From: Pseudomonadota bacterium
Lineage (GTDB): Bacteria; Desulfobacterota; SM23-61
DNA length: 64,000 nt
Assembly: GCA_018819135.1 (NCBI GenBank)
Contig: JAHJQK010000119.1
Coordinates: forward strand, 1-64,000
Direction of reading: 5' to 3'
In this document: positions 1 to 64,000 of the stretch, in pieces
Layout of the letters: each line of letters begins with the position of its first letter
How positions within the stretch are numbered: position 1 is the first letter of the stretch
Position numbers and translations under genes: made by a program
The notes under the pieces: model-generated
The model's input: the letters and a program-made list of their open reading frames with translations, nothing else
Database searches by the model: none
Told to the model about the DNA's origin: nothing

Positions 1-186
1 GCCAAAGGTGGCTTTAGGAGGCCGCCAAATTTAGTGCATTAATTTGATATACAAAAAACCATCTTTTACCCTCAGAAATCTTGATTTTTATAATCAGATC
101 GATAAGCAATGTTTATCAATCTAAAGGTGAATTATTGCTGTAAATTTACATTATCTCTGTGGCCTCGGTGTCCTCTGTGGCATATA

Positions 187-1146
187 TTATCCATCTTGCT
201 GCTCAGGTTTGAAGATGAAGCGTTCAAAAAGCTTATGGTAAGAGGTCCATCGGGAAGGATCCTCCTTCTCCTTTTCGATCCAACCTAAAAATCCATTGAC
301 CTTGGCGTCCAGGTCATCTATCTGGTGAAGAAGAAGCGCCTCCAAGGTCATGGGTAGCTTGGGTGAGCCAAAGGCATACTCTCCATGATGGCTGAGGAGG
401 TTATGCTTCAGGAAAAGCGAGAGAGCTTCAGGGAATTCCCGAATGGTTTTTATTTTCTGGTCAACCATTTCTACGGTGAGGATGATATGTCCCAGGAGTC
501 GCCCCGAGTCTGTGTAATCGAAAGCCCGGCCAAAGGTAAGCTCGTCTACTTTCCCAATGTCATGAAGAATTCCGCTGGTGATCAAAAGATCCAGATTAAT
601 CTCCTTGTATCGCGGGCCTACCAGAAGGATAAGTTGAACGACAGAGAGAGTATGCTCCAATAGACCTCCAAGATAAACATGATGAATCGCCTTCGCCGCC
701 GGTGCCAGTTTGAATTTTTTTACGAAATCTTCATCGCCGAAGAAGGCATCTAAAAGCTTTTGCAGATAGGGTTGCTGCACGCCGGAAGCAATATTTTTGA
801 TTGCGGAGAACATTTTTTCGATATTGAGGGGAGTCCTTGGAAGAAAATCGTCGAGTAAAACTTCGGTTTCCTCACATTTCCTCAACTTGATAATGCGCAG
901 TTGAAGCGTTCCCTGAAATTCATCAACTTCCGCTCTCACTTTTATAAAATCGTCTTTGGCAAAGAGAGCACCGAAGTCCAAGGCGTTCTCCCAGATGCGT
1001 CCTTCAACCTCTCCCGTGCGGTCGGCCAGGCGGAGAGAAAGATAGAGGTTTCCGGTCTTGGTCCTGGTCAGGCTCTTTTCCCTGACGAGAAAAATGCTTT
1101 CCACAGCATGGCCCTTTTTCAATTGATTAACGAAAACTTTTTCCAT
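187..1146 (-). CDS. YhaM-like 3'-5' exoribonuclease: OB-fold plus HD domain
   Basis: 319-aa ORF; N-terminal OB-like segment (LADRTGEVEGRIWE) and HD motif ILHDIGKVDEL. Confidence 0.85.
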   Translation of the reverse strand: MEKVFVNQLKKGHAVESIFLVREKSLTRTKTGNLYLSLRLADRTGEVEGRIWENALDFGALFAKDDFIKVRAEVDEFQGTLQLRIIKLRKCEETEVLLDDFLPRTPLNIEKMFSAIKNIASGVQQPYLQKLLDAFFGDEDFVKKFKLAPAAKAIHHVYLGGLLEHTLSVVQLILLVGPRYKEINLDLLITSGILHDIGKVDELTFGRAFDYTDSGRLLGHIILTVEMVDQKIKTIREFPEALSLFLKHNLLSHHGEYAFGSPKLPMTLEALLLHQIDDLDAKVNGFLGWIEKEKEDPSRWTSYHKLFERFIFKPEQQDG

Positions 1147-1254
1147 TTTTTCCCTCCAACCTCCAACCTTCCGCCTTCTACCCTATTCCTTCCTCCCCCC
1201 TACAGCCTTGCTTATTTCCTATGGCCCATGGCCTATCGCTTATTCCTTATCGCC

Positions 1255-2850
1255 TTATTCCAATTTCTTCAGGACCATTTCCGCGGCCTTCATGCCGTCG
1301 AGCGCTGAACTGACGATCCCTCCGGCATAACCTGATCCCTCACCAATGGGATAAAGGCCGCGAACATTCCGGGATTGATAATCCTCCCCGCGCAGGATAC
1401 GCAGGGGAGCTGACGTACGCGTTTCGATACCCAGCAACATCGCTTCCGGGCAGGAAAACCCCGGCATCTTCCGGTTGAAATAGGGGAGTGCTTCCCGCAG
1501 GCTCTCCGCGGCAAAAAGCGGCAGACATTCCTCCAATCGGGCGGGAGTAACCCCCGGCTTAAAGCTCGTTTTCCTCAATGAAGAAGGCTCTCGGTCCTCC
1601 AAAAAATCGGGGAGCCCCTGGGCAGGGGCGTGGTAGTTTTCACCCCCCAATTGAAAAGCTTTCTCCTCCCATCGCCGCTGGAATTCCATTCCTGCGAATG
1701 GCCCTTGAGTACGGAAGTCCTCCCATCCCACCTGGATGACCAGGGCGCTGTTGGCCCAGGGAGAATTGCGGTGGAACAGACTCATTCCATTCGTTACCAA
1801 CCCTTGAAATTCAGAACTGGCTGCGATTACAGCCCCACCCGGACACATGCAAAAGGAATAAACCGCGCGCCCCTTGGAGCAGCGGTAGGTTAATTGATAC
1901 TCTGCCGGGGGTAAGCGGGGATGTCCAACGGATGGACCGTATTGGATGCGGTCGATGAGTCTTTGGGGATGTTCCACCCGAAGTCCGATGGCCAAGGATT
2001 TACTTTCCATCGCTACCCCCGCGTTGCCGAGCATCCGGTAAGTATCCCTGGCGCTGTGTCCCGGGCCCAGGAGAAGAATAGGCGTATCAACTTCTTTTTG
2101 GTTATTAATAACGATCCCTTGAAGATGGCCCTGGAAGATTTTAAGGCCAGTCACTTTGGCCTGAAAATGGAACTCGGCACCTTTTTCTTTAAGATATTGA
2201 CGCATCGCTATGATCACCCGGCGCAATCTATCCGTTCCGATGTGAGGCTTCTGCAGATAAAGGATTTCCGCAGGAGCTCCAAAACGGGAAAAAATACTTA
2301 AGATGGTGGCAACTCTTGGATCGTTTAGGCGAGTGAAAAGTTTTCCATCTGAAAACGTTCCTGCCCCCCCTTCCCCAAACTGGATATTGCTTTCCGGCTC
2401 CAGGATCCCGCTGCGCCAGAATTTTTCTACATCCTTGATCCGCTCGGGCACCTCTTTGCCGCGTTCCAAAAGCAGCGGGGGCCAGCCGACCTCGGTCAGT
2501 CTTAGGGCGGCGAAGAGCGCAGCAGGTCCGGTCCCGACAATAATGGGGCGATGTTGGGGTTTGTTCTTGATGCGCCAAGGAGATGGGGAAGGTTTGGCCA
2601 TGACCTTTTGCACCTGCAGGGAAGAGGAGGGTTTGCCGAGAACTTTCTTTTCTTCTTCCGCCGGAAGGGACAATTCCAGGGAGTAGACGAAGTGCAGGCG
2701 ATTCTTGCGGCGAGCGTCCAGAGATTTTTTAATAATCTTGATGCCCTTAATTTGTTCGGACGAAATCCCGATCGCCTGGGCAATTTTTTGCCGCAGATCG
2801 GCTTCTTGCTCATCGAGGGTTAAAGTAATGTTAGATATAAGAATCGTCAT
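1255..2850 (-). CDS. FAD-dependent dehydrogenase / NAD(P)/FAD oxidoreductase (COG2509-like)
   Basis: ORF 1255..2961; likely true start at MTILISN (~2850); GTGPAALFAALRL dinucleotide-binding motif, FGEGGAGTFSDGKL motif. Confidence 0.85.
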   Translation of the reverse strand: MTILISNITLTLDEQEADLRQKIAQAIGISSEQIKGIKIIKKSLDARRKNRLHFVYSLELSLPAEEEKKVLGKPSSSLQVQKVMAKPSPSPWRIKNKPQHRPIIVGTGPAALFAALRLTEVGWPPLLLERGKEVPERIKDVEKFWRSGILEPESNIQFGEGGAGTFSDGKLFTRLNDPRVATILSIFSRFGAPAEILYLQKPHIGTDRLRRVIIAMRQYLKEKGAEFHFQAKVTGLKIFQGHLQGIVINNQKEVDTPILLLGPGHSARDTYRMLGNAGVAMESKSLAIGLRVEHPQRLIDRIQYGPSVGHPRLPPAEYQLTYRCSKGRAVYSFCMCPGGAVIAASSEFQGLVTNGMSLFHRNSPWANSALVIQVGWEDFRTQGPFAGMEFQRRWEEKAFQLGGENYHAPAQGLPDFLEDREPSSLRKTSFKPGVTPARLEECLPLFAAESLREALPYFNRKMPGFSCPEAMLLGIETRTSAPLRILRGEDYQSRNVRGLYPIGEGSGYAGGIVSSALDGMKAAEMVLKKLE

Positions 2851-2969
2851 GGGCAATTTAATGTAACACATTTTTTCTAGAGGTTTCACGCTATAAAAAT
2901 TACCATTAGATAAAGGTTGACAGCGGGGTAACCGTTGGATAGATTGATAAACAGAGGTCATGGAGGCGG

Positions 2970-3422
2970 ATGAGATACTTGGGTAGGATCACTGCGGTTG
3001 GATTATTATTTCTGCTGTCCTCTTGCCTTAGCTTATTTCTGGAAAAGCCCACCTTCACTTTGAAGGAAATCGAGATCAAGCGCATCTCCTTCCAGGAAAT
3101 CGATTTCCTTTTTGGCATCGAGGTCCAAAACCCGAATCAGTTTGATTTGAAGCTGCGAGCCCTGGAATACACGGTCTATCTCAGCGGTCAAGAAGTGGGC
3201 AAAGGTCGTCTGGAAAAAGAAATTAAAATCGTGAAAGCGGCTTCAACCCTGGTTCCGGTTCCTTTGCAAACGAACTTAAGAAGCCTGGGCAACCCCTTGG
3301 CCCTTATCCTGGCCGGCAAGGATTTGCAGTATAAAATCGAGGGGGCAGCCATCATCAAGGCCAGTATGGGCAGCACTACCATCCCCTTTTCCAAAAGCGG
3401 TGAGATCAAAATAAAGAAATAG
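2970..3422 (+). CDS. LEA14-like (LEA type 2) lipoprotein
   Basis: 150 aa; signal/lipobox-like LLFLLSSCLS; 'FGIEVQNPNQFDLKLRALEYTVYLSGQEVGKG' is typical of LEA2/WHy domains. Confidence 0.75.
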   Translation: MRYLGRITAVGLLFLLSSCLSLFLEKPTFTLKEIEIKRISFQEIDFLFGIEVQNPNQFDLKLRALEYTVYLSGQEVGKGRLEKEIKIVKAASTLVPVPLQTNLRSLGNPLALILAGKDLQYKIEGAAIIKASMGSTTIPFSKSGEIKIKK

Positions 3423-3576
3423 ATTTAAAGTTTATTGCATTAGGCCTACTCTTCCTTCTCTTCTTCCTAGTACCCCCTCCCAAAAATGCCCCAATGCCGC
3501 CCTCCAAATACTCTTTTTTTTCACTGCTGCCACTTGTGTCTTGCAACTGGCCGCAGCACTGATTTGAACGGAGGAA

Positions 3577-3660
3577 ATGACTGCGGGGGCTGACTTCGTG
3601 TGCCTCGACCAAAATTTGAGGGAAGCAGCTTTAAAAGAAGGCTTCACCGTTCTTCCCTAA
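3577..3660 (+). pseudogene. C-terminal remnant of a PIN-domain (VapC-like) toxin
   Basis: Translates MTAGADFVCLDQNLREAALKEGFTVLP*, resembling a PIN C-terminus; an in-frame TGA lies just upstream. Confidence 0.4.
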
Positions 3661-3918
3661 ACTTGATTAACTCTTCTGAAACTTTTTCCTGAATAGATTT
3701 CATGCCCCCCTTCCTCGCTCAGACTTTCCTTTTGAGGTCGTCACAAGGAATGATCGTGCTCGGCCTGGAATAAAAAAACTCTAAAAAGCGGGTAAGAGCG
3801 GATATTTACGGGGTAAATGGCATCTCCCAATCCCCGCTTGCCGGAAGTCCGGAGAAGGGTGCCAATAATACATATAAAGAAGTTTGACTTATTCGCATAA
3901 TCTGAATTATTATTATTA

Positions 3919-4227
3919 TTGGAAAAAGGAGGAAATCTTATGAAAGCTTTTGCTACTGTTCCCAGGCCCGCGAGGATAAGAATCCGGGGGCAGATTACTA
4001 TTCCCCAGGACATACGAGAAGAAATGAATCTGGATGCGCAAGCTACGATTAATCTCTTCCGGGTGGGGAAGGTTTTGTTGATGACCCCCAAACGACTGGA
4101 GCGAGCTTCGTTGGCCAGGAAGGTGGAGCGGGAAATGAAGCGCGAAGGACTGACTTTGGAAGATCTGCTGGCGGGTCTCAAATCCCAACGGGAACGATAT
4201 CTTGAAGAAGCCTTTTCAAAAGATTAA
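3919..4227 (+). CDS. AbrB/SpoVT-type (VapB/MazE-like) antitoxin
   Basis: 102 aa; 'RIRIRGQITIPQDIREEMNLDAQATINLFRVGKVLLM' swapped-hairpin AbrB signature. Confidence 0.85.
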   Translation: MEKGGNLMKAFATVPRPARIRIRGQITIPQDIREEMNLDAQATINLFRVGKVLLMTPKRLERASLARKVEREMKREGLTLEDLLAGLKSQRERYLEEAFSKD

Positions 4228-4656
4228 GGTTTTCATCGACACCAGCGTCTCATTGCGGGGGTCTCGTCGGTAACCGGAGCCTCTGCCGCGGTTCTGGATC
4301 TCTGCGAGGCTGAAGTCCTCCAGATGGTGGTCAGTCGGCAAGTCCTGGTTGAAGCGGATCGTAATTTTTGCGCCAAACTCCCCAATTTAGTAATCCAATT
4401 TCGGCGGTTCATCCGGAATCTGGCTATGTTAATGGTCGAGGACCCGCCGGCAAAAGCAGTGAAAAGGGCTGCCAGTCTAATTAACCGCAAGGATGCCCCA
4501 ATCCTTGCCGCAGCCATGGAATCAGAAGCTGACTATTTGATTACGCTCGATAAAAAGCATTTCTTAAAGCAGAAGGCCACGCCCAATATCCCCATCGAAG
4601 TCTGCACGCCGGCTGATTTTCTAAGAATTTTTGAGCGTCTCTGGCTCCAGGATTAG
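4202..4656 (+). pseudogene. PIN-domain toxin (VapC-like) with apparent 1-nt deletion
   Basis: TTG start at 4202 gives LKKPFQKIKVFIDTSV, then the frame breaks at ~4247-4251; the other frame continues LIAGVSSVTGASAAVLDLCEAEVLQMVVSRQVLVEADRNF... to the stop at 4656. Confidence 0.75.
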
Positions 4657-4756
4657 CCACCCTTCTTGTTCCCTCCCTTGTTCCCCTGGAGTTAGTTGGT
4701 CGGGAAATGGAAGCCTGGACAAAAAAAGTGTATTCCTAAATAACTATGCGAATCTG

Positions 4757-5023
4757 ATGATGGAAAAGGGGAATTTCAGCAGGGCGGAAGAGCTTTTCAA
4801 AAAGGCTTTGAATCTGAAACCTGTTCACCCACATTCCTACTTCGGCCTCGCTCTGTTATACCGGGTAACCGGCCATCCGGAAGAAAGTCTCAAAGTCCTT
4901 GAACGGCTTTTTATCTTGATGCCCAAAACCCCAGGAATTGAAAGCACGCAGATTTATAATGAGGCCCGCAATCTTTACACAGAAATTAAGGCAGAGACGG
5001 AATCAAAGACAAGCACTCATTAA
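4757..5023 (+). CDS. TPR-repeat protein, probably a fragment
   Basis: MMEKGNFSRAEELFKKALNLKPVHPHSYFGLALLYRVTGHPEESLKVLERLF contains two TPR-like units; short with unclear start. Confidence 0.5.
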   Translation: MMEKGNFSRAEELFKKALNLKPVHPHSYFGLALLYRVTGHPEESLKVLERLFILMPKTPGIESTQIYNEARNLYTEIKAETESKTSTH

Positions 5024-5124
5024 AATCAAAAATAGTGTTGAGACGGAAATTTGCCGAGTGAAAAACCGGAATACGGATCTCCGGGTCTCTATAGCCCGCT
5101 AACTTTCCTGGCGGATAAAGATTT

Positions 5125-5176
5125 GATCGAATTTCAGTAAATTCCGAATGCAAACAAAATAGATCTGACCCCGCGC
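5125..5176 (+). repeat. Dispersed intergenic repeat, copy 1 (upstream of AOR)
   Basis: gatcgaatttcagtaaattccgaatgcaaacaaaatagatctgaccccgcgc; 3 mismatches to copy at 7514. Confidence 0.9.
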
Positions 5177-5289
5177 CCGTTTTTCCTCTACTAAGATTTT
5201 CGTGCTTTCCTATCGCGGCCGGTGTAGAATGGAAAAACGTTGGCGTCTTTCGAGTCACGTGATCAATTTTTTTATAAGGAGGTTGCTTT

Positions 5290-7179
5290 ATGCCGACAGG
5301 ATACAACGGAAAAATCTTGCGGGTCAATTTGACCTCAGGGGCTATCCGCGAGGAAACCCCGGAGGAAATCGTCTACCGCACGTATATGGGCGGATCCGCC
5401 CTTTCTTCGTATTATCTGCTGAAAGAGCAAAAGGCGGGCGTAGACCCCCTCGGCCCGGAGAACAAACTGCTCTTTATGTCCAGCGTGATCTCCGGAGCGC
5501 CCCTAATGGGTCTAACCCGATACACCGTGGCGGCCCGCTCTCCCTTGACCGGGGCTTTCGGGGAAGCAGAAGCGGGGGGTTTTTTCGGGCCGGAGCTGAA
5601 GATGGCGGGGTTTGATGGAGTCATCATTGAAGGGCGGTCGGCCAAGCCGGTATATCTCTGGATCAAAGACGGCCGGGCGGAAATTCGGGATGCTTCCAAG
5701 ATTTGGGGAAAAGACACCGGAGAGGCGGAAAAGCTGATCCGCGAGGAGCTCGGAGACAACCGGATTCGCGTGGCCCAGTGCGGCCCGGCCGGGGAGAAGC
5801 GGGTGCGCTATGCCTGCGTGGTCAACGAACTGAAGCATGCCAACGGCCGTACCGGCATGGGAGCCGTGATGGGGTCCAAGAACCTGCGGGCCATTGCCGC
5901 CCGGGGCACGCAGAGGGTTTCGCTGGCCAATCCGGAAAAAGTCGGGGAGATCGGGAAAAAAGTACTCGAACTCCTTTCCCAGTCCGGAATGGCCCAGAAT
6001 TTGAAAAAGTTCGGGACGCCCATGTTCGTCATGCCCCTGCAGAACTCGGGGATCCTGCCGACGCGGAATTTTCAAAAGGGGCAATTCGAGGGGGCGGAAG
6101 CCATTTGCGGCGAAAAGATGACCGACACGATCCTGGTGAAATCGGAAGGTTGCTACGCTTGTGCGGTTCTATGCAAGCGGTCGGTCAAGGTGGAGGGCAA
6201 GTATAACGCCTCTCCCGAATACGGGGGGCCTGAATACGAGACGGTCGCCTCCCTGGGGTCCTACTGCGGGATTGATAACCTGGCGGCTATCGCCCAGGGG
6301 AATGAGATGTGCAACCGGTACGGTTTAGATACCATCTCCGTGGGTGTTTGCATCGCTTTTGCCATGGAATTGGTGGAAAAGGGAATCCTTACTGCAAAAG
6401 ACACCGACGAGATTGACCTTCGCTTTGGGAATACGGATGCCATGTTGGCCATGATTGGGAAGATCGCCAGACGCGAAGGTTTCGGCGATGTGTTGGCGGA
6501 AGGCGTTCAGCGGGCGGCCCAGAAGATCGGGAAAGGGGCCGAAAAATTTGCCATGCACATCAAGGGCCAAGAACTGCCCATGCATGATCCGCGGGGAAAG
6601 CAGGGATTGTCCCTGAGTTATGCCACCTCCCCCACCGGGGCGGATCATATCGAAGCTCCCCATGATACTTCTTTCTTAACCGATGGCCCGGCGCTGAAAG
6701 CTGCCAAGCCGGCCGGTGTTATGGAGCCCGTCCCGGCGCTGGAGATGGGCCCGAGAAAGGTTCGGCAGTTTGTCCACACCCAGGCAATCTGGAACTCCTT
6801 TAACTCCCTGGGAGTCTGTAACTTTGCCGCGGCGCCTTATACGGCGATTCCTCTTGTTACGCTCGCCGAGGCGGTGGAGGCGATTACCGGCTGGAATACC
6901 AGCCTTTACGAATTGATGGAGCTGGGGGAGCGGACGGTCACGATGGCGAGGATGTTCAACATCCGGGAAGGGTTGTCCAAAAAGGATGATTATCTCCCCG
7001 AGAGATTATATGAAACCTTGGAGGCCGGGACTCCCCGGGAGAAAAAGATTACCCGCGAAGATTTCGCCAATACCCTGAAACTTTATTATGGGGCCATGGG
7101 CTGGGACCCGGAAACCGGAGTGCCGACCGAAGGGAGATTGAGCTTTTTAGGCTTGGATTGGTTGATTCCCAAAAAATAG
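5290..7179 (+). CDS. Aldehyde:ferredoxin oxidoreductase family (tungsten-containing)
   Basis: 629 aa; MPTGYNGKILRVNLTSGAIREE..., GEAEAGGFFGPELKMAGFDGVIIEGRS, CYACAVLCKR cluster motif. Confidence 0.93.
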   Translation: MPTGYNGKILRVNLTSGAIREETPEEIVYRTYMGGSALSSYYLLKEQKAGVDPLGPENKLLFMSSVISGAPLMGLTRYTVAARSPLTGAFGEAEAGGFFGPELKMAGFDGVIIEGRSAKPVYLWIKDGRAEIRDASKIWGKDTGEAEKLIREELGDNRIRVAQCGPAGEKRVRYACVVNELKHANGRTGMGAVMGSKNLRAIAARGTQRVSLANPEKVGEIGKKVLELLSQSGMAQNLKKFGTPMFVMPLQNSGILPTRNFQKGQFEGAEAICGEKMTDTILVKSEGCYACAVLCKRSVKVEGKYNASPEYGGPEYETVASLGSYCGIDNLAAIAQGNEMCNRYGLDTISVGVCIAFAMELVEKGILTAKDTDEIDLRFGNTDAMLAMIGKIARREGFGDVLAEGVQRAAQKIGKGAEKFAMHIKGQELPMHDPRGKQGLSLSYATSPTGADHIEAPHDTSFLTDGPALKAAKPAGVMEPVPALEMGPRKVRQFVHTQAIWNSFNSLGVCNFAAAPYTAIPLVTLAEAVEAITGWNTSLYELMELGERTVTMARMFNIREGLSKKDDYLPERLYETLEAGTPREKKITREDFANTLKLYYGAMGWDPETGVPTEGRLSFLGLDWLIPKK

Positions 7180-7199
7180 AGAAGGACCCCTCCAGACAT

Positions 7200-7250
7200 A
7201 AGGCCATAGAAGATTCATCCTCCCTGAATTTTCTATGGCCTTTTTCTTTT
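7200..7250 (+). terminator. Rho-independent terminator downstream of the AOR gene
   Basis: AAGGCCATAGAA (7200-7211) / TTCTATGGCCTT (7231-7242), 12-bp perfect stem followed by TTTCTTTT. Confidence 0.8.
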
Positions 7251-7513
7251 CCGACCATAAAGCCACAACAAATAACCCTTCCCCCCTCTTTTCGGGATTA
7301 CAAGCAAGTTCACTTTGAACTCACGTCCCGGTTTACCCAGGATTTGAATTTGAACCACTTCCTCATCTGGATTTGTTCCTAAAAAAACCAGATGGATCGA
7401 TCCATAAGAAACTGAATTATTTAAGGGCGTCCCCCTCTCCTTGGCAAATTGCTTCCGCAACGGCGGCAGCCAGGTCCGTAAGTTCACTCAGAAAGAACGT
7501 CCCCTTTTACGAT

Positions 7514-7565
7514 GATCGAATTTCAGGAAATTCCGAATGCAAACAAAATAGACCTGACCCCGTGC
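7514..7565 (+). repeat. Dispersed intergenic repeat, copy 2 (left edge of accessory island)
   Basis: gatcgaatttcaggaaattccgaatgcaaacaaaatagacctgaccccgtgc; contains GAATTTC-AG-GAAATTC dyad. Confidence 0.9.
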
Positions 7566-7607
7566 GCACTATCGATTCTGGGTTGAACCATACATCCTTT
7601 GGCGGAT

Positions 7608-8372
7608 TTAGCTCTCATCACTCAGCTCATAAAATCGTATATTGAATTGAGTTCGATATTGTTCATAAAGATTTCGCGGAATTGCGAAACTTATGGCTTT
7701 CCTAAGATTTCTAAGCTTAGCGCCCTGTAAATCATCGAAATACATAGTGATGAGGATTTGATTTATGGCTTGAATTGCCTTTTCTTCCCTTGTTAGCCAC
7801 TGGTTCATTTTTGATATATCAGGTAACATTATAACCGGGAAAAATTGATCTATTTGAGTCATTCGGAACCTGATCGAGGTAGCATGAACGGCTCTTGATA
7901 AGGTCGAGTATTCTCTTTTCAACAAAGCAATACCTGACAAATTATCATCTATTGAGTTATATTTAGGGTGTTTGGAAATATAATTGACGTAATCTGATAT
8001 TGGCAACTGGTTTTTCCCCGCCTCCCATAATTCATATTCGACAGGATGATCTTTATAATAGAGGCAAAATAATGTATTCTCAATGGCGCTCCTAAGAGAT
8101 TGCAGCGATGGGCGCCATGATCCAATTTTTGCAAGACTGTGCGACAAAAGAGCATCATTTTGGGCCTCTATGAAAAAGCATAAAGATGAAATATGAATTT
8201 TGTTTTCCAATACATACGCTTTCCATGCTTCCAAAGAGGACAACCTCTTATAACTCTCTAAATAAAGACTATTATTGCTTTCCAGAGCAACATACGCTTG
8301 AGTAAATCTCGTCTTAAGTTCACCATTGAAAGAAGAATAGTTGGCTTCTAATTCATCAATTAGATTTTTCAT
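7608..8372 (-). CDS. Uncharacterised all-helical protein (possible HEPN/DUF5677-like)
   Basis: 254 aa; alpha-helical composition with 'REYSTLSRAVHATS' segment; third gene of the ParA-led cluster. Confidence 0.6.
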   Translation of the reverse strand: MKNLIDELEANYSSFNGELKTRFTQAYVALESNNSLYLESYKRLSSLEAWKAYVLENKIHISSLCFFIEAQNDALLSHSLAKIGSWRPSLQSLRSAIENTLFCLYYKDHPVEYELWEAGKNQLPISDYVNYISKHPKYNSIDDNLSGIALLKREYSTLSRAVHATSIRFRMTQIDQFFPVIMLPDISKMNQWLTREEKAIQAINQILITMYFDDLQGAKLRNLRKAISFAIPRNLYEQYRTQFNIRFYELSDES

Positions 8373-8374
8373 AA

Positions 8375-8755
8375 TTAGGTACCTTCTAAGAGAATATCAA
8401 GCGCCCGACTCAGCGCAGAGGGTTTCTCGAAGGTCTCCTTAGCTTTTCTTTTAAGCGTATCTACTGCCTCTGGGTTGGCATCAAGATAGTTGAGAAGTTT
8501 TCCCATTATATTTCTCGATGAATCACGGGGCTTGACATCAATTTGGAATCCATAGTCTGCGATTAGTTTTAGCCATTCTTTCCTTCCTATTTTTGAAAGA
8601 GAATGTAAGGTCTTTAAATTTACCGCCACTTGTCCTGTATCGAGTTCGCTTGATGGCCCAAAAAGCTTACCAAGTTCTGAAATATCTAAATCTGGCCGCG
8701 CCTCTAAAATATCAGCTAATAATCTCAGAGCTTTTGCAACCGAGTGTGTCTTCAT
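8375..8755 (-). CDS. Uncharacterised 126-aa protein between ParA and the 254-aa protein
   Basis: Start overlaps parA stop (8752-8755); 2-nt gap to downstream ORF; indicates translational coupling. Confidence 0.65.
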   Translation of the reverse strand: MKTHSVAKALRLLADILEARPDLDISELGKLFGPSSELDTGQVAVNLKTLHSLSKIGRKEWLKLIADYGFQIDVKPRDSSRNIMGKLLNYLDANPEAVDTLKRKAKETFEKPSALSRALDILLEGT

Positions 8756-9561
8756 AATTCACCCATCCTTTTCAAAATTTCAATAGAACAATCCTCAAAT
8801 TCCTTTTTAGCTTCCCTGTCGCCCATTTCATATATTGATCGATTTTGTGAGGCGGCCTCGCTGACTGCGGCACGCTCTTTAATCTCAGGAGTTATTACCA
8901 ATTCACCAAACCTCGCCCGCAAATCATCAGATATTTCAGAACGATGCCTTGCGGGGCGGCCAACCCGAGAAAGTATTATGCCAATATGTTGGAGGTCATG
9001 CTGCAAGTCTTTGCAGAAGTCTTTAACGCGGCTCAATAGTATACCTATCCCAATTGCCGATAAAAAATCAGGCGAAACTGGTACTGCAAAGTGAGTACTC
9101 ATCGCCAACGCATTTTGTGTAGGGATAGTTAAATTTGGGGGGCAATCACAAACAACAATTTTATATTGCGTTAAGATGTCACCTAAAGACCTTTTTAACT
9201 TGGTTTCTCTGGCAGTGGTAGCAGCTAAATCTAAGTCAATTGTAAACAAATCTAAATGTGAGGGTACCAAATCGACATTTCTGAAAACGTTGCGTATTAT
9301 TATTTCAGATACATTCGCTTCTCCACCTTCTGGAGAGGTATGCCTTCTCATACCCATAATATTTGCAATGGTTCCCTTTTTTGTAGAATGATCTTTCCAT
9401 TTTTCTACCGTAATACATGAGAAGGTTGCGTTAGTCTGAGGGTCCGTATCAATAAGCAAAGTCTTTAATTCTTGTAGACCACAAAATGCTGCAAAATTGA
9501 CTGAAACAGCTGTCTTGCCGACTCCCCCTTTTAGGTTTACAAAGGATACTGTTGGAGGCAT
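8752..9561 (-). CDS. ParA/Soj-family ATPase
   Basis: 269 aa; deviant Walker A KGGVGKTAVSVNFA; DTDPQTN; CDCPPNL. Confidence 0.9.
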   Translation of the reverse strand: MPPTVSFVNLKGGVGKTAVSVNFAAFCGLQELKTLLIDTDPQTNATFSCITVEKWKDHSTKKGTIANIMGMRRHTSPEGGEANVSEIIIRNVFRNVDLVPSHLDLFTIDLDLAATTARETKLKRSLGDILTQYKIVVCDCPPNLTIPTQNALAMSTHFAVPVSPDFLSAIGIGILLSRVKDFCKDLQHDLQHIGIILSRVGRPARHRSEISDDLRARFGELVITPEIKERAAVSEAASQNRSIYEMGDREAKKEFEDCSIEILKRMGEL

Positions 9562-9562
9562 T

Positions 9563-9676
9563 TTAAGCTCCTATTTCTAAAAGACGAGCGGATTTTTCCG
9601 GAAGAAGATCTCTTTTTTCTGCAAGTTTATCTTCAATACGCTTTCCAAAAATCTCCAAGGACTTGGCATAGCTCAT
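9563..9676 (-). CDS. Small ORF (37 aa) directly upstream of parA
   Basis: MSYAKSLEIFGKRIEDKLAEKRDLLPEKSARLLEIGA*; ends 1 nt before the parA start; absent from the ORF track because of length. Confidence 0.35.
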   Translation of the reverse strand: MSYAKSLEIFGKRIEDKLAEKRDLLPEKSARLLEIGA

Positions 9677-9720
9677 GACCGCACTGGGAGTCGGATTTTT
9701 TGGCGACCCGGTGTAGCCGA

Positions 9721-10299
9721 TTATGTTATGGTCTTATTCATCACAAAACGGCTCGTTGGTAACCCCGATTCACATTGAATGAGCTCCAATGCTTTCTTTA
9801 CGAGTTCCTTATTGGTGCCCATAAGAATGAAACAGGCATGGGACACGTAGGCGATGGAAGCAATACCTTGATTGTATAGGAAAGCCAATTTTCCCGCGAG
9901 CTGCTCGGGCTCACGTCCCCTCGGCAGGGACTGGTCAAAGACCAGTGTCAACAACGTGGGGCGTTCACGGACAATCGAGATGATCTCTGATCCGAACAGA
10001 TATGAGGGAGCGTTCTTAGCTCGGTTGGCCGTTAATCGAAGGCCAGTGTCCGGATCAAGGAAAAGATGATCTGGACATCTTCGGGCGCGAGCAAAATAGG
10101 ATTCGCGGTCTGTCTCTGCTTTGATTATGTCAAGGGATAGTAGCGGGACACCTAACAAGAGAGAGAAAGCAGCAGCTTGATCAGAAGAAACATGTTCGGT
10201 GAACATTGGATGGGCCACCCACGCCCCGTATGCGCCCAGCCACCGAAGAAGACTTCGCTTCACAATGTCGTAAGAATCGCCAAAATATTTCAGCTTCAA
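9721..10299 (-). CDS. Uncharacterised 192-aa protein
   Basis: ORF with coherent protein-like composition (MKLKYFGDSYDIVKRSLLRWLGAYG...FLDPDTGLRL); TTG start. Confidence 0.6.
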   Translation of the reverse strand: MKLKYFGDSYDIVKRSLLRWLGAYGAWVAHPMFTEHVSSDQAAAFSLLLGVPLLSLDIIKAETDRESYFARARRCPDHLFLDPDTGLRLTANRAKNAPSYLFGSEIISIVRERPTLLTLVFDQSLPRGREPEQLAGKLAFLYNQGIASIAYVSHACFILMGTNKELVKKALELIQCESGLPTSRFVMNKTIT

Positions 10300-10399
10300 T
10301 TTCTGTTTCCATTATTCCACATAGCGTGCCAATCTCCGCACTTCATCAGAAATTCTGAAATAAAGAGTATATCCAAAGCCTTAATGATTATGGGTAGAA

Positions 10400-10427
10400 A
10401 CTTACGCCTTTTGACAGAATATGTCAA
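10400..10427 (-). promoter_or_regulatory. Putative promoter/operator for the 192-aa/ParA cluster
   Basis: On minus strand TTGACA-N17-TAAGTT; the -35 forms half of dyad TTGACAgaataTGTCAA (10411-10427). Confidence 0.4.
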
Positions 10428-10717
10428 CAGAATAGTTCAGGATAGTTCAGGAAGAACTCCTTGATTTTCCGGGGGAATATTGCCCCTTATTGAATTTCAG
10501 TTCAATCTACAAAGTTTGGAAAGTCAGAGGCCACCGGCAGCCGGATTTATCGGCGATCCGATGTTCCGATATTCGGGGGAGGCGCAGGCAAGAACCATTG
10601 AATTCCGGGTGAAGGCAGACTGTTCCGCACTATTTGTTATCATGCCATGGTGCTCGGATGGAAATATGGCGTAGCGGTAATTCTCTCTGATCCGACATAG
10701 AGACCCCACTTTCTTGG

Positions 10718-13700
10718 TTAGAGTTTTCTGATCCATTCCCCTTCTGCCTCTAAACGACCTTGGCGGATTAGTCCGCTTATAACGGATTTAAGATTTTCTT
10801 GGATGCTCTCTCCGGTACGGGTAAACCCCAGATAGCGGGAAGCTGCCCTAATTGCATCTTCTCTCGAAATCCAGGTGTTCCCAATTGCACTTATGAACAT
10901 TTCCTTCAGGAATTCTCGGTCATACTCTTGAATTGAGCGACAATAAGGATATACGACGTCATTTTGGACATTACTAATCCCACGTCGTGAGGAAGCGTTT
11001 ATCGCAGAATTGATATCTTCACTGATTCGACTTCCAGCCCGCTGGAACCCAAGCTCCTGAGCAATGGATTTAATCAGTTCTCCACGTTCGATCCCTTCCG
11101 ATCCAGCTTCTGATACAAATTTACGAACACGTATAATCAATTCATCAAAATCATATTCCTCTTTTTTGGTGTCGCTCTCTTCTTTGCCAATGGTTTCTCT
11201 TTTTTCCTCCTCAATCTCATTTTGAACGGGTTTTTCTCTTGCATTTTCCCCGCTTGGATATTCTGAAGGGTGATCTTCTGCAGCTAATTTCAATTGAACG
11301 CTATCCATCGAAGCTTGTTTAGCATAGGCTTTCGAAGGGGAGGAGGGGTCCATTCCATTGGCTGAATCTCCCCCCTGCTTTTTTAAAGCAAACGCCTCTG
11401 GCCAGCCCCCATGTTGTTCGATGACCTTATCGATTTCGGACATGAGGCTTAAGGTTTCGTTTATGGCGACGACGATTTTTTGATAGTGATCAATATCGGC
11501 AGCTGAGAGCCTACGGCCCCTTCGATCCTTGATCCATTTTTCACAAACTTGATACCCACCAATGTGGAAGTTCCAGACGGTCTCTGGAACACTGCAAAAA
11601 CCTTCCGACCCAAACTTGTCTATCCAGACGGTCCTGTCCGCATATGTCACCTTTTCAACCTCGCCGCTTGGCACCTTGCCCACCCATTTCGCGATGTGCT
11701 TTTCCAACCTGGGTGATTCCATTAGGTGCAGAGCGATGAGTTCTTCCCCATGTTTTGTCAATGCATGGAATAACTCCAGATTGTCTGTCAGAGGCAAACG
11801 GGGGAAATCACTTCTAAGGAATTCAAAGTAACGTGCCCGATAATTTGGTGAATGCATGACCGCGTAAACATAGTTGAAGAAGCGCATCGGAGTGAGTTCG
11901 TCGTCTCTACCTATACCTCGCTCGCCGAAGTTTATCTTCAGTCCGAGGGCTTGAGATAGCTTTATAAAAACCGTTCCCTTGAGATTTGGAGTCGTCCCAG
12001 ATGCCAAACCCAATTTATCGCCCTCGCCAATTATGAATAGAGGAAATATCTGCGTATTTCTGTCGTGTGAGCAAGCCTTAATTTCGATTATATGGCGAGA
12101 GACAAATACGTGTTCAAACTGTGGACGTGTGACTTGGCGAGTAGCTACCAAAGCGATGTTATCTCCACCACGCATTTGGTCTGCCATCGGACGCGACATA
12201 CTCCACACAACGCTTGAATGGAAGAAAATGAAACGCTCGTCAAAGGGACGGTGTAGTATGCGGCGGATAGGCTCGGTGTACGATTTGAGCTTTCGAAGCC
12301 CAGCCTGTGAATCTCGTAAGTCAAATCGTTTGCTCTCCGAAAAGCCAAACTCCCCATAAATAGTGGCTTCGCTGCCCCTTGCCTTGCTAAACAGATCAAG
12401 GCGTTCCGCAAGAAGGCGTCGATTCTCAGCAATTACAAGTCCATCACGAGCTGTAATTATGCCAGCGCTATTTTTGGGGAACAGTTCGCTTAGCCCTACA
12501 CCGAGGTTCCACTCCTGCCCCAAATCCGCGTCGTGCGGTATAAACAGGTAAAAAGGCGCCGAAGGTTTTATATGGGAGAAGTTGGTCGAGGTCCTACTGC
12601 TTTTTTGCAATAATAAATATTTGATTGCCCTGGAGCCGTAGTAATCAGTGTGAAAGACAGCCGCATTGCCTCCTTTTTTCTTTAAGTGGCTCCCAAGAAA
12701 TATAGCGACACCTTGAAGTATGTCGAATACATTTCCCTCGGGAGTACCATCCGGGGCAACTTCTCCTTTTGCGAGATGGCCGTGCAAGTCAAGAGCCCAA
12801 ATGCTTTCGAAAGTCTCCAGTAAAGAGTTTCTCATCCCTCGTAGTGTTGGTGTGCTGATGTATCCGTTGTTAGTGATTAAACCGAGAATACCAACTGACG
12901 ATATAACGATCTGATTTTCGCAAAAACGAAAAAATTTAACATAGTCGTCCTGGAGGTTTATTTCAAATTGAAGTGCACCGCGCTCCTTTATTCTTTCACC
13001 GTCTACGAAGCGATAGCGCTCCACAGTCTCACGCATCTCAGGTGTTAGGTTGGACGAGATTTTTGAATACGGCGGATTGCCGATGACTACGGTGAAACGT
13101 TTATTTCTTTTTACTGCGTTGACAGCCTGTGCTTCATGGGCGAGCGCGGGGAAGATACCGGCCAATGCTGGTTGAACATCGGACTGCGGTTCAAGGGAGT
13201 TGGTAAGATAGATGTGGGCACGCCCCTCGAATTTGACTTGGTAATCCGGCTGGCCAAGACGGGCGTTGATTTCTGAGAGTTTCAGGCCGAGTTTCATATG
13301 GGCAATGGTGTACGGAGCCATCATCAGCTCATAGCCATAAAGCCGGGGCAAAAGGGCCTGCGGGACATAGGCGTTCCAGTAGTCCGTGAATCTACGATTT
13401 TCGATGACCGGTTTACGCCCGGGAAGCGGCGGCATTGACGCATACCCCTTTTCATCCCATTTATCCTTGATGTAGCAGAAGATTATCTCAATAATTTTCA
13501 CAAGGAAGGTCGCGGTGCCAGTTGCAGGGTCGAGCATGGTCACGAAGAATTCATCGGGTTTAACACCGTCCGGGATTTTCAAATCCTTATTACGCTTCAC
13601 CATCTCGCCCCAGCTAACGGTTGAGGCGAGTCCGTCTTCGATGCCGAATTCGGTCTGTAGAAGTTCGTGGACGCTTCGAACAATGTAGGAGACGACCGGC

Positions 13701-14848
13701 AGGGGCGTAAAAAAGACACCGCGCTGGACTTTCTTTTTCGAGTCGTAGGCCTTTAGAAAATGTTCGTAGAAATGGATGACCGGATCTTCATTGCGGGTAA
13801 GATTACCGAAATCAGCCTTCACGGCTTCTGCGTTGGCAATGTTAAGAAGCTCGACAACTTCCTGGATACCCAGTTCATCGAAATCGAAGGCCTCCTTTCT
13901 CCCGGCCACATTCAAGAACATGCCAAGTAATCCGCGCAGGAATGGGTTGGTAGGTGGAACCATGTCCACGAGGTTCTGAACCGAAATCCCAGCCGGACGC
14001 GAAAAACGAGCCGCAAGTAGGCCATAGGAGATGGTCTGCGCGATGACGTCGGCAAAATCATCCTCCGTCAGGTCATGAATGAGCGCTGTTTGAAACGCAG
14101 CGCAAAGCTGCCGCATAGGGCCGCGTTTCGACTCACGGGAAAGAATGGTGTTGGCTCTCTTGCGGATGGCGATGGCAAGCCGGGCGAGTTCCTCAACCAG
14201 TTCCTGCGCGGTGGCGATAACCTCCTGGTGACGCAGTATAAAGGCAGAAGCCCATTGTTTGCGCCAGGACTCCACATCCGAGGGGTTTTCAGGCCAACGC
14301 AGTTTCTCAGTCAGGGTGTGGTGAGCGTCAGCGAGATGAAGGACCGTATCGCCACCGTCCCAACCGAGCACCTTGAGGATCGCCAAATCGCCGGGGCTTT
14401 CCGGGTTTTGCCAGAAGTGGGCGAAGGTTATCGCACGGTCGTGATCCTCCCCATACGCCGAGATAAAAAGCAGATCGTGGGGGCGCCAGGCTGGACGATC
14501 GCCTTTCCGTGCGGAAGGCCGCTTTTTGATAGCCAAATTTGCCAGGATGCGCCGGAGCATGACAACCGGCAGACGTTTCTTCTCAAAGTTAATCCAGAAG
14601 ATGCCCCATGGTTGGTTGGATTCCAGGGGGCGAATTTGCTTGATTTCCTTGAAACGAACGCTGGACGCTGCATCGAAGCCGAGTTCTTCGGGATCGTAGT
14701 CGAAGGTCACATCCTCGATGTCATCTCGTCCGATGGGCCATTCCAATTCGTCCCGGAGGTAGGCGATAAGCTGGGGGAGGGTCTTGATGGAACGAAGGCG
14801 TTCAATATCGGGATATTGATTGTTCATAGTCAGCTTAACTCCATCCAT
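10718..14848 (-). CDS. Large N-6 adenine DNA methyltransferase (type ISP / Type I-like M-domain protein) with duplicated C-terminal modules
   Basis: 1376 aa; MLDPATGTATFLVKIIE (motif I) and VVIGNPPYSK (motif IV NPPY). Confidence 0.85.
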   Translation of the reverse strand: MDGVKLTMNNQYPDIERLRSIKTLPQLIAYLRDELEWPIGRDDIEDVTFDYDPEELGFDAASSVRFKEIKQIRPLESNQPWGIFWINFEKKRLPVVMLRRILANLAIKKRPSARKGDRPAWRPHDLLFISAYGEDHDRAITFAHFWQNPESPGDLAILKVLGWDGGDTVLHLADAHHTLTEKLRWPENPSDVESWRKQWASAFILRHQEVIATAQELVEELARLAIAIRKRANTILSRESKRGPMRQLCAAFQTALIHDLTEDDFADVIAQTISYGLLAARFSRPAGISVQNLVDMVPPTNPFLRGLLGMFLNVAGRKEAFDFDELGIQEVVELLNIANAEAVKADFGNLTRNEDPVIHFYEHFLKAYDSKKKVQRGVFFTPLPVVSYIVRSVHELLQTEFGIEDGLASTVSWGEMVKRNKDLKIPDGVKPDEFFVTMLDPATGTATFLVKIIEIIFCYIKDKWDEKGYASMPPLPGRKPVIENRRFTDYWNAYVPQALLPRLYGYELMMAPYTIAHMKLGLKLSEINARLGQPDYQVKFEGRAHIYLTNSLEPQSDVQPALAGIFPALAHEAQAVNAVKRNKRFTVVIGNPPYSKISSNLTPEMRETVERYRFVDGERIKERGALQFEINLQDDYVKFFRFCENQIVISSVGILGLITNNGYISTPTLRGMRNSLLETFESIWALDLHGHLAKGEVAPDGTPEGNVFDILQGVAIFLGSHLKKKGGNAAVFHTDYYGSRAIKYLLLQKSSRTSTNFSHIKPSAPFYLFIPHDADLGQEWNLGVGLSELFPKNSAGIITARDGLVIAENRRLLAERLDLFSKARGSEATIYGEFGFSESKRFDLRDSQAGLRKLKSYTEPIRRILHRPFDERFIFFHSSVVWSMSRPMADQMRGGDNIALVATRQVTRPQFEHVFVSRHIIEIKACSHDRNTQIFPLFIIGEGDKLGLASGTTPNLKGTVFIKLSQALGLKINFGERGIGRDDELTPMRFFNYVYAVMHSPNYRARYFEFLRSDFPRLPLTDNLELFHALTKHGEELIALHLMESPRLEKHIAKWVGKVPSGEVEKVTYADRTVWIDKFGSEGFCSVPETVWNFHIGGYQVCEKWIKDRRGRRLSAADIDHYQKIVVAINETLSLMSEIDKVIEQHGGWPEAFALKKQGGDSANGMDPSSPSKAYAKQASMDSVQLKLAAEDHPSEYPSGENAREKPVQNEIEEEKRETIGKEESDTKKEEYDFDELIIRVRKFVSEAGSEGIERGELIKSIAQELGFQRAGSRISEDINSAINASSRRGISNVQNDVVYPYCRSIQEYDREFLKEMFISAIGNTWISREDAIRAASRYLGFTRTGESIQENLKSVISGLIRQGRLEAEGEWIRKL

Positions 14849-17800
14849 GCTTTAAGAATTGGTTTCACGCCGATGGGCGCCTGGACTTGCTTGAGGTATG
14901 TGTTCTTAATGTGCTTGTCTATTTTTGCCCGGATTTCAGATAAGGTCTTGTCCTCAACTGAACGGTGGCGGGGTGTATTCGGCTGGCTGCGGATCATGTC
15001 TATAATCTCGCTGGGCTCCTCAATGATCTTCTCCGTAGCCAGATCATAAAGATACCATTTCGTAAAGCCCGTCACCTCTGTCCATTTTTCTGCATCTTTG
15101 ACGCTTTCATCCTTTTCTTGGGCGCTCGGCGCGGGGAGCGCATAGCAGAAGGATACGGCACGGGTGTCCGGCTTTGGGTGCTGTTTCCCGCTAAAGACAC
15201 GCAAGGGCAAATTAGATAGGCGCTCCTCAAGGCCAGGGTTTTCCTGGAGCAACTTCATGAACTCCAGCTGCATCCCCTCGGTGGCACTCGTTGTCCCTTC
15301 GTATTGATGATTGAAATCTTTTAGGGCCTCGAAGTCATCCTCGGGACGCAGAAGTTTTCGCCCTTCAATGCCAAAGACCTTCGAGATACGTAAGGTCTTG
15401 TGCGACACCTTGGAATAGAGGCGGAGTAGGTCGTCTAATTCCTCGGGAGGCAGGAAATTCCAAAAGATTACCTTGCCACGGGTCTCCTTCAGTTCGGGGT
15501 GGTCGGCGATCATCTGGGCTTCGACTTCCAGATTAAGGCGGCGATCCACACGGCCGATCCGCTGCATAAGCCGAACCGGGTTCCAGTGAATGTCGTAATT
15601 GATCAGCCGAGTGGCATCCTGAAGGTTCAAACCTTCTGAAAGAACGTCGGTAGAGATGAGAACGCGAGTCTCCTGATCAATTCCTGAGAATAACTCTCCC
15701 TGCGGAGGGGAGTTATAATATGGCGCGAATCGGCGGATGATCTCTGAGCGGTCGCGCTGCGTGGCGCTGTCAACCTGGTCCACGTCCTTGATATCCGCAG
15801 CTTCCAACTGCTTTTTTAGATAGCGGGCGGTTGCCATGAATTCGGAGAAAATCAAGACTTTCTTACCCTTGAGGTCGGTATCCGATTTCAACAGCCTGAT
15901 TAGGGCCTTCAGTTTATCATCATTTGCTGGCTTGAACCTTTTAAGCTCGGTAAGAAATTGAATAATTTCATCAAGGTCAAGGTAGGTTTCGTTGAGGATT
16001 TCATCCACTTTGTAATCGTCGCGCGAAAGCGGCTCAATTTCATCCAGCATTTCCTGGTCAATGAGATCCTCGTCTGCCTCCTCCTCAGACATCTCATGGT
16101 GATCCGCATGGACCTGGGCGAGCAGTTCTTCGTTCTGTCTCATCCAGCGGTCGAGCCGTTTTTTCTCTGTCGGGGTTGTGCTATGCTTCGTCACCCAGGC
16201 CAACAGCTTTAAAAGGAGCGTGTCGCAGGAGAATTCAAAGGCCCGGGCGGAACTTTCAAACCGCTTTAAGAATAGAATCCGAATGAGGCTTACAACAGCC
16301 TTCTGACGATTCTCCAACCATGCCCGCTGCTGTTTCTCCATGTCTGGACCGATGTAGTAGGCCAAGGGGTAGTAAACCGCGAGGGAAAACAGCGGCTTCT
16401 CCTTTTCAAAGGCTTTTTCCACCATGTCCAGCAAGCGTCCGTAAGTGGTTCGCAGCTTGTAGTGTGCCACGCGCGGCACCTCACGTTCAGGGAATATGGC
16501 TTTGGAACCGCCGTGCTGCTCCTGGCTTTTCTTCACGTAAGCGCGGCTCCGCTGAACCACAAGGGCACGAAAAAGGTCATCACTCCAGAGGATACGTTCG
16601 GCCTCCGCTTCATTGGTTTCAATATCAACTTCCCCTTCTGTCTGGGAGTTCCTATCGACTATCTTTTCGAGGGCCTTCTCCAGCTTACGGAAGTGGCCAG
16701 GGAGGGAATGAATCCCAAGCGGAGCCCCTTTGAAGTGGTCTGGCTTCTCACGCCGGGAGAAAAGTTCGATAACATGCTGGAGATCGGTTAGGCGGTTGTT
16801 AATGGGGGTCGCGGTCAAAAAGTACATTGTCTTGCCTTCCGCGATGTCATACAGGCGCCAGTAACGTGACTTGATTTCCTCTGGGTGCCCTCTCAAGCCG
16901 GGGTTTCGGAAGTGATGGGCCTCATCGATCACAATCACATCCGCCATTTCCTTCACCCGATCCAGCCGATACCAGTAATCGCCCCCCCGAAGCAGATCGG
17001 TGTGGTTAAATATCACAAGATTGCTGAAATCGCCCCCCAAATAACGGAGGTAGCGTCGTATGTCACGCTCCCAAACGTCAGACCGGGCCGCTTTTGGTAC
17101 GAGAAGAACAACTCGTTTCCGTTCATGAACGACCAGGCGTTCAATCAGCATCAGCCCGACATAGGTCTTCCCAAGCCCCACACCGTCGCAAAGAAAGGCA
17201 CCTCCATACTGGGCCGCGATTTTCAGAAGTGCGCGATAGCCCTCCTTCTGGTACTCGTCGAGAATTGGGTACATCCGGGACTGAGTTTGTTCCCATTCCC
17301 CGACAGTCATCTCGTGGCCACGGAAGAACTCCTGCAGGGCCTTGGCATAAACCAAGAAGGGAGGATATTCCTGGATATGACGTTCAATTGTCTTGAGAAC
17401 CTCTGCCGTAACATCCTCGGCTTCCTGCCAATGCTGTTCGTACCATTCTTGAAGTACGGAAACTGATTGGCCGGTGATTTGGACATTTAGTTCTATATTT
17501 TCTGTCAACCCCGGCGAGGTAAAATTGGATGACCCGACTAAAGCAGATGAGCCAACAACCTCAAGCCGCGCATGAGTAATGTAGGCTTTGGCGTGAAATT
17601 TTTCTTTTCGGAATACCCGGCAAGTAATTTTGCCAGAACGAATGGCTACGACAATAGCCGGGACACCAACGAGAAAATCATTTTTTTGCTTTTCAGACTC
17701 AATGCTTTCATCAAGGCGCCGTTTGGTTTTTTCGAAGGCTTCAATAAACGCACTTCTGGTGCGTTGGGATACCTCATTCCCCATCAAAATGCGGATTTGA

Positions 17801-17982
17801 TCTACTTTTTGCCATTCATCATTTAAACCGAGCAAGGCCCCAATTTCAAAAAAGCCTGTGGCAATATCAAAGCTTTTCGAAATCTGGCACCAATCATGGA
17901 GATAGCGCAAGACCTTCCATTCCTGGTCACTATTATCGACAATAAATAATTCGCTCCCAGTCGTGCTTATTCGTTTTGGCAT
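14830..17982 (-). CDS. SNF2/DEAH helicase with N-terminal phospholipase D-like (HKD) nuclease domain
   Basis: 1050 aa; FHAKAYITHARLEVVGSSALVGSSNFTSPG (HxK...GSSNF), DGVGLGKT, VIDEAHHFRN, RIGRVDR. Confidence 0.88.
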   Translation of the reverse strand: MPKRISTTGSELFIVDNSDQEWKVLRYLHDWCQISKSFDIATGFFEIGALLGLNDEWQKVDQIRILMGNEVSQRTRSAFIEAFEKTKRRLDESIESEKQKNDFLVGVPAIVVAIRSGKITCRVFRKEKFHAKAYITHARLEVVGSSALVGSSNFTSPGLTENIELNVQITGQSVSVLQEWYEQHWQEAEDVTAEVLKTIERHIQEYPPFLVYAKALQEFFRGHEMTVGEWEQTQSRMYPILDEYQKEGYRALLKIAAQYGGAFLCDGVGLGKTYVGLMLIERLVVHERKRVVLLVPKAARSDVWERDIRRYLRYLGGDFSNLVIFNHTDLLRGGDYWYRLDRVKEMADVIVIDEAHHFRNPGLRGHPEEIKSRYWRLYDIAEGKTMYFLTATPINNRLTDLQHVIELFSRREKPDHFKGAPLGIHSLPGHFRKLEKALEKIVDRNSQTEGEVDIETNEAEAERILWSDDLFRALVVQRSRAYVKKSQEQHGGSKAIFPEREVPRVAHYKLRTTYGRLLDMVEKAFEKEKPLFSLAVYYPLAYYIGPDMEKQQRAWLENRQKAVVSLIRILFLKRFESSARAFEFSCDTLLLKLLAWVTKHSTTPTEKKRLDRWMRQNEELLAQVHADHHEMSEEEADEDLIDQEMLDEIEPLSRDDYKVDEILNETYLDLDEIIQFLTELKRFKPANDDKLKALIRLLKSDTDLKGKKVLIFSEFMATARYLKKQLEAADIKDVDQVDSATQRDRSEIIRRFAPYYNSPPQGELFSGIDQETRVLISTDVLSEGLNLQDATRLINYDIHWNPVRLMQRIGRVDRRLNLEVEAQMIADHPELKETRGKVIFWNFLPPEELDDLLRLYSKVSHKTLRISKVFGIEGRKLLRPEDDFEALKDFNHQYEGTTSATEGMQLEFMKLLQENPGLEERLSNLPLRVFSGKQHPKPDTRAVSFCYALPAPSAQEKDESVKDAEKWTEVTGFTKWYLYDLATEKIIEEPSEIIDMIRSQPNTPRHRSVEDKTLSEIRAKIDKHIKNTYLKQVQAPIGVKPILKAWMELS

Positions 17983-18583
17983 AGGGAATCACCTTCTTTA
18001 ATAGGATTGGTGATTAGGTTTATGTTATTTCCTGAGAAATCACTTTTCTTTGTTTTAAAAATCCGGGGTCAAATTTTTATCCTTGACAATCTGCCCTTCA
18101 TCCATGAGTTTTGACTCCTAAGTCAAATCGCCCTAATCTCCTTCATAATATTTTCCCCCGCCAAGGCGCAAAGGACGCAAAGACGGTTCCACCGAAGATC
18201 CCATTATTATCTTATTAATCGAATACAGTAGGGTCAAAAGAATCTTAAGAGAGGCAAATAGCAGTCTAAAAATATCGCTTGGCGTTCTTTGCGTTTTGGT
18301 GTGACATTTGATCTGGAGGGCTGAATGATCATCGCGCATTCTTATTCCCCGCTTCTTGGAAGGCCTGGGTTTAAAATCCAGGGAAAAGGTTGTAGGGGAA
18401 ATCCAGAAGTTACCGCATCATAGCAGAAAATTCCGAGCAGGTCAAAATAACGATCAAATACCGTAAGGCGTAAGGGGCAAGTCGCGAAAGCGCAAGCGGA
18501 AACGGAAAAGGGCAGGGGCATGGGGCGTGGGGGATAAGGAAAATACGGAACAACCGTGCGTGAGGGGAACAGCCCCCCTTTTT

Positions 18584-18826
18584 TTAGGAGGTTTTTCTGC
18601 AAAGTTTCAAAAGCTCAAAATATTTCTCACGGGACATACGAGCTGTCTTCATATTGCTTTGAATGATTTCCACATCCACTTCTTTGTACGTAGGAATTAC
18701 GACCGGCCGGTGGAACCTTATTTTTGCATAGGATCGATGGCTTCCTGCTTGCCTTTCAAAAACAAACCCATCCTTTTGAAAAATACATTCCAATATTTTC
18801 CAGTGAACCGGAGTTATACGTGGCAT
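18584..18826 (-). CDS. hicA: HicA-like mRNA interferase toxin
   Basis: 80 aa; 'ILECIFQKDGFVFERQAGSHRSYAKIRFHRPVVIPTYKEVDVEIIQS' carries the HicA GSHR-Y and basic strand signature. Confidence 0.8.
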   Translation of the reverse strand: MPRITPVHWKILECIFQKDGFVFERQAGSHRSYAKIRFHRPVVIPTYKEVDVEIIQSNMKTARMSREKYFELLKLCRKTS

Positions 18827-19140
18827 TCAGGTTGACCAACCTCATTTATGTAAAATGGGATCGGGACATCGATGAAATTTTGGCTTTTCATTGGAGATAA
18901 TTTAACGGCAGGCATTTCGTATCGTGGCCTGAAACCACATTTTTTCAGAACTTCGTCCAGGGTTCCTCTTTCAAAACAGGAGATGAGAAAAAGAGAAATA
19001 GCTTCAGCCAAATTCTTTTTGGCCTTTTCTTCAGTTTCTCCCTGGGAATGGATATCAAGAACAGGGCAAGAAGCAAGAAGCCATTTTTTTCTTTTCTGAA
19101 TTTTGAACGGCAATTTTACTTTAAAATCAATCAATTGCAT
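18814..19140 (-). CDS. hicB: HicB-like antitoxin
   Basis: 108 aa; partial RNase H fold-like 'WLLASCPVLDIHSQGETEEKAKKNLAEAISLFL'; overlaps toxin gene by 13 nt. Confidence 0.75.
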   Translation of the reverse strand: MQLIDFKVKLPFKIQKRKKWLLASCPVLDIHSQGETEEKAKKNLAEAISLFLISCFERGTLDEVLKKCGFRPRYEMPAVKLSPMKSQNFIDVPIPFYINEVGQPECHV

Positions 19141-19252
19141 ATTTTTATCCTCCTCATCTTATGGAGGTTAATTCTTATCCCGAGTAGCTTAGAATACTCC
19201 TCCCAAAAAAAATGTCAATCGCTTTTGTGCTTTTTCTGAGTCTCATAATTGA

Positions 19253-19405
19253 TGATCTCGTAAAAAGTTAAAATTGGGATGGCAAAGTAAAAAGCTCCAT
19301 ATGCAAGGCGCGCAAAAGCTGAGGAGAGAGGCGTACTACAAGGTACGCCGCAACGACGAAGGTGAAGCGCAACGCCGCAGATGGACTTTTTACGAAGCCA
19401 TCATA
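19253..19405. repeat. MITE-like intergenic element, copy A
   Basis: Shell ...GTAAAAAGCTCCATATGCAAGGCGCGCAAAA...CAACGACGAAGGTGAAGCGCAACGCCGCAGATGGACTTTTTACGA with central GGCGTAC/GTACGCC hairpin. Confidence 0.8.
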
Positions 19406-19652
19406 ATTCATTAACGACGAAAACAGTATACCACTAAAATCGGAAAAAAGGATATCAATGCCACGAAATACCGTAAGAGCGCGAGGGGAAGCGGAAAAGG
19501 GCAAGGGGCAGGGAGCAGGGGGCAAGAACTGAAAGAACGCATAAGCGCATGGCGTTAAGCGCATAGCGAATGATCCAAGGGGGTATTTTCGTCAATTGGG
19601 GCTATTTCGACGCACAGATTCTTCCTGGTGCAGTAACCCTCCACCCCGTATT

Positions 19653-20576
19653 TCAAAACAAAGCCTCGACGAAATCCCTGGCGTTAAAATCGCGCAGGTC
19701 ATCTACTTTTTCCCCGATGCCGATGTAGCGCAGAGGAATTTTCAGCTCATCGGAGATGGCAATCAGAATCCCCCCTTTGGCGGTACCATCCAATTTGGTC
19801 AGAGCGATCCCGGTTACTCCCACGGCTTGGTTAAACATCTTGGCCTGGCTAATGGAGTTTTGTCCGGTCGTCGCATCCAGGACTAAGAGAATCTCGTGAG
19901 GAGCACCGGGTATCTCTCGTTCCACAATCCGTTTGACCTTTTTCAATTCCTCCATCAGGTTGACTTTGGTATGCAACCGGCCGGCCGTATCCACGATGAC
20001 GACGTCCATTCCCCGTGATTTTGCGGCTTTCAAGCCATCGAAAACGACCGCTGAGGGGTCGGAACCACTCTTTTGTTTGATCACCTCGCAGCCCGCTCGT
20101 TGCCCCCAGATTTCCAGCTGCTCAATGGCCGCAGCCCGGAAAGTATCCGCGGCTACCAGGAGAACCGATTTCCCCTGAGCTTTGAATTTCTGGGCCATCT
20201 TCCCGATGGTCGTCGTCTTGCCCGTACCGTTGACGCCAATGACCATGATGACAAAAGGGCGGGCGGCCGAGAGCTTAAGGGAATTCTCCTGCTGGCTGAG
20301 GATGTGCAGCATTTGTTCCTGGAGGTTTTTTTTCAATAAATCCGCATCCTCGAGTTCCTTCCGCCGAACCTTTACCGCGACATTGTGCAACAATTCCTGG
20401 GTGGTTTTTACCCCGATGTCGCTGGTAATCAAAATTTCTTCCAGCTCCGCCAGAAGATCATCATCGATTTTTTTCTTGCCGGCAATCAGTTGATCGATCT
20501 TGCTGACCAGACCTTGGTGCGTCTTAAAAAGACCCTGTTTCAGCCGCTGGAAAAATCCCTTCTTCTCTTCAGCCAT
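19653..20576 (-). CDS. ftsY: Signal recognition particle receptor FtsY
   Basis: GVNGTGKTTTIGKMA, DTAGRLHTKVNLMEEL, TKLDGTAKGG; start likely MAEEKKGFFQRLKQG. Confidence 0.95.
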   Translation of the reverse strand: MAEEKKGFFQRLKQGLFKTHQGLVSKIDQLIAGKKKIDDDLLAELEEILITSDIGVKTTQELLHNVAVKVRRKELEDADLLKKNLQEQMLHILSQQENSLKLSAARPFVIMVIGVNGTGKTTTIGKMAQKFKAQGKSVLLVAADTFRAAAIEQLEIWGQRAGCEVIKQKSGSDPSAVVFDGLKAAKSRGMDVVIVDTAGRLHTKVNLMEELKKVKRIVEREIPGAPHEILLVLDATTGQNSISQAKMFNQAVGVTGIALTKLDGTAKGGILIAISDELKIPLRYIGIGEKVDDLRDFNARDFVEALF

Positions 20577-20719
20577 CTTAACTCCGTGAGGCGTAAAGCG
20601 TGAGACGCAAGGAGTAATAGTCATAGGTCATTAAGTCTTTGGTTATTGACCATTGATCATTGACCTCTGCCTATCGCCTATAACCTATTGCCCCGAACCT
20701 TGAGCCCGTTGCCTTTTTT

Positions 20720-23700
20720 TTAATTCAATTTTACCGAGACCAGCTTGGAGATGCCCAGTTCTTCCATGGTGACACCGTAAAGCGTGTCAGCCAGTTCCAT
20801 GGTGCGTTTGTTGTGGGTAACGAGGATAAACTGATATTTGGGGGCCATATCTTTGATCATCTTGTTGAACCGCCCGATATTGGCGTCGTCCAGGGGAGCA
20901 TCCACTTCGTCCATAAGACAGAAGGGGCTGGGGTTAATCAAGTAAAGAGAAAAGATTAAAGCCAGGGCGGTCAGGGCTTTCTCCCCGCCGGAAAGAAGGC
21001 TGATGTTCTGCAACCTCTTTCCCGGTGGCTGGGCAATGATGTCCACACCGGTTTCCAGAAGGTTGGATTCATCCGTAAGCACGAGCTCCGCCCGCCCGCC
21101 GTTAAAGAGAACCATGAAGGTCTCCTTGAACTTCTGGTTTACCGCTTCGAACGTTTCCGCAAAGCGCTTACGGGAAGTGCGGTTGATCTTCTTAATCGCC
21201 TGGTCCAGGGCCTCTAAAGATTGCACTAAATCTGCTTCCTGTTCGGTCAGAAACTCCAAACGGGTTTTGGCCTCCTCATATTCCTGAATGGCCAACAGAT
21301 TCACTTCACCCATGGACTCGATCAAAGATTTCAGTTCCCCGAGGCGAGCTTCCACCTCCGGAGAAAAGTAATCTCGCTCATCTTCCCGGACCAGGAGGGC
21401 TTCGGGACTCAGGCGATGCTTCTCCTCCACATTGGAGAGGAGGTGTTTGATGTTAAGGTCGAGTTCCATGAGTTTCATGGCAAGGGTGTTTTTCTTTCCC
21501 AGCAGGTCCTGGAAGGTTCCCCGGCGTTCTTTCCAACGGCTCTCTTCTTTTTCGAGCTTCTCCCGCTCCGCGCGTAAAGCCTCCTTCCCGCCTTCCAGAT
21601 GAGATTGGAGTTCTTGATGCACCGCCAGAAGGCGGTGGAGGTCAATCTCGGCCAGACGTCGTTGTTCTTCGGCGGCGCGGATGAGCTGAATGCTTTCCTG
21701 AACTTCCTGGCGGCGTTGCTCAAGAAGGGCGGCCGTCTCCTGAGAAAGTTTTCGGGCTCGCTCCAGGTTTTGGTCCAGGTTCTGTTTCTTCTCCTGAAAA
21801 GCGCCCAGGCGTACTTTCGCTTCCGTGACTTCGGCCATGAGCCCTTCGATTTCAGCCTTCAGGTTTTGTAAATCTTGCTCTCGGCAGCGAAGGTTTTCCT
21901 CTTTTTCGCTTTTTAGAAGTTCAGAGGTCTGTAGCGCCGCTTCGGTTTTCCGGGCCTCCTGCTGGCATTCGACCAGCTCTTCGGCCAGCTGGCTTTCCTC
22001 CATCAGCAGGGTTTCGATCTTTTGTCTCCAGTGTTTCCATTCGGCTTGATACTGGTCTATTTCCTTCGTTGCGCTAACAATCTGTAAATCCTGGCCGTGG
22101 AGGGTTTGGGTCAGCCCGGCGATCGCATCTTCCAGTTCCTTGATGCTCTTGGCCAGTTGCTCTTGGGTGCTTTCCAACTCCATGACTTGCTGCCGCAGTT
22201 GTTCGGTGCTTTGAGTCAGGTCGCGAATTTCCCGTTTACGGTGGAAGGTGCCTGAGCCGATTTGCTCCTTGCTCCCTCCCGTGACGATGCCGGAAGGATG
22301 CAGAACTTCCCCATCGAGGGTAACCAGGGTTTTCCAGATGGAGTTACGGTTCCAAAGGTCAAGGGCCTGGCGCAGGTCAGTGACCACCCAGACATCTCCG
22401 AAAAGATAGGTCGCCAGATGAACAAACTCTTCCTTCACCTTAACCAGATTTAAAAGCGGGATCACTCCTTCATTGGTGGAGGCCGGTGAAGAAAGGACTG
22501 GGCTTGGTTTCAACTGCATGGGAATAAAGGTGGAGCGCCCCGCTCCCTGAGCTTTCAGGTAGGCAATGGCCTTCAGACTTTCTTGATGATCCTGGACGAT
22601 GAAGTGTTGTAACCGCTCCCCCAAGACCGACTCAACCACGCATTCGTATTTTGGTTCCGTCTCGACGATGTCTTCAACCAGTCCGTAAATCCCGTTCTGG
22701 ACCGATTCCTGCGCCTGCCGGTTCCGCAGGATGGCTCGCACCCCCTCCTGATACCCTTCAAAGTTTTTCTGTAACTCCAGAAGGGAGTTCAGGCGTGAGC
22801 TCTGCCGGTTCAGGCGTTCCCTGCTCTGGGCCAGTGATTCTTGCAGCGCCGCAAGGGAAGATTGCAGTTCTTTGATCCGCAGCATTTTCCGTTGCCGTTC
22901 CTCCTCAATCTGATGGCGGGCCTTCCGGCAATCGTCTAACTGCAGAGATATGTTGCTAAGGAGGGCGCGGGTCTCTTCAATCTTCAACTCCGCTTCTTCT
23001 CTCTCCCGACCGATCTTACCTTTACGCTGGGAGAGTTCTTGCGAACGGCGGGCCAGGTCAATGAGCAGATTCCTCAAATGGGCCAATTGGGTAAGGAGGT
23101 CCACCAGACTGTTTTTCCCTTGGGAGAGGGCCTGTTCCGCCTGGGCATGCCGGGTTTTTTTCTCCAGGAGAATTTGTTCTTTTCCGGCGAGAAAATCAGC
23201 GCCATGGGCGATCTTTTCCTGCTGTTCCTTTAGGTTTTCTTCGTAGGCCTGAATTTCTTTATCAGCCTCCTCCTGTTGCTGAAGGAGTTTGCCGATTTCC
23301 TCTTCCGCGCGGGAAACCTGTTTCTGAAGATTTTCGCGCTCGCGGGCGGACAGCTCAATTTGAGTTTCTCGGTCTTTAATCGCCCCTTCGTTTTCGGACA
23401 GCCGCCCTTGCTGGACAGCCAGGTCCCGCTCCCCATCCAGTAAATTAACCTTGATTCGTTCGAGGGAAGCTTCCACTTCTTTGATTTCCGCCGTAGCTTG
23501 AACCTCAAGATCCTGGATTTCCTGCAGGGAAGTTTGCCCTTCCCGGCGTTGAGCTTCCAAGTTGTGCCAGGTTTGAGCTGCCTGGCCCAGTTCCAGGGCG
23601 CGGGTCTCCTCGCGGTATCCCTTATAGCGCTCGGCTTTTTTGGCCTGGCGGTTTAAGGAATTGATCTGCCGTTTAATCTCCCCGATGATATCGTTAAGGC

Positions 23701-24283
23701 GCAAGAGGTTCTGCTGGGTTGCCTCCATTTTGCGCTGGGCAGCGGCTTTGCGATCTTTGTATTTGGTGACTCCGGCCGCTTCTTCTATGAGGATTCGTCT
23801 TTCTTCGGGCTTTGCGCTCAAAATGAAATCCATTTTCCCCTGCTCGACGATGGAGTAGGCCCTATGCCCGATTCCCGTACCTAAAAAAAGGTCGGTAATA
23901 TCTTTGAGGCGGCAGGGTACTTTATTGATAAAGTATTCGCTCTCCCCCGAGCGGAAAAGCCTGCGGCTGATAGATATTTCAGTGAAATCCAGGTAATCCG
24001 CAATCGGGTGGCCATTTTCATTGGCAAAGGTCAGAGTTACTTCGGCCATCCCCAGTGGTTTTTTGTTTTCACTCCCGTTAAATATTACATCTTCCATTGC
24101 TTTCCCCCGGAGTTGTTTGGGGCTTTGTTCTCCGAGGGCCCAACGGATGGCGTCCACGACGTTAGACTTTCCACAGCCGTTTGGGCCTACAATGGCCGTT
24201 ACACCGGCCGGAAAGCCGATCTCGACCTTTTCCGAGAAGGACTTGAACCCGCAAACCTCAATTTTTTTAATCTTCATGGCCAC
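20720..24283 (-). CDS. smc: Chromosome segregation protein SMC
   Basis: 1187 aa; GPNGCGKSNVVDAIRW, coiled coils, LLSGGEKALTALALIF signature, DEVDAPLDDANI. Confidence 0.97.
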   Translation of the reverse strand: MAMKIKKIEVCGFKSFSEKVEIGFPAGVTAIVGPNGCGKSNVVDAIRWALGEQSPKQLRGKAMEDVIFNGSENKKPLGMAEVTLTFANENGHPIADYLDFTEISISRRLFRSGESEYFINKVPCRLKDITDLFLGTGIGHRAYSIVEQGKMDFILSAKPEERRILIEEAAGVTKYKDRKAAAQRKMEATQQNLLRLNDIIGEIKRQINSLNRQAKKAERYKGYREETRALELGQAAQTWHNLEAQRREGQTSLQEIQDLEVQATAEIKEVEASLERIKVNLLDGERDLAVQQGRLSENEGAIKDRETQIELSARERENLQKQVSRAEEEIGKLLQQQEEADKEIQAYEENLKEQQEKIAHGADFLAGKEQILLEKKTRHAQAEQALSQGKNSLVDLLTQLAHLRNLLIDLARRSQELSQRKGKIGREREEAELKIEETRALLSNISLQLDDCRKARHQIEEERQRKMLRIKELQSSLAALQESLAQSRERLNRQSSRLNSLLELQKNFEGYQEGVRAILRNRQAQESVQNGIYGLVEDIVETEPKYECVVESVLGERLQHFIVQDHQESLKAIAYLKAQGAGRSTFIPMQLKPSPVLSSPASTNEGVIPLLNLVKVKEEFVHLATYLFGDVWVVTDLRQALDLWNRNSIWKTLVTLDGEVLHPSGIVTGGSKEQIGSGTFHRKREIRDLTQSTEQLRQQVMELESTQEQLAKSIKELEDAIAGLTQTLHGQDLQIVSATKEIDQYQAEWKHWRQKIETLLMEESQLAEELVECQQEARKTEAALQTSELLKSEKEENLRCREQDLQNLKAEIEGLMAEVTEAKVRLGAFQEKKQNLDQNLERARKLSQETAALLEQRRQEVQESIQLIRAAEEQRRLAEIDLHRLLAVHQELQSHLEGGKEALRAEREKLEKEESRWKERRGTFQDLLGKKNTLAMKLMELDLNIKHLLSNVEEKHRLSPEALLVREDERDYFSPEVEARLGELKSLIESMGEVNLLAIQEYEEAKTRLEFLTEQEADLVQSLEALDQAIKKINRTSRKRFAETFEAVNQKFKETFMVLFNGGRAELVLTDESNLLETGVDIIAQPPGKRLQNISLLSGGEKALTALALIFSLYLINPSPFCLMDEVDAPLDDANIGRFNKMIKDMAPKYQFILVTHNKRTMELADTLYGVTMEELGISKLVSVKLN

Positions 24284-24570
24284 CCCTTAGGTTGATTTTC
24301 ACCAGTTTTCCGGCAACCTGCTCGTAAATTAATGGTCATGCCTTCAAATTCATAAATGATAATTAAAACGAATAGTTTATCAATAAATAATTTCCTTTGG
24401 GCCGGGTATTTTGAATTTTTCGCTATTTTACCAAGGTAGAAAATTTTTGTAAAGCCAAAAATACAACTAAATGTATATTTATATTTATGAGCCACAACAT
24501 ATTGTGGGATGAGGGAGAAAAAGTGGTTTATTACTGGAAAATAATGGAGGAAAAATGGGTAGAATTAGGA

Positions 24571-26637
24571 TTAATTGGTGGTGATTTTGGAAAAGTCGCC
24601 AATTTTGAAAAAAAGCTGAGCAATTTTAATTAATAAGGACAATCGATTGGTTCTTATCTTTTCATCTTCGGCCATGACTAAAACTCCATTAAAGAATTCA
24701 TCTACGGGCTGGCGCAGCAAAGAGAGTTCTTTCAAGGCCGAGCTATAATCTTTCTGGGAGATCTTTTCCCCGGCTTTTTTCCCTATTTTTCCGTAGGCTT
24801 CAAAGAGCTCCTGTTCGCAAGTATTTTCGAATCGCCGGGTGTCCACTTCACCGGGAACATGGGATTTGGAAATATTGACCACTCTTTTAAAGGCGACGGC
24901 CAGGGGTTCGAAGTCGGGAACCTGCTTCAGATCATGGAGAGCCTTAGCCCTTTCCCATAAATCAACCGGGTCATCAAAGCCAACGGCCAACGCCGCTTCC
25001 ACCGCATCCGGGGAAAGCCCTTGGGAATTGAGCAGATTCTGCATCCGACCTCTGAAAAACTCGAGAACATCCGACTTGATTTCCTGCGGTGGCCGTTCAA
25101 TTTTTTCTCCCAAGAGGGCAAGGCTGTGTTCGAGGAGGGTGGAAAGTAATAGATCGTACCGTTTCTCCAGGACGATGTGAATGATGCCCAGGGTCTGGCG
25201 GCGCAGGGCGTAAGGGTCGGCTGTCCCTGTAGGAATCAGTCCCACCCCGAAACAACCAACGATGGTATCCAATTTATCCGCGATGCTGAGGACCGCTCCC
25301 GGGTGAGAAGAAGGAAGGGTGCCTCCTGCTATTTTGGGTAGATAATGCTCAAAAATAGCCAGAGCTACCTCTTCCTTTTCCCCGGATAACCGGGCGTATA
25401 CCTGTCCCATCACCCCCTGAAGGTTGGGAAACTCACCCACCATACCCGTGATCAAGTCCCCCTTGCAAAGAAGGGAGGCCCGTTGGACGATCTCGCGTTG
25501 TTCAGGAGCAATGCTGCCAATGAGGAAGTCGGCGAGTTGGGATAGGCGCATTACCTTCTCGTAAGAGGTACCCATCTTGGAGTGATAGACGACTTTCTTC
25601 AGTCCTTCCAAGCGCTGAATCAAGGGGATCTTTTGATCTTCGATGAAGAAAAATTTAGCGTCGGATAAACGGGCGTGCAGCACCCGCTCATTGCCCCGGG
25701 CTACCACGTTGGGATCTCTTGGTTTCGTGTTGGAGACGGCCACAAAAAAAGGCAAGAGACTACCTTCCGCATCAACCATGGAAAAGTAGCGTTGGTGTTC
25801 CCGCATGGCGCTAATGAGAACTTCCCGGGGGAGGGAAAGAAATTCTTTGGAAAAGCTCCCCCTTATGGGCACGGGATACTCCACCAGGAAGGCCACCAGC
25901 TCCAAAAGGTCATCATCGGGCCAAAGGTGTCCGGAGACTTCGCTGGCCGCCCTGTTTACTTCCGTTAGGATGAATTCTTTGCGTTCTTCTGGATTAACGA
26001 TCACGAAGGAGTTTTTTAACCGGCGCAAATAATCAGCAAGATCTTTGACCTGAAAAGAGCCAGGGGCCATGAAACGATGGCCGCGGGAGAGATTGCCAGA
26101 CGATATATTCCCTACTTGCCAAGGCACAACTTTGCCGTCGAAGAGGCAGAGGATCCAGTGGATGGGGCGGGCGAAGGAATTTTCCAAATCCATCCAGCGC
26201 ATGGATTTCGGGAAAGAAATAGAGGAAATCAATCGGGGAAGAACGGTCGGGAGCAGGCGAATCGTTTCTTCCCCTTGCTCTTCCTTGCGGGCGCAGATAT
26301 ATTCTCCCTTCTCCGTTTTGACAATTTGCAATTCCTCCACCGTAATTCCCTGGCCCTTGGCAAACCCCAAAGCCGCCTTCGTCGGTTGTCCTTTCCCATC
26401 AAAGGCGATGCGCTTGGCCGGCCCGACCACTTCGATGAACCGCCTTTCTTGGACGGGGGTCACTCCGGTGGCCATAAGAACCAGCCGTCTCGGCGTTCCC
26501 ATGGCTTTGATTTCCTTAAAAGCAATACGGTAGCTCTGGAATTCTTTTTCCAGGAGAGCCTTCATTTCTTCCAAAGCTCGGGGGATAAATCCCGACGGAA
26601 TTTCTTCGGTTCCGATTTCTAACAATAATTCAGCCAT
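24571..26637 (-). CDS. glyS: Glycyl-tRNA synthetase beta subunit
   Basis: 688 aa; MAELLLEIGTEEIPSGFIPRAL... Confidence 0.97.
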   Translation of the reverse strand: MAELLLEIGTEEIPSGFIPRALEEMKALLEKEFQSYRIAFKEIKAMGTPRRLVLMATGVTPVQERRFIEVVGPAKRIAFDGKGQPTKAALGFAKGQGITVEELQIVKTEKGEYICARKEEQGEETIRLLPTVLPRLISSISFPKSMRWMDLENSFARPIHWILCLFDGKVVPWQVGNISSGNLSRGHRFMAPGSFQVKDLADYLRRLKNSFVIVNPEERKEFILTEVNRAASEVSGHLWPDDDLLELVAFLVEYPVPIRGSFSKEFLSLPREVLISAMREHQRYFSMVDAEGSLLPFFVAVSNTKPRDPNVVARGNERVLHARLSDAKFFFIEDQKIPLIQRLEGLKKVVYHSKMGTSYEKVMRLSQLADFLIGSIAPEQREIVQRASLLCKGDLITGMVGEFPNLQGVMGQVYARLSGEKEEVALAIFEHYLPKIAGGTLPSSHPGAVLSIADKLDTIVGCFGVGLIPTGTADPYALRRQTLGIIHIVLEKRYDLLLSTLLEHSLALLGEKIERPPQEIKSDVLEFFRGRMQNLLNSQGLSPDAVEAALAVGFDDPVDLWERAKALHDLKQVPDFEPLAVAFKRVVNISKSHVPGEVDTRRFENTCEQELFEAYGKIGKKAGEKISQKDYSSALKELSLLRQPVDEFFNGVLVMAEDEKIRTNRLSLLIKIAQLFFKIGDFSKITTN

Positions 26638-26871
26638 TTTTAATCCATTGAATTAGGACACGGATTTTCACTGATGAACACAGATAATTCTTTAACATGA
26701 GGATTCCTGTTAATCTGCCTTTATCTGCGTTAATCTGTGTCCCCAATTGCCTTTTTCTTTATATCTCTGCGATCTCCGTGCCCTCTGTGGTGAATCGCCC
26801 TTTTGATTTAATACAATGATTCCTGTTAATCTGCGTTTTTCTGTGCCCATCCGTGTCCAAATTATTCTTCA

Positions 26872-27756
26872 TCAGGCCGTATTCTTTTTCAATAACGGAA
26901 AACCCATGGATTGGCGTTGTTGGTAGTAAGCCTCTGCGGATAGGCGGGCTAAATTGCGCACCCGAGCAATATACTGGGTGCGTTCCGTTACGCTAATCGC
27001 TCCCCGGGCCTCCAGCAGGTTGAAGGCGTGGGAGCATTTCAGGCAATAATCATAAGCCGGCAACACAAGCCCTTTCTGGTTCAAGCGGATCGACTCCTTC
27101 TCATACATGTCGAACAGTTGGAACAGCATGGGAATGTCGGCTTCTTCGAAGTTGTAGCAAGAAAACTCCACTTCACTGCGGTGATGTACATCTCCGTATT
27201 TGATTCCTTTGGTCCATTCCAAATCGAAGACGTTATCGATCTCCTGGAGAAACATGGCGATTCTTTCGATGCCGTAAGTGATTTCTACCGAGATAGGCTT
27301 GAGGTCAATGCCGCCGGCTTGCTGAAAGTAAGTGAACTGCGTGATCTCCATTCCATCGAGCCAAACTTCCCATCCCAAACCCCAAGCGCCTAACGTAGGA
27401 GATTCCCAGTCGTCTTCGACGAAACGGATGTCATGTTCCAGAGGTTCCACCCCGAACGCCTTGAGGCTTTCCAGGTAGATGTCCTGGATTTCTAAAGGGG
27501 AAGGTTTCAAAATGACCTGAAATTGGTAATAATGCTGGAGGCGGTTGGGATTTTCTCCATATCTTCCATCGGTGGGTCTGCGGGAGGGTTCTACATAAGC
27601 AACTTTCCAGGGCTCTGGCCCCAGAACCCTCAGGAAAGTTGCCGGGTTAAAAGTCCCAGCCCCTACTTCTGTATCATACGGTTGCTGCAGGAGGCACCCG
27701 CGATCGGCCCAGAATTTTTGCAGGGCCATGATCAAGTCCTGGAAGGTCATACTCAA
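26872..27756 (-). CDS. glyQ: Glycyl-tRNA synthetase alpha subunit
   Basis: 294 aa; [47 protein letters not shown]. Confidence 0.97.
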
Positions 27757-27877
27757 AATCCCGTTACGCCCATTTTAAAAATTTCGAAGCCAATTCAAAG
27801 GAGAATTTTTTAACATTTTCCAAGGGGAAAAGTCAAGGTCAAAAAGGCTGGTCGATAGGGCGGATGCAAATTGACCG

Positions 27878-28921
27878 TCACCCCGTGCGAATCGGCTGCA
27901 GGCTGAGGGTATCGGCAAAATGACAGGACACAAAGTGTTCATTTCCCAAGTCACGGTAGAGAGGTGATTCGACCCGGCAGATCTTTTCAGCATACCGACA
28001 GCGGGCGTGGAAATAGCAGCCGGAAGGAGGATTCATGGGGCTCGGCACATCCCCCTCGAGGATAATCTGTTGGGCTTTGTAATCGGGGTCCGGGACCGGA
28101 ACCGCCGACATTAAGGCCTCGGTGTAGGGGTGCTTGGGATTCAAGAAGAGAGCTTCGGTTGCGGCAACCTCAACGATCTTTCCCAAATACATCACGGCCA
28201 CCCGGTCGCTGATGTATTTTATAACCGAGAGATCGTGGGCGATAAACAGATACGTCAAACCGAACTGTTCCTGGAGGTCCTGCAGGAGGTTTACCACCTG
28301 GGCCTGGATGGAGACGTCAAGGGCAGAGATCGGCTCATCGGCCACGATCAACTCCGGCTCGAGCGCGAGCGCTCGGGCGATTCCGATGCGTTGGCGCTGC
28401 CCGCCGGAAAATTGGTGCGGATACCGCTTCATTTGCTCCGGGTTCAACCCGACCGCCGCCAGCAATTTTTGAATCCTATCCTCCTTTTCACTCCCCTTGG
28501 CGATTCCGTGCACCTGCAACGGCTCACCGACAATCTCCGCCACCGTCATCCGGGGGTCGAGGGAGGAATACGGGTCCTGAAAAATAATCTGCAGATCGCG
28601 ACGAAGGAACTTGAGCAGGTTCGGCGGGGCGGCAGCAATATCAACTTCTTTACAGGATTCGCCGGAGCCGGAGAGCTTTTTACTGCGGAAAAGAACCTCG
28701 CCGCCGGTAGGTTCGATCAGGCGCAGGACGGCGCGGCCGGCGGTAGTCTTTCCGCATCCGCTCTCCCCGACAAGGCCAAGGGTTTCCCCCTCCTTTATGT
28801 ATAAATCAATATCATCGACCGCCTTGACATATCCGGCTGTACGCATAAAAATGCCTTTGCGTACCGGGAAATATTTCTTTAGGTGCCTTACCTCCAGCAA
28901 GATGTGTTCAGCCGCCATCAT
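27878..28921 (-). CDS. Peptide/nickel ABC transporter ATP-binding protein (DppF/OppF-like)
   Basis: 347 aa; [33 protein letters not shown]-terminal oligopeptide domain. Confidence 0.93.
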
Positions 28922-29920
28922 TTATCCTTCATTTTTTTCGGCATAGAGCCAGCAGGCTGCGTAGTGACTCGGAGAAACTTCGGTCAGCCGGGGAATTCGT
29001 CTTTTACAAATCGCCATTGTCTGTGGACAGCGAGGTTCGAATCCGCAGCCTTCTTCCACATCCAAAAGGCCCGGTACAACCCCTTTGATGGGCACCAGGC
29101 GTCTTTCTTTTGTTGCCGCGAGCGATGGGATTGAATTCATCAATCCCCTGGTGTAAGGATGGTTGGGGTTATGAAAAATGTCCCTTACAGGAGCACTCTC
29201 AACAATTCTGCCTAAATACATTACAACGACATCATCGGCCATATGGGCGATTACCCCAAGGTTGTGGGTAATAAAAATGATGGCGGTTTTAAAATCCCGG
29301 CGCAGATCGTTCATTATTTTTAATACCTGGGCCTGGATGGTAACATCAAGCGCGGTTGTCGGCTCATCGGCGATCAGCAGCGAAGGATTGCACGAAAGCG
29401 CCATGGCGATCATGGCCCGCTGGCGCATGCCACCCGAAAGCTGGTGAGGATATTCCCGAATCCGCTGCTCGGCAGAAGGGATGCCGACCGCCTTGAGAAG
29501 TTCGATGGCCTTGTTTTTTGCCCCTCTCCTTCCCAAACGCTGATGGAGGATAATGGTTTCCATGATCTGGTTGCCGATCGTAAAAACGGGGTTCAAAGAG
29601 GTCATGGGCTCTTGGAAAATCATGGCCACTTCGTTCCCTCGAATGGAGCGCATTTCAGGACCCTTGGGATCAAGCTTGGCCAGATCAACGACTTTTTCAT
29701 CAATATGGAAAAGAATCTCTCCCGCATCAACCTTCCCGGGCGGACGGATCAGTCCCATAATCGTCAGCGCCGTCACGGACTTTCCGCATCCGCTCTCGCC
29801 CACCACCCCCAGTGTTTTTTCCCGTTCAATGGTGAAATCAACGCCGTTTATCGCGTGCAACACACCGGCATCCGTATAAAAGTTGGTCTTAAGTCCTTTT
29901 ACTTCGATCAACCGCGCCAC
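28922..29920 (-). CDS. Peptide/nickel ABC transporter ATP-binding protein (DppD/OppD-like)
   Basis: 332 aa; GESGCGKSVTALTIMGL, LSGGMRQRAMIAMAL. Confidence 0.93.
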   Translation of the reverse strand: MARLIEVKGLKTNFYTDAGVLHAINGVDFTIEREKTLGVVGESGCGKSVTALTIMGLIRPPGKVDAGEILFHIDEKVVDLAKLDPKGPEMRSIRGNEVAMIFQEPMTSLNPVFTIGNQIMETIILHQRLGRRGAKNKAIELLKAVGIPSAEQRIREYPHQLSGGMRQRAMIAMALSCNPSLLIADEPTTALDVTIQAQVLKIMNDLRRDFKTAIIFITHNLGVIAHMADDVVVMYLGRIVESAPVRDIFHNPNHPYTRGLMNSIPSLAATKERRLVPIKGVVPGLLDVEEGCGFEPRCPQTMAICKRRIPRLTEVSPSHYAACWLYAEKNEG

Positions 29921-30114
29921 GGTTGGTCCTCCGCGCTTTCCCCCGCAATAAAAACGCCAATGATTATCTGCCGAATTCGCTTGCGCTTAACGCCGCAAGC
30001 AACGCCGGCGTCCTTCGATTCATAAGTTGTTACAATTTAGCTTTTTGAAAAGAACCGCTAAATTTCATTGAAAGCATGGTATCGATTCCTTCTCGATCAT
30101 CCCTTACCCCCAGA

Positions 30115-30972
30115 TTACGTAAGACGTCCCCGGAGCTTTGGATCTAATACATCCCGTATGCCGTCCCCCAGCATGTTGAATCCGATGACGGCAAAGAATA
30201 TCCCTGCACCGGGGATCAGCGAGAGCCAGGGGGCGTGCATGAAATAAAGCATTCCCTCCCGGATCATGTTGCCCCAGCTTGGTGTCGGCGGTTGCGTTCC
30301 CAGCCCGAGAAAACTAAGACTCGCCTCCAGCCTTATGGCGGTGGCAATCCAAAGGGTCGACATCACGATAATGTCACCGGCAATGTTCGGGAAAATATGC
30401 TTCCTGATGATTCCGAAACTGGGCTGCCCCGTCGCGCGGCTGGCTTCGATGAAAACCTGCTCGGAGACGGAAAGGGTGGAAGCCCGGGCCAGCCGGATGA
30501 AGCGGGGGGTAAACGCAAGCCCGATGGCAAGGATAACGTTTTGGGTCCCCGGACCGAAGGCGACCACAACGATAATGGCCAGCACCATGGTCGGAAAGGA
30601 CATAAAAACATCCGTCAGCCAAACAATCCCAATGCCCACCCAGCCTTTGTTATACCCGGCGATCAGGCCCAGTATCGTGCCCAGCATGGCCCCCAGAAAA
30701 GTGGCGGCAAAGCCAACGGACAATGAAATCCTTGATCCGTATATCGTCCGGGAAAAAATATCTCTTCCATATCCATCTGTTCCGCCGAAATATTCCCAGC
30801 TTGGCTTGGCAAAGCGCTTGATGATATTCTGTTTCATCGGATCATGGGTCGAAATATAGGGCGAGAATATGGCTAACAAGAGCGCGACAATCACCAATAT
30901 AAAACCGAAAAAAGAAACCTTATTTTTTAAAAATCTTTTTAGCTCCACGTTGTGAAGAACCTTCCTTGGCAA
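30115..30972 (-). CDS. Peptide/nickel ABC transporter permease (DppC-like)
   Basis: 285 aa; GTDGYGRDIFSRTIYGSRISLSVG and LGLGTQPPTPSWGNMI. Confidence 0.93.
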   Translation of the reverse strand: MPRKVLHNVELKRFLKNKVSFFGFILVIVALLLAIFSPYISTHDPMKQNIIKRFAKPSWEYFGGTDGYGRDIFSRTIYGSRISLSVGFAATFLGAMLGTILGLIAGYNKGWVGIGIVWLTDVFMSFPTMVLAIIVVVAFGPGTQNVILAIGLAFTPRFIRLARASTLSVSEQVFIEASRATGQPSFGIIRKHIFPNIAGDIIVMSTLWIATAIRLEASLSFLGLGTQPPTPSWGNMIREGMLYFMHAPWLSLIPGAGIFFAVIGFNMLGDGIRDVLDPKLRGRLT

Positions 30973-31011
30973 CTTTGACGGTTATTCATGATGATCTTCA
31001 CCAGAACTATG

Positions 31012-31139
31012 GTTTCGTAAAAAGCTCCAGATGCAAGGCGCGCAAAATCTGTAGGGGCACGAAGCATCGTGCCCCTACTAAACCGCTGCAACGACGAAGG
31101 TGAAGCGCAACGCCGCAGATGGACTTTTTACGAAACCAT
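31012..31139. repeat. MITE-like intergenic element, copy B
   Basis: Same shell as 19253-19405 but centre is GTAGGGGCACGAagcaTCGTGCCCCTAC hairpin. Confidence 0.85.
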
Positions 31140-32080
31140 TAATCATATTTGATTCGAGGATCGATAAAGGCGTAAGACAAATCCGTAATAAGATTCACCA
31201 GCATGATAAAAACCGTAAGCACCACCAGGCCCGATTGGATCACGGGGTAATTCCGTTCCTGGATGGCCCCGATCAAAAACTTGCCCAGGCCGGGCCGATT
31301 AAAAACCATCTCGACCTCTATAGACCCCCCGATGGTTACCGCCATATAGACCGAGATCATCGTAACCACCGGAATTAAAGAGTTTCTCAAGGCGTGCTTG
31401 TAAATAACCACCCATTCCTTAAGCCCTTTGCTCCTGGCGGTGGTGATATAATCTTCATGTAAAACATTCAGCATGGAGGATCGGGTCAAGCGCATGACAA
31501 AAGCCGATTTTATCAGTCCCAGGCTGAGTGCAGGCAAAAACAGATGGCGGGCGCGCTCCACCCAATTGCTCAGCTCACCGCCGCCGATCATGGGAAACCA
31601 CCCCAGCACGAGGGAAAAGATGAAAAGAAGAATAATGGACAAATAAAACGCCGGAAAGGAAAAACCAAAAATCCCCAAAAATCTTCCGACAAAATCCAGG
31701 GGAGTGTTCCATTTCAGGGCCGCAAGGATTCCGGCCGGCACCCCGATTAAAATCCCGATCACCGTCGCCCATATGGCCAGGTCGACAGTATACGGAATCG
31801 CTCGTCTAAACAACTCGGATACGGGTTGACCGGTGCGCAGGTCTCGCCCTAAGTCCCCTCGGGTCAGATCCCATAAAAATGAGGTATACTGCTTCCAGAG
31901 CGGCTGGTTGAGACCCAGTCTCTCCCGGAGCACCTCAAGGGCTTCGGGGGTTGCCCGGTCTCCAAGAATTGCCATCGCCGGATCCCCCCCGAGCCCCCGG
32001 ACGGCAAAAAAAACAACGGTGATGACGACCAGGATCGTGGGTATTGCCAGCAGAAGCCTGCGAATGATGAACGTCGTCAT
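31139..32080 (-). CDS. Peptide/nickel ABC transporter permease (DppB-like)
   Basis: 313 aa; IRRLLLAIPTILVVITVVFF...EEWVVIYKHALRNSLIPVVTM-type EAA loop. Confidence 0.93.
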   Translation of the reverse strand: MTTFIIRRLLLAIPTILVVITVVFFAVRGLGGDPAMAILGDRATPEALEVLRERLGLNQPLWKQYTSFLWDLTRGDLGRDLRTGQPVSELFRRAIPYTVDLAIWATVIGILIGVPAGILAALKWNTPLDFVGRFLGIFGFSFPAFYLSIILLFIFSLVLGWFPMIGGGELSNWVERARHLFLPALSLGLIKSAFVMRLTRSSMLNVLHEDYITTARSKGLKEWVVIYKHALRNSLIPVVTMISVYMAVTIGGSIEVEMVFNRPGLGKFLIGAIQERNYPVIQSGLVVLTVFIMLVNLITDLSYAFIDPRIKYD

Positions 32081-32149
32081 AATAAAAAAGGCAGCTGGCG
32101 GGAGTCACTTTCCGCGCCTTCCTCCAGCTGCCCGGCTCCTTCCTGTTTA

Positions 32150-33433
32150 TCAGTGTTTCAGAATTCGCGCCTTTTCCAGCGGATACCCGAAAATCATCGA
32201 ACCTTTAATCTCAACGCCGGGGTCAAACCAGTTGTGCCGGACCAGCACTTTGGTCAGTTCATGGAGCGGCTTGGCCGGCATGTGTTTCAGGATCTGCAGT
32301 TGCGCCTCATAGTAAAGCTGCCTCTGTTTCTCTCGATTCATTTCGCCGCGGGCCGCTTCGATAAGGCGGTCGACACTATCGATTTTGCCGTCGCCATCCG
32401 CGTCCACATCGCCGTAATGGGAGAAATTCGTGATCGCCGTGGGCTTTCCGATACTTGCCTTGGAGTAATACCACTGGGTAAGATACGAGTCTGCCACCGG
32501 CGCCCGGCCCGCATAGTAAACGATCACATCGTTCATGTCTTTGCGGATATTGGCATGAAAGGTGGTATGATCAACCCCCTTGATTTCAAGCTGAACCCCC
32601 AGCGGTTTCCATAGTTCCTGGCAAATCTCCATGATGGACTTGTAGTAAGGTTTGTCGGTGATATATCCCATCAATTTAAAACCTTTGGGGTATCCCGCCT
32701 CAGCCAGCAGCTTTTTCGCTTTTTCCAAGTCGTACTCGTATAGAAGTTCTTTGGGCGTCTTCTCCTTGGGCAAAGCGGCGTAGTAAGAAGGGGGTACCGG
32801 AGCGGTCATCTCGTGCCAGACGGCGCCGAAATACTGTTTAAACGCTTTCCGGTCGGTCGCTATGGCCAGGGCTTTTCTGACTTTGAGGTTATCCAGGGGT
32901 TTTTTGGTCATGTTAAAGTGAATGGCACAGCCGCTGCCCAGCGGCACGGAATCCACGATAACCGTTTTGGTCTTCTTTACATCTTCAACCCAGTAGGTAT
33001 CCCGCTCCCCGTAAATCGCATCCAGGTCCCCCTTGATAAAGGCCATGGTTCTGGAAGCCACATTGGGCATAAAAAACATCTCCAGCCGCTCGATCGTCGG
33101 CGCTCCCCTGAAATAATTCGGGTTTCTGACAAAGGTTATTTTCTCTTTTGCTTTATAATTCTCAACCATGAATGGGCCGGTGCCGATGACGTACAGCCCG
33201 ATATTCTTCAAGCCCTTCTCCTCTCCCTGCTTTTTGCACACAATCATACCGGCCTGATAGGCAAAGGCCTGATCCATGATGAAAAAGGTATTGGGTTTTT
33301 TGAGAATGATTTGAACCGTGTATTTGTCGACGACCTTAACATTGTCAATGGCGAGAAACTTCGCGCCATAGGGGGAACCCAGTTGGGAATTTTTCAGGCG
33401 ATCAAAGGTGTATTTAACATCCTCGACGGTCAC
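32150..33433 (-). pseudogene. Peptide ABC transporter substrate-binding protein (SBP_bac_5), N-terminally truncated
   Basis: Starts in mid-domain (VTVEDVKYTFDRL) with no signal peptide; upstream is a repeat element. Confidence 0.75.
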
Positions 33434-33548
33434 GCAAAAAGTCTGGAAATAAGCCCTTCTGTCTTTCCGCGCAAGCCGGAATCCAGTCTTTGCGAATAAT
33501 TATAAATTCTCTGGACTCCGGTTTTCACCGGAGTGACGTTTTTTTGCG
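33433..33548. repeat. Related inverted-repeat-bounded element (CGCAAAAA...TTTTTGCG)
   Basis: Terminal CGCAAAAA / TTTTTGCG; internal ACTCCGgttttcaCCGGAGT dyad and 'gccggaatccag'. Confidence 0.7.
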
Positions 33549-33611
33549 AAGCCATCAATCCTGACATGCACATGTTTTTTAAAAGTCTTGGCCAGAAAAG
33601 GTTCATTATTC

Positions 33612-34370
33612 TCAGGCTGACGGAGAAAACTGCTCGAGAAATTTTTTGGATTTAAGGTCTTTTCCTAAGTATTGCTCGAGAAAACGGGAGAGGATCGTCT
33701 TGCTTTCTCTTAAAGATTGGGGCGAAAAAGAGACGCGCCCGACCTTTTCCAGAAGGATCGTCTGGGTGAGGAGAAGGGTCTTGATCGTTCCCAGAGAGAT
33801 GGAAACCAGACCAGGATGATTGAGGGCGCAAACTGGACAGAGTATTCCGCCTTCCCGGACGCTAAAGAAATTTTTTTCCCCGGAAAGTCCTTTTTTACAC
33901 CCCAGGCAATGATCGAGCAGGGGCTGGTATCCCAGGAGGGCGAGGAGCCGAACTTCAAAAATCCGCTGGATTTCTTCCTTAAGAATACCTTTGTCGATAA
34001 GATTAAGAAAAACAAGTAAAAGTTTAAAGAGCATTTTGTTCTTAATCTTCTCCGCCGTCATGGCATTGACCAATTCGATGAAATAACTGGCCCAGGCCAG
34101 TTTGTTGATGTCTTCCCGCAGACCGGCAAAAGAGCGCATCAGGTCGCAGTGGTTCAACCGGACAAGCTCCGAAGTCTCTTTCTCGAAAAAAGAAAGATTG
34201 ATGTAAGAACAGATTTCCAGCGTGTTGCCGAAGCGCTTGCGCGATCGCTTGGCTCCTTTGGCGATCCCCTTAATTTTACCAAAATCAAGGGTGTAAAGGG
34301 TGACAATTTTATCCGCTTCCCCGTAAGGGATCGAGCGGAGGACGATGGCTGGTGTTTTATATAAGGGCAT
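33612..34370 (-). CDS. recO: DNA repair protein RecO
   Basis: MPLYKTPAIVLRSIPYGEADKIVTLYTLDFGKIKGIAKGAKRSRKRFG; CLGCKKG zinc motif. Confidence 0.92.
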   Translation of the reverse strand: MPLYKTPAIVLRSIPYGEADKIVTLYTLDFGKIKGIAKGAKRSRKRFGNTLEICSYINLSFFEKETSELVRLNHCDLMRSFAGLREDINKLAWASYFIELVNAMTAEKIKNKMLFKLLLVFLNLIDKGILKEEIQRIFEVRLLALLGYQPLLDHCLGCKKGLSGEKNFFSVREGGILCPVCALNHPGLVSISLGTIKTLLLTQTILLEKVGRVSFSPQSLRESKTILSRFLEQYLGKDLKSKKFLEQFSPSA

Positions 34371-34524
34371 GAGTCTGGAAAAATTTTTTAGAAAGATCAT
34401 AGCAGAAAGATCTCTGGGAGGGAAGAAGCTCCTTTTTTATTCAGGAAGAGGCCGGATTTTTGCTATAATTCCCCCAGGGTCTCGATAAAAAATTAAATGA
34501 TTGCTCTTCGGCGAGAAACCTCCT

Positions 34525-36816
34525 ATGAACCTTCCTATTATTTTTGCTCTGCTCGTCATGGGGTTTACCTTTACCACCACCCAAGTGATGGTCATCCGCG
34601 AACTCCTGGTGGTCTTTGTCGGGAATGAGCTCTCTATTGCCATCATCCTGTCTAACTGGCTCCTGCTGGAGGCGGCTGGAAGTTACCTGATCGGCAGGAA
34701 GGTGCAAGAGTTAGGATGGGGAAGAAGTGGTTATGCCATTTTACAAACGGTTTTATCCCTTTTACTTCCGCTCACCATCTACGGAGTGCGCTGCCTCAGG
34801 GATATGATGGGTCTTCCCCTCGGGGAAGGGGTCAGCCTTTTGGCCATCTTTTTCTGGACCGTTCCTCTCCTTGCACCCTTAGGGATGGTGGACGGCACCC
34901 TTTTTGCCTTAGGCTGCGGCCTTTACGCGGAGGGAGTCAAAAAATCTCCCTCAACCATCGGCCGAGTTTATCTCTGTGAAGCCCTGGGAGCAGGAGGAGG
35001 AGGAATCCTTTATACTTTTTTGTTCATCCCTTTTTTTACTTCCTTCCAAGTGGCTTTCCTTCTGGGAGCGGCGAATCTGATTTCCGCGCTGCTCTTGATG
35101 GCAACGATGAAAAGAAAAACCCCCGGCAGGCATAAATTTCTTTGCGGACTGCTTGGTTCTTTACTCCTTACCAACCTCCTGCTCTTGATTTCTCCCGGCG
35201 CCCGGATGATCGAAAAAATCTCCTTGGATCGACAGTGGCGGGGAATCAAGGTTGTAGAATCCCGTTGGTCGCCTTACGGCAATGTGACGGTGGGACAGAG
35301 GGAAGAACAGTTTACTTTTTTCTCCAATGGCCTACCCATCGGTAACGCGCCCGTCCCGGACATCTCTTTGGTAGAAGAAAAAGTTCATTTTCCGCTGCTC
35401 TTTATTCCTTCTCCCCGAAAAATCCTGATCATCAGTGGAGGGTTTGGCGGGGTTATCACCGAGGTTCTCAAGCATCCCGTCGAAGAAGTTCATTATACCG
35501 AGATAGATCCTCTGATGATCCAGATGGTCAGGGATAACCCTCTCACCGCTCACGAGTTAGAAAATCCGCGCCTAAAGGTTCATTCTTTTGATGGCCGCTT
35601 ATTCCTCAAAACTACGACGCAAAAATTTGACGGGATTCTCTTAAACTTACCCCCCCCGTCCACTCTGGAGATAAACCGGTTCTATACCGTGGAGTTTTTC
35701 CGGGAGATCTTCAATAGACTAAACGAAAAAGGAGTTCTATCTTTTTCTCTTCCCGGCTCCGAAACATATCTCATCCCGGAATTACGAAATCTTAATTGGA
35801 GCCTGATCAAATCTTTGCAACAAGTTTTTCCCTCTATCTATGTGGTCCCGGGGAGGGTAAATATTTTTTTGGCCTTTCCGAGAAAAGATGTCCCCCCTCT
35901 CCTCCCGGATCTTTTGATTTCCCCCTTACGCCACAGAAAAATCAACACCCACTTCTTGACCGAGTACCAAATTCAACTCAAACTCCAAACCCAACGGATA
36001 AAATGGCTGGAACGTTCTCTGCTACGAGGAGAAGCGGTGCGGTTGAACCGGGATATTCAGCCGGTGGGCCTTTATTACGGCCTTGCTTACTGGAACGCCC
36101 AATTTCACCCTTTCCTGCAAATCTTCTGGGGAAAGCTGGTAAAGCTACGCTTCGGGCATATCGCTTTACCCCTCGGCCTAACCGCTATCTTCCTGTTGCT
36201 TTTGGGTCGAGTCTTGCGCAGCAAGTTGGCAGATGGCCTTAAGGATCCTATCCTCGTCTGGATGGTAATCACCACCGGATTCTTTGGGACTTCTTTCAGC
36301 ATTCTTTTAATTCTCTCTTTCCAGACGCTTTATGGATATGCCTATCAGTGGACGGGACTTTTCATCGCCATCTTCATGGCCGGGCTGGCTGGAGGTAGTT
36401 GGCAGATGACCCGGGCAGTGGAAAAGATCCGGCCATTGACTCAGACCCTTCTCAGAATAGAAATCCTTTTCATTGGCTTTATAATCCTGGGACTGTTCCT
36501 CATGGTTTTTTTCTATTCTCCATCAGGGCACGGTTATCTTCAGGCGATTAGAATCGGCTTGCTGCTGCTCAGTGGCATGGCGGGGTTCTTGGTGGGGCTT
36601 GAATTCCCTCTGGCCAGTTGCCTTTTTTCCGCGAGCAGGGAAAGAGTGGGGCGGGCAGCGGGTATTCTTTATGCGGCGGATCTTGGAGGAGCCTGGGCTG
36701 GATCGCTTTTTATAGGAGTTCTCCTGATTCCCGTTTTGGGAATCCTGCCCACTTTGGGAGTGATCCTTTTACTGAAACTAACCAGTCTATCTTTGATCTT
36801 AACCCTTCCCCGGTAA
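34525..36816 (+). CDS. Membrane-fused spermidine synthase-like protein
   Basis: ORF 34501..36816, likely ATG at 34525; N- and C-terminal TM bundles flank an SAM-like domain (ILIISGGFGGVITEVLKHPVEEVHYTEIDPLMIQM). Confidence 0.85.
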   Translation: MNLPIIFALLVMGFTFTTTQVMVIRELLVVFVGNELSIAIILSNWLLLEAAGSYLIGRKVQELGWGRSGYAILQTVLSLLLPLTIYGVRCLRDMMGLPLGEGVSLLAIFFWTVPLLAPLGMVDGTLFALGCGLYAEGVKKSPSTIGRVYLCEALGAGGGGILYTFLFIPFFTSFQVAFLLGAANLISALLLMATMKRKTPGRHKFLCGLLGSLLLTNLLLLISPGARMIEKISLDRQWRGIKVVESRWSPYGNVTVGQREEQFTFFSNGLPIGNAPVPDISLVEEKVHFPLLFIPSPRKILIISGGFGGVITEVLKHPVEEVHYTEIDPLMIQMVRDNPLTAHELENPRLKVHSFDGRLFLKTTTQKFDGILLNLPPPSTLEINRFYTVEFFREIFNRLNEKGVLSFSLPGSETYLIPELRNLNWSLIKSLQQVFPSIYVVPGRVNIFLAFPRKDVPPLLPDLLISPLRHRKINTHFLTEYQIQLKLQTQRIKWLERSLLRGEAVRLNRDIQPVGLYYGLAYWNAQFHPFLQIFWGKLVKLRFGHIALPLGLTAIFLLLLGRVLRSKLADGLKDPILVWMVITTGFFGTSFSILLILSFQTLYGYAYQWTGLFIAIFMAGLAGGSWQMTRAVEKIRPLTQTLLRIEILFIGFIILGLFLMVFFYSPSGHGYLQAIRIGLLLLSGMAGFLVGLEFPLASCLFSASRERVGRAAGILYAADLGGAWAGSLFIGVLLIPVLGILPTLGVILLLKLTSLSLILTLPR

Positions 36817-36866
36817 GATCACCAAGGAGTTTTTACTCCCCATTCCGGATGCGGCATTCCGAACTC

Positions 36867-37721
36867 CTATGGTTCCTTCTTTTCTTCTCCGGCAACCTTC
36901 TCCTTTATCTCTTTCGGTAGCAGCAGGTGGATAACCTCGCCGGACGCTCCCAAACGCCCTTGGGGCACTCCGTTGAAAAAAATTTCCACACCGCCGGCAT
37001 TGCCCACCGTAATTTTGAACTGACGCCGGGCAGTCCAGGTTGATTTCTCTTGGGGCTGAAGGAGAGCGTCTACCTTCTTCTGGTCATCGGATTGAATGCG
37101 AAGCCAGGTCAGTTCCGTAGCCTTGACTCTGAGGATATGCCTCTGTTCCTCTTTTTTCTCCTCTTTCTCCTCCTCGATTAAATCAGGAGTTAGGGCAGGA
37201 AGAGGGGCCAATGCGGCCGGAGTTTTTAACAAGTCTTTTTCCGGCGAGGGGAATTCCTCGGCTGGAGGTGTTTTATCTGGTGGCGTTTGTAAACGGGGAG
37301 CCTCCGGAACCGGCAAAGGAGGAGATGGATGAGGAGCAGGAGTTTGCTTGTACAAAGAGGAAAAGAGAATACCCGCGGCCAGAGATAAAATGAATAAAAT
37401 CAAGGTAAATTTCACTAGGGGCCGGGTTTTCTTGGGAGGGGGGCCAATTTTGATTTTGGGAGAAACCGTGGAGAAATCCACCTGAGCTTCATAAAGGGCA
37501 AGGACTTCCTTGGGGTCGATTCCGAGGTAGGAAACATAGGTGCGCAGGAAACCGCGCGTAAAAACTGGAGCAGGGAGGCGGCGAAAATCATCTTTTTCCA
37601 GTGCTTCGAGGTTCGGCAAGGTAATGCGCGTTACTTTGGCAATAGATTCTAAGGAGATGTTCCTTCGCTCCCGCTCTTGCCGGAGGTAGCTACCGACGCT
37701 TAATACCCGTTCTTCGTTCAA
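36867..37721 (-). CDS. RodZ-like HTH membrane protein
   Basis: 284 aa; N-terminal HTH 'SVGSYLRQERERRNISLESIAKVTRI', TM segment, proline-rich linker, C-terminal DUF4115-like domain. Confidence 0.85.
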   Translation of the reverse strand: MNEERVLSVGSYLRQERERRNISLESIAKVTRITLPNLEALEKDDFRRLPAPVFTRGFLRTYVSYLGIDPKEVLALYEAQVDFSTVSPKIKIGPPPKKTRPLVKFTLILFILSLAAGILFSSLYKQTPAPHPSPPLPVPEAPRLQTPPDKTPPAEEFPSPEKDLLKTPAALAPLPALTPDLIEEEKEEKKEEQRHILRVKATELTWLRIQSDDQKKVDALLQPQEKSTWTARRQFKITVGNAGGVEIFFNGVPQGRLGASGEVIHLLLPKEIKEKVAGEEKKEP

Positions 37722-39232
37722 GATTTTCCCTCCTTAGCGTTGGGAGGAACAAAAACCCGGCTTAACCATCTTCCTATTCTCTCTTGCATCCATCCGGTAA
37801 AGGATCCTTCCCGGAAGTAAAAAAGATCTCCTTCCCTTTCCAACTGGACCCTTTGCCCTATTTTCAGGTTCTCCTGGCGAGCGCGGGCTAAAATCATTTT
37901 CTGGTCGTTCGTGCGCACGAATCCAAGGGTAAGGGGCGAGGGAACTCCTTCGGGGGTAGTGTAAAGGGTGGTAAAAGTTTCCAAGGTCCCGTAATTCGCG
38001 GCAGGAGCTTGCTCGGAGATCTCCTTGGTCTCGGTATTGCCAGGGTCAAAGAGAGATTGCCAGTATACTGGAACTGGGCGGTAGGAGTCGGTACGCTCTA
38101 AGATGGTCACTAAATTGTTGTTGGCCAAACCCCCAATATTTTGGCTCAGGCCGATCCTCGCCCCTTGGACTTGGCGCGAGGGTTCCAATTCGCCCCTTAA
38201 TTGCCAAACCACTTCCGCGATCTGAGCCAGCCCCGAAGCCCCTACCGGGTGGCCTCGGGCCTTAAGGCCGCCCGAAGGATTAATGGGTATTTTTCCTTTG
38301 ATCGAGGTTAGGCCCTTTCCCAGGGCTTTCCATCCTTGTTGGGGGGGAAAAAATCCCAAATCTTCCGTGCCAATAATTTCAAAGGGAGTGAAGGCATCAT
38401 GCACTTCGGCCACGGAAATGTCCTGGGGATTTATTTTGGCCATGTTGTAGGCTTGCTGGGCAGCCAGCCGAGTGGACCGGAAGGAGGTGAACGAATCCCG
38501 GTGACGAACCGCCAGGGTATCGGTGGCATGACCGAGGCCCGAGACTCGGATTCTTTTTTTCTCCGCAGTCAAAACCACGGCTACGGCCCCGTCGGTGATC
38601 GGAGCACAATCATACGTGCGCAAGGGAAAAGATACCCATCTCGAAGCAAAGTAATCCTCCTCCGAGACCACCTTGCGGAATTGGGCGTAAGGATTGAGCG
38701 ATCCATTGTAATGATTTTTGATGGCTACCTTAGCCAGAACGGATTGCATTTGTTCAGTCGAAAGCCTGGCTTCCTGCTGGTATTTTTGGGTGATCATGGC
38801 AGCCAGGGCGGGCATGGAAGCGCCGTGGTTTCTTTCGTTTTGCTCAATTGCTTCCGCCAGAATTTTAGTCGTGCGGGCCGTAGGTAAATGGGTCATCTTT
38901 TCACCGGCGATGATCAGGACGTTCTTATGGTATCCGGAGGCTACGGCGTAAAAGGCGGATTCGAAAACCGCCGAGCCCGTGGAGGAAGCTGTTTCCACCC
39001 TGGAGGAAGGCACGCCGGATAGGCCCAGCCGATCGGTAATCAAGGCAGCAAAATTGCTCTCGCCGGTGAACTCTTCCACGCTCATGACCCCGATGAAGAC
39101 GTAGTCAATGGTGTGAATGTTGGCGTCTCCCATAGCCTTAAAAGCTGCCTCCACCATGAGTTCGGGTAAAGATTCGGTACTCTTGCCGAATTTGGTCATG
39201 CCCACGCCCGCCACATAAACTTCAGCACCCAT
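37718..39232 (-). CDS. Thiolase-family acyltransferase fused to a C-terminal OB-fold (DUF35-like) domain
   Basis: 504 aa; AGVGMTKFGKSTESLPELMVEAA..., NPSGGLKARGHPVGASG; C-terminal FTTLYTTPEGVPSPLTLGFVR...KIGQRVQLEREGDLFYF. Confidence 0.85.
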   Translation of the reverse strand: MGAEVYVAGVGMTKFGKSTESLPELMVEAAFKAMGDANIHTIDYVFIGVMSVEEFTGESNFAALITDRLGLSGVPSSRVETASSTGSAVFESAFYAVASGYHKNVLIIAGEKMTHLPTARTTKILAEAIEQNERNHGASMPALAAMITQKYQQEARLSTEQMQSVLAKVAIKNHYNGSLNPYAQFRKVVSEEDYFASRWVSFPLRTYDCAPITDGAVAVVLTAEKKRIRVSGLGHATDTLAVRHRDSFTSFRSTRLAAQQAYNMAKINPQDISVAEVHDAFTPFEIIGTEDLGFFPPQQGWKALGKGLTSIKGKIPINPSGGLKARGHPVGASGLAQIAEVVWQLRGELEPSRQVQGARIGLSQNIGGLANNNLVTILERTDSYRPVPVYWQSLFDPGNTETKEISEQAPAANYGTLETFTTLYTTPEGVPSPLTLGFVRTNDQKMILARARQENLKIGQRVQLEREGDLFYFREGSFTGWMQERIGRWLSRVFVPPNAKEGKS

Positions 39233-39360
39233 AAACCTCCTTAAAAATCAAAGTTGTTTTGATTATACAGAATCGCCGCAGGTTTGTCGAGCATCCGTAA
39301 GAGTTTGTCCACCTTCACTTTCTAAGAATACGAAAGTTCACTCATGAACCGGGCGGGAGG

Positions 39361-39843
39361 ATGATGAAAGATGGAAAAGCGGGATCGAAGGAATCCAGGG
39401 CATCCTCGGCTGAAGCCCCGCCCCTGGCCATGAATAGAGATTCTGTTGCTTTTATCTCCCAGAGCGGGACCCTGGGTAATTATTTGATGCTTCTGGCTGA
39501 GGCCAAAGGATACAGTTTCAGCGGTTTTGTCAGCAGTGGCAATCAGGCCATGCTGGAAGTGACAGATTATTTAAAATATTTTGGCGCCGACGAGGAAACT
39601 CGGGCGATTATTCTGTACATCGAGGGTATCCTGGATGCCCACCGCTTTGCCCGGGTAGCCAAGGGAGTGGCCCAAAAAAAACCCATCATGGTATACAAGG
39701 CCGGTCGGTTCGAAGTAGGCGTGCGCGCGGCTCTTTCCCATACAGCTTCTCTGGCAGGGAACGATAAAATTTTCGATGCCCTTTGCAAACAGGCTGGAAT
39801 CATCCGTTGCTATGATCCCTTGCAATGGCCTACGGCAATTTAA
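39361..39843 (+). pseudogene. Fragment of NDP-forming acyl-CoA synthetase (CoA ligase)
   Basis: Internal domain only: VAFISQSGTLGNYLMLLAEAKGYSFSGFVSSGNQAMLEVTDYLKYFGAD...RAALSHTASLAGND; lacks N-terminal CoA-binding and C-terminal ATP-grasp parts. Confidence 0.75.
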
Positions 39844-39936
39844 AAAATACAAACCGTAGAATGCACGTCTTGCGGTTGGTTTAAAATCTGGTAAATCTGC
39901 GTTCATCCGCGTCCGCAAGAGAATATTTTCCCGAAT

Positions 39937-40605
39937 TTAAAACGAACCGTATTTTTTATGGACCTCCCCCAAAGACGTTCCCTGCCTTAGCGCCTGGCGC
40001 ATCTTCCGCTCCTTGTTTACCGTCTTTTCGGCTTCTACCAGCACGCTTTCAATCAACCTTTGGGGAATAACCACCACGCCGTCCAGGTCCCCGAAGACGA
40101 AGTCTCCCGGGTAAATGGATGTTTCTCCGACCCGGATGGCCACCTGATATTCTTTCAGCTCCCAGCGGCTGATGGAGCTGGCCGGCATGTAAAATTTCGT
40201 GAAGACCGGAAAATTCATCTTCAGAATGAAGAGAGCATCGCGAACTCCCCCGTCTACTACCGCCCCCGTGCACCCCCGTTGCCTGGCGGAGAGGGTCATG
40301 ATTTCACCCCAATGAGAGGAAGATGAATCCCCGCCAGCGTTCAGGACGATCACACAATGGGGAGTCAGTGCCTCCAACATCTTGATCAACATGGGCGTGT
40401 CGTCGCTGGTGATGTCCCCCACGGCAATTCCCTGGCAGGTGAAAGCTGGGCCGGCGACTTTCATCTGATCCTTCAGGGGGCGGATGGATACCGGAAGAGA
40501 ATGATTCCGAACCCCTTGGGCATCTAAAATATCCGCTACCACTCCTGTGTAAAGTTGGCGATAACGCCGGCAGATTTCCGATAGGGTCATTTTCCTCATC
40601 TTCAT
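39937..40605 (-). CDS. RraA-like / HMG aldolase family protein
   Basis: 222 aa; GCTGAVVDGGVRDALFILKMNFPVF; PGDFVFGDLDGVVVIPQ. Confidence 0.88.
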   Translation of the reverse strand: MKMRKMTLSEICRRYRQLYTGVVADILDAQGVRNHSLPVSIRPLKDQMKVAGPAFTCQGIAVGDITSDDTPMLIKMLEALTPHCVIVLNAGGDSSSSHWGEIMTLSARQRGCTGAVVDGGVRDALFILKMNFPVFTKFYMPASSISRWELKEYQVAIRVGETSIYPGDFVFGDLDGVVVIPQRLIESVLVEAEKTVNKERKMRQALRQGTSLGEVHKKYGSF

Positions 40606-40829
40606 GGATCCCCCTTTCCTCCTTGATACTTCTGAATAATATACCCTGGCCCATTCAACGCCCGGTAAAAGATGGAAATAGTTTTCGTTTTTTCAGGGCT
40701 AAGGAAAGGATAATTTTTGAAAATTGCAATGGGTGGGATAAAATGAACACTTGAGTTGGTAAGACAAATGCGGGGCGGGGGGCCCGGCAGGATATAGTGT
40801 TCGCCTCCGCCCCGATAAAAAAGCCAAAA

Positions 40830-41099
40830 TTACTTCACGGCATTTTTCAATGCTTTTCCTGCACCAAATTTCGGTACTTTCTTTGCCGGGATCTTGATCT
40901 CTTTGCCCGTCTGGGGGTTCCGACCGACACGGGCTTTCCGTTTGCCCACACTGAATGTTCCAAAGCCCACCAGGGTTAAGGTTTGCCCTTTTTTCAGAGC
41001 TTTTGTAATTGTGTCCAGAACGCAAGAAATAGCATCCTCGGCCATTCTCTTGCTGCCCACCACTTTGGCTACTTCTGCCACCAGATCTGCCTTGTTCAT
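40830..41099 (-). CDS. HU-family DNA-binding protein
   Basis: 89 aa; MNKADLVAEVA...GFGTFSVGKRKARVGRNPQTGKEIKIPAKKVPKF. Confidence 0.96.
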   Translation of the reverse strand: MNKADLVAEVAKVVGSKRMAEDAISCVLDTITKALKKGQTLTLVGFGTFSVGKRKARVGRNPQTGKEIKIPAKKVPKFGAGKALKNAVK

Positions 41100-41242
41100 C
41101 CTGCTTCACCCCCCTTCTTTCTTGAAATATAAAAAATGCAACCCTATTTTAAAGGATATTTAAAACCTGTCAAATCTTTTGTTCGTAAAAAAATAAATTT
41201 TCTTTACCCCCCGGATTTACAAGTTAAGCCCCCTCACCCTTC

Positions 41243-41270
41243 CCCTCTCCCCCGCAAATGGGGGAGAGGG
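41243..41270. repeat. GC-rich hairpin CCCTCTCCCCC-gcaaat-GGGGGAGAGGG
   Basis: 11-bp perfect stem, 6-nt loop, in intergenic region. Confidence 0.8.
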
Positions 41271-41398
41271 CGGGGGGGGAAGGATAAAAAAGGAAATTCC
41301 TATACAATAAATTTATGATCTAAAATTTCTTGCTTCCAATCATCGGCTGTGGTAATTTCTCAAATAAACTTTTTTCAACCTTATTCTAAGGAGACTTT

Positions 41399-42577
41399 AT
41401 GACCGGCGAATTTCATCCCCCGGCACGCATCCTTATGGGTCCCGGGCCAAGCAACGTAGATCCACGAGTTCTCTTGGCCATGGCCAAACCTATGGTAGGC
41501 CATCTGGACCCGGAATTTATCCGCATCATGAACAACCTTCAGGATTTGCTTCGGCAGGTATTCGGCACTAAAAATCCCTTGACCCTCCCTATTTCAGGTA
41601 CAGGAAGCGCCGGGATGGAGGCCGCTTTCGTCAATGTGGTAGAGCCCGGGGATCGGGTCCTGGTCTGCATAAAAGGGGTATTCGGGGAACGCATGGCGGA
41701 CGTGGCCGAGCGGTGCGGCGCCCACTTGCGCACCATTTCCGCTCCATGGGGAGAGGTTTTTGACCTCGAGGCCATTCAAAAAGAGCTCCGCGGCTTCCAG
41801 CCCAAGGTTTTAGCCATCGTCCACGCCGAGACTTCCACCGGTGTCCTGCAACCCCTGGAAGAATTGCCCGCAATTCTAAAAAATAATCCGGATACCCTCC
41901 TCCTGGTAGATACCGTGACCTCCCTCGGAGGCCACCCCGTAAAGGTGGACGAATGGGGGATCGATATATGTTACAGCGGGACTCAAAAGTGTTTAAGCAG
42001 CCCCCCAGGGCTGGCTCCTATTACTTTTTCTCCCAAAGCGGCGGATAAGATCAAGAAGCGGTCCCAAAAAGTGCAGAGCTTTTACTTCGATATGAACATA
42101 CTGGGAAAATACTGGGGAAGCGAGCGTACCTACCATCATACCGCCCCCATCAGCATGAACTACGCGCTTCTGGAAGCTTTGCGCATCATCGGGGAGGAAG
42201 GCCTGGCACCCCGGCACGAACGACATCGCCGGAACCATCTGGCCTTGGTGCAGGGAATCGAGGCCATGGGTCTCAGCATGTTGGTGCCAGAACCTTACCG
42301 GCTCTGGTCGTTGAACGCGGTGAGCATTCCCCAGGGGATCGACGACCCCAAGCTGCGCAAAAAGCTTTTAGACGAATATAACCTGGAAATTGGCGGCGGG
42401 TTAGGGGCTCTGAAAGGGAAGATCTGGCGGGTAGGCCTCATGGGGTATTCCTCCTCCGAGGCCAATGTCCTCTACTTTTTAACTGCCTTGGAGCAGGCTT
42501 TGCGGGAGCAGGGTTTCGAAGTTCCCCGGGGAGCGGGTGCCATTGCCGCTAAAGAGTTTTTCTCCAAAGGCAAATAA
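41399..42577 (+). CDS. Alanine/serine--glyoxylate aminotransferase family PLP enzyme
   Basis: 392 aa; [50 protein letters not shown]. Confidence 0.92.
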
Positions 42578-42666
42578 GATGATCTCGTAAAAAGTCTTCC
42601 GAGTATGCGTGTCCAGAATCTCCGCCTAAACCCTTCTTCATGCGAAACTAGAGGTTCAAATTTTTT

Positions 42667-45450
42667 ATGGACCCAAGGCGCAGAAAAAAGTTAATCAAAA
42701 AACTACAAACCATCGTCAACCGGGAATGGGTATTACATTCCCCACCTCATCTCCGGGCCTATGGCTACGATGCCTCGTTAAACCATTCTCTTCCTGACTT
42801 TATTGTCTTCCCCGCAACCATCGACCAGGTGGCCTCCGTCGTCCGCCTGGCGCTGGAAGAAAAAATTCCTTATCTTCCGCGGGGGGCGGGAACGAATCTT
42901 ACCGGCGGTTCCATTCCCTGCCAGGGAGGCATTGTAATCGCGACCTCCCGCCTGAAGGCCCTGCGCTTGATCGACCTGGATAATCTCAGGGCCGAAGTGG
43001 AGGTTGGAGCCACCAACCTGGAAGTGCAGAATGCCTTGGCGCCATCCGGTTATCTTTACGCCCCAGACCCGGCCAGCCAGAAAGTTTCCACAATCGGGGG
43101 CAACGTGGGTGAAAACTCAGGCGGCCCTCATTGCTTAAAGTACGGCGTCACCACCAACCATATCCTGGGTCTGGAAATGGCCATGCCCGATGGGAGGATT
43201 GTCTCTTTAGGGGGAAAATGCCTGGACCCGCCGGGATACGATCTCGTCGGCCTCATGGTGGGTGCGGAAGGAACTTTGGGCATCGCCACCCGGGCCACCC
43301 TCCGCTTGCTCCATCAGCCTCAGGCGGTACAAACCATCCTGGCGATCTTCGACAAAATTGAAGACGCCAGTAAAACCGTTTCCGCGATTATCGCCGCCGG
43401 CATAATCCCCGCGGCACTGGAAATGATTGACCAAGTTGTGCTGGAAGCCGTGGAAGCTTCTGTGCACGCCGGATATCCCCTGGATGCCGAGGGGGTTCTG
43501 ATCATCGAGCTTGACGGAATCCGGGAAGGGATGGAGCGTCAGGCAGACCGCATTCGCCAAATCTGCCAGGAGAATCATGTGCGGGAGGTTCGTCTGGCCA
43601 AAAACGCCAGTGAAAGGGATATACTCTGGAAGGGCCGCCGGGGGGCTTTCGGAGCCGTAGCTCGGGTTAAAACCAGTTACTTATGCGCTGACGGAACGGT
43701 CCCGCGCACCCAACTTCCACGCGTCCTGCGGCGGGTGGGAGAGATCGCCCAAAAGCACGCTCTGACCATTGGGAATGTCTTCCATGCCGGAGATGGAAAT
43801 CTCCATCCTTTGATCCTCTTTGATGACCGGGATGAAAACGAACGGACGCGGGTCATTGAGGCGGGCAAAGAAATTCTCGAGGCCTGCGCCCTTGCGGGAG
43901 GAACCATCAGCGGAGAGCACGGGATTGGTCTGGAAAAGATTGAATCCATGAGTTTAATCTTTTCTCCCGCCGACATCTCCTTTATGCGCAAAGTCAAAGA
44001 AGCGCTTGATCCCTCCGGTCTTTGCAACCCGGGGAAAATTTTTCCACCCGTGGAAGCTTCCCCCCCAACGATCCCATCCCAACGGGATCTATCGCCGGGT
44101 GGTGATCTCCTTTCCGGCATCGCTATCATTGTCGGCGAAGAAAATTGCCGGGGAGCGAGTGCCGCGGCTGAAAAATACTCCGTGGAAGGAATCATCCCCC
44201 CCGTAGTGGCTTTTCCGGGAAGCGTGCCAGAGGCCGCCGAGATCCTGCGCCTCGCCGCCCTGAAAAACTCCTCCATCGTTCCCATGGGAGGGGGCACGAA
44301 GATCGATTGCGGGAACTCTCCGTCGCGGCTTGATGCTGTACTCAATCTATCCCATATGGACCGCATCCTGGAGATCGATTTAGAAAACCTTACGATCACC
44401 CTGGAAGCAGGCGTAAAGCTTCAAACCATCCAGGAAAATCTGGCCCGACACCATTGCCTTATTCCTCTGGACCCACCCTTTGCCGATGCCACCATCGGGG
44501 GGATTCTCTCCACCAATTCCAGCGGCCCGAAAAGGCTTTTTTATGGAAGCGCCCGGGACCTAACCCTGGGCGTAAAATTAGTCTTGGCGGGAGGAGAAAT
44601 CGTCAAGGCCGGTGGCAAGACAGTAAAGAACGTCTCTGGTTACGATATGACCAAACTTTATATTGGCTCTTGCGGGACGCTGGGGATTATCGCCGAAGCG
44701 ACCCTGCGCTTATTGCCCGCTCCCGAGCGGGAAGTTATTCTCATCCTCCCCTGCCGGGATGCTTCGCAGGCCCAGACCATGGCATTTAAGATCATCCACT
44801 CTGACCTTCTTCCTTCCTCCTTAATGCTTTTCAACAGGAAAGCCGCAGCGCTCCTCCCCCCATCCATAACATCCGCTTTTCCGCCAGGGGTCCTGCTTTT
44901 TATCGGAATAGAAGGGTCCGGCGAAGCTGTAGAAGCGCAAACCCAAAGAATTCGCTTCCTGCGGGAAGAGGAGGGTTTGTCCGATTTTCAAATTTTCCAG
45001 GATTTGCCGGCGGCAGCAATTTGGAAAGTCCTCCAAGGGATGCATCCGCTCCTTTTGGACCGTTCCCCTTTGGCTGTTTCCTGTAAAGTTTCTACTTCCC
45101 TCTCCCAAGGTGGGGCTTTCTTTCATAAGGCTGAATCTCTATCAGTGCAAAACGCTGTTGAGGCGGCTCTCCTCGGCCACCTCGGAACCGGCATTATCAA
45201 TCTTTTTCTGGAGTCGGAAGAAACCGGGCCGCCAGCAGTTGCTACCATTGCGGGAATCCTTGCCGATCTCAGAAAAGAAGCGGAAGCGGCGGGAGGGAAT
45301 TTGGTGATTGAATCCGCTCCATCGATGCTTAAAAAGAACATCTCTGTATGGGGACGGCCAGGGCCATCCTTCCCTTACATGAAAGCCATCAAAACTGCCC
45401 TGGACCCCATGCACCTTTTAAATCCCGGCCGATTTTATGGAGACTTATGA
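42667..45450 (+). CDS. Fused GlcD-GlcE-like glycolate oxidase FAD subunits
   Basis: 927 aa with two FAD-binding (PCMH-type) halves: YLPRGAGTNLTGGSIP...HAGDGNLHP and VPMGGGTKIDCGN...VSGYDMTKLYIGSCGTLGII. Confidence 0.9.
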   Translation: MDPRRRKKLIKKLQTIVNREWVLHSPPHLRAYGYDASLNHSLPDFIVFPATIDQVASVVRLALEEKIPYLPRGAGTNLTGGSIPCQGGIVIATSRLKALRLIDLDNLRAEVEVGATNLEVQNALAPSGYLYAPDPASQKVSTIGGNVGENSGGPHCLKYGVTTNHILGLEMAMPDGRIVSLGGKCLDPPGYDLVGLMVGAEGTLGIATRATLRLLHQPQAVQTILAIFDKIEDASKTVSAIIAAGIIPAALEMIDQVVLEAVEASVHAGYPLDAEGVLIIELDGIREGMERQADRIRQICQENHVREVRLAKNASERDILWKGRRGAFGAVARVKTSYLCADGTVPRTQLPRVLRRVGEIAQKHALTIGNVFHAGDGNLHPLILFDDRDENERTRVIEAGKEILEACALAGGTISGEHGIGLEKIESMSLIFSPADISFMRKVKEALDPSGLCNPGKIFPPVEASPPTIPSQRDLSPGGDLLSGIAIIVGEENCRGASAAAEKYSVEGIIPPVVAFPGSVPEAAEILRLAALKNSSIVPMGGGTKIDCGNSPSRLDAVLNLSHMDRILEIDLENLTITLEAGVKLQTIQENLARHHCLIPLDPPFADATIGGILSTNSSGPKRLFYGSARDLTLGVKLVLAGGEIVKAGGKTVKNVSGYDMTKLYIGSCGTLGIIAEATLRLLPAPEREVILILPCRDASQAQTMAFKIIHSDLLPSSLMLFNRKAAALLPPSITSAFPPGVLLFIGIEGSGEAVEAQTQRIRFLREEEGLSDFQIFQDLPAAAIWKVLQGMHPLLLDRSPLAVSCKVSTSLSQGGAFFHKAESLSVQNAVEAALLGHLGTGIINLFLESEETGPPAVATIAGILADLRKEAEAAGGNLVIESAPSMLKKNISVWGRPGPSFPYMKAIKTALDPMHLLNPGRFYGDL

Positions 45451-46697
45451 TAACGGCCCCAAAAGATGAAGTCGTAAAGTGTAACCGCTGCGGCTTCTGC
45501 CTGGCCGCCTGTCCGGTCTATCAGGCTACGGGGGTGGAGACCAAGGCTCCGCGTGGCCGAAACTCTCTGGCCCGAGCCCTGCTAGACAAAAATTTTACCT
45601 GGAGCCCCGAAACGCGGGACTCCCTGTTTCAATGCCTGAGCTGTCGGGCCTGCGTGGAAGCCTGTTTTCCGGCAGTGGAGACCGATGAAATAGTGATCTC
45701 CATGCGGTCGGATTACTACCGCGAGTTCGGGGAGCCATGGCTGCAGCGGTATCTTTTTCGCCGTTTATTGCCGGATCCACGGAAGTTATCCGCGGCCCTC
45801 AAGAAAGCTTTTCTATTGCAGAGCGGAGCCAGGCTGATTCGGGCTCTGAGCTTCCTTCCCTGGTTGAACCGGCATCTCCTGCGGGCTATGGACTTCTTAC
45901 CCCCTTTGCCGGATCAAACCCTGCGGGAGCGATGGCCGGCGCTTATGGGAGAACAAAAGGACCAGGGAAAAAAGATCGCCTATTTCGGCGGCTGTGCTTT
46001 CAATTTCGCTTTGCCTGATATCGGCTTAGCGACCCTGAGCCTGCTCCTAAAAAGTGGCAACCAGGTCTTTTGGCCTGAACATGGATGTTGCGGATTGCCG
46101 GCCTACGGTCACGGGGATCTCGAAGGCGCAAGGATCATGGCCCGGAAAAATTTGAGGGTTTTCCAGGATCTCGATATCGAGGCGGTGGTCACCGAATGTG
46201 CCAGTTGTTCGTCCTTTCTGAAAAAATATCCCGTTCTTCTGGCCCGGGAGCCCGGTTCCGCCGAACAGGCCCAGAAATTCAGCAGCCGCGTACTGGATAT
46301 AAGTGAGTTCCTTGCCACCCAAACCCTTTCCTTCCCGCAGAACCATCAAACCCTGAAAGTTACCTTCCACGACCCTTGCCACCTGAACCGTTTTCAGCAA
46401 ATAAAGTCCCAACCGCGTGACCTGCTGAAGAAAGTACCGGGACTACAGTTCGTGGAGATGCCCGAGGCCGACTGGTGTTGCGGCGGAGGAGCAGGATTGA
46501 ATCTGGCCAACTATGATCTGTCCATGAAAATTTTGCAGCGAAAAATGGACAACCTGCAGAGGAGTAAGGCCCAGGTCTTGGTCACTTCCTGTCCGGGTTG
46601 CTATTTGCAGCTCCGCCATGGCGCGAACCGAAATAGCATGGCTGTGGAAGTTCATTATCTGACAGAAGTCTTAGCCAGAGTGGTAAAGACCTCATAA
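45447..46697 (+). CDS. glcF: Glycolate oxidase iron-sulfur subunit GlcF-like
   Basis: ATGA overlap with upstream gene; CNRCGFCLAACPVY, CLSCRACVEACFPAVE, two CCG domains (CCGLPAYG, CCGGGAG). Confidence 0.9.
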   Translation: MITAPKDEVVKCNRCGFCLAACPVYQATGVETKAPRGRNSLARALLDKNFTWSPETRDSLFQCLSCRACVEACFPAVETDEIVISMRSDYYREFGEPWLQRYLFRRLLPDPRKLSAALKKAFLLQSGARLIRALSFLPWLNRHLLRAMDFLPPLPDQTLRERWPALMGEQKDQGKKIAYFGGCAFNFALPDIGLATLSLLLKSGNQVFWPEHGCCGLPAYGHGDLEGARIMARKNLRVFQDLDIEAVVTECASCSSFLKKYPVLLAREPGSAEQAQKFSSRVLDISEFLATQTLSFPQNHQTLKVTFHDPCHLNRFQQIKSQPRDLLKKVPGLQFVEMPEADWCCGGGAGLNLANYDLSMKILQRKMDNLQRSKAQVLVTSCPGCYLQLRHGANRNSMAVEVHYLTEVLARVVKTS

Positions 46698-46775
46698 AGG
46701 GAAGGAAACGTGCCTCGACCCTAGAAGTTTCTTCGTTCCAAGATCCTGCATTCCTGCCGCATCTTTACCCTGAAA

Positions 46776-47270
46776 ATGGAACACTGCCTTTCTCCTCGCA
46801 CGGACCGGGAACATGACTTTTACCTTCTGGATTCTCCGGATTGGGTGAATGTCATCCCCCTTACTTCTGATGAGCAAGTGATCCTGGTCAAACAATTTCG
46901 CTTCGGGACCAAAGATTTCTGCCTGGAAATTCCGGGAGGGATGCTTGACGGGGGGGATACGCCCTCACAGGCGGCCAGTCTTGAGCTTCTGGAAGAGACC
47001 GGCTATGGGGGCGAAGAGCCAATCCTTTTGGGCATCGTCCACCCTAACCCAGCCATTCATACCAACCGTTGCTATACCTATCTGATCAGGAATGTGACCT
47101 TCCACAATCTCCCCCAGCAGGATTCCACCGAAGATATCGAAGTGAAGACCGTACCCTTGGCGGAAATTCCCCGGCTTATCCGCGAGGGCCAAATCACTCA
47201 CGCCTTAGTGATCGCCGCTTTTTACTGGCTCTTTTCGTCCTCGCTCTTTCCTTCTTTTCCGAAGATATAA
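46776..47270 (+). CDS. NUDIX hydrolase (ADP-ribose pyrophosphatase-like)
   Basis: 164 aa; GGMLDGGDTPSQAASLELLEETGYGG Nudix box. Confidence 0.9.
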   Translation: MEHCLSPRTDREHDFYLLDSPDWVNVIPLTSDEQVILVKQFRFGTKDFCLEIPGGMLDGGDTPSQAASLELLEETGYGGEEPILLGIVHPNPAIHTNRCYTYLIRNVTFHNLPQQDSTEDIEVKTVPLAEIPRLIREGQITHALVIAAFYWLFSSSLFPSFPKI

Positions 47271-47421
47271 GGAGGGAGTTAAATTTGTCAATCTTTTTAA
47301 ATTTACAAATGAATATAGAAAGTGGCAAAGGAAGGGGTTCTTGCCCTCCTTCGCTTTTCAATAGGGTTATGAATTTACTTTGATTAGCGGAGCCTGGATG
47401 GGGGGTAATGAAAGAGGGATT

Positions 47422-48402
47422 TCATAGTCCTTCCTTTTTCATCTCTTCGGCGAGTTTCTTCTGTTTTTCGGTAAGACTTTTAGGATGTTTGATTAGAATA
47501 CGCACAAACTCATCCCCCCGGCCCCCTCCTTGGAAATGAGGTAATCCAAATCCTTTCAAACGGATCCGGCTATGGCTTTGGGTTCCGGGTGGGACTTTTA
47601 TGTGTTTGGAACCGTCAAGCGTGGGAACTTCAATCGTCGTACCCAGGAGAGCCTCGGAAATTTTGATCTCCTTATCCAGAGTAAGGTCACTTCCTTCTCT
47701 CTTGAAAAAAGGGTGCTCGGCAACGTTCACTTTGAGGTATAAGTCACCTGGAGGTACCCCTCGCCTCCCTTCCATTCCTTTCCCCGCCAGGCGTAGCTTT
47801 TTCCCACTCTCGATTCCCGGAGGGATTTTGACCGTTACTTCTTCTACTTTCCCTCCTTTCTGAAACTTTACTTTCTTCTCTCCGCCGGATGCAACCTCCT
47901 GGAAAGTGAGGTTCAATTCGGAATGAACGTCCTGCCCTTTCAGGGGTGCCGCGCCTCTGGTCTGGTATTCACCCCCCGAAAACATGTCCTCAAAACCAGC
48001 ACCCTGCCTCCCTTTTTGACCGAAGAGATCCTCAAATCCCCCGTAATGGACTTTGGCTCCCCTCCCGGCTCCTCCGAACATGCGGCTGAATACATCATTG
48101 GTGGTGGAAAAACCCAAATCTTTGAAAAGATCGCTGATGTCGAACCCCCGAAAAATATCCTCCTGGGAGAAACGCTGGCTGAATCCGGAAGGCCCAAACT
48201 GGTCATATTGCTGACGCTTTCCTTTATCGCTCAAGACGGCGTAAGCCTCGTTGATCTCCTTGAAACGCTCCTCCGCCTGTTTGTTCCCGGGATTGCGATC
48301 GGGATGATGCTTCATGGCCAGCTTGCGGTAAGCCTTTTTGATTTCGTCTTCATGGGCGCTTTTTTTGACGCCCAATACCTCGTAATAATCCCTCTTGGCC
48401 AT
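47422..48402 (-). CDS. DnaJ/CbpA-like chaperone (no zinc-finger domain)
   Basis: 326 aa; [43 protein letters not shown]-terminal DnaJ substrate domain. Confidence 0.93.
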
Positions 48403-48406
48403 TGCC

Positions 48407-50170
48407 TCACTCGCCTTTGTAAGTCTCTTGAATCAATCGGTTCAGGTAATTTTCCGGATTCTCCATTCCTTCCGGCGGAATGAAAAACTCCTGCTTTCCG
48501 GTCTTCTCTTTGATAAGTTTTAACCCGTGCTCATAGTTCTGAAAAGACTGCTTCAAAAAAGCACCGGGTTCAAACCCTTCTTCCCATATTCTTTCCACCA
48601 GGCGTTCGATCGCCTCGGCGGTGAAATGGAGCTGCACTTCATTGCGGCTGGAAAACGTCCGTTCAAAATCCAGGGCCGCCCGATGGATCACCAATACTTC
48701 TTCCACCGCAGAATCTACGTCCGTCCGCCCTTCCACCGTCCGTTTCGTAATCAGGTGAATTCTCCGGTCTGAAAAAGCAACCCCATAGCGGGACGCGAAT
48801 TCCGCCTCCTTTTTGCGGATGGATTTTTCCAACCCCTTCTCTTCTTCTTCCTGTAATCTGTGGAAGAGGGCTTCTCGCTCCGGGTTTTCGGGGTTTTGCA
48901 GAAGCTGGTGCAGCTCCCCTACCGGGTTATCCACCATGGCCCGGGTGACAACCAGATGGCGAATAGCCGTCGAAGGAAGAGTATGTTCGAATTTTAAGAG
49001 CACTCGTTCCACGGCGCTAACCAAACCCCGGGCGCCGGTCCGTTCTTGGAAAGCATTCTCGGCAATCCGGTGGAGCGCTTCGTCTTCAAACTGCAGATCG
49101 ATCCCGTAGGCCTTGAAGTCCCGCTTCTTGCCGATGATGATCGGGCTTTTGGGATTCCGCAGGATGTTATAAAGGTCCTCGACTTCCAAATGTTCAAAAA
49201 CCGTTACCACCGGTAACCTGCCGATGAATTCTGATTCAAACCCGTATTGAATCAAATCCTCAGCTTTTATCTGCTGCAAGTTCTCGGCTCTTTCGTCTTT
49301 GGATTTGATCTCGGCTCCAAATCCCATACCCTGCCGGTTTAAGCGTTTTTTAATGATTTCCTCCAGACCATTGAATGCCCCGCTCATGATGAAGAGGATA
49401 TGCTTGGTATTGATCTTCTTCTTTTCCCTTTTCCCCGTTTTCTGGAATTCCATAATTGCTTCCATCTGCGCAACGGGGTCATGGGGAACCTTCAGTTCCA
49501 CTTCAGTCTCTTCCATGGGTTTGAGCAAAGCCCGTTGCACACCGGAACGGGATACATCCGGGCCGATCAGGTTGGGCGAGGCCGCGATTTTGTCCACTTC
49601 ATCCAGATAGATGATCCCGTACTGGGCCAGTTCAATATCTCCTTTGGCTTCGTAGACCAGATCCCGGACCAGATCTTCCACATCCCCACCCACATAACCT
49701 GTCTCACTAAACTTGGTAGCGTCTCCTTTGACAAAGGGCACTCCGATCTTTCCGGCAATGAGTTTCACCAGGAAAGTCTTGCCGACGCCCGTGGGGCCGA
49801 TCATGATGATGTTATTCTTGATCTCTCCGATCCCTTCATAGCGCCTATTTTTATTCTTGGACTCAAACATTTTGATCCGGTTGAAATGGGTGCAGACCTT
49901 CGTCGCCAAAACCTCTTTGGCTTCATCTTGCTTGACCAAATATTCATCCAAATAAGATTTTAATTCTTCAGGTTTCATGTCGAAGTGAATGACCAGGGGT
50001 TCAGAACGTTTCTCTTGCTCCCCTTCTTCCACCTTCTCCCCGGCTGCCTCGGCGAGGGGACCCAGCCCGGCAAACTGAACCCTCCGGCCATATTTTTTCG
50101 CTAGATAATCGCTTAAATCTTTTTGGATCTCTTTGATGTCCAAATCTTTGTTATCGAAATTCTTCTCCAT
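48407..50170 (-). CDS. ClpX-like AAA+ ATPase lacking N-terminal zinc-binding domain
   Basis: 587 aa; [58 protein letters not shown]. Confidence 0.88.
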
Positions 50171-50378
50171 AATTCTTCCAACCCTCCAAAATACTTTTCT
50201 TTCTATTATTATAATACGGATTGCCCAATCACGCCAGTTTTTAACTTACTCTTTCGGTTTTATCCCTCCCTTTCCCCCTTTTTACTTGATTTTCAAAGGC
50301 TTTCTTGTTTAAATGGGTTTGGGCCTTTCTTTCTTTTTAATGCTTTTGATGCCTGGTGATCTGCGTCCTGAAAAAATG

Positions 50379-50723
50379 CATGAACTTTCCGTAACCCAAA
50401 GTATCCTGGAAATTGCCCTCGACTATGGTACTCGCCACCAGGCGCAAAAGATCAGTGAGATTCATTTGCATATCGGAGAGATCAGCGACTTTGATGACGA
50501 ATGGATCCAGCGTTACTTCGACTTCGTGAGTAAAGGGACAATCGCCGAGGGAGCTAAGCTGCGTATATCCCGAACCCCTGCCCGGCTGCAATGCAACCCG
50601 TGTTCCTTCATCTTTCCCCTGGATAAATCCACCTGGAATACCCAATGCCCTTCCTGTGACAGCAAGGATTGCCACCTTATTTCCGGCCGGGAGTTCCGAG
50701 TGGAGGCACTGGAAGTAATTTAA
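50379..50723 (+). CDS. hypA: HypA/HybF hydrogenase nickel-insertion chaperone
   Basis: MHELSVTQSILEIAL...; nickel-binding MHE and zinc CNPC...CPSC motifs. Confidence 0.9.
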   Translation, partial: HELSVTQSILEIALDYGTRHQAQKISEIHLHIGEISDFDDEWIQRYFDFVSKGTIAEGAKLRISRTPARLQCNPCSFIFPLDKSTWNTQCPSCDSKDCHLISGREFRVEALEVI

Positions 50724-50851
50724 AGACGAGCTGAAAAGAATTTTTTCGAGTCTTCCTGCTTAAACGCTTAGAAAAAGAGGGCAAAATCAAACAAACCGGG
50801 AAAATGCGTCATGCTGCCCACACCCGAAATGCGTAGTCTACAAACATGTGT

Positions 50852-51089
50852 GTTGCGCTCTACGCACATGTGCGTAGAGTCCGTGTGTAGAGCCATGTGC
50901 AACTATACGCGCCGCTCGTATTTTATGAGCGGCGATATGAGCGCGCACGCCAATATATGCGCCCGTTTATGCGTCTGGCGCATAAAATCTATGCCGGCAG
51001 GCATATCCAGGAGGGCCAATCGAAAGGTGCTTCTTACATGCGAAAGCAGTAACCCCGGGGAATCGCGCGCATGTTTCGCGCTCCGCGCG
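50852..51089. repeat. Dense array of unrelated palindromes/hairpins
   Basis: CTCTACGCACATGTGCGTAGAG (50858-50879), GTTGC/GCAAC enclosing (50852/50899), CGCCGCTC..GAGCGGCG (50910-50934), TATGCGCC..GGCGCATA (50956-50984), TATGCCggcaGGCATA (50990-51005), CGCGCG..CGCGCG (51064-51089). Confidence 0.8.
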
Positions 51090-51147
51090 TAAGAGCTGTC
51101 AAAACCGGCCTGAATCGCCCGGCACGGAGTTGAATAGAGTTTCCCCG

Positions 51148-51291
51148 ATGAGTGACCAACAATCTTTTTTCGACAACCAGCCCGTCGCCAAGCCGCAGGG
51201 CCCGATAGAATGCCTGGGTATGACATTCCCGAACGACGAAAAGCGCCGGGAATACTTCCTGGAGAATCTGCGCGAGACGCTCCATAGGTAA
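51148..51291 (+). pseudogene. N-terminal remnant of a large DNA methylase (tentative)
   Basis: MSDQQSFFDNQPVAKPQGPIECLGMTFPNDEKRREYFLENLRETLHR* ; resembles N-termini of long N6 methylases; ends at a repeat junction. Confidence 0.4.
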
Positions 51292-51292
51292 A

Positions 51293-51358
51293 AGGGGTCA
51301 GCCCATGAAACAGGAAAATCCCTTATTTCACGGACTGACCCCTCGCTGAATAAGGGAG
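51293..51358 (+). promoter_or_regulatory. Two mutually exclusive hairpins upstream of EcsC-family gene
   Basis: Hairpin 1 AGGGGTCAGCCCATGAAA (51293-51310)/TTTCACGGACTGACCCCT (51326-51343); hairpin 2 TCCCTTATT (51319-51327)/AATAAGGGA (51349-51357), the latter pairing the RBS. Confidence 0.55.
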
Positions 51359-51361
51359 AAT

Positions 51362-52147
51362 GTGATGCCCCTTTCATCAGAAGAAAGAGAACAATTAGCA
51401 AATGCGAAGTTTCTACTCGAAAATCCTGGTCTCGCCGCAAAGATCACAGACGCTATCGGAACTCCCATCGAAAAAGGATTTGGGCTGTTACCAGCGGGAT
51501 GGCGGACGTCAATTCAAAAAGCTACCAACAAAGCACTTATGAGTGCTCTAAACGTTGCCGTTGGAACTATGGATAATAAAAAAAGTAACAAATCTTCCCC
51601 AAAGCTTCATAAAGGCCTCGTGGCATTGTCTGGCGCAGTAGGGGGTGCTTTTGGTTTGCCTGCTTTAGCTATCGAACTTCCGGTCTCAGCTACCATTATG
51701 CTCAGATCTATAGCGGATATTGCTCGATCACACGGCGAAGAAATATCTAAGATTGAGGCCAGAATTGCGTGCCTCCAGGTCTTCGCTCTTGGGGGTTCGT
51801 CTGCTTCTGACAATTCTGCAGAAATTGGTTACTACATCGTTCGGGCTTCTCTTGCTCGCTCCATATCGGAAGCAGCACAATACATTGTCGAGAAAGGGAT
51901 TGCTGAAGAAGGCGCCCCTGCAATCGTTCGACTCATAACAAAGATCGCCGCACGATTCAGCATACCGGTTTCTGAAAAAGCGGCTGCCCAATCCGTCCCG
52001 GTCATTGGTGCTTTTGGGGGTGCGCTTATAAACACAATGTTCATTGATCATTTTCAAGATATCAGTGAAGGCCACTTTACTGTACGCCAACTTGAAAGGA
52101 AATACGGCTTTGAAGTTGTTAAGAAGGCTTACGAACAGTTGCCATGA
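51362..52147 (+). CDS. EcsC-family protein
   Basis: 261 aa; LPALAIELPVSATIMLRSIADIARSHGE...VPVIGAFGGALINTMFIDHFQDISEGHFTVRQLERKYG. Confidence 0.8.
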   Translation: MMPLSSEEREQLANAKFLLENPGLAAKITDAIGTPIEKGFGLLPAGWRTSIQKATNKALMSALNVAVGTMDNKKSNKSSPKLHKGLVALSGAVGGAFGLPALAIELPVSATIMLRSIADIARSHGEEISKIEARIACLQVFALGGSSASDNSAEIGYYIVRASLARSISEAAQYIVEKGIAEEGAPAIVRLITKIAARFSIPVSEKAAAQSVPVIGAFGGALINTMFIDHFQDISEGHFTVRQLERKYGFEVVKKAYEQLP

Positions 52148-52311
52148 AACTATTTATCGCGCCTGAGCGAGTAGGCCCACCGGGAGGCAATAAGGATGCG
52201 GAAAAGATGTTGGAAGGGTTGGCACAGTGACTTCCGCAGGCTGTTTATTGAATATATCTCGACAACACGTCTTCTACAAGTTGCACTTGCCAAGCATCTA
52301 ATGTAATGCTA

Positions 52312-52327
52312 TATTTAGTGCTAAATA
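52312..52327. promoter_or_regulatory. Operator-like dyad upstream of Phd/YefM-ParE TA operon
   Basis: TATTTAG-TG-CTAAATA perfect inverted repeat ~20 nt before antitoxin start. Confidence 0.6.
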
Positions 52328-52348
52328 ATATGTTTCTGGAGGTACGTT

Positions 52349-52636
52349 ATGTCGCGTATAAGCCCTTCGGAAGATATCCGCTCTGTTACCGATCTAAAGC
52401 GTAACACCCGCGATATTCTTGACCATCTCCATGCGACGGGGCGACCGGTCATTCTAACGGTCAACGGCCGGGCCGATTCCGTGCTGCTGGATGTGCGCGT
52501 CTATGAAAAATACCTGCAGGCAGGGAATTTCGCAAAACTCCTCGCCCCGGCTGAACGAGAGGCGGAAAGCGGCCGGACTCGTCCTGCCCGCGACTTTCTG
52601 AAAGAGTTCAAGCGTGGCAAAAAAATTCAGGGTTGA
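52349..52636 (+). CDS. Phd/YefM-family antitoxin
   Basis: 95 aa; SVTDLKRNTRDILDHLHATGRPVILTVNGRADSVLLDVRVYEKY. Confidence 0.88.
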   Translation: MSRISPSEDIRSVTDLKRNTRDILDHLHATGRPVILTVNGRADSVLLDVRVYEKYLQAGNFAKLLAPAEREAESGRTRPARDFLKEFKRGKKIQG

Positions 52637-52937
52637 CATCACCGAGGCAGCCGAAGCGGATGTGGCCGAAATCTGGGAGTACATCGCCCAGGACAAACCC
52701 GATGCAGCAACCGCCTTTGTCCTGCGACTGGAAGAACAGATCCGCACACTGGAACGCTTTCCCGAACGCAGTCCGCTGGTGACGGAAAACGAGCTGCTCG
52801 GCACCGCCTATCGCCATCTGCTGCACGGTAATTATCGGACCATCTTCAAGATTGTCGGCTCCAGGGTGATCATCTTGCGGGTGCTGCATGGGGCGCGGCT
52901 GCTGGATACGGGGATCCTGGAGGGGTTGGAGAAATGA
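52614..52937 (+). CDS. RelE/ParE-family toxin
   Basis: 107 aa; FRVDITEAAEADVAEIWEYIAQDKPDAATAFVLRLEEQIRTLERFPERSPLV; overlaps antitoxin. Confidence 0.88.
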   Translation: MAKKFRVDITEAAEADVAEIWEYIAQDKPDAATAFVLRLEEQIRTLERFPERSPLVTENELLGTAYRHLLHGNYRTIFKIVGSRVIILRVLHGARLLDTGILEGLEK

Positions 52938-53077
52938 AGCTCGACCAGGACAGATCCCTTGCTGAATTGCCTGACGTCTGGTCTCTTGATCGCCTAAAAG
53001 ATGTGGTGGGTCTTCGTGCGGACGTGGCGCGGGTGGGTTGCTCTTCCTGCCCTTCAAGGGATGTACATCAATTATGA
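52934..53077 (+). pseudogene. Short remnant resembling the N-terminus of type I restriction specificity subunit (HsdS)
   Basis: MKLDQDRSLAELPDVWSLDRLKDVVGLRADVARVG...; 'LP..W....L.DVVG' is the HsdS N-terminal pattern; ATGA overlap with toxin stop. Confidence 0.4.
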
Positions 53078-53108
53078 TGTAGACAAAATATGAATTTTAG
53101 TGTATAAT
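53060..53108 (+). promoter_or_regulatory. Promoter/operator upstream of XRE gene
   Basis: TAGACA(53080)-N17-TATAAT(53103); overlapping TACATCA-ATTA-TGATGTA dyad (53064-53081) and GATGTACATC palindrome (53060-53069). Confidence 0.65.
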
Positions 53109-53166
53109 TTTATGAATCATGAATCAGAGCACGGAATATCTCCCGTTGGCAGAGAAGGACAGACCG

Positions 53167-53517
53167 ATGAAAAAAACCAATTTCGACCGGTATCTCGAAG
53201 CGCAGTTGCAGGATCCTGTCTTCGCCGCCCGCTTTGAGCATGCCGGCGAGGCATGGGACGTGGCGCTGCAAATTGCCGCGCTTCGCCGACAGGCCGGGCT
53301 TTCGCAAAAGGACCTTGCAAAGCTCCTCAAGACGTCGCAGCAGCAGATCAGCCGGCTGGAATCTCCCGGCTACGAAGGCCATTCTCTGAGCATGTTGCGC
53401 CGTGTTGCCGAGGCCCTGCATGCACGGATGCGCGTCATTTTTGAACCGGCTGCAAGCCAGACCAGAATGCACGTTGCTGAAGCTCAGGCCCCGTACCGGA
53501 CAAAACGAACATCATGA
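53167..53517 (+). CDS. XRE-family HTH regulator (HigA-like)
   Basis: ALRRQAGLSQKDLAKLLKTSQQQISRLESPGYEGHSLSMLRRVAEAL; ATG at 53167 (ORF opens at 53119). Confidence 0.8.
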   Translation: MKKTNFDRYLEAQLQDPVFAARFEHAGEAWDVALQIAALRRQAGLSQKDLAKLLKTSQQQISRLESPGYEGHSLSMLRRVAEALHARMRVIFEPAASQTRMHVAEAQAPYRTKRTS

Positions 53518-53537
53518 GCCGCTGGAATTTGTTTTGA

Positions 53538-53789
53538 AGGAGGTGTTCAAAAATACTTAGGAACCACCAAAAACCCCTGAGCGGCTATGCCCTGAGAGAT
53601 GCCGGATGGAATGCCCTGGTAAGAAATTTGGGATTGGTCAATGCAACGAGATTCTTATTGCAGTATGAATCCGGTTACGGTGAATATACCGAGATTAAGA
53701 GAAAGCTTTTTAAGAGTAAATCTGTCGGCGATATTTCAAGGGAAATAGAAAGATGTATGGCGAAGCGCCCGAAAAAATCGGACAGTTGA
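53538..53789 (+). pseudogene. Small uncharacterised protein lacking an obvious start codon
   Basis: Frame reads ...PLSGYALRDAGWNALVRNLGLVNATRFLLQYESGYGEYTEIKRKLFKSKSVGDISREIERCMAKRPKKSDS*. Confidence 0.4.
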
Positions 53790-53889
53790 AAATACTCGCT
53801 CCTGACGGAAAGATACGTCTGACCGATTGTACCAACACCGAGACCCTGTGGCGGCCAGTCCACTCTCTTCCGCCGGAAAGAAGATCGAC

Positions 53890-54417
53890 GTGAGCATTGA
53901 CCAGATCATTAGCCTTATCAATCGGATGGAAGGTGACGGGATCGTGAAACGCTACGCTATCGGCGGCGCGGTGGGTGCGACGTTCTACCTTGAGCCGGTT
54001 GCCACGCTGGATGTGGATATATTTGTAGCGGTCCCACAGAAGACTGGTCAGGTTCTGCTCGACCTGCGCCCCATCCACGACTATCTCACAGCCCATGGCG
54101 GGGTGGTCGAGGGCGAATATATCGTCCTTGCCGGATGGCCCGTTCAATTTCTGCCGCCAACGAGCCCGCTGGTGGAAGAGGCGCTGGCCGATGCCGTCAC
54201 CGTGGATGTGGACGGCACTCCCGCGCGGGTCTTTGCGGCGGAACACCTCGCGGCAGTGGCCTTGCAAACCGGCCGTGCCAAGGACAAGGCCCGTCTGCTT
54301 CAGTTCGTCGAGGCTGGCGTGCTGAAGGCTGAGCGTTTCCAAGCCATTTTGGCGCGGCACGGCCTTGTTGACCGGTGGCGGGAGTTCGAGCGTACCTTTC
54401 TTCGGACTATGCCATGA
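53890..54417 (+). CDS. Nucleotidyltransferase-fold protein (AbiEii/MNT-like)
   Basis: VSIDQIISLINRMEGDGIVKRYAIGGAVGATFYLEPVATLDVDIFVAVP: GG...D-x-D pattern; GTG start at 53890. Confidence 0.6.
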   Translation: MSIDQIISLINRMEGDGIVKRYAIGGAVGATFYLEPVATLDVDIFVAVPQKTGQVLLDLRPIHDYLTAHGGVVEGEYIVLAGWPVQFLPPTSPLVEEALADAVTVDVDGTPARVFAAEHLAAVALQTGRAKDKARLLQFVEAGVLKAERFQAILARHGLVDRWREFERTFLRTMP

Positions 54418-54617
54418 GCTTCGACCTGCAACGGATTATAGAAAGCAAGCGGGAGATGCGGCGGAAGCTGGCTGGTCGGCCCGTGGCGGAGAAACTGGCG
54501 ATGCTGGATGCGCTGCGCGCCCGGGTGCGCACGATTCTCAAAGCGGCCACGCGCCGGGAAACATCGCTTCTGCGCGAGTCACAGCCGGAATATCGGGTCA
54601 ACCCCCGAAAGGACTGA
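54414..54617 (+). CDS. Small partner protein of the nucleotidyltransferase
   Basis: MSFDLQRIIESKREMRRKLAGRPVAEKLAMLDALRARVRTILKA...; ATGA overlap with upstream gene. Confidence 0.6.
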   Translation: MSFDLQRIIESKREMRRKLAGRPVAEKLAMLDALRARVRTILKAATRRETSLLRESQPEYRVNPRKD

Positions 54618-54619
54618 CC

Positions 54620-54760
54620 ATGCCGCGCAAGAAAGCCCCCGAGCTGACCTTTCAGCAGCACATCACGGATTTCCTCGTCCGCGAGCACCTATCAAAAGAA
54701 GCCTTAGAAGGGCATTTTTGGCCCGGAAATGGCCAATCTAAGAACTACAGAAATCGGTGA
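54620..54760 (+). pseudogene. N-terminal remnant of type I restriction endonuclease R subunit (HsdR-like)
   Basis: MPRKKAPELTFQQHITDFLVREHLSKEALEGHF... terminates after ~46 aa. Confidence 0.5.
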
Positions 54761-54771
54761 GGACCCAATAG

Positions 54772-54915
54772 ATGATTTTATCCTGTGAGGAATATCGTGA
54801 CCAGCAGCAATTGCTTGCTCTCAAGAAACGTCTATCTGAGAATAAGCTAGACCCGGAGAAACGAGAGGAGATCGAAAGGCTGGTTCAGGATCTGGAAAAA
54901 AAATTGAAAATGTGA
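54772..54915 (+). CDS. 47-aa predicted coiled-coil small ORF
   Basis: MILSCEEYRDQQQLLALKKRLSENKLDPEKREEIERLVQDLEKKLKM*; below the ORF-track length cutoff. Confidence 0.35.
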   Translation: MILSCEEYRDQQQLLALKKRLSENKLDPEKREEIERLVQDLEKKLKM

Positions 54916-55200
54916 AGCGCGGGAAAAAGGGGCAGCCAGTCAAAAAGGGGAGGGGAAAGAGGGGAGGTTGGTTCTGAAACAATTTTTTCGGCCAGGGTTG
55001 CGGACGAAACTCAACCGGGGAATACAAATTATCTGGGTAAGTCAATTCGAAACCAAATTCCCTTCGCCTCCGCTGAATTCCGAAAGGATGGCAGGAAACG
55101 TCAAACAATGATCCAAGGCCTGGAACAGATAGAGTACTGCCGCGGCATGCTCAAAAGAAGGGCATGAAGCCTGAGAGCCTGCCGGTGAAGGTCTGGCGCG

Positions 55201-55230
55201 CCTGCCTGCCGACGCATCGGCGTAGGCAGG
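55201..55230. repeat. REP-like hairpin CCTGCCTGCCGACGCATCGGCGTAGGCAGG
   Basis: Near-perfect inverted repeat (2-nt bulge). Confidence 0.7.
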
Positions 55231-55366
55231 GGGCCAAAATTCCCGCGGACGTGAAAAAGGCGGTCAACGAAGTCTATTGGATGCCAGGCAATGGCAATGT
55301 CGTGTTTCCGCTTCTATTGGGGAGAAGGAGCTTTTCGGAAAAACTTTATTCGATAGTACTCTAAAT

Positions 55367-55400
55367 TTGTCATTGACAATTTTATAGTATAGTTTAAAAT
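55367..55400 (+). promoter_or_regulatory. Operator/promoter of the AAA/DUF4143 gene
   Basis: TTGTCATTGACAA palindrome (55367-55379) embedding a TTGACA -35, with TAAAAT 15 nt downstream. Confidence 0.4.
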
Positions 55401-55407
55401 TGTAAAT

Positions 55408-56628
55408 ATGCCGATTCCCCGGAATCTTAAACCCTTCCTTCTTTCTGACCTGGAACAATATGATCAAATGCTTTTCGTTTCGGGCCCCCGGCAATGCGGC
55501 AAAACAACCCTGGCCGAAATGATTCTCGACAAGGTCGGGACCGGGCGTTATTGGAATTATGATATTCCGGAAGACCAGATCCTTCTGACCAAGAAACCTT
55601 CCTTTTTTGAAGAAATCGACCGCAAGAAGGGTGTTAAACCCCTAATCGTTTTTGATGAGATCCACAAGTATCCTCGCTGGAAAAATGTTCTCAAAGGGGC
55701 TTATGACCGCTCCCGCAAGGAATTCCGTTTTTTAATTACCGGCAGCGGACGACTGGATTTGTATCAAAAAGGGGGGGACAGCCTGTCCGGGCGATATCTG
55801 CTCCATCATCTCTTCCCCCTTACCATCAATGAACTGGCGGGCAAAAAAATGCCCATGGAAGATTTTCTAAAAAATCCAAGCGACCTTCCAGGAGAGCAGC
55901 AAGACACCTGGTCTACTTGGAAAGCGCTTGAAATGCTAAGCGGTTTTCCCGAGCCCTTCACTCGGGGGACGGAAGCCTTTTATCGTCGTTGGACTCATGC
56001 CTATAGCAGGCAAATGGTCCGTGAGGAAATTCGCGATCTCACCCAAGTGCGACAGGTAGGGCAAATGGAGATGCTCGCCAGGCTGCTTCCGGACAAAGTG
56101 GGCAATCTCTTTTCCATCAATTCGATCCGTGAAGACATCAAGGTCTCTTTTGAAACCATTAAGAACTGGATCGGGATTTTTGAAAATTTCTTTCTGGCCT
56201 TTTTGATTCCTCCCTGGAGCAAAAAGTTAACCCGCGCCATCCATAAAGAACCCAAGCTGTACCTCTATAACTGGGCTGCGGTTTCAGATGCAGGGGCTCG
56301 ATTCGAGAACATGGTAGCTCTCCATTTATACCAGGCGGTTACCTTTTGGAATGAGCGGGGCCTGGGGGAATTTGGTCTTTACTTTGTCCGCGACCGGCAG
56401 AAAAATGAAGTGGATTTTTTAATCAGCAAGGGAAAGGGGCCTTTTCTTTTGGTAGAAGGCAAGCTTGGGGAAACCGAACCTGCTCCTGCTTTATTGAAGA
56501 TCAAAAAGCTTTTTCAGGTCCCCGCTGTCCAGCTGGTGAATAAGCCGGGGATCTCTCGCCTTTTAACCAGAGATGACGAGAAAATTCTGGTGGTTTCCGC
56601 TGACCGCTGGTTGATCTCGCTGCCCTGA
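55408..56628 (+). CDS. ATP-binding protein, AAA_14/DUF4143 family
   Basis: 406 aa; FVSGPRQCGKTTLAEMIL, FDEIHKYPRWKNVLKGAYD, C-terminal PDEXK-like 'FVRDRQKNEVDFLI...LVEGKLGE'. Confidence 0.9.
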   Translation: MPIPRNLKPFLLSDLEQYDQMLFVSGPRQCGKTTLAEMILDKVGTGRYWNYDIPEDQILLTKKPSFFEEIDRKKGVKPLIVFDEIHKYPRWKNVLKGAYDRSRKEFRFLITGSGRLDLYQKGGDSLSGRYLLHHLFPLTINELAGKKMPMEDFLKNPSDLPGEQQDTWSTWKALEMLSGFPEPFTRGTEAFYRRWTHAYSRQMVREEIRDLTQVRQVGQMEMLARLLPDKVGNLFSINSIREDIKVSFETIKNWIGIFENFFLAFLIPPWSKKLTRAIHKEPKLYLYNWAAVSDAGARFENMVALHLYQAVTFWNERGLGEFGLYFVRDRQKNEVDFLISKGKGPFLLVEGKLGETEPAPALLKIKKLFQVPAVQLVNKPGISRLLTRDDEKILVVSADRWLISLP

Positions 56629-56771
56629 GAATGGATCGCCGGTGCTCATCGAGGCGATATAGAGAAAAAGGATTGCGGGGAAAACGAGATACAAAAAAAA
56701 CGAACCCAGTCCAATGAAAAAAAATACAATCTTCCTTGATTTCCGATTGGGACCCTGTTAGGCTTTGGGGA

Positions 56772-58184
56772 GTGAAGACGATTGTACTGGTCAACCCCCC
56801 CTATTCTTTCTGGTCGCCAGAAAAAAATTACCTTCGTCCTTTCATCGGCACCTTGCCCTCCTTTGGGCTTTTGAGTCTGGCCGCTGTTCTCCGGGAACGA
56901 GGATATGCGGTAAAGATCATCGAAAGCGCTTCACTGGGCTTAACGTTCTCCCAGACCTTGAAAAATATCCTGCGGGAAAAGCCGCATTACGTGGGGCTGA
57001 ATTGTACCACGGCATCCGTAGATAACGCCGCGAGGATCGCTCGGGCCATTAAAGAGGTAAACGCTCGGATTTTGACTTTTGTCGGGGGGCCTCATATTAC
57101 GGCCATCCCTGAAGAAACTTTCCACCGTTACGCGGTTTTTGATTACGGGGTTGTAGGCGAAGGAGAGATGGCCTTTCTGGATCTCCTCCAGGCTGTGGAA
57201 GAAGACGGGGGGTTCCGAGGAGTAGAGAGCGCCATTTTTAGAGAGGGAGGGAGGGTTTATGTAAATCCCCGCCGGAAGTTCATCGAAAATTTGGATCGGC
57301 TCCCTTTCCCGGCTTATGACCTCCTTCCCTCCTTTCCTCAACAGTACCGCCCGCCATTTTTGAATTACCAGCGAGGTCCGGCAGCCTCCGTCATCTCCTC
57401 CCGGGGCTGTCCTCAGGTTTGTACCTTCTGCGACCGGTCGGTCTTCGGCAACCGTTATCGATATTTTTCCGAAGATTATCTCTTCAACCTGATCTCTTAT
57501 CTGCGCCATCAGTACAGGATTGAGCACCTCATCTTTGCCGACGATCAGTTCGCCGCTTCCAGGCCCCGCTTGATTCGCTTTTGCGAAAAACTGGCCAAGG
57601 CCGGGCTGCCGATTCGCTGGAATTGCGATGCCCGGGTGGATTCCGTAGATTCCGCATTGCTAAAAATCATGAAAAGGGCGGGGTGCTGGATGATCAGTTA
57701 TGGGATTGAAAGCGGCTCCCCGGAAATCTTGGCCGGGATCCGCAAAGGCATTTCGCTCGACCAAGTCGAGCAAGCGGTGCATCTGACCAAAGAGGCCGGA
57801 ATTCGGGCCAAGGGTCTTTTTATGATTGGCTATCCCCAGGAGACGGAATGCACCCTGCGTGAAACTTTATCCTTAATCCTCCGCTGCCCGTTCGATGAGC
57901 TGAACCTCTCTTTCTTGACCCCTTATCCAGGGACAGAAATCTATTCGCAGGCCCAGCGTTCAGCGGGGTTTTCGGAAGATTGGAGCCGAATGAATGCTCT
58001 GAATTGCATTTTCAAGCCGGAAGCGCTTTCTGTTGGGGACCTGGAAAAGGCCTATGCCAGGATGATTCGCAAATTTTATATGCGCCCCCGCATAACTTTT
58101 TCCTACCTGGGTCTTCTGGCCCGAAGCCCGAACAATTGCGTTCGGTTGGCTGCGGGCATTTCACGATGGCTGCTGACTCGGTGA
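56772..58184 (+). CDS. B12-binding domain radical SAM protein
   Basis: GTG start at 56772 ([14 protein letters not shown]); [20 protein letters not shown] CxxxCxxC motif. Confidence 0.92.
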
Positions 58185-60128
58185 ATTATGGATCTTCGCT
58201 TGGGCCTCGGGTTCGGATTTGTTCAGCATCCTCCTGAGCTCTTCTCCCTGCACAACTTCTTTTTCCAGCAGCAGGTGGGCCAATTTCTCCAAAACATCGC
58301 GCCGTTCTGACAGAATCTGCCGCACTCTCTGATGGACCTCTTCCACCACCCGGGAAATCTCCTCATCAATTTGAGCCGCTTTCTCTTCGCTGTACGTTTT
58401 GCTGCCTGAAAAGCTTTCTGGAAGGAACATCGGCCGGCGCTCGCGCTCGTAGGTCACCAGGCCCAGGCGCTCGCTCATGCCGTATTCCGTAACCATGGAG
58501 CGAGCGATGTCCGTAGCCCGCTGCAAGTCATTTTGGGCGCCGGTGGAAATCTCTCCGAAGACCAAATCCTCAGCTATCCGCCCTCCTAAAAGGACGGCCA
58601 GCCGGTCCAGTAACTCCGAACGAGTCAGCAAATAACGGTCTTCGGTAGGCTGTTGCTGCGTATATCCCAGGGCCGCGATCCCCCGGGGGATGATGGAGAT
58701 CTTATGGACCGGTTCGGCATGTTCCAAGGATTCGGCGACGATGGCATGTCCGGATTCGTGGTAGGCGATGATCTCTTTTTCTTTGGGGCTCATCACCCGC
58801 TTTCTTTTTTCCAGTCCCGCGATCACGCGGTCAATGGCCTCGTCGAACTCGGCCGCCTCTACTTCCTCTTTGTTCTTCCTGGCGGCCAGCAGGGCCGCTT
58901 CGTTGACCAGGTTGGCTAAATCCGCTCCCACAAAACCCGGGGTGCGGGCGGCAATTTTACGGAGGTCCACTTGCGGGGAGAGCAGGACATTTTTAGAATG
59001 GATTTTCAGAATGGCCTCCCGACCATTAATGTCCGGCCGGTCCACCAGGACTTGCCGATCAAACCGCCCCGGCCGTAAAAGGGCCGGATCCAGAATCTCC
59101 GGGCGGTTGGTGGCGGCCATGATGATGACCCCTTTGTTGGATTCAAACCCATCCATCTCCACGAGAAGCTGATTCAGGGTTTGTTCCCGTTCGTCATGTC
59201 CTCCCATGACGTTCATCCCCCGGGCTTTACCCAGGGCATCCAGTTCATCGATAAAGATGATGCAGGGAGCCTGGCTGGTGGCCTGGGAAAAAAGATCGCG
59301 GACTCGGGCTGCTCCCACCCCTACGAACATCTCAACGAATTCCGAGCCGCTGATACTGAAAAAAGGAACTTTGGCCTCTCCGGCCACGGCTTTGGCCAGG
59401 AGGGTTTTACCGGTTCCCGGCGCTCCCACCAAAAGTACACCCTTGGGAATTCTTCCGCCCAATCTTTGAAATTTTTCCGGGTTCCTTAAAAACTCCACGA
59501 TCTCCTGGAGCTCTTCTTTGGCTTCATCGATTCCGGCTACGTCGGTAAATGTGATTTTGGTCCCATCTTCGGCAAAGACCTTGGCTTTGCTTTTGCTGAA
59601 AGACATTACCCCCATGCCCGGGCCCATCCTTTTCATGGCGTACCTCCAGATCACGAAAAAAATGCCCAGGGGGATGATCCAGGAGAAAAGATTATTTAGG
59701 AATTTGCTCTGGTAGAGGCCGGAATAATTTACCTTACGTTCATCCAGCTCTTTGACCAGGTTGGGATCCTCGACACGAACGGTGACGAAATCCTGGTGCT
59801 TTTCTTCTTCTCCTCCCTTAAGCGTTCCGTTGATACTCTCCGGGCCAATGATCACTTTACTAACCTGCCCTTCAGCCAGGCTTTGTTTAAACTTGCTATA
59901 GGAAATACTCTCCACTTTGGGGGAAAGAAAGTAATGCTGTAAAAGGGTCAGCAGGGAAAAAACGATCAGGAAATACCAGATGCTGAAATGGGCCTTGGGG
60001 GGTAAAGCTTCCTTTTTCCGGGCGGGGTCGTGAGAACCGAAGAAAGAGCTGAGCTTTTCCCTAAAATTATCCTCTGGTCTTTTCTCTTGGTTTGATGGCA
60101 TATCCGCCTCCTTGAAAAAACTCGCCAA
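58161..60128 (-). CDS. ftsH: ATP-dependent zinc metalloprotease FtsH
   Basis: 655 aa; [44 protein letters not shown]. Confidence 0.96.
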
Positions 60129-60134
60129 GAAAGT

Positions 60135-60760
60135 TTAAGATTTGGGTTGGTCTTCGTTTCCCTTGAGGGTCTTTAAGATCTCCTCCGAGATGATTAAATC
60201 TGCCGGTGCCCCTCTTTCCTGCAGTTGGGCCACTATTTTTCTCCGATCCGCTTCTGATTTGTTTTGGACCAATTTGAACTTTCCTATGATCTCCTCCACC
60301 ATAAGGGCGTAGACCCCCGTAGCCGGAAGAACCTTTAGATAGAGCGGATCCCCGGGAGATATTTTCTTGTACCGCCCTTCCGGTTGATATTTCTGCATAA
60401 GCTGGTTGAGAACGGCGCATTTCTCTTCGGGGTCATCGATCGCCCTGCACTTCCCGCGCACCTGCACAGATTTAAAGGCAGTCGTGGCGGCGGCGGCATT
60501 CTCTTCCGAAGCAAAATGGGAGGGGATATAGCGTTGCACGGATACCACCGCAAAGGTGGCCCGGGGGTCTTGCTGTAAACATTCGTAACGTTCTCCGGCC
60601 ACCGCCCCATGCCATAGAATCCGTCCATCGAAGACAAAATTCAATGGGGTAATCCTCGGCCATCCATCGGCTCCGTTGAAGGCCAAGTACCCGACTTCGG
60701 CGTTTTCAGGACCTCGGCGAGCAATTCCTGATCTTTGACCGCAAATTCTTTTCTTCTCAC
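60135..60760 (-). pseudogene. Pyridoxamine 5'-phosphate oxidase-family protein with apparent 1-nt frameshift near the N-terminus
   Basis: From GTG at 60760: VRRKEFAVKDQELLAEVLKT, then frame change to (A)EVGYLAFNGADGWPRITPLNFVFDGRILWHGAVAGERYE... ending 60135. Confidence 0.7.
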
Positions 60761-60915
60761 CGCTCCCCCCGAATACTAAGAGGGTTCAAGGATTCATGGG
60801 TTCAAGGATCCCAGAGTTTTTCCTTGTCGTATTTATTATTTCCTTCGCCCCCTGGCCCCTTGAATCCTTTCAATTCTCCCGGTACAAACTTCAAGAATAG
60901 TTTATAATAGCACAC

Positions 60916-64000: not shown

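Follow-up and report, generated by a model that had tools for sequence, protein, structure and literature searches.

The locus described here raises the question of whether a 10.4-kb run of minus-strand genes, which within the 64,000-nucleotide stretch of DNA that we analysed (hereafter the window) extends from a helicase with a nuclease domain through a large methylase to a ParA ATPase and several small proteins, constitutes one defence system or a smaller unit lying among other genes. On comparison with related loci, this "cassette" is not one system and consists of a helicase/methyltransferase (MTase) pair and unrelated neighbours, a distinction that separates the real unit from genes placed beside it by chance in a defence island.

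Gene content of the locus

An earlier sequence-only reading had placed six larger ORFs and a 37-aa ORF here, and every one of them is present, the larger ORFs (1050, 1376, 192, 269, 126 and 254 aa) all on the minus strand with the coordinates and lengths that it gave. Its domain calls were likewise confirmed by Pfam, which returned PLDc_2, SNF2 and Helicase_C for the helicase, Eco57I/N6_Mtase and Type_ISP_C for the methylase, and a ParA-type AAA_31 for the ATPase. The features, in window coordinates, are as follows.

14830..17982, minus strand: P0001, 1050 aa, putative R/motor subunit (Pfam, conservation, AlphaFold, Foldseek/HMM)
10718..14848, minus strand: P0002, 1376 aa, putative M/S subunit (Pfam, PDB profile matches, domain-wise comparison)
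14219..14848, minus strand: N1 domain of P0002, probably helicase-docking (comparisons across loci and predicted fold)
10540..10698 (about), minus strand: N-terminal remnant of a PDC-S68 gene (RecD-like SF1 helicase), interrupted by an in-frame stop (tblastn)
9721..10299, minus strand: 192-aa protein of no family, a neighbour outside the R-M pair (family and genome searches)
9563..9676, minus strand: 37-aa ORF
8752..9561, minus strand: ParA-type ATPase, 269 aa, a neighbour module (AAA_31, 4e-40; not in R-M loci)
8375..8755, minus strand: 126-aa protein of no family, ParA neighbour
7608..8372, minus strand: 254-aa protein, third of the ParA trio, no relative found in the searches given below
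3449..19633, no strand: 16.2-kb insertion carrying the whole helicase-to-254-aa stretch (congener comparison)

The helicase and methyltransferase form a conserved pair

An N1-bearing MTase gene lies just downstream of the helicase gene in 29/30 testable relatives (23/24 testable genome loci and 6/6 further loci), whose helicases share 40-66% identity and come from many phyla. In L006 the helicase is present and there is no MTase. Cultured carriers of the pair include Williamsia sp. 1138 and Rubripirellula obstinata. A reciprocal search of 396 genomes with N1 found the helicase directly upstream in six of seven matches, while in the seventh (L190) the helicase is gone and so is the first part of N1. 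The two genes are separate ORFs in the relatives as in the window, where they overlap by 19 bp. No third gene family common to the helicase loci was found, and defence-type neighbours in the relatives include an OLD-like ATPase, a reverse transcriptase, Fic and Swt1-HEPN. Judged by this co-occurrence across many phyla, the PLD-SNF2 protein and the MTase are a conserved, widely scattered two-gene unit, and the suggestion that they look like a restriction-type pair is upheld.

Within P0001, a single-HKD PLD nuclease (H130-K132...N153) is followed by a SNF2/RapA-like ATPase (Walker A 268-273, DEAH 353-356, motif VI 807-815) and then by a C-terminal region without assignment. The residues H130/K132/N153, K272, D353-E354-H356 and R808/R811 are conserved in 23/23 close helicases and intact in P0001, whose AlphaFold model (pLDDT 79.6) and sequence profile match SNF2 motors, RapA and SauUSI in Foldseek/HMM searches. 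P0002 comprises N1 (residues 1-210), a connector (211-340), an N6-adenine MTase (341-787) with DPATGT and NPPY (N591) motifs, a Type ISP target-recognition domain (TRD; 788-1137) and a C-terminal extension, and both NPP(Y/F) and DPA are present in 14/14 MTases compared. The TRD match (PF18135, Pfam) reaches 236 bits (6e-70), PDB profiles match DrdV, LlaBIII (6e-56) and LlaGI (1e-50), and the PADLOC model PDLC03610 matches at 573 bits.

N1 has an alpha+beta fold and gave no Pfam or PDB match; Foldseek comparison of its structure with PDB and BFVD returned only noise, and no nuclease match was found in it. Two stand-alone paralogues in the same genome (L084, L085) carry a PD-(D/E)xK nuclease in its place. 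Distance correlation with the helicase falls from 0.88 for N1 through 0.79 for the connector and 0.54 for the MTase core to 0.09 for the TRD, a main comparison of only 11 sequences whose pairs are not independent, and at three loci (L004, L027, L187) the MTase/TRD core belongs to another family while N1 and the helicase are retained. These patterns suggest that N1 probably docks the helicase and MTase subunits together, though the gradient could also come from N1 adjoining the helicase gene, through linkage, with recombination further downstream.

A probable split enzyme of Type ISP logic

We consider it fairly probable that the pair is a split, ATP-dependent two-subunit R-M enzyme following Type ISP logic, with its nuclease-motor and methylase-specificity halves on separate proteins, because an N1-bearing MTase is paired with the helicase, N1 correlates with the helicase, cores have been swapped behind N1, the MTase-TRD part is homologous to DrdV, LlaBIII and LlaGI, and the gene order is ISP-like. 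Type ISP enzymes run from nuclease-motor to MTase-TRD (PMC4872093), an order matched by the gene order here. In such an enzyme, the MTase-TRD subunit would read an asymmetric site and methylate one adenine; at an unmodified site N1 would engage or release the PLD-SNF2 subunit, the SNF2 motor would travel along duplex DNA, and converging or dimerising motors would bring PLD half-sites together so that the DNA is cut. Complex formation through N1, translocation, cleavage and the restriction of phages or plasmids are steps that we infer, and a precedent for a PLD nuclease with an SF2 motor that translocates and cuts is SauUSI (PMC7913695).

The earlier view that the pair is ISP-like yet not identical to Type ISP stands. 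With LlaGI and LlaBIII it shares MTase-TRD homology, a PF18135 TRD, a gamma-class N6-MTase and, when both genes are read in order, the succession nuclease, SF2 motor, connector, MTase and TRD, but it is made of two polypeptides rather than one, has a PLD in place of an Mrr-family nuclease, and adds N1. Its motor is RapA/SNF2-like, not HsdR-like as in Type ISP, so that the coupling may differ as well. The MTase core and TRD also resemble Type IIL/IIG enzymes (DrdV, PDLC03610, L084 and L085), although L084 and L085, with their N-terminal nuclease, have no motor. SauUSI (Type IV) and CglI/NgoAVII likewise couple a PLD nuclease to an SF2 ATPase. SauUSI, however, lacks an MTase and brings a C-terminal SRA-type TRD of its own, and P0001 matches it by Foldseek at 7e-13 but with a TM-score of 0.18-0.22 and has no SRA match in Pfam; CglI/NgoAVII split a PLD and B3 TRD subunit from an ATPase subunit, whereas in P0001 the PLD is fused to the ATPase and Pfam gives no B3 match.

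No description of this exact pair was found in the literature searched, the scope of which stopped short of subscription papers and REBASE. It is a serious though slightly doubtful possibility that N1 has a new fold and acts as an exchangeable docking domain, through which one PLD-SNF2 motor-nuclease pairs with unrelated ISP/IIL-type or DrmMI-like cores, and that such pairs are a modular split-ISP class outside the defence catalogues searched. The pair links single-chain Type ISP enzymes with the BREX-related and DISARM defence systems, which combine SNF2 and methylase in several genes; one and the same motor-nuclease seems to have been recruited by different methylases via one small domain. 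If true, this would explain how specificity changes in such systems without loss of the motor, and N1 would offer a directly testable interface for studying how the methylase and the motor communicate.

Alternative readings of the pair

The PDC-S68 remnant follows the MTase gene, ahead of the 192-aa ORF, and matches its L011 homologue at 53% over 53 aa (E 6.6e-9; tblastn of the window and loci). It is possible, if rather unlikely, that a PDC-S68 SF1 helicase is a third component of the system beside the helicase-nuclease and the MTase, and that the window copy has lost it: an intact PDC-S68 gene follows the MTase in four relatives (L005, L010, L011, L188), but it is missing from most loci with room downstream, and at two of the four (L010 and L011) it is separated from the MTase by other defence genes, as fits co-localisation in a defence island. 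Should PDC-S68 be needed, the window copy may be impaired, its third gene being broken.

Another reading, which we regard as unlikely, derives the pair by degeneration from a BREX-related (DUF499/Hma) or DISARM locus whose other parts have been lost. Like the pair, Type-2 BREX-related systems have an N6-MTase and a Swi2/Snf2 helicase that carries an HKD nuclease at its N-terminus (PMC12839542), and P0001 does score against the DrmD and HmaA models. Those scores lie far below the family cut-offs, however (134 bits for DrmD against an NCBIfam cut-off of 610), the MTase is of ISP/IIL type with N1, and the loci share no third conserved gene. The pair has no DUF499 ATPase, and we ruled out a BREX-related/Hma identity because DUF499 is absent from 18/23 genomes carrying the clade (G000 being outside this search). 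DISARM and ARMADA also join an SNF2 helicase to an N6-MTase, but here the nuclease is fused to the helicase and no YprA-like/DUF1998 partner adjoins the pair; neither a drmA helicase nor a drmB DUF1998 gene is conserved beside it, and the MZB/DUF1998 matches of G000, G399 and G403 are on other contigs. DISARM identity was rejected on these grounds, and the DISARM-like logic that the sequence-only reading had proposed is a weak comparison. The PADLOC family C3a139 (HKD+Snf2), a wider sister family at ~26% identity, likewise places an HKD-SNF2 protein before an N6-MTase; unlike here, that MTase (DrmMI/IIG-like) is of a different family without N1, and the next gene often encodes an SMC-like ATPase (~555 aa).

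It seems very unlikely that the helicase-nuclease works on its own, for instance on stalled or modified DNA, beside an MTase with a regulatory or orphan role: SauUSI-like PLD-SF2 enzymes do work without an MTase partner (PMC7913695), but the tight helicase-MTase pairing and the co-variation of N1 with the helicase speak against independent action.

Neighbours and the island that carries them

It is scarcely credible that the 10.4-kb run forms a single defence system in which ParA and the 192-, 126- and 254-aa proteins serve as accessory sensors or effectors, since, although every gene is co-oriented on the minus strand and ParA ATPases are known in conflict systems, none of the four proteins has a relative in any of 32 helicase loci, the gene remnant and a G+C step part the two halves, and the order ParA, small protein, 260-aa protein recurs in Acetoanaerobium without the R-M pair. 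With no conserved co-occurrence of the trio and the pair at those 32 loci, the earlier ideas that the trio might be accessory to the helicase/methylase and that the 192-aa protein belongs to the cassette are both unsupported. We take a HicA-containing pair, like the 192-aa protein and the ParA trio, to be separate cargo of the island.

The 192-aa ORF starts with TTG, so its start is uncertain, and its product had no match in Pfam, NCBIfam, PADLOC, plasmids, phages, viral contigs or 147 other genomes of the phylum. The 126- and 254-aa proteins also lack a Pfam match, and the latter has no relative in plasmids, viral contigs or 395 other genomes of the phylum; a DUF3800 match to it, spanning 44 aa only (E 9e-4), was not taken as real. 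No relatives of the trio or of the 192-aa protein turned up in plasmids, phages, viral contigs or as many as 396 genomes, beyond ordinary chromosomal ParA genes, mostly followed by ParB, and weak matches to the 126-aa protein (E 0.004-0.007) that we treat as chance. The 126-aa protein also has weak similarity (pairwise E 0.003) to a 158-aa protein encoded after ParA in Acetoanaerobium (L088). L088 encodes ParA, the 158-aa protein and a 269-aa protein in the order seen in the window, the last being dissimilar to the 254-aa protein and having no other relative in plasmids.

G+C content is ~0.52 across the helicase gene and drops to 0.41 across the ParA trio. Besides the helicase/MTase/ParA stretch, the insertion carries a VapBC-like pair, an aldehyde ferredoxin oxidoreductase and the HicA-containing pair, and neither direct repeats nor an integrase were found at its ends. 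The third-gene remnant, the G+C step and the insertion are points absent from the sequence-only reading. An empty site is present in a genome of the same genus (G001), in which window position 3448 is joined to 19634 with 22 bp between them, and the same junction occurs in a genome of the same family (G004).

Recurrence of the helicase-methyltransferase pair

All open reading frames (ORFs) of the sequence-only reading were present where it had placed them, including a 37-aa ORF at 9676-9563. Pfam assigned PLDc_2, SNF2 and Helicase_C domains to the helicase-nuclease P0001, Eco57I/N6_Mtase and Type_ISP_C to the methyltransferase (MTase) P0002, and AAA_31 to ParA, with no Pfam match for the 192-, 126- and 254-aa proteins.

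Features of the window, which is contig C94 within a 4.43-Mb draft assembly
3449-19633: insertion of 16.2 kb, bounded by a LEA/lipoprotein-like gene and ftsY
3919-4656 (+): putative AbrB/VapB-like (102 aa) and PIN/VapC-like (110 aa) ORFs, identified by eye, inside the insertion
7608-8372, 8375-8755 and 8752-9561 (-): 254-aa protein, 126-aa protein and ParA (the trio)
9721-10299 (-): 192-aa protein
10698-10540 (-): remnant (N-terminus, in-frame stop) of a PDC-S68 (RecD-like helicase) gene, E 6.6e-9
10718-14848 (-): P0002, 1376 aa
14830-17982 (-): P0001, 1050 aa
18584-19140 (-): HicA toxin (E 8e-8) with a probably HicB-like partner of 108 aa upstream of it; the two lie between ftsY and the helicase

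Across 85,488 species genomes, a search with the helicase revealed 26 loci at 40-66% identity, followed by a sharp fall to about 26%; these loci came from many phyla, with Hydrogenedentota, Binataceae, Acidobacteria, Actinomycetota, Bacteroidetes and Planctomycetes among the groups represented. The contig runs on beyond the helicase at 24 loci, 23 of which had an MTase with a P0002-type N-terminal domain 3' of it (L006 being the sole exception; the contigs of L019 and L020 stop at the helicase). The pair was present in all six further loci, two on viral contigs (L136, L137) and four in genomes identified separately (L123, L187-L189). The two genes are sometimes separated by a Fic gene (L027) or a small ORF (L187, L188), and no gene family besides the helicase and MTase occurred in more than a few of these loci. 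None of these loci held a relative of ParA or of the 126- and 254-aa proteins, so the trio lacks the conserved co-occurrence on which its inclusion in a single ~10.4-kb cassette had hung; nor did any of them hold a relative of the 192-aa protein.

A profile of P0002 residues 1-210 (N1) gave seven matches in 396 genomes from the phylum of G403, six with the helicase directly upstream; in the seventh (L128/L190) the initial two thirds of N1 have been lost and there is no helicase (orphan MTase at L190 6545-9646). Within the window's own phylum, N1 matches occurred in 2 of 396 genomes, namely the window's and G293, the latter a fragment of 81 residues on the edge of its contig. The pair is thus rare yet widely scattered, as expected for horizontally moved defence genes.

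The 16.2-kb stretch is itself an insertion, since in G001 (same genus, FtsY 97% identical) window position 3448 is joined to 19634 with 22 bp between, and G004 of the same family has the same junction. Its cargo comprises the VapBC-like pair, an aldehyde ferredoxin oxidoreductase, the trio, the helicase-MTase pair and the HicA-containing pair; no integrase, tRNA or flanking repeat was found for it.

N1 as a candidate docking domain

Motifs of P0001, each invariant in 23 of 23 close relatives
H130, K132, G150-S151-N153: HKD motif, single
Residues 268-273: Walker A
Residues 353-356: DEAH
R808/R811: motif VI

The predicted P0001 model (mean pLDDT 79.6, pTM 0.59) matched SNF2 remodellers, RapA and SauUSI, and profile comparison gave RapA as the best solved relative. 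P0002 comprises N1, a connector (211-340), an MTase core with DPATGT and NPPY motifs, an ISP-type target-recognition domain (TRD) and a C-terminal extension present in only a few relatives; the closest solved relatives of its MTase and TRD are DrdV (Type IIL) and LlaBIII and LlaGI (Type ISP). The genome's two other Type_ISP_C proteins, stand-alone Type IIG-like enzymes of the same MTase-TRD type (L084 7125-10490, L085 6689-9802), carry an N-terminal PD-(D/E)xK nuclease motif (GNPDFRVW...YVEAKS) in the place of N1, and the second half of the P0002 connector seems to occur in them too.

Pairwise identity of N1 tracked that of the helicase (r = 0.88; 55 pairs from 11 loci), and this correlation fell along P0002 through the connector (0.79) and MTase core (0.54) to the TRD (0.09). 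Three loci (L004, L027, L187) with helicases 58-66% identical to P0001 retained N1 at 31-42%, with an MTase/TRD core no longer recognisably related to that of P0002; the swapped core of L004 matches other IIG and DrmMI-like models. Because of this correlation, the core swaps that keep N1 and the truncated N1 of the helicase-less MTase, we infer that N1 docks the MTase onto the helicase. The N1 segment adjoins the helicase gene, and linkage with recombination further downstream could alone yield the correlation gradient. The proposed docking domain was modelled confidently (pLDDT 83, pTM 0.80), with no significant structural match in PDB or BFVD. Residues ~880-985 of the swapped-core ORF (L004 13108-17319) form an IS200/REP-type transposase-like stretch (YWLHAWCVMPNHV), apparently an in-frame insert.

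Related systems and proposed mechanism

Type-2 DUF499-centred BREX-related systems likewise place an HKD nuclease fused to a Swi2/Snf2 helicase beside an N6-MTase (PMC12839542), whereas DUF499 was not found in 18 of 23 genomes of the pair's helicase clade. DISARM and ARMADA require a YprA-like/DUF1998 partner (PMC12458937); here, by contrast, MZB matches (G000, the window's own genome; G399; G403) lie on contigs other than the pair's, and DrmD-model scores fell far under the cut-off. The sister family at about 26% identity corresponds to PADLOC C3a139 (L037: 428 bits) and shares the HKD-SNF2 and MTase pairing, but its MTase belongs to another family without N1. This large family (L030-L083) carries a DrmMI/IIG-like MTase, often followed by an SMC-like ATPase (about 555 aa; 13 loci), and some of its loci have DUF1016/YhcG in between. 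No description of an N1-bearing pair was found in the literature searched, which excluded most subscription papers.

The operon can be read as nuclease, motor, N1, connector, MTase and TRD, which, taken serially over its two genes, is the order of Type ISP LlaGI/LlaBIII (Mrr nuclease, SF2 motor, coupler, MTase, TRD; PMC4872093), although here motor and methylase fall on separate chains, the nuclease is a PLD and the motor is of RapA/SNF2 type. The pair most likely carries out ATP-dependent restriction where an asymmetric site in the DNA lacks modification, presumably with translocation by the motor and as a phage defence, and m6A on one strand of that site would protect the host. With one HKD motif per P0001 chain, cutting should need a dimer, as in BfiI and SauUSI, and cleavage would therefore be expected when two motors converge or dimerise; a precedent is SauUSI, whose PLD-SF2 chain translocates on DNA and shreds it between sites (PMC7913695).

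Neighbouring genes

The PDC-S68 remnant sits directly 3' of the P0002 stop, and L005, L010, L011 and L188 have intact PDC-S68 genes downstream of their MTase; the cassette here has therefore lost its former next gene. AT-rich ParA material (G+C 0.41) borders the break. None of the collections searched yielded a close relative of the trio or of the 192-aa protein; an Acetoanaerobium noterae operon (L088 4001-6125) has ParA, 158-aa and 269-aa genes in the order of the trio, its 158-aa protein showing weak similarity to the 126-aa protein of the window (E 0.003). Defence-type genes lie beside the pair in L010 (17467-21216), L011 (17187-20305) and L024 (16440-17567), their types being a reverse transcriptase, an OLD-like ATPase with a UvrD-like helicase, and a Swt1-HEPN protein.
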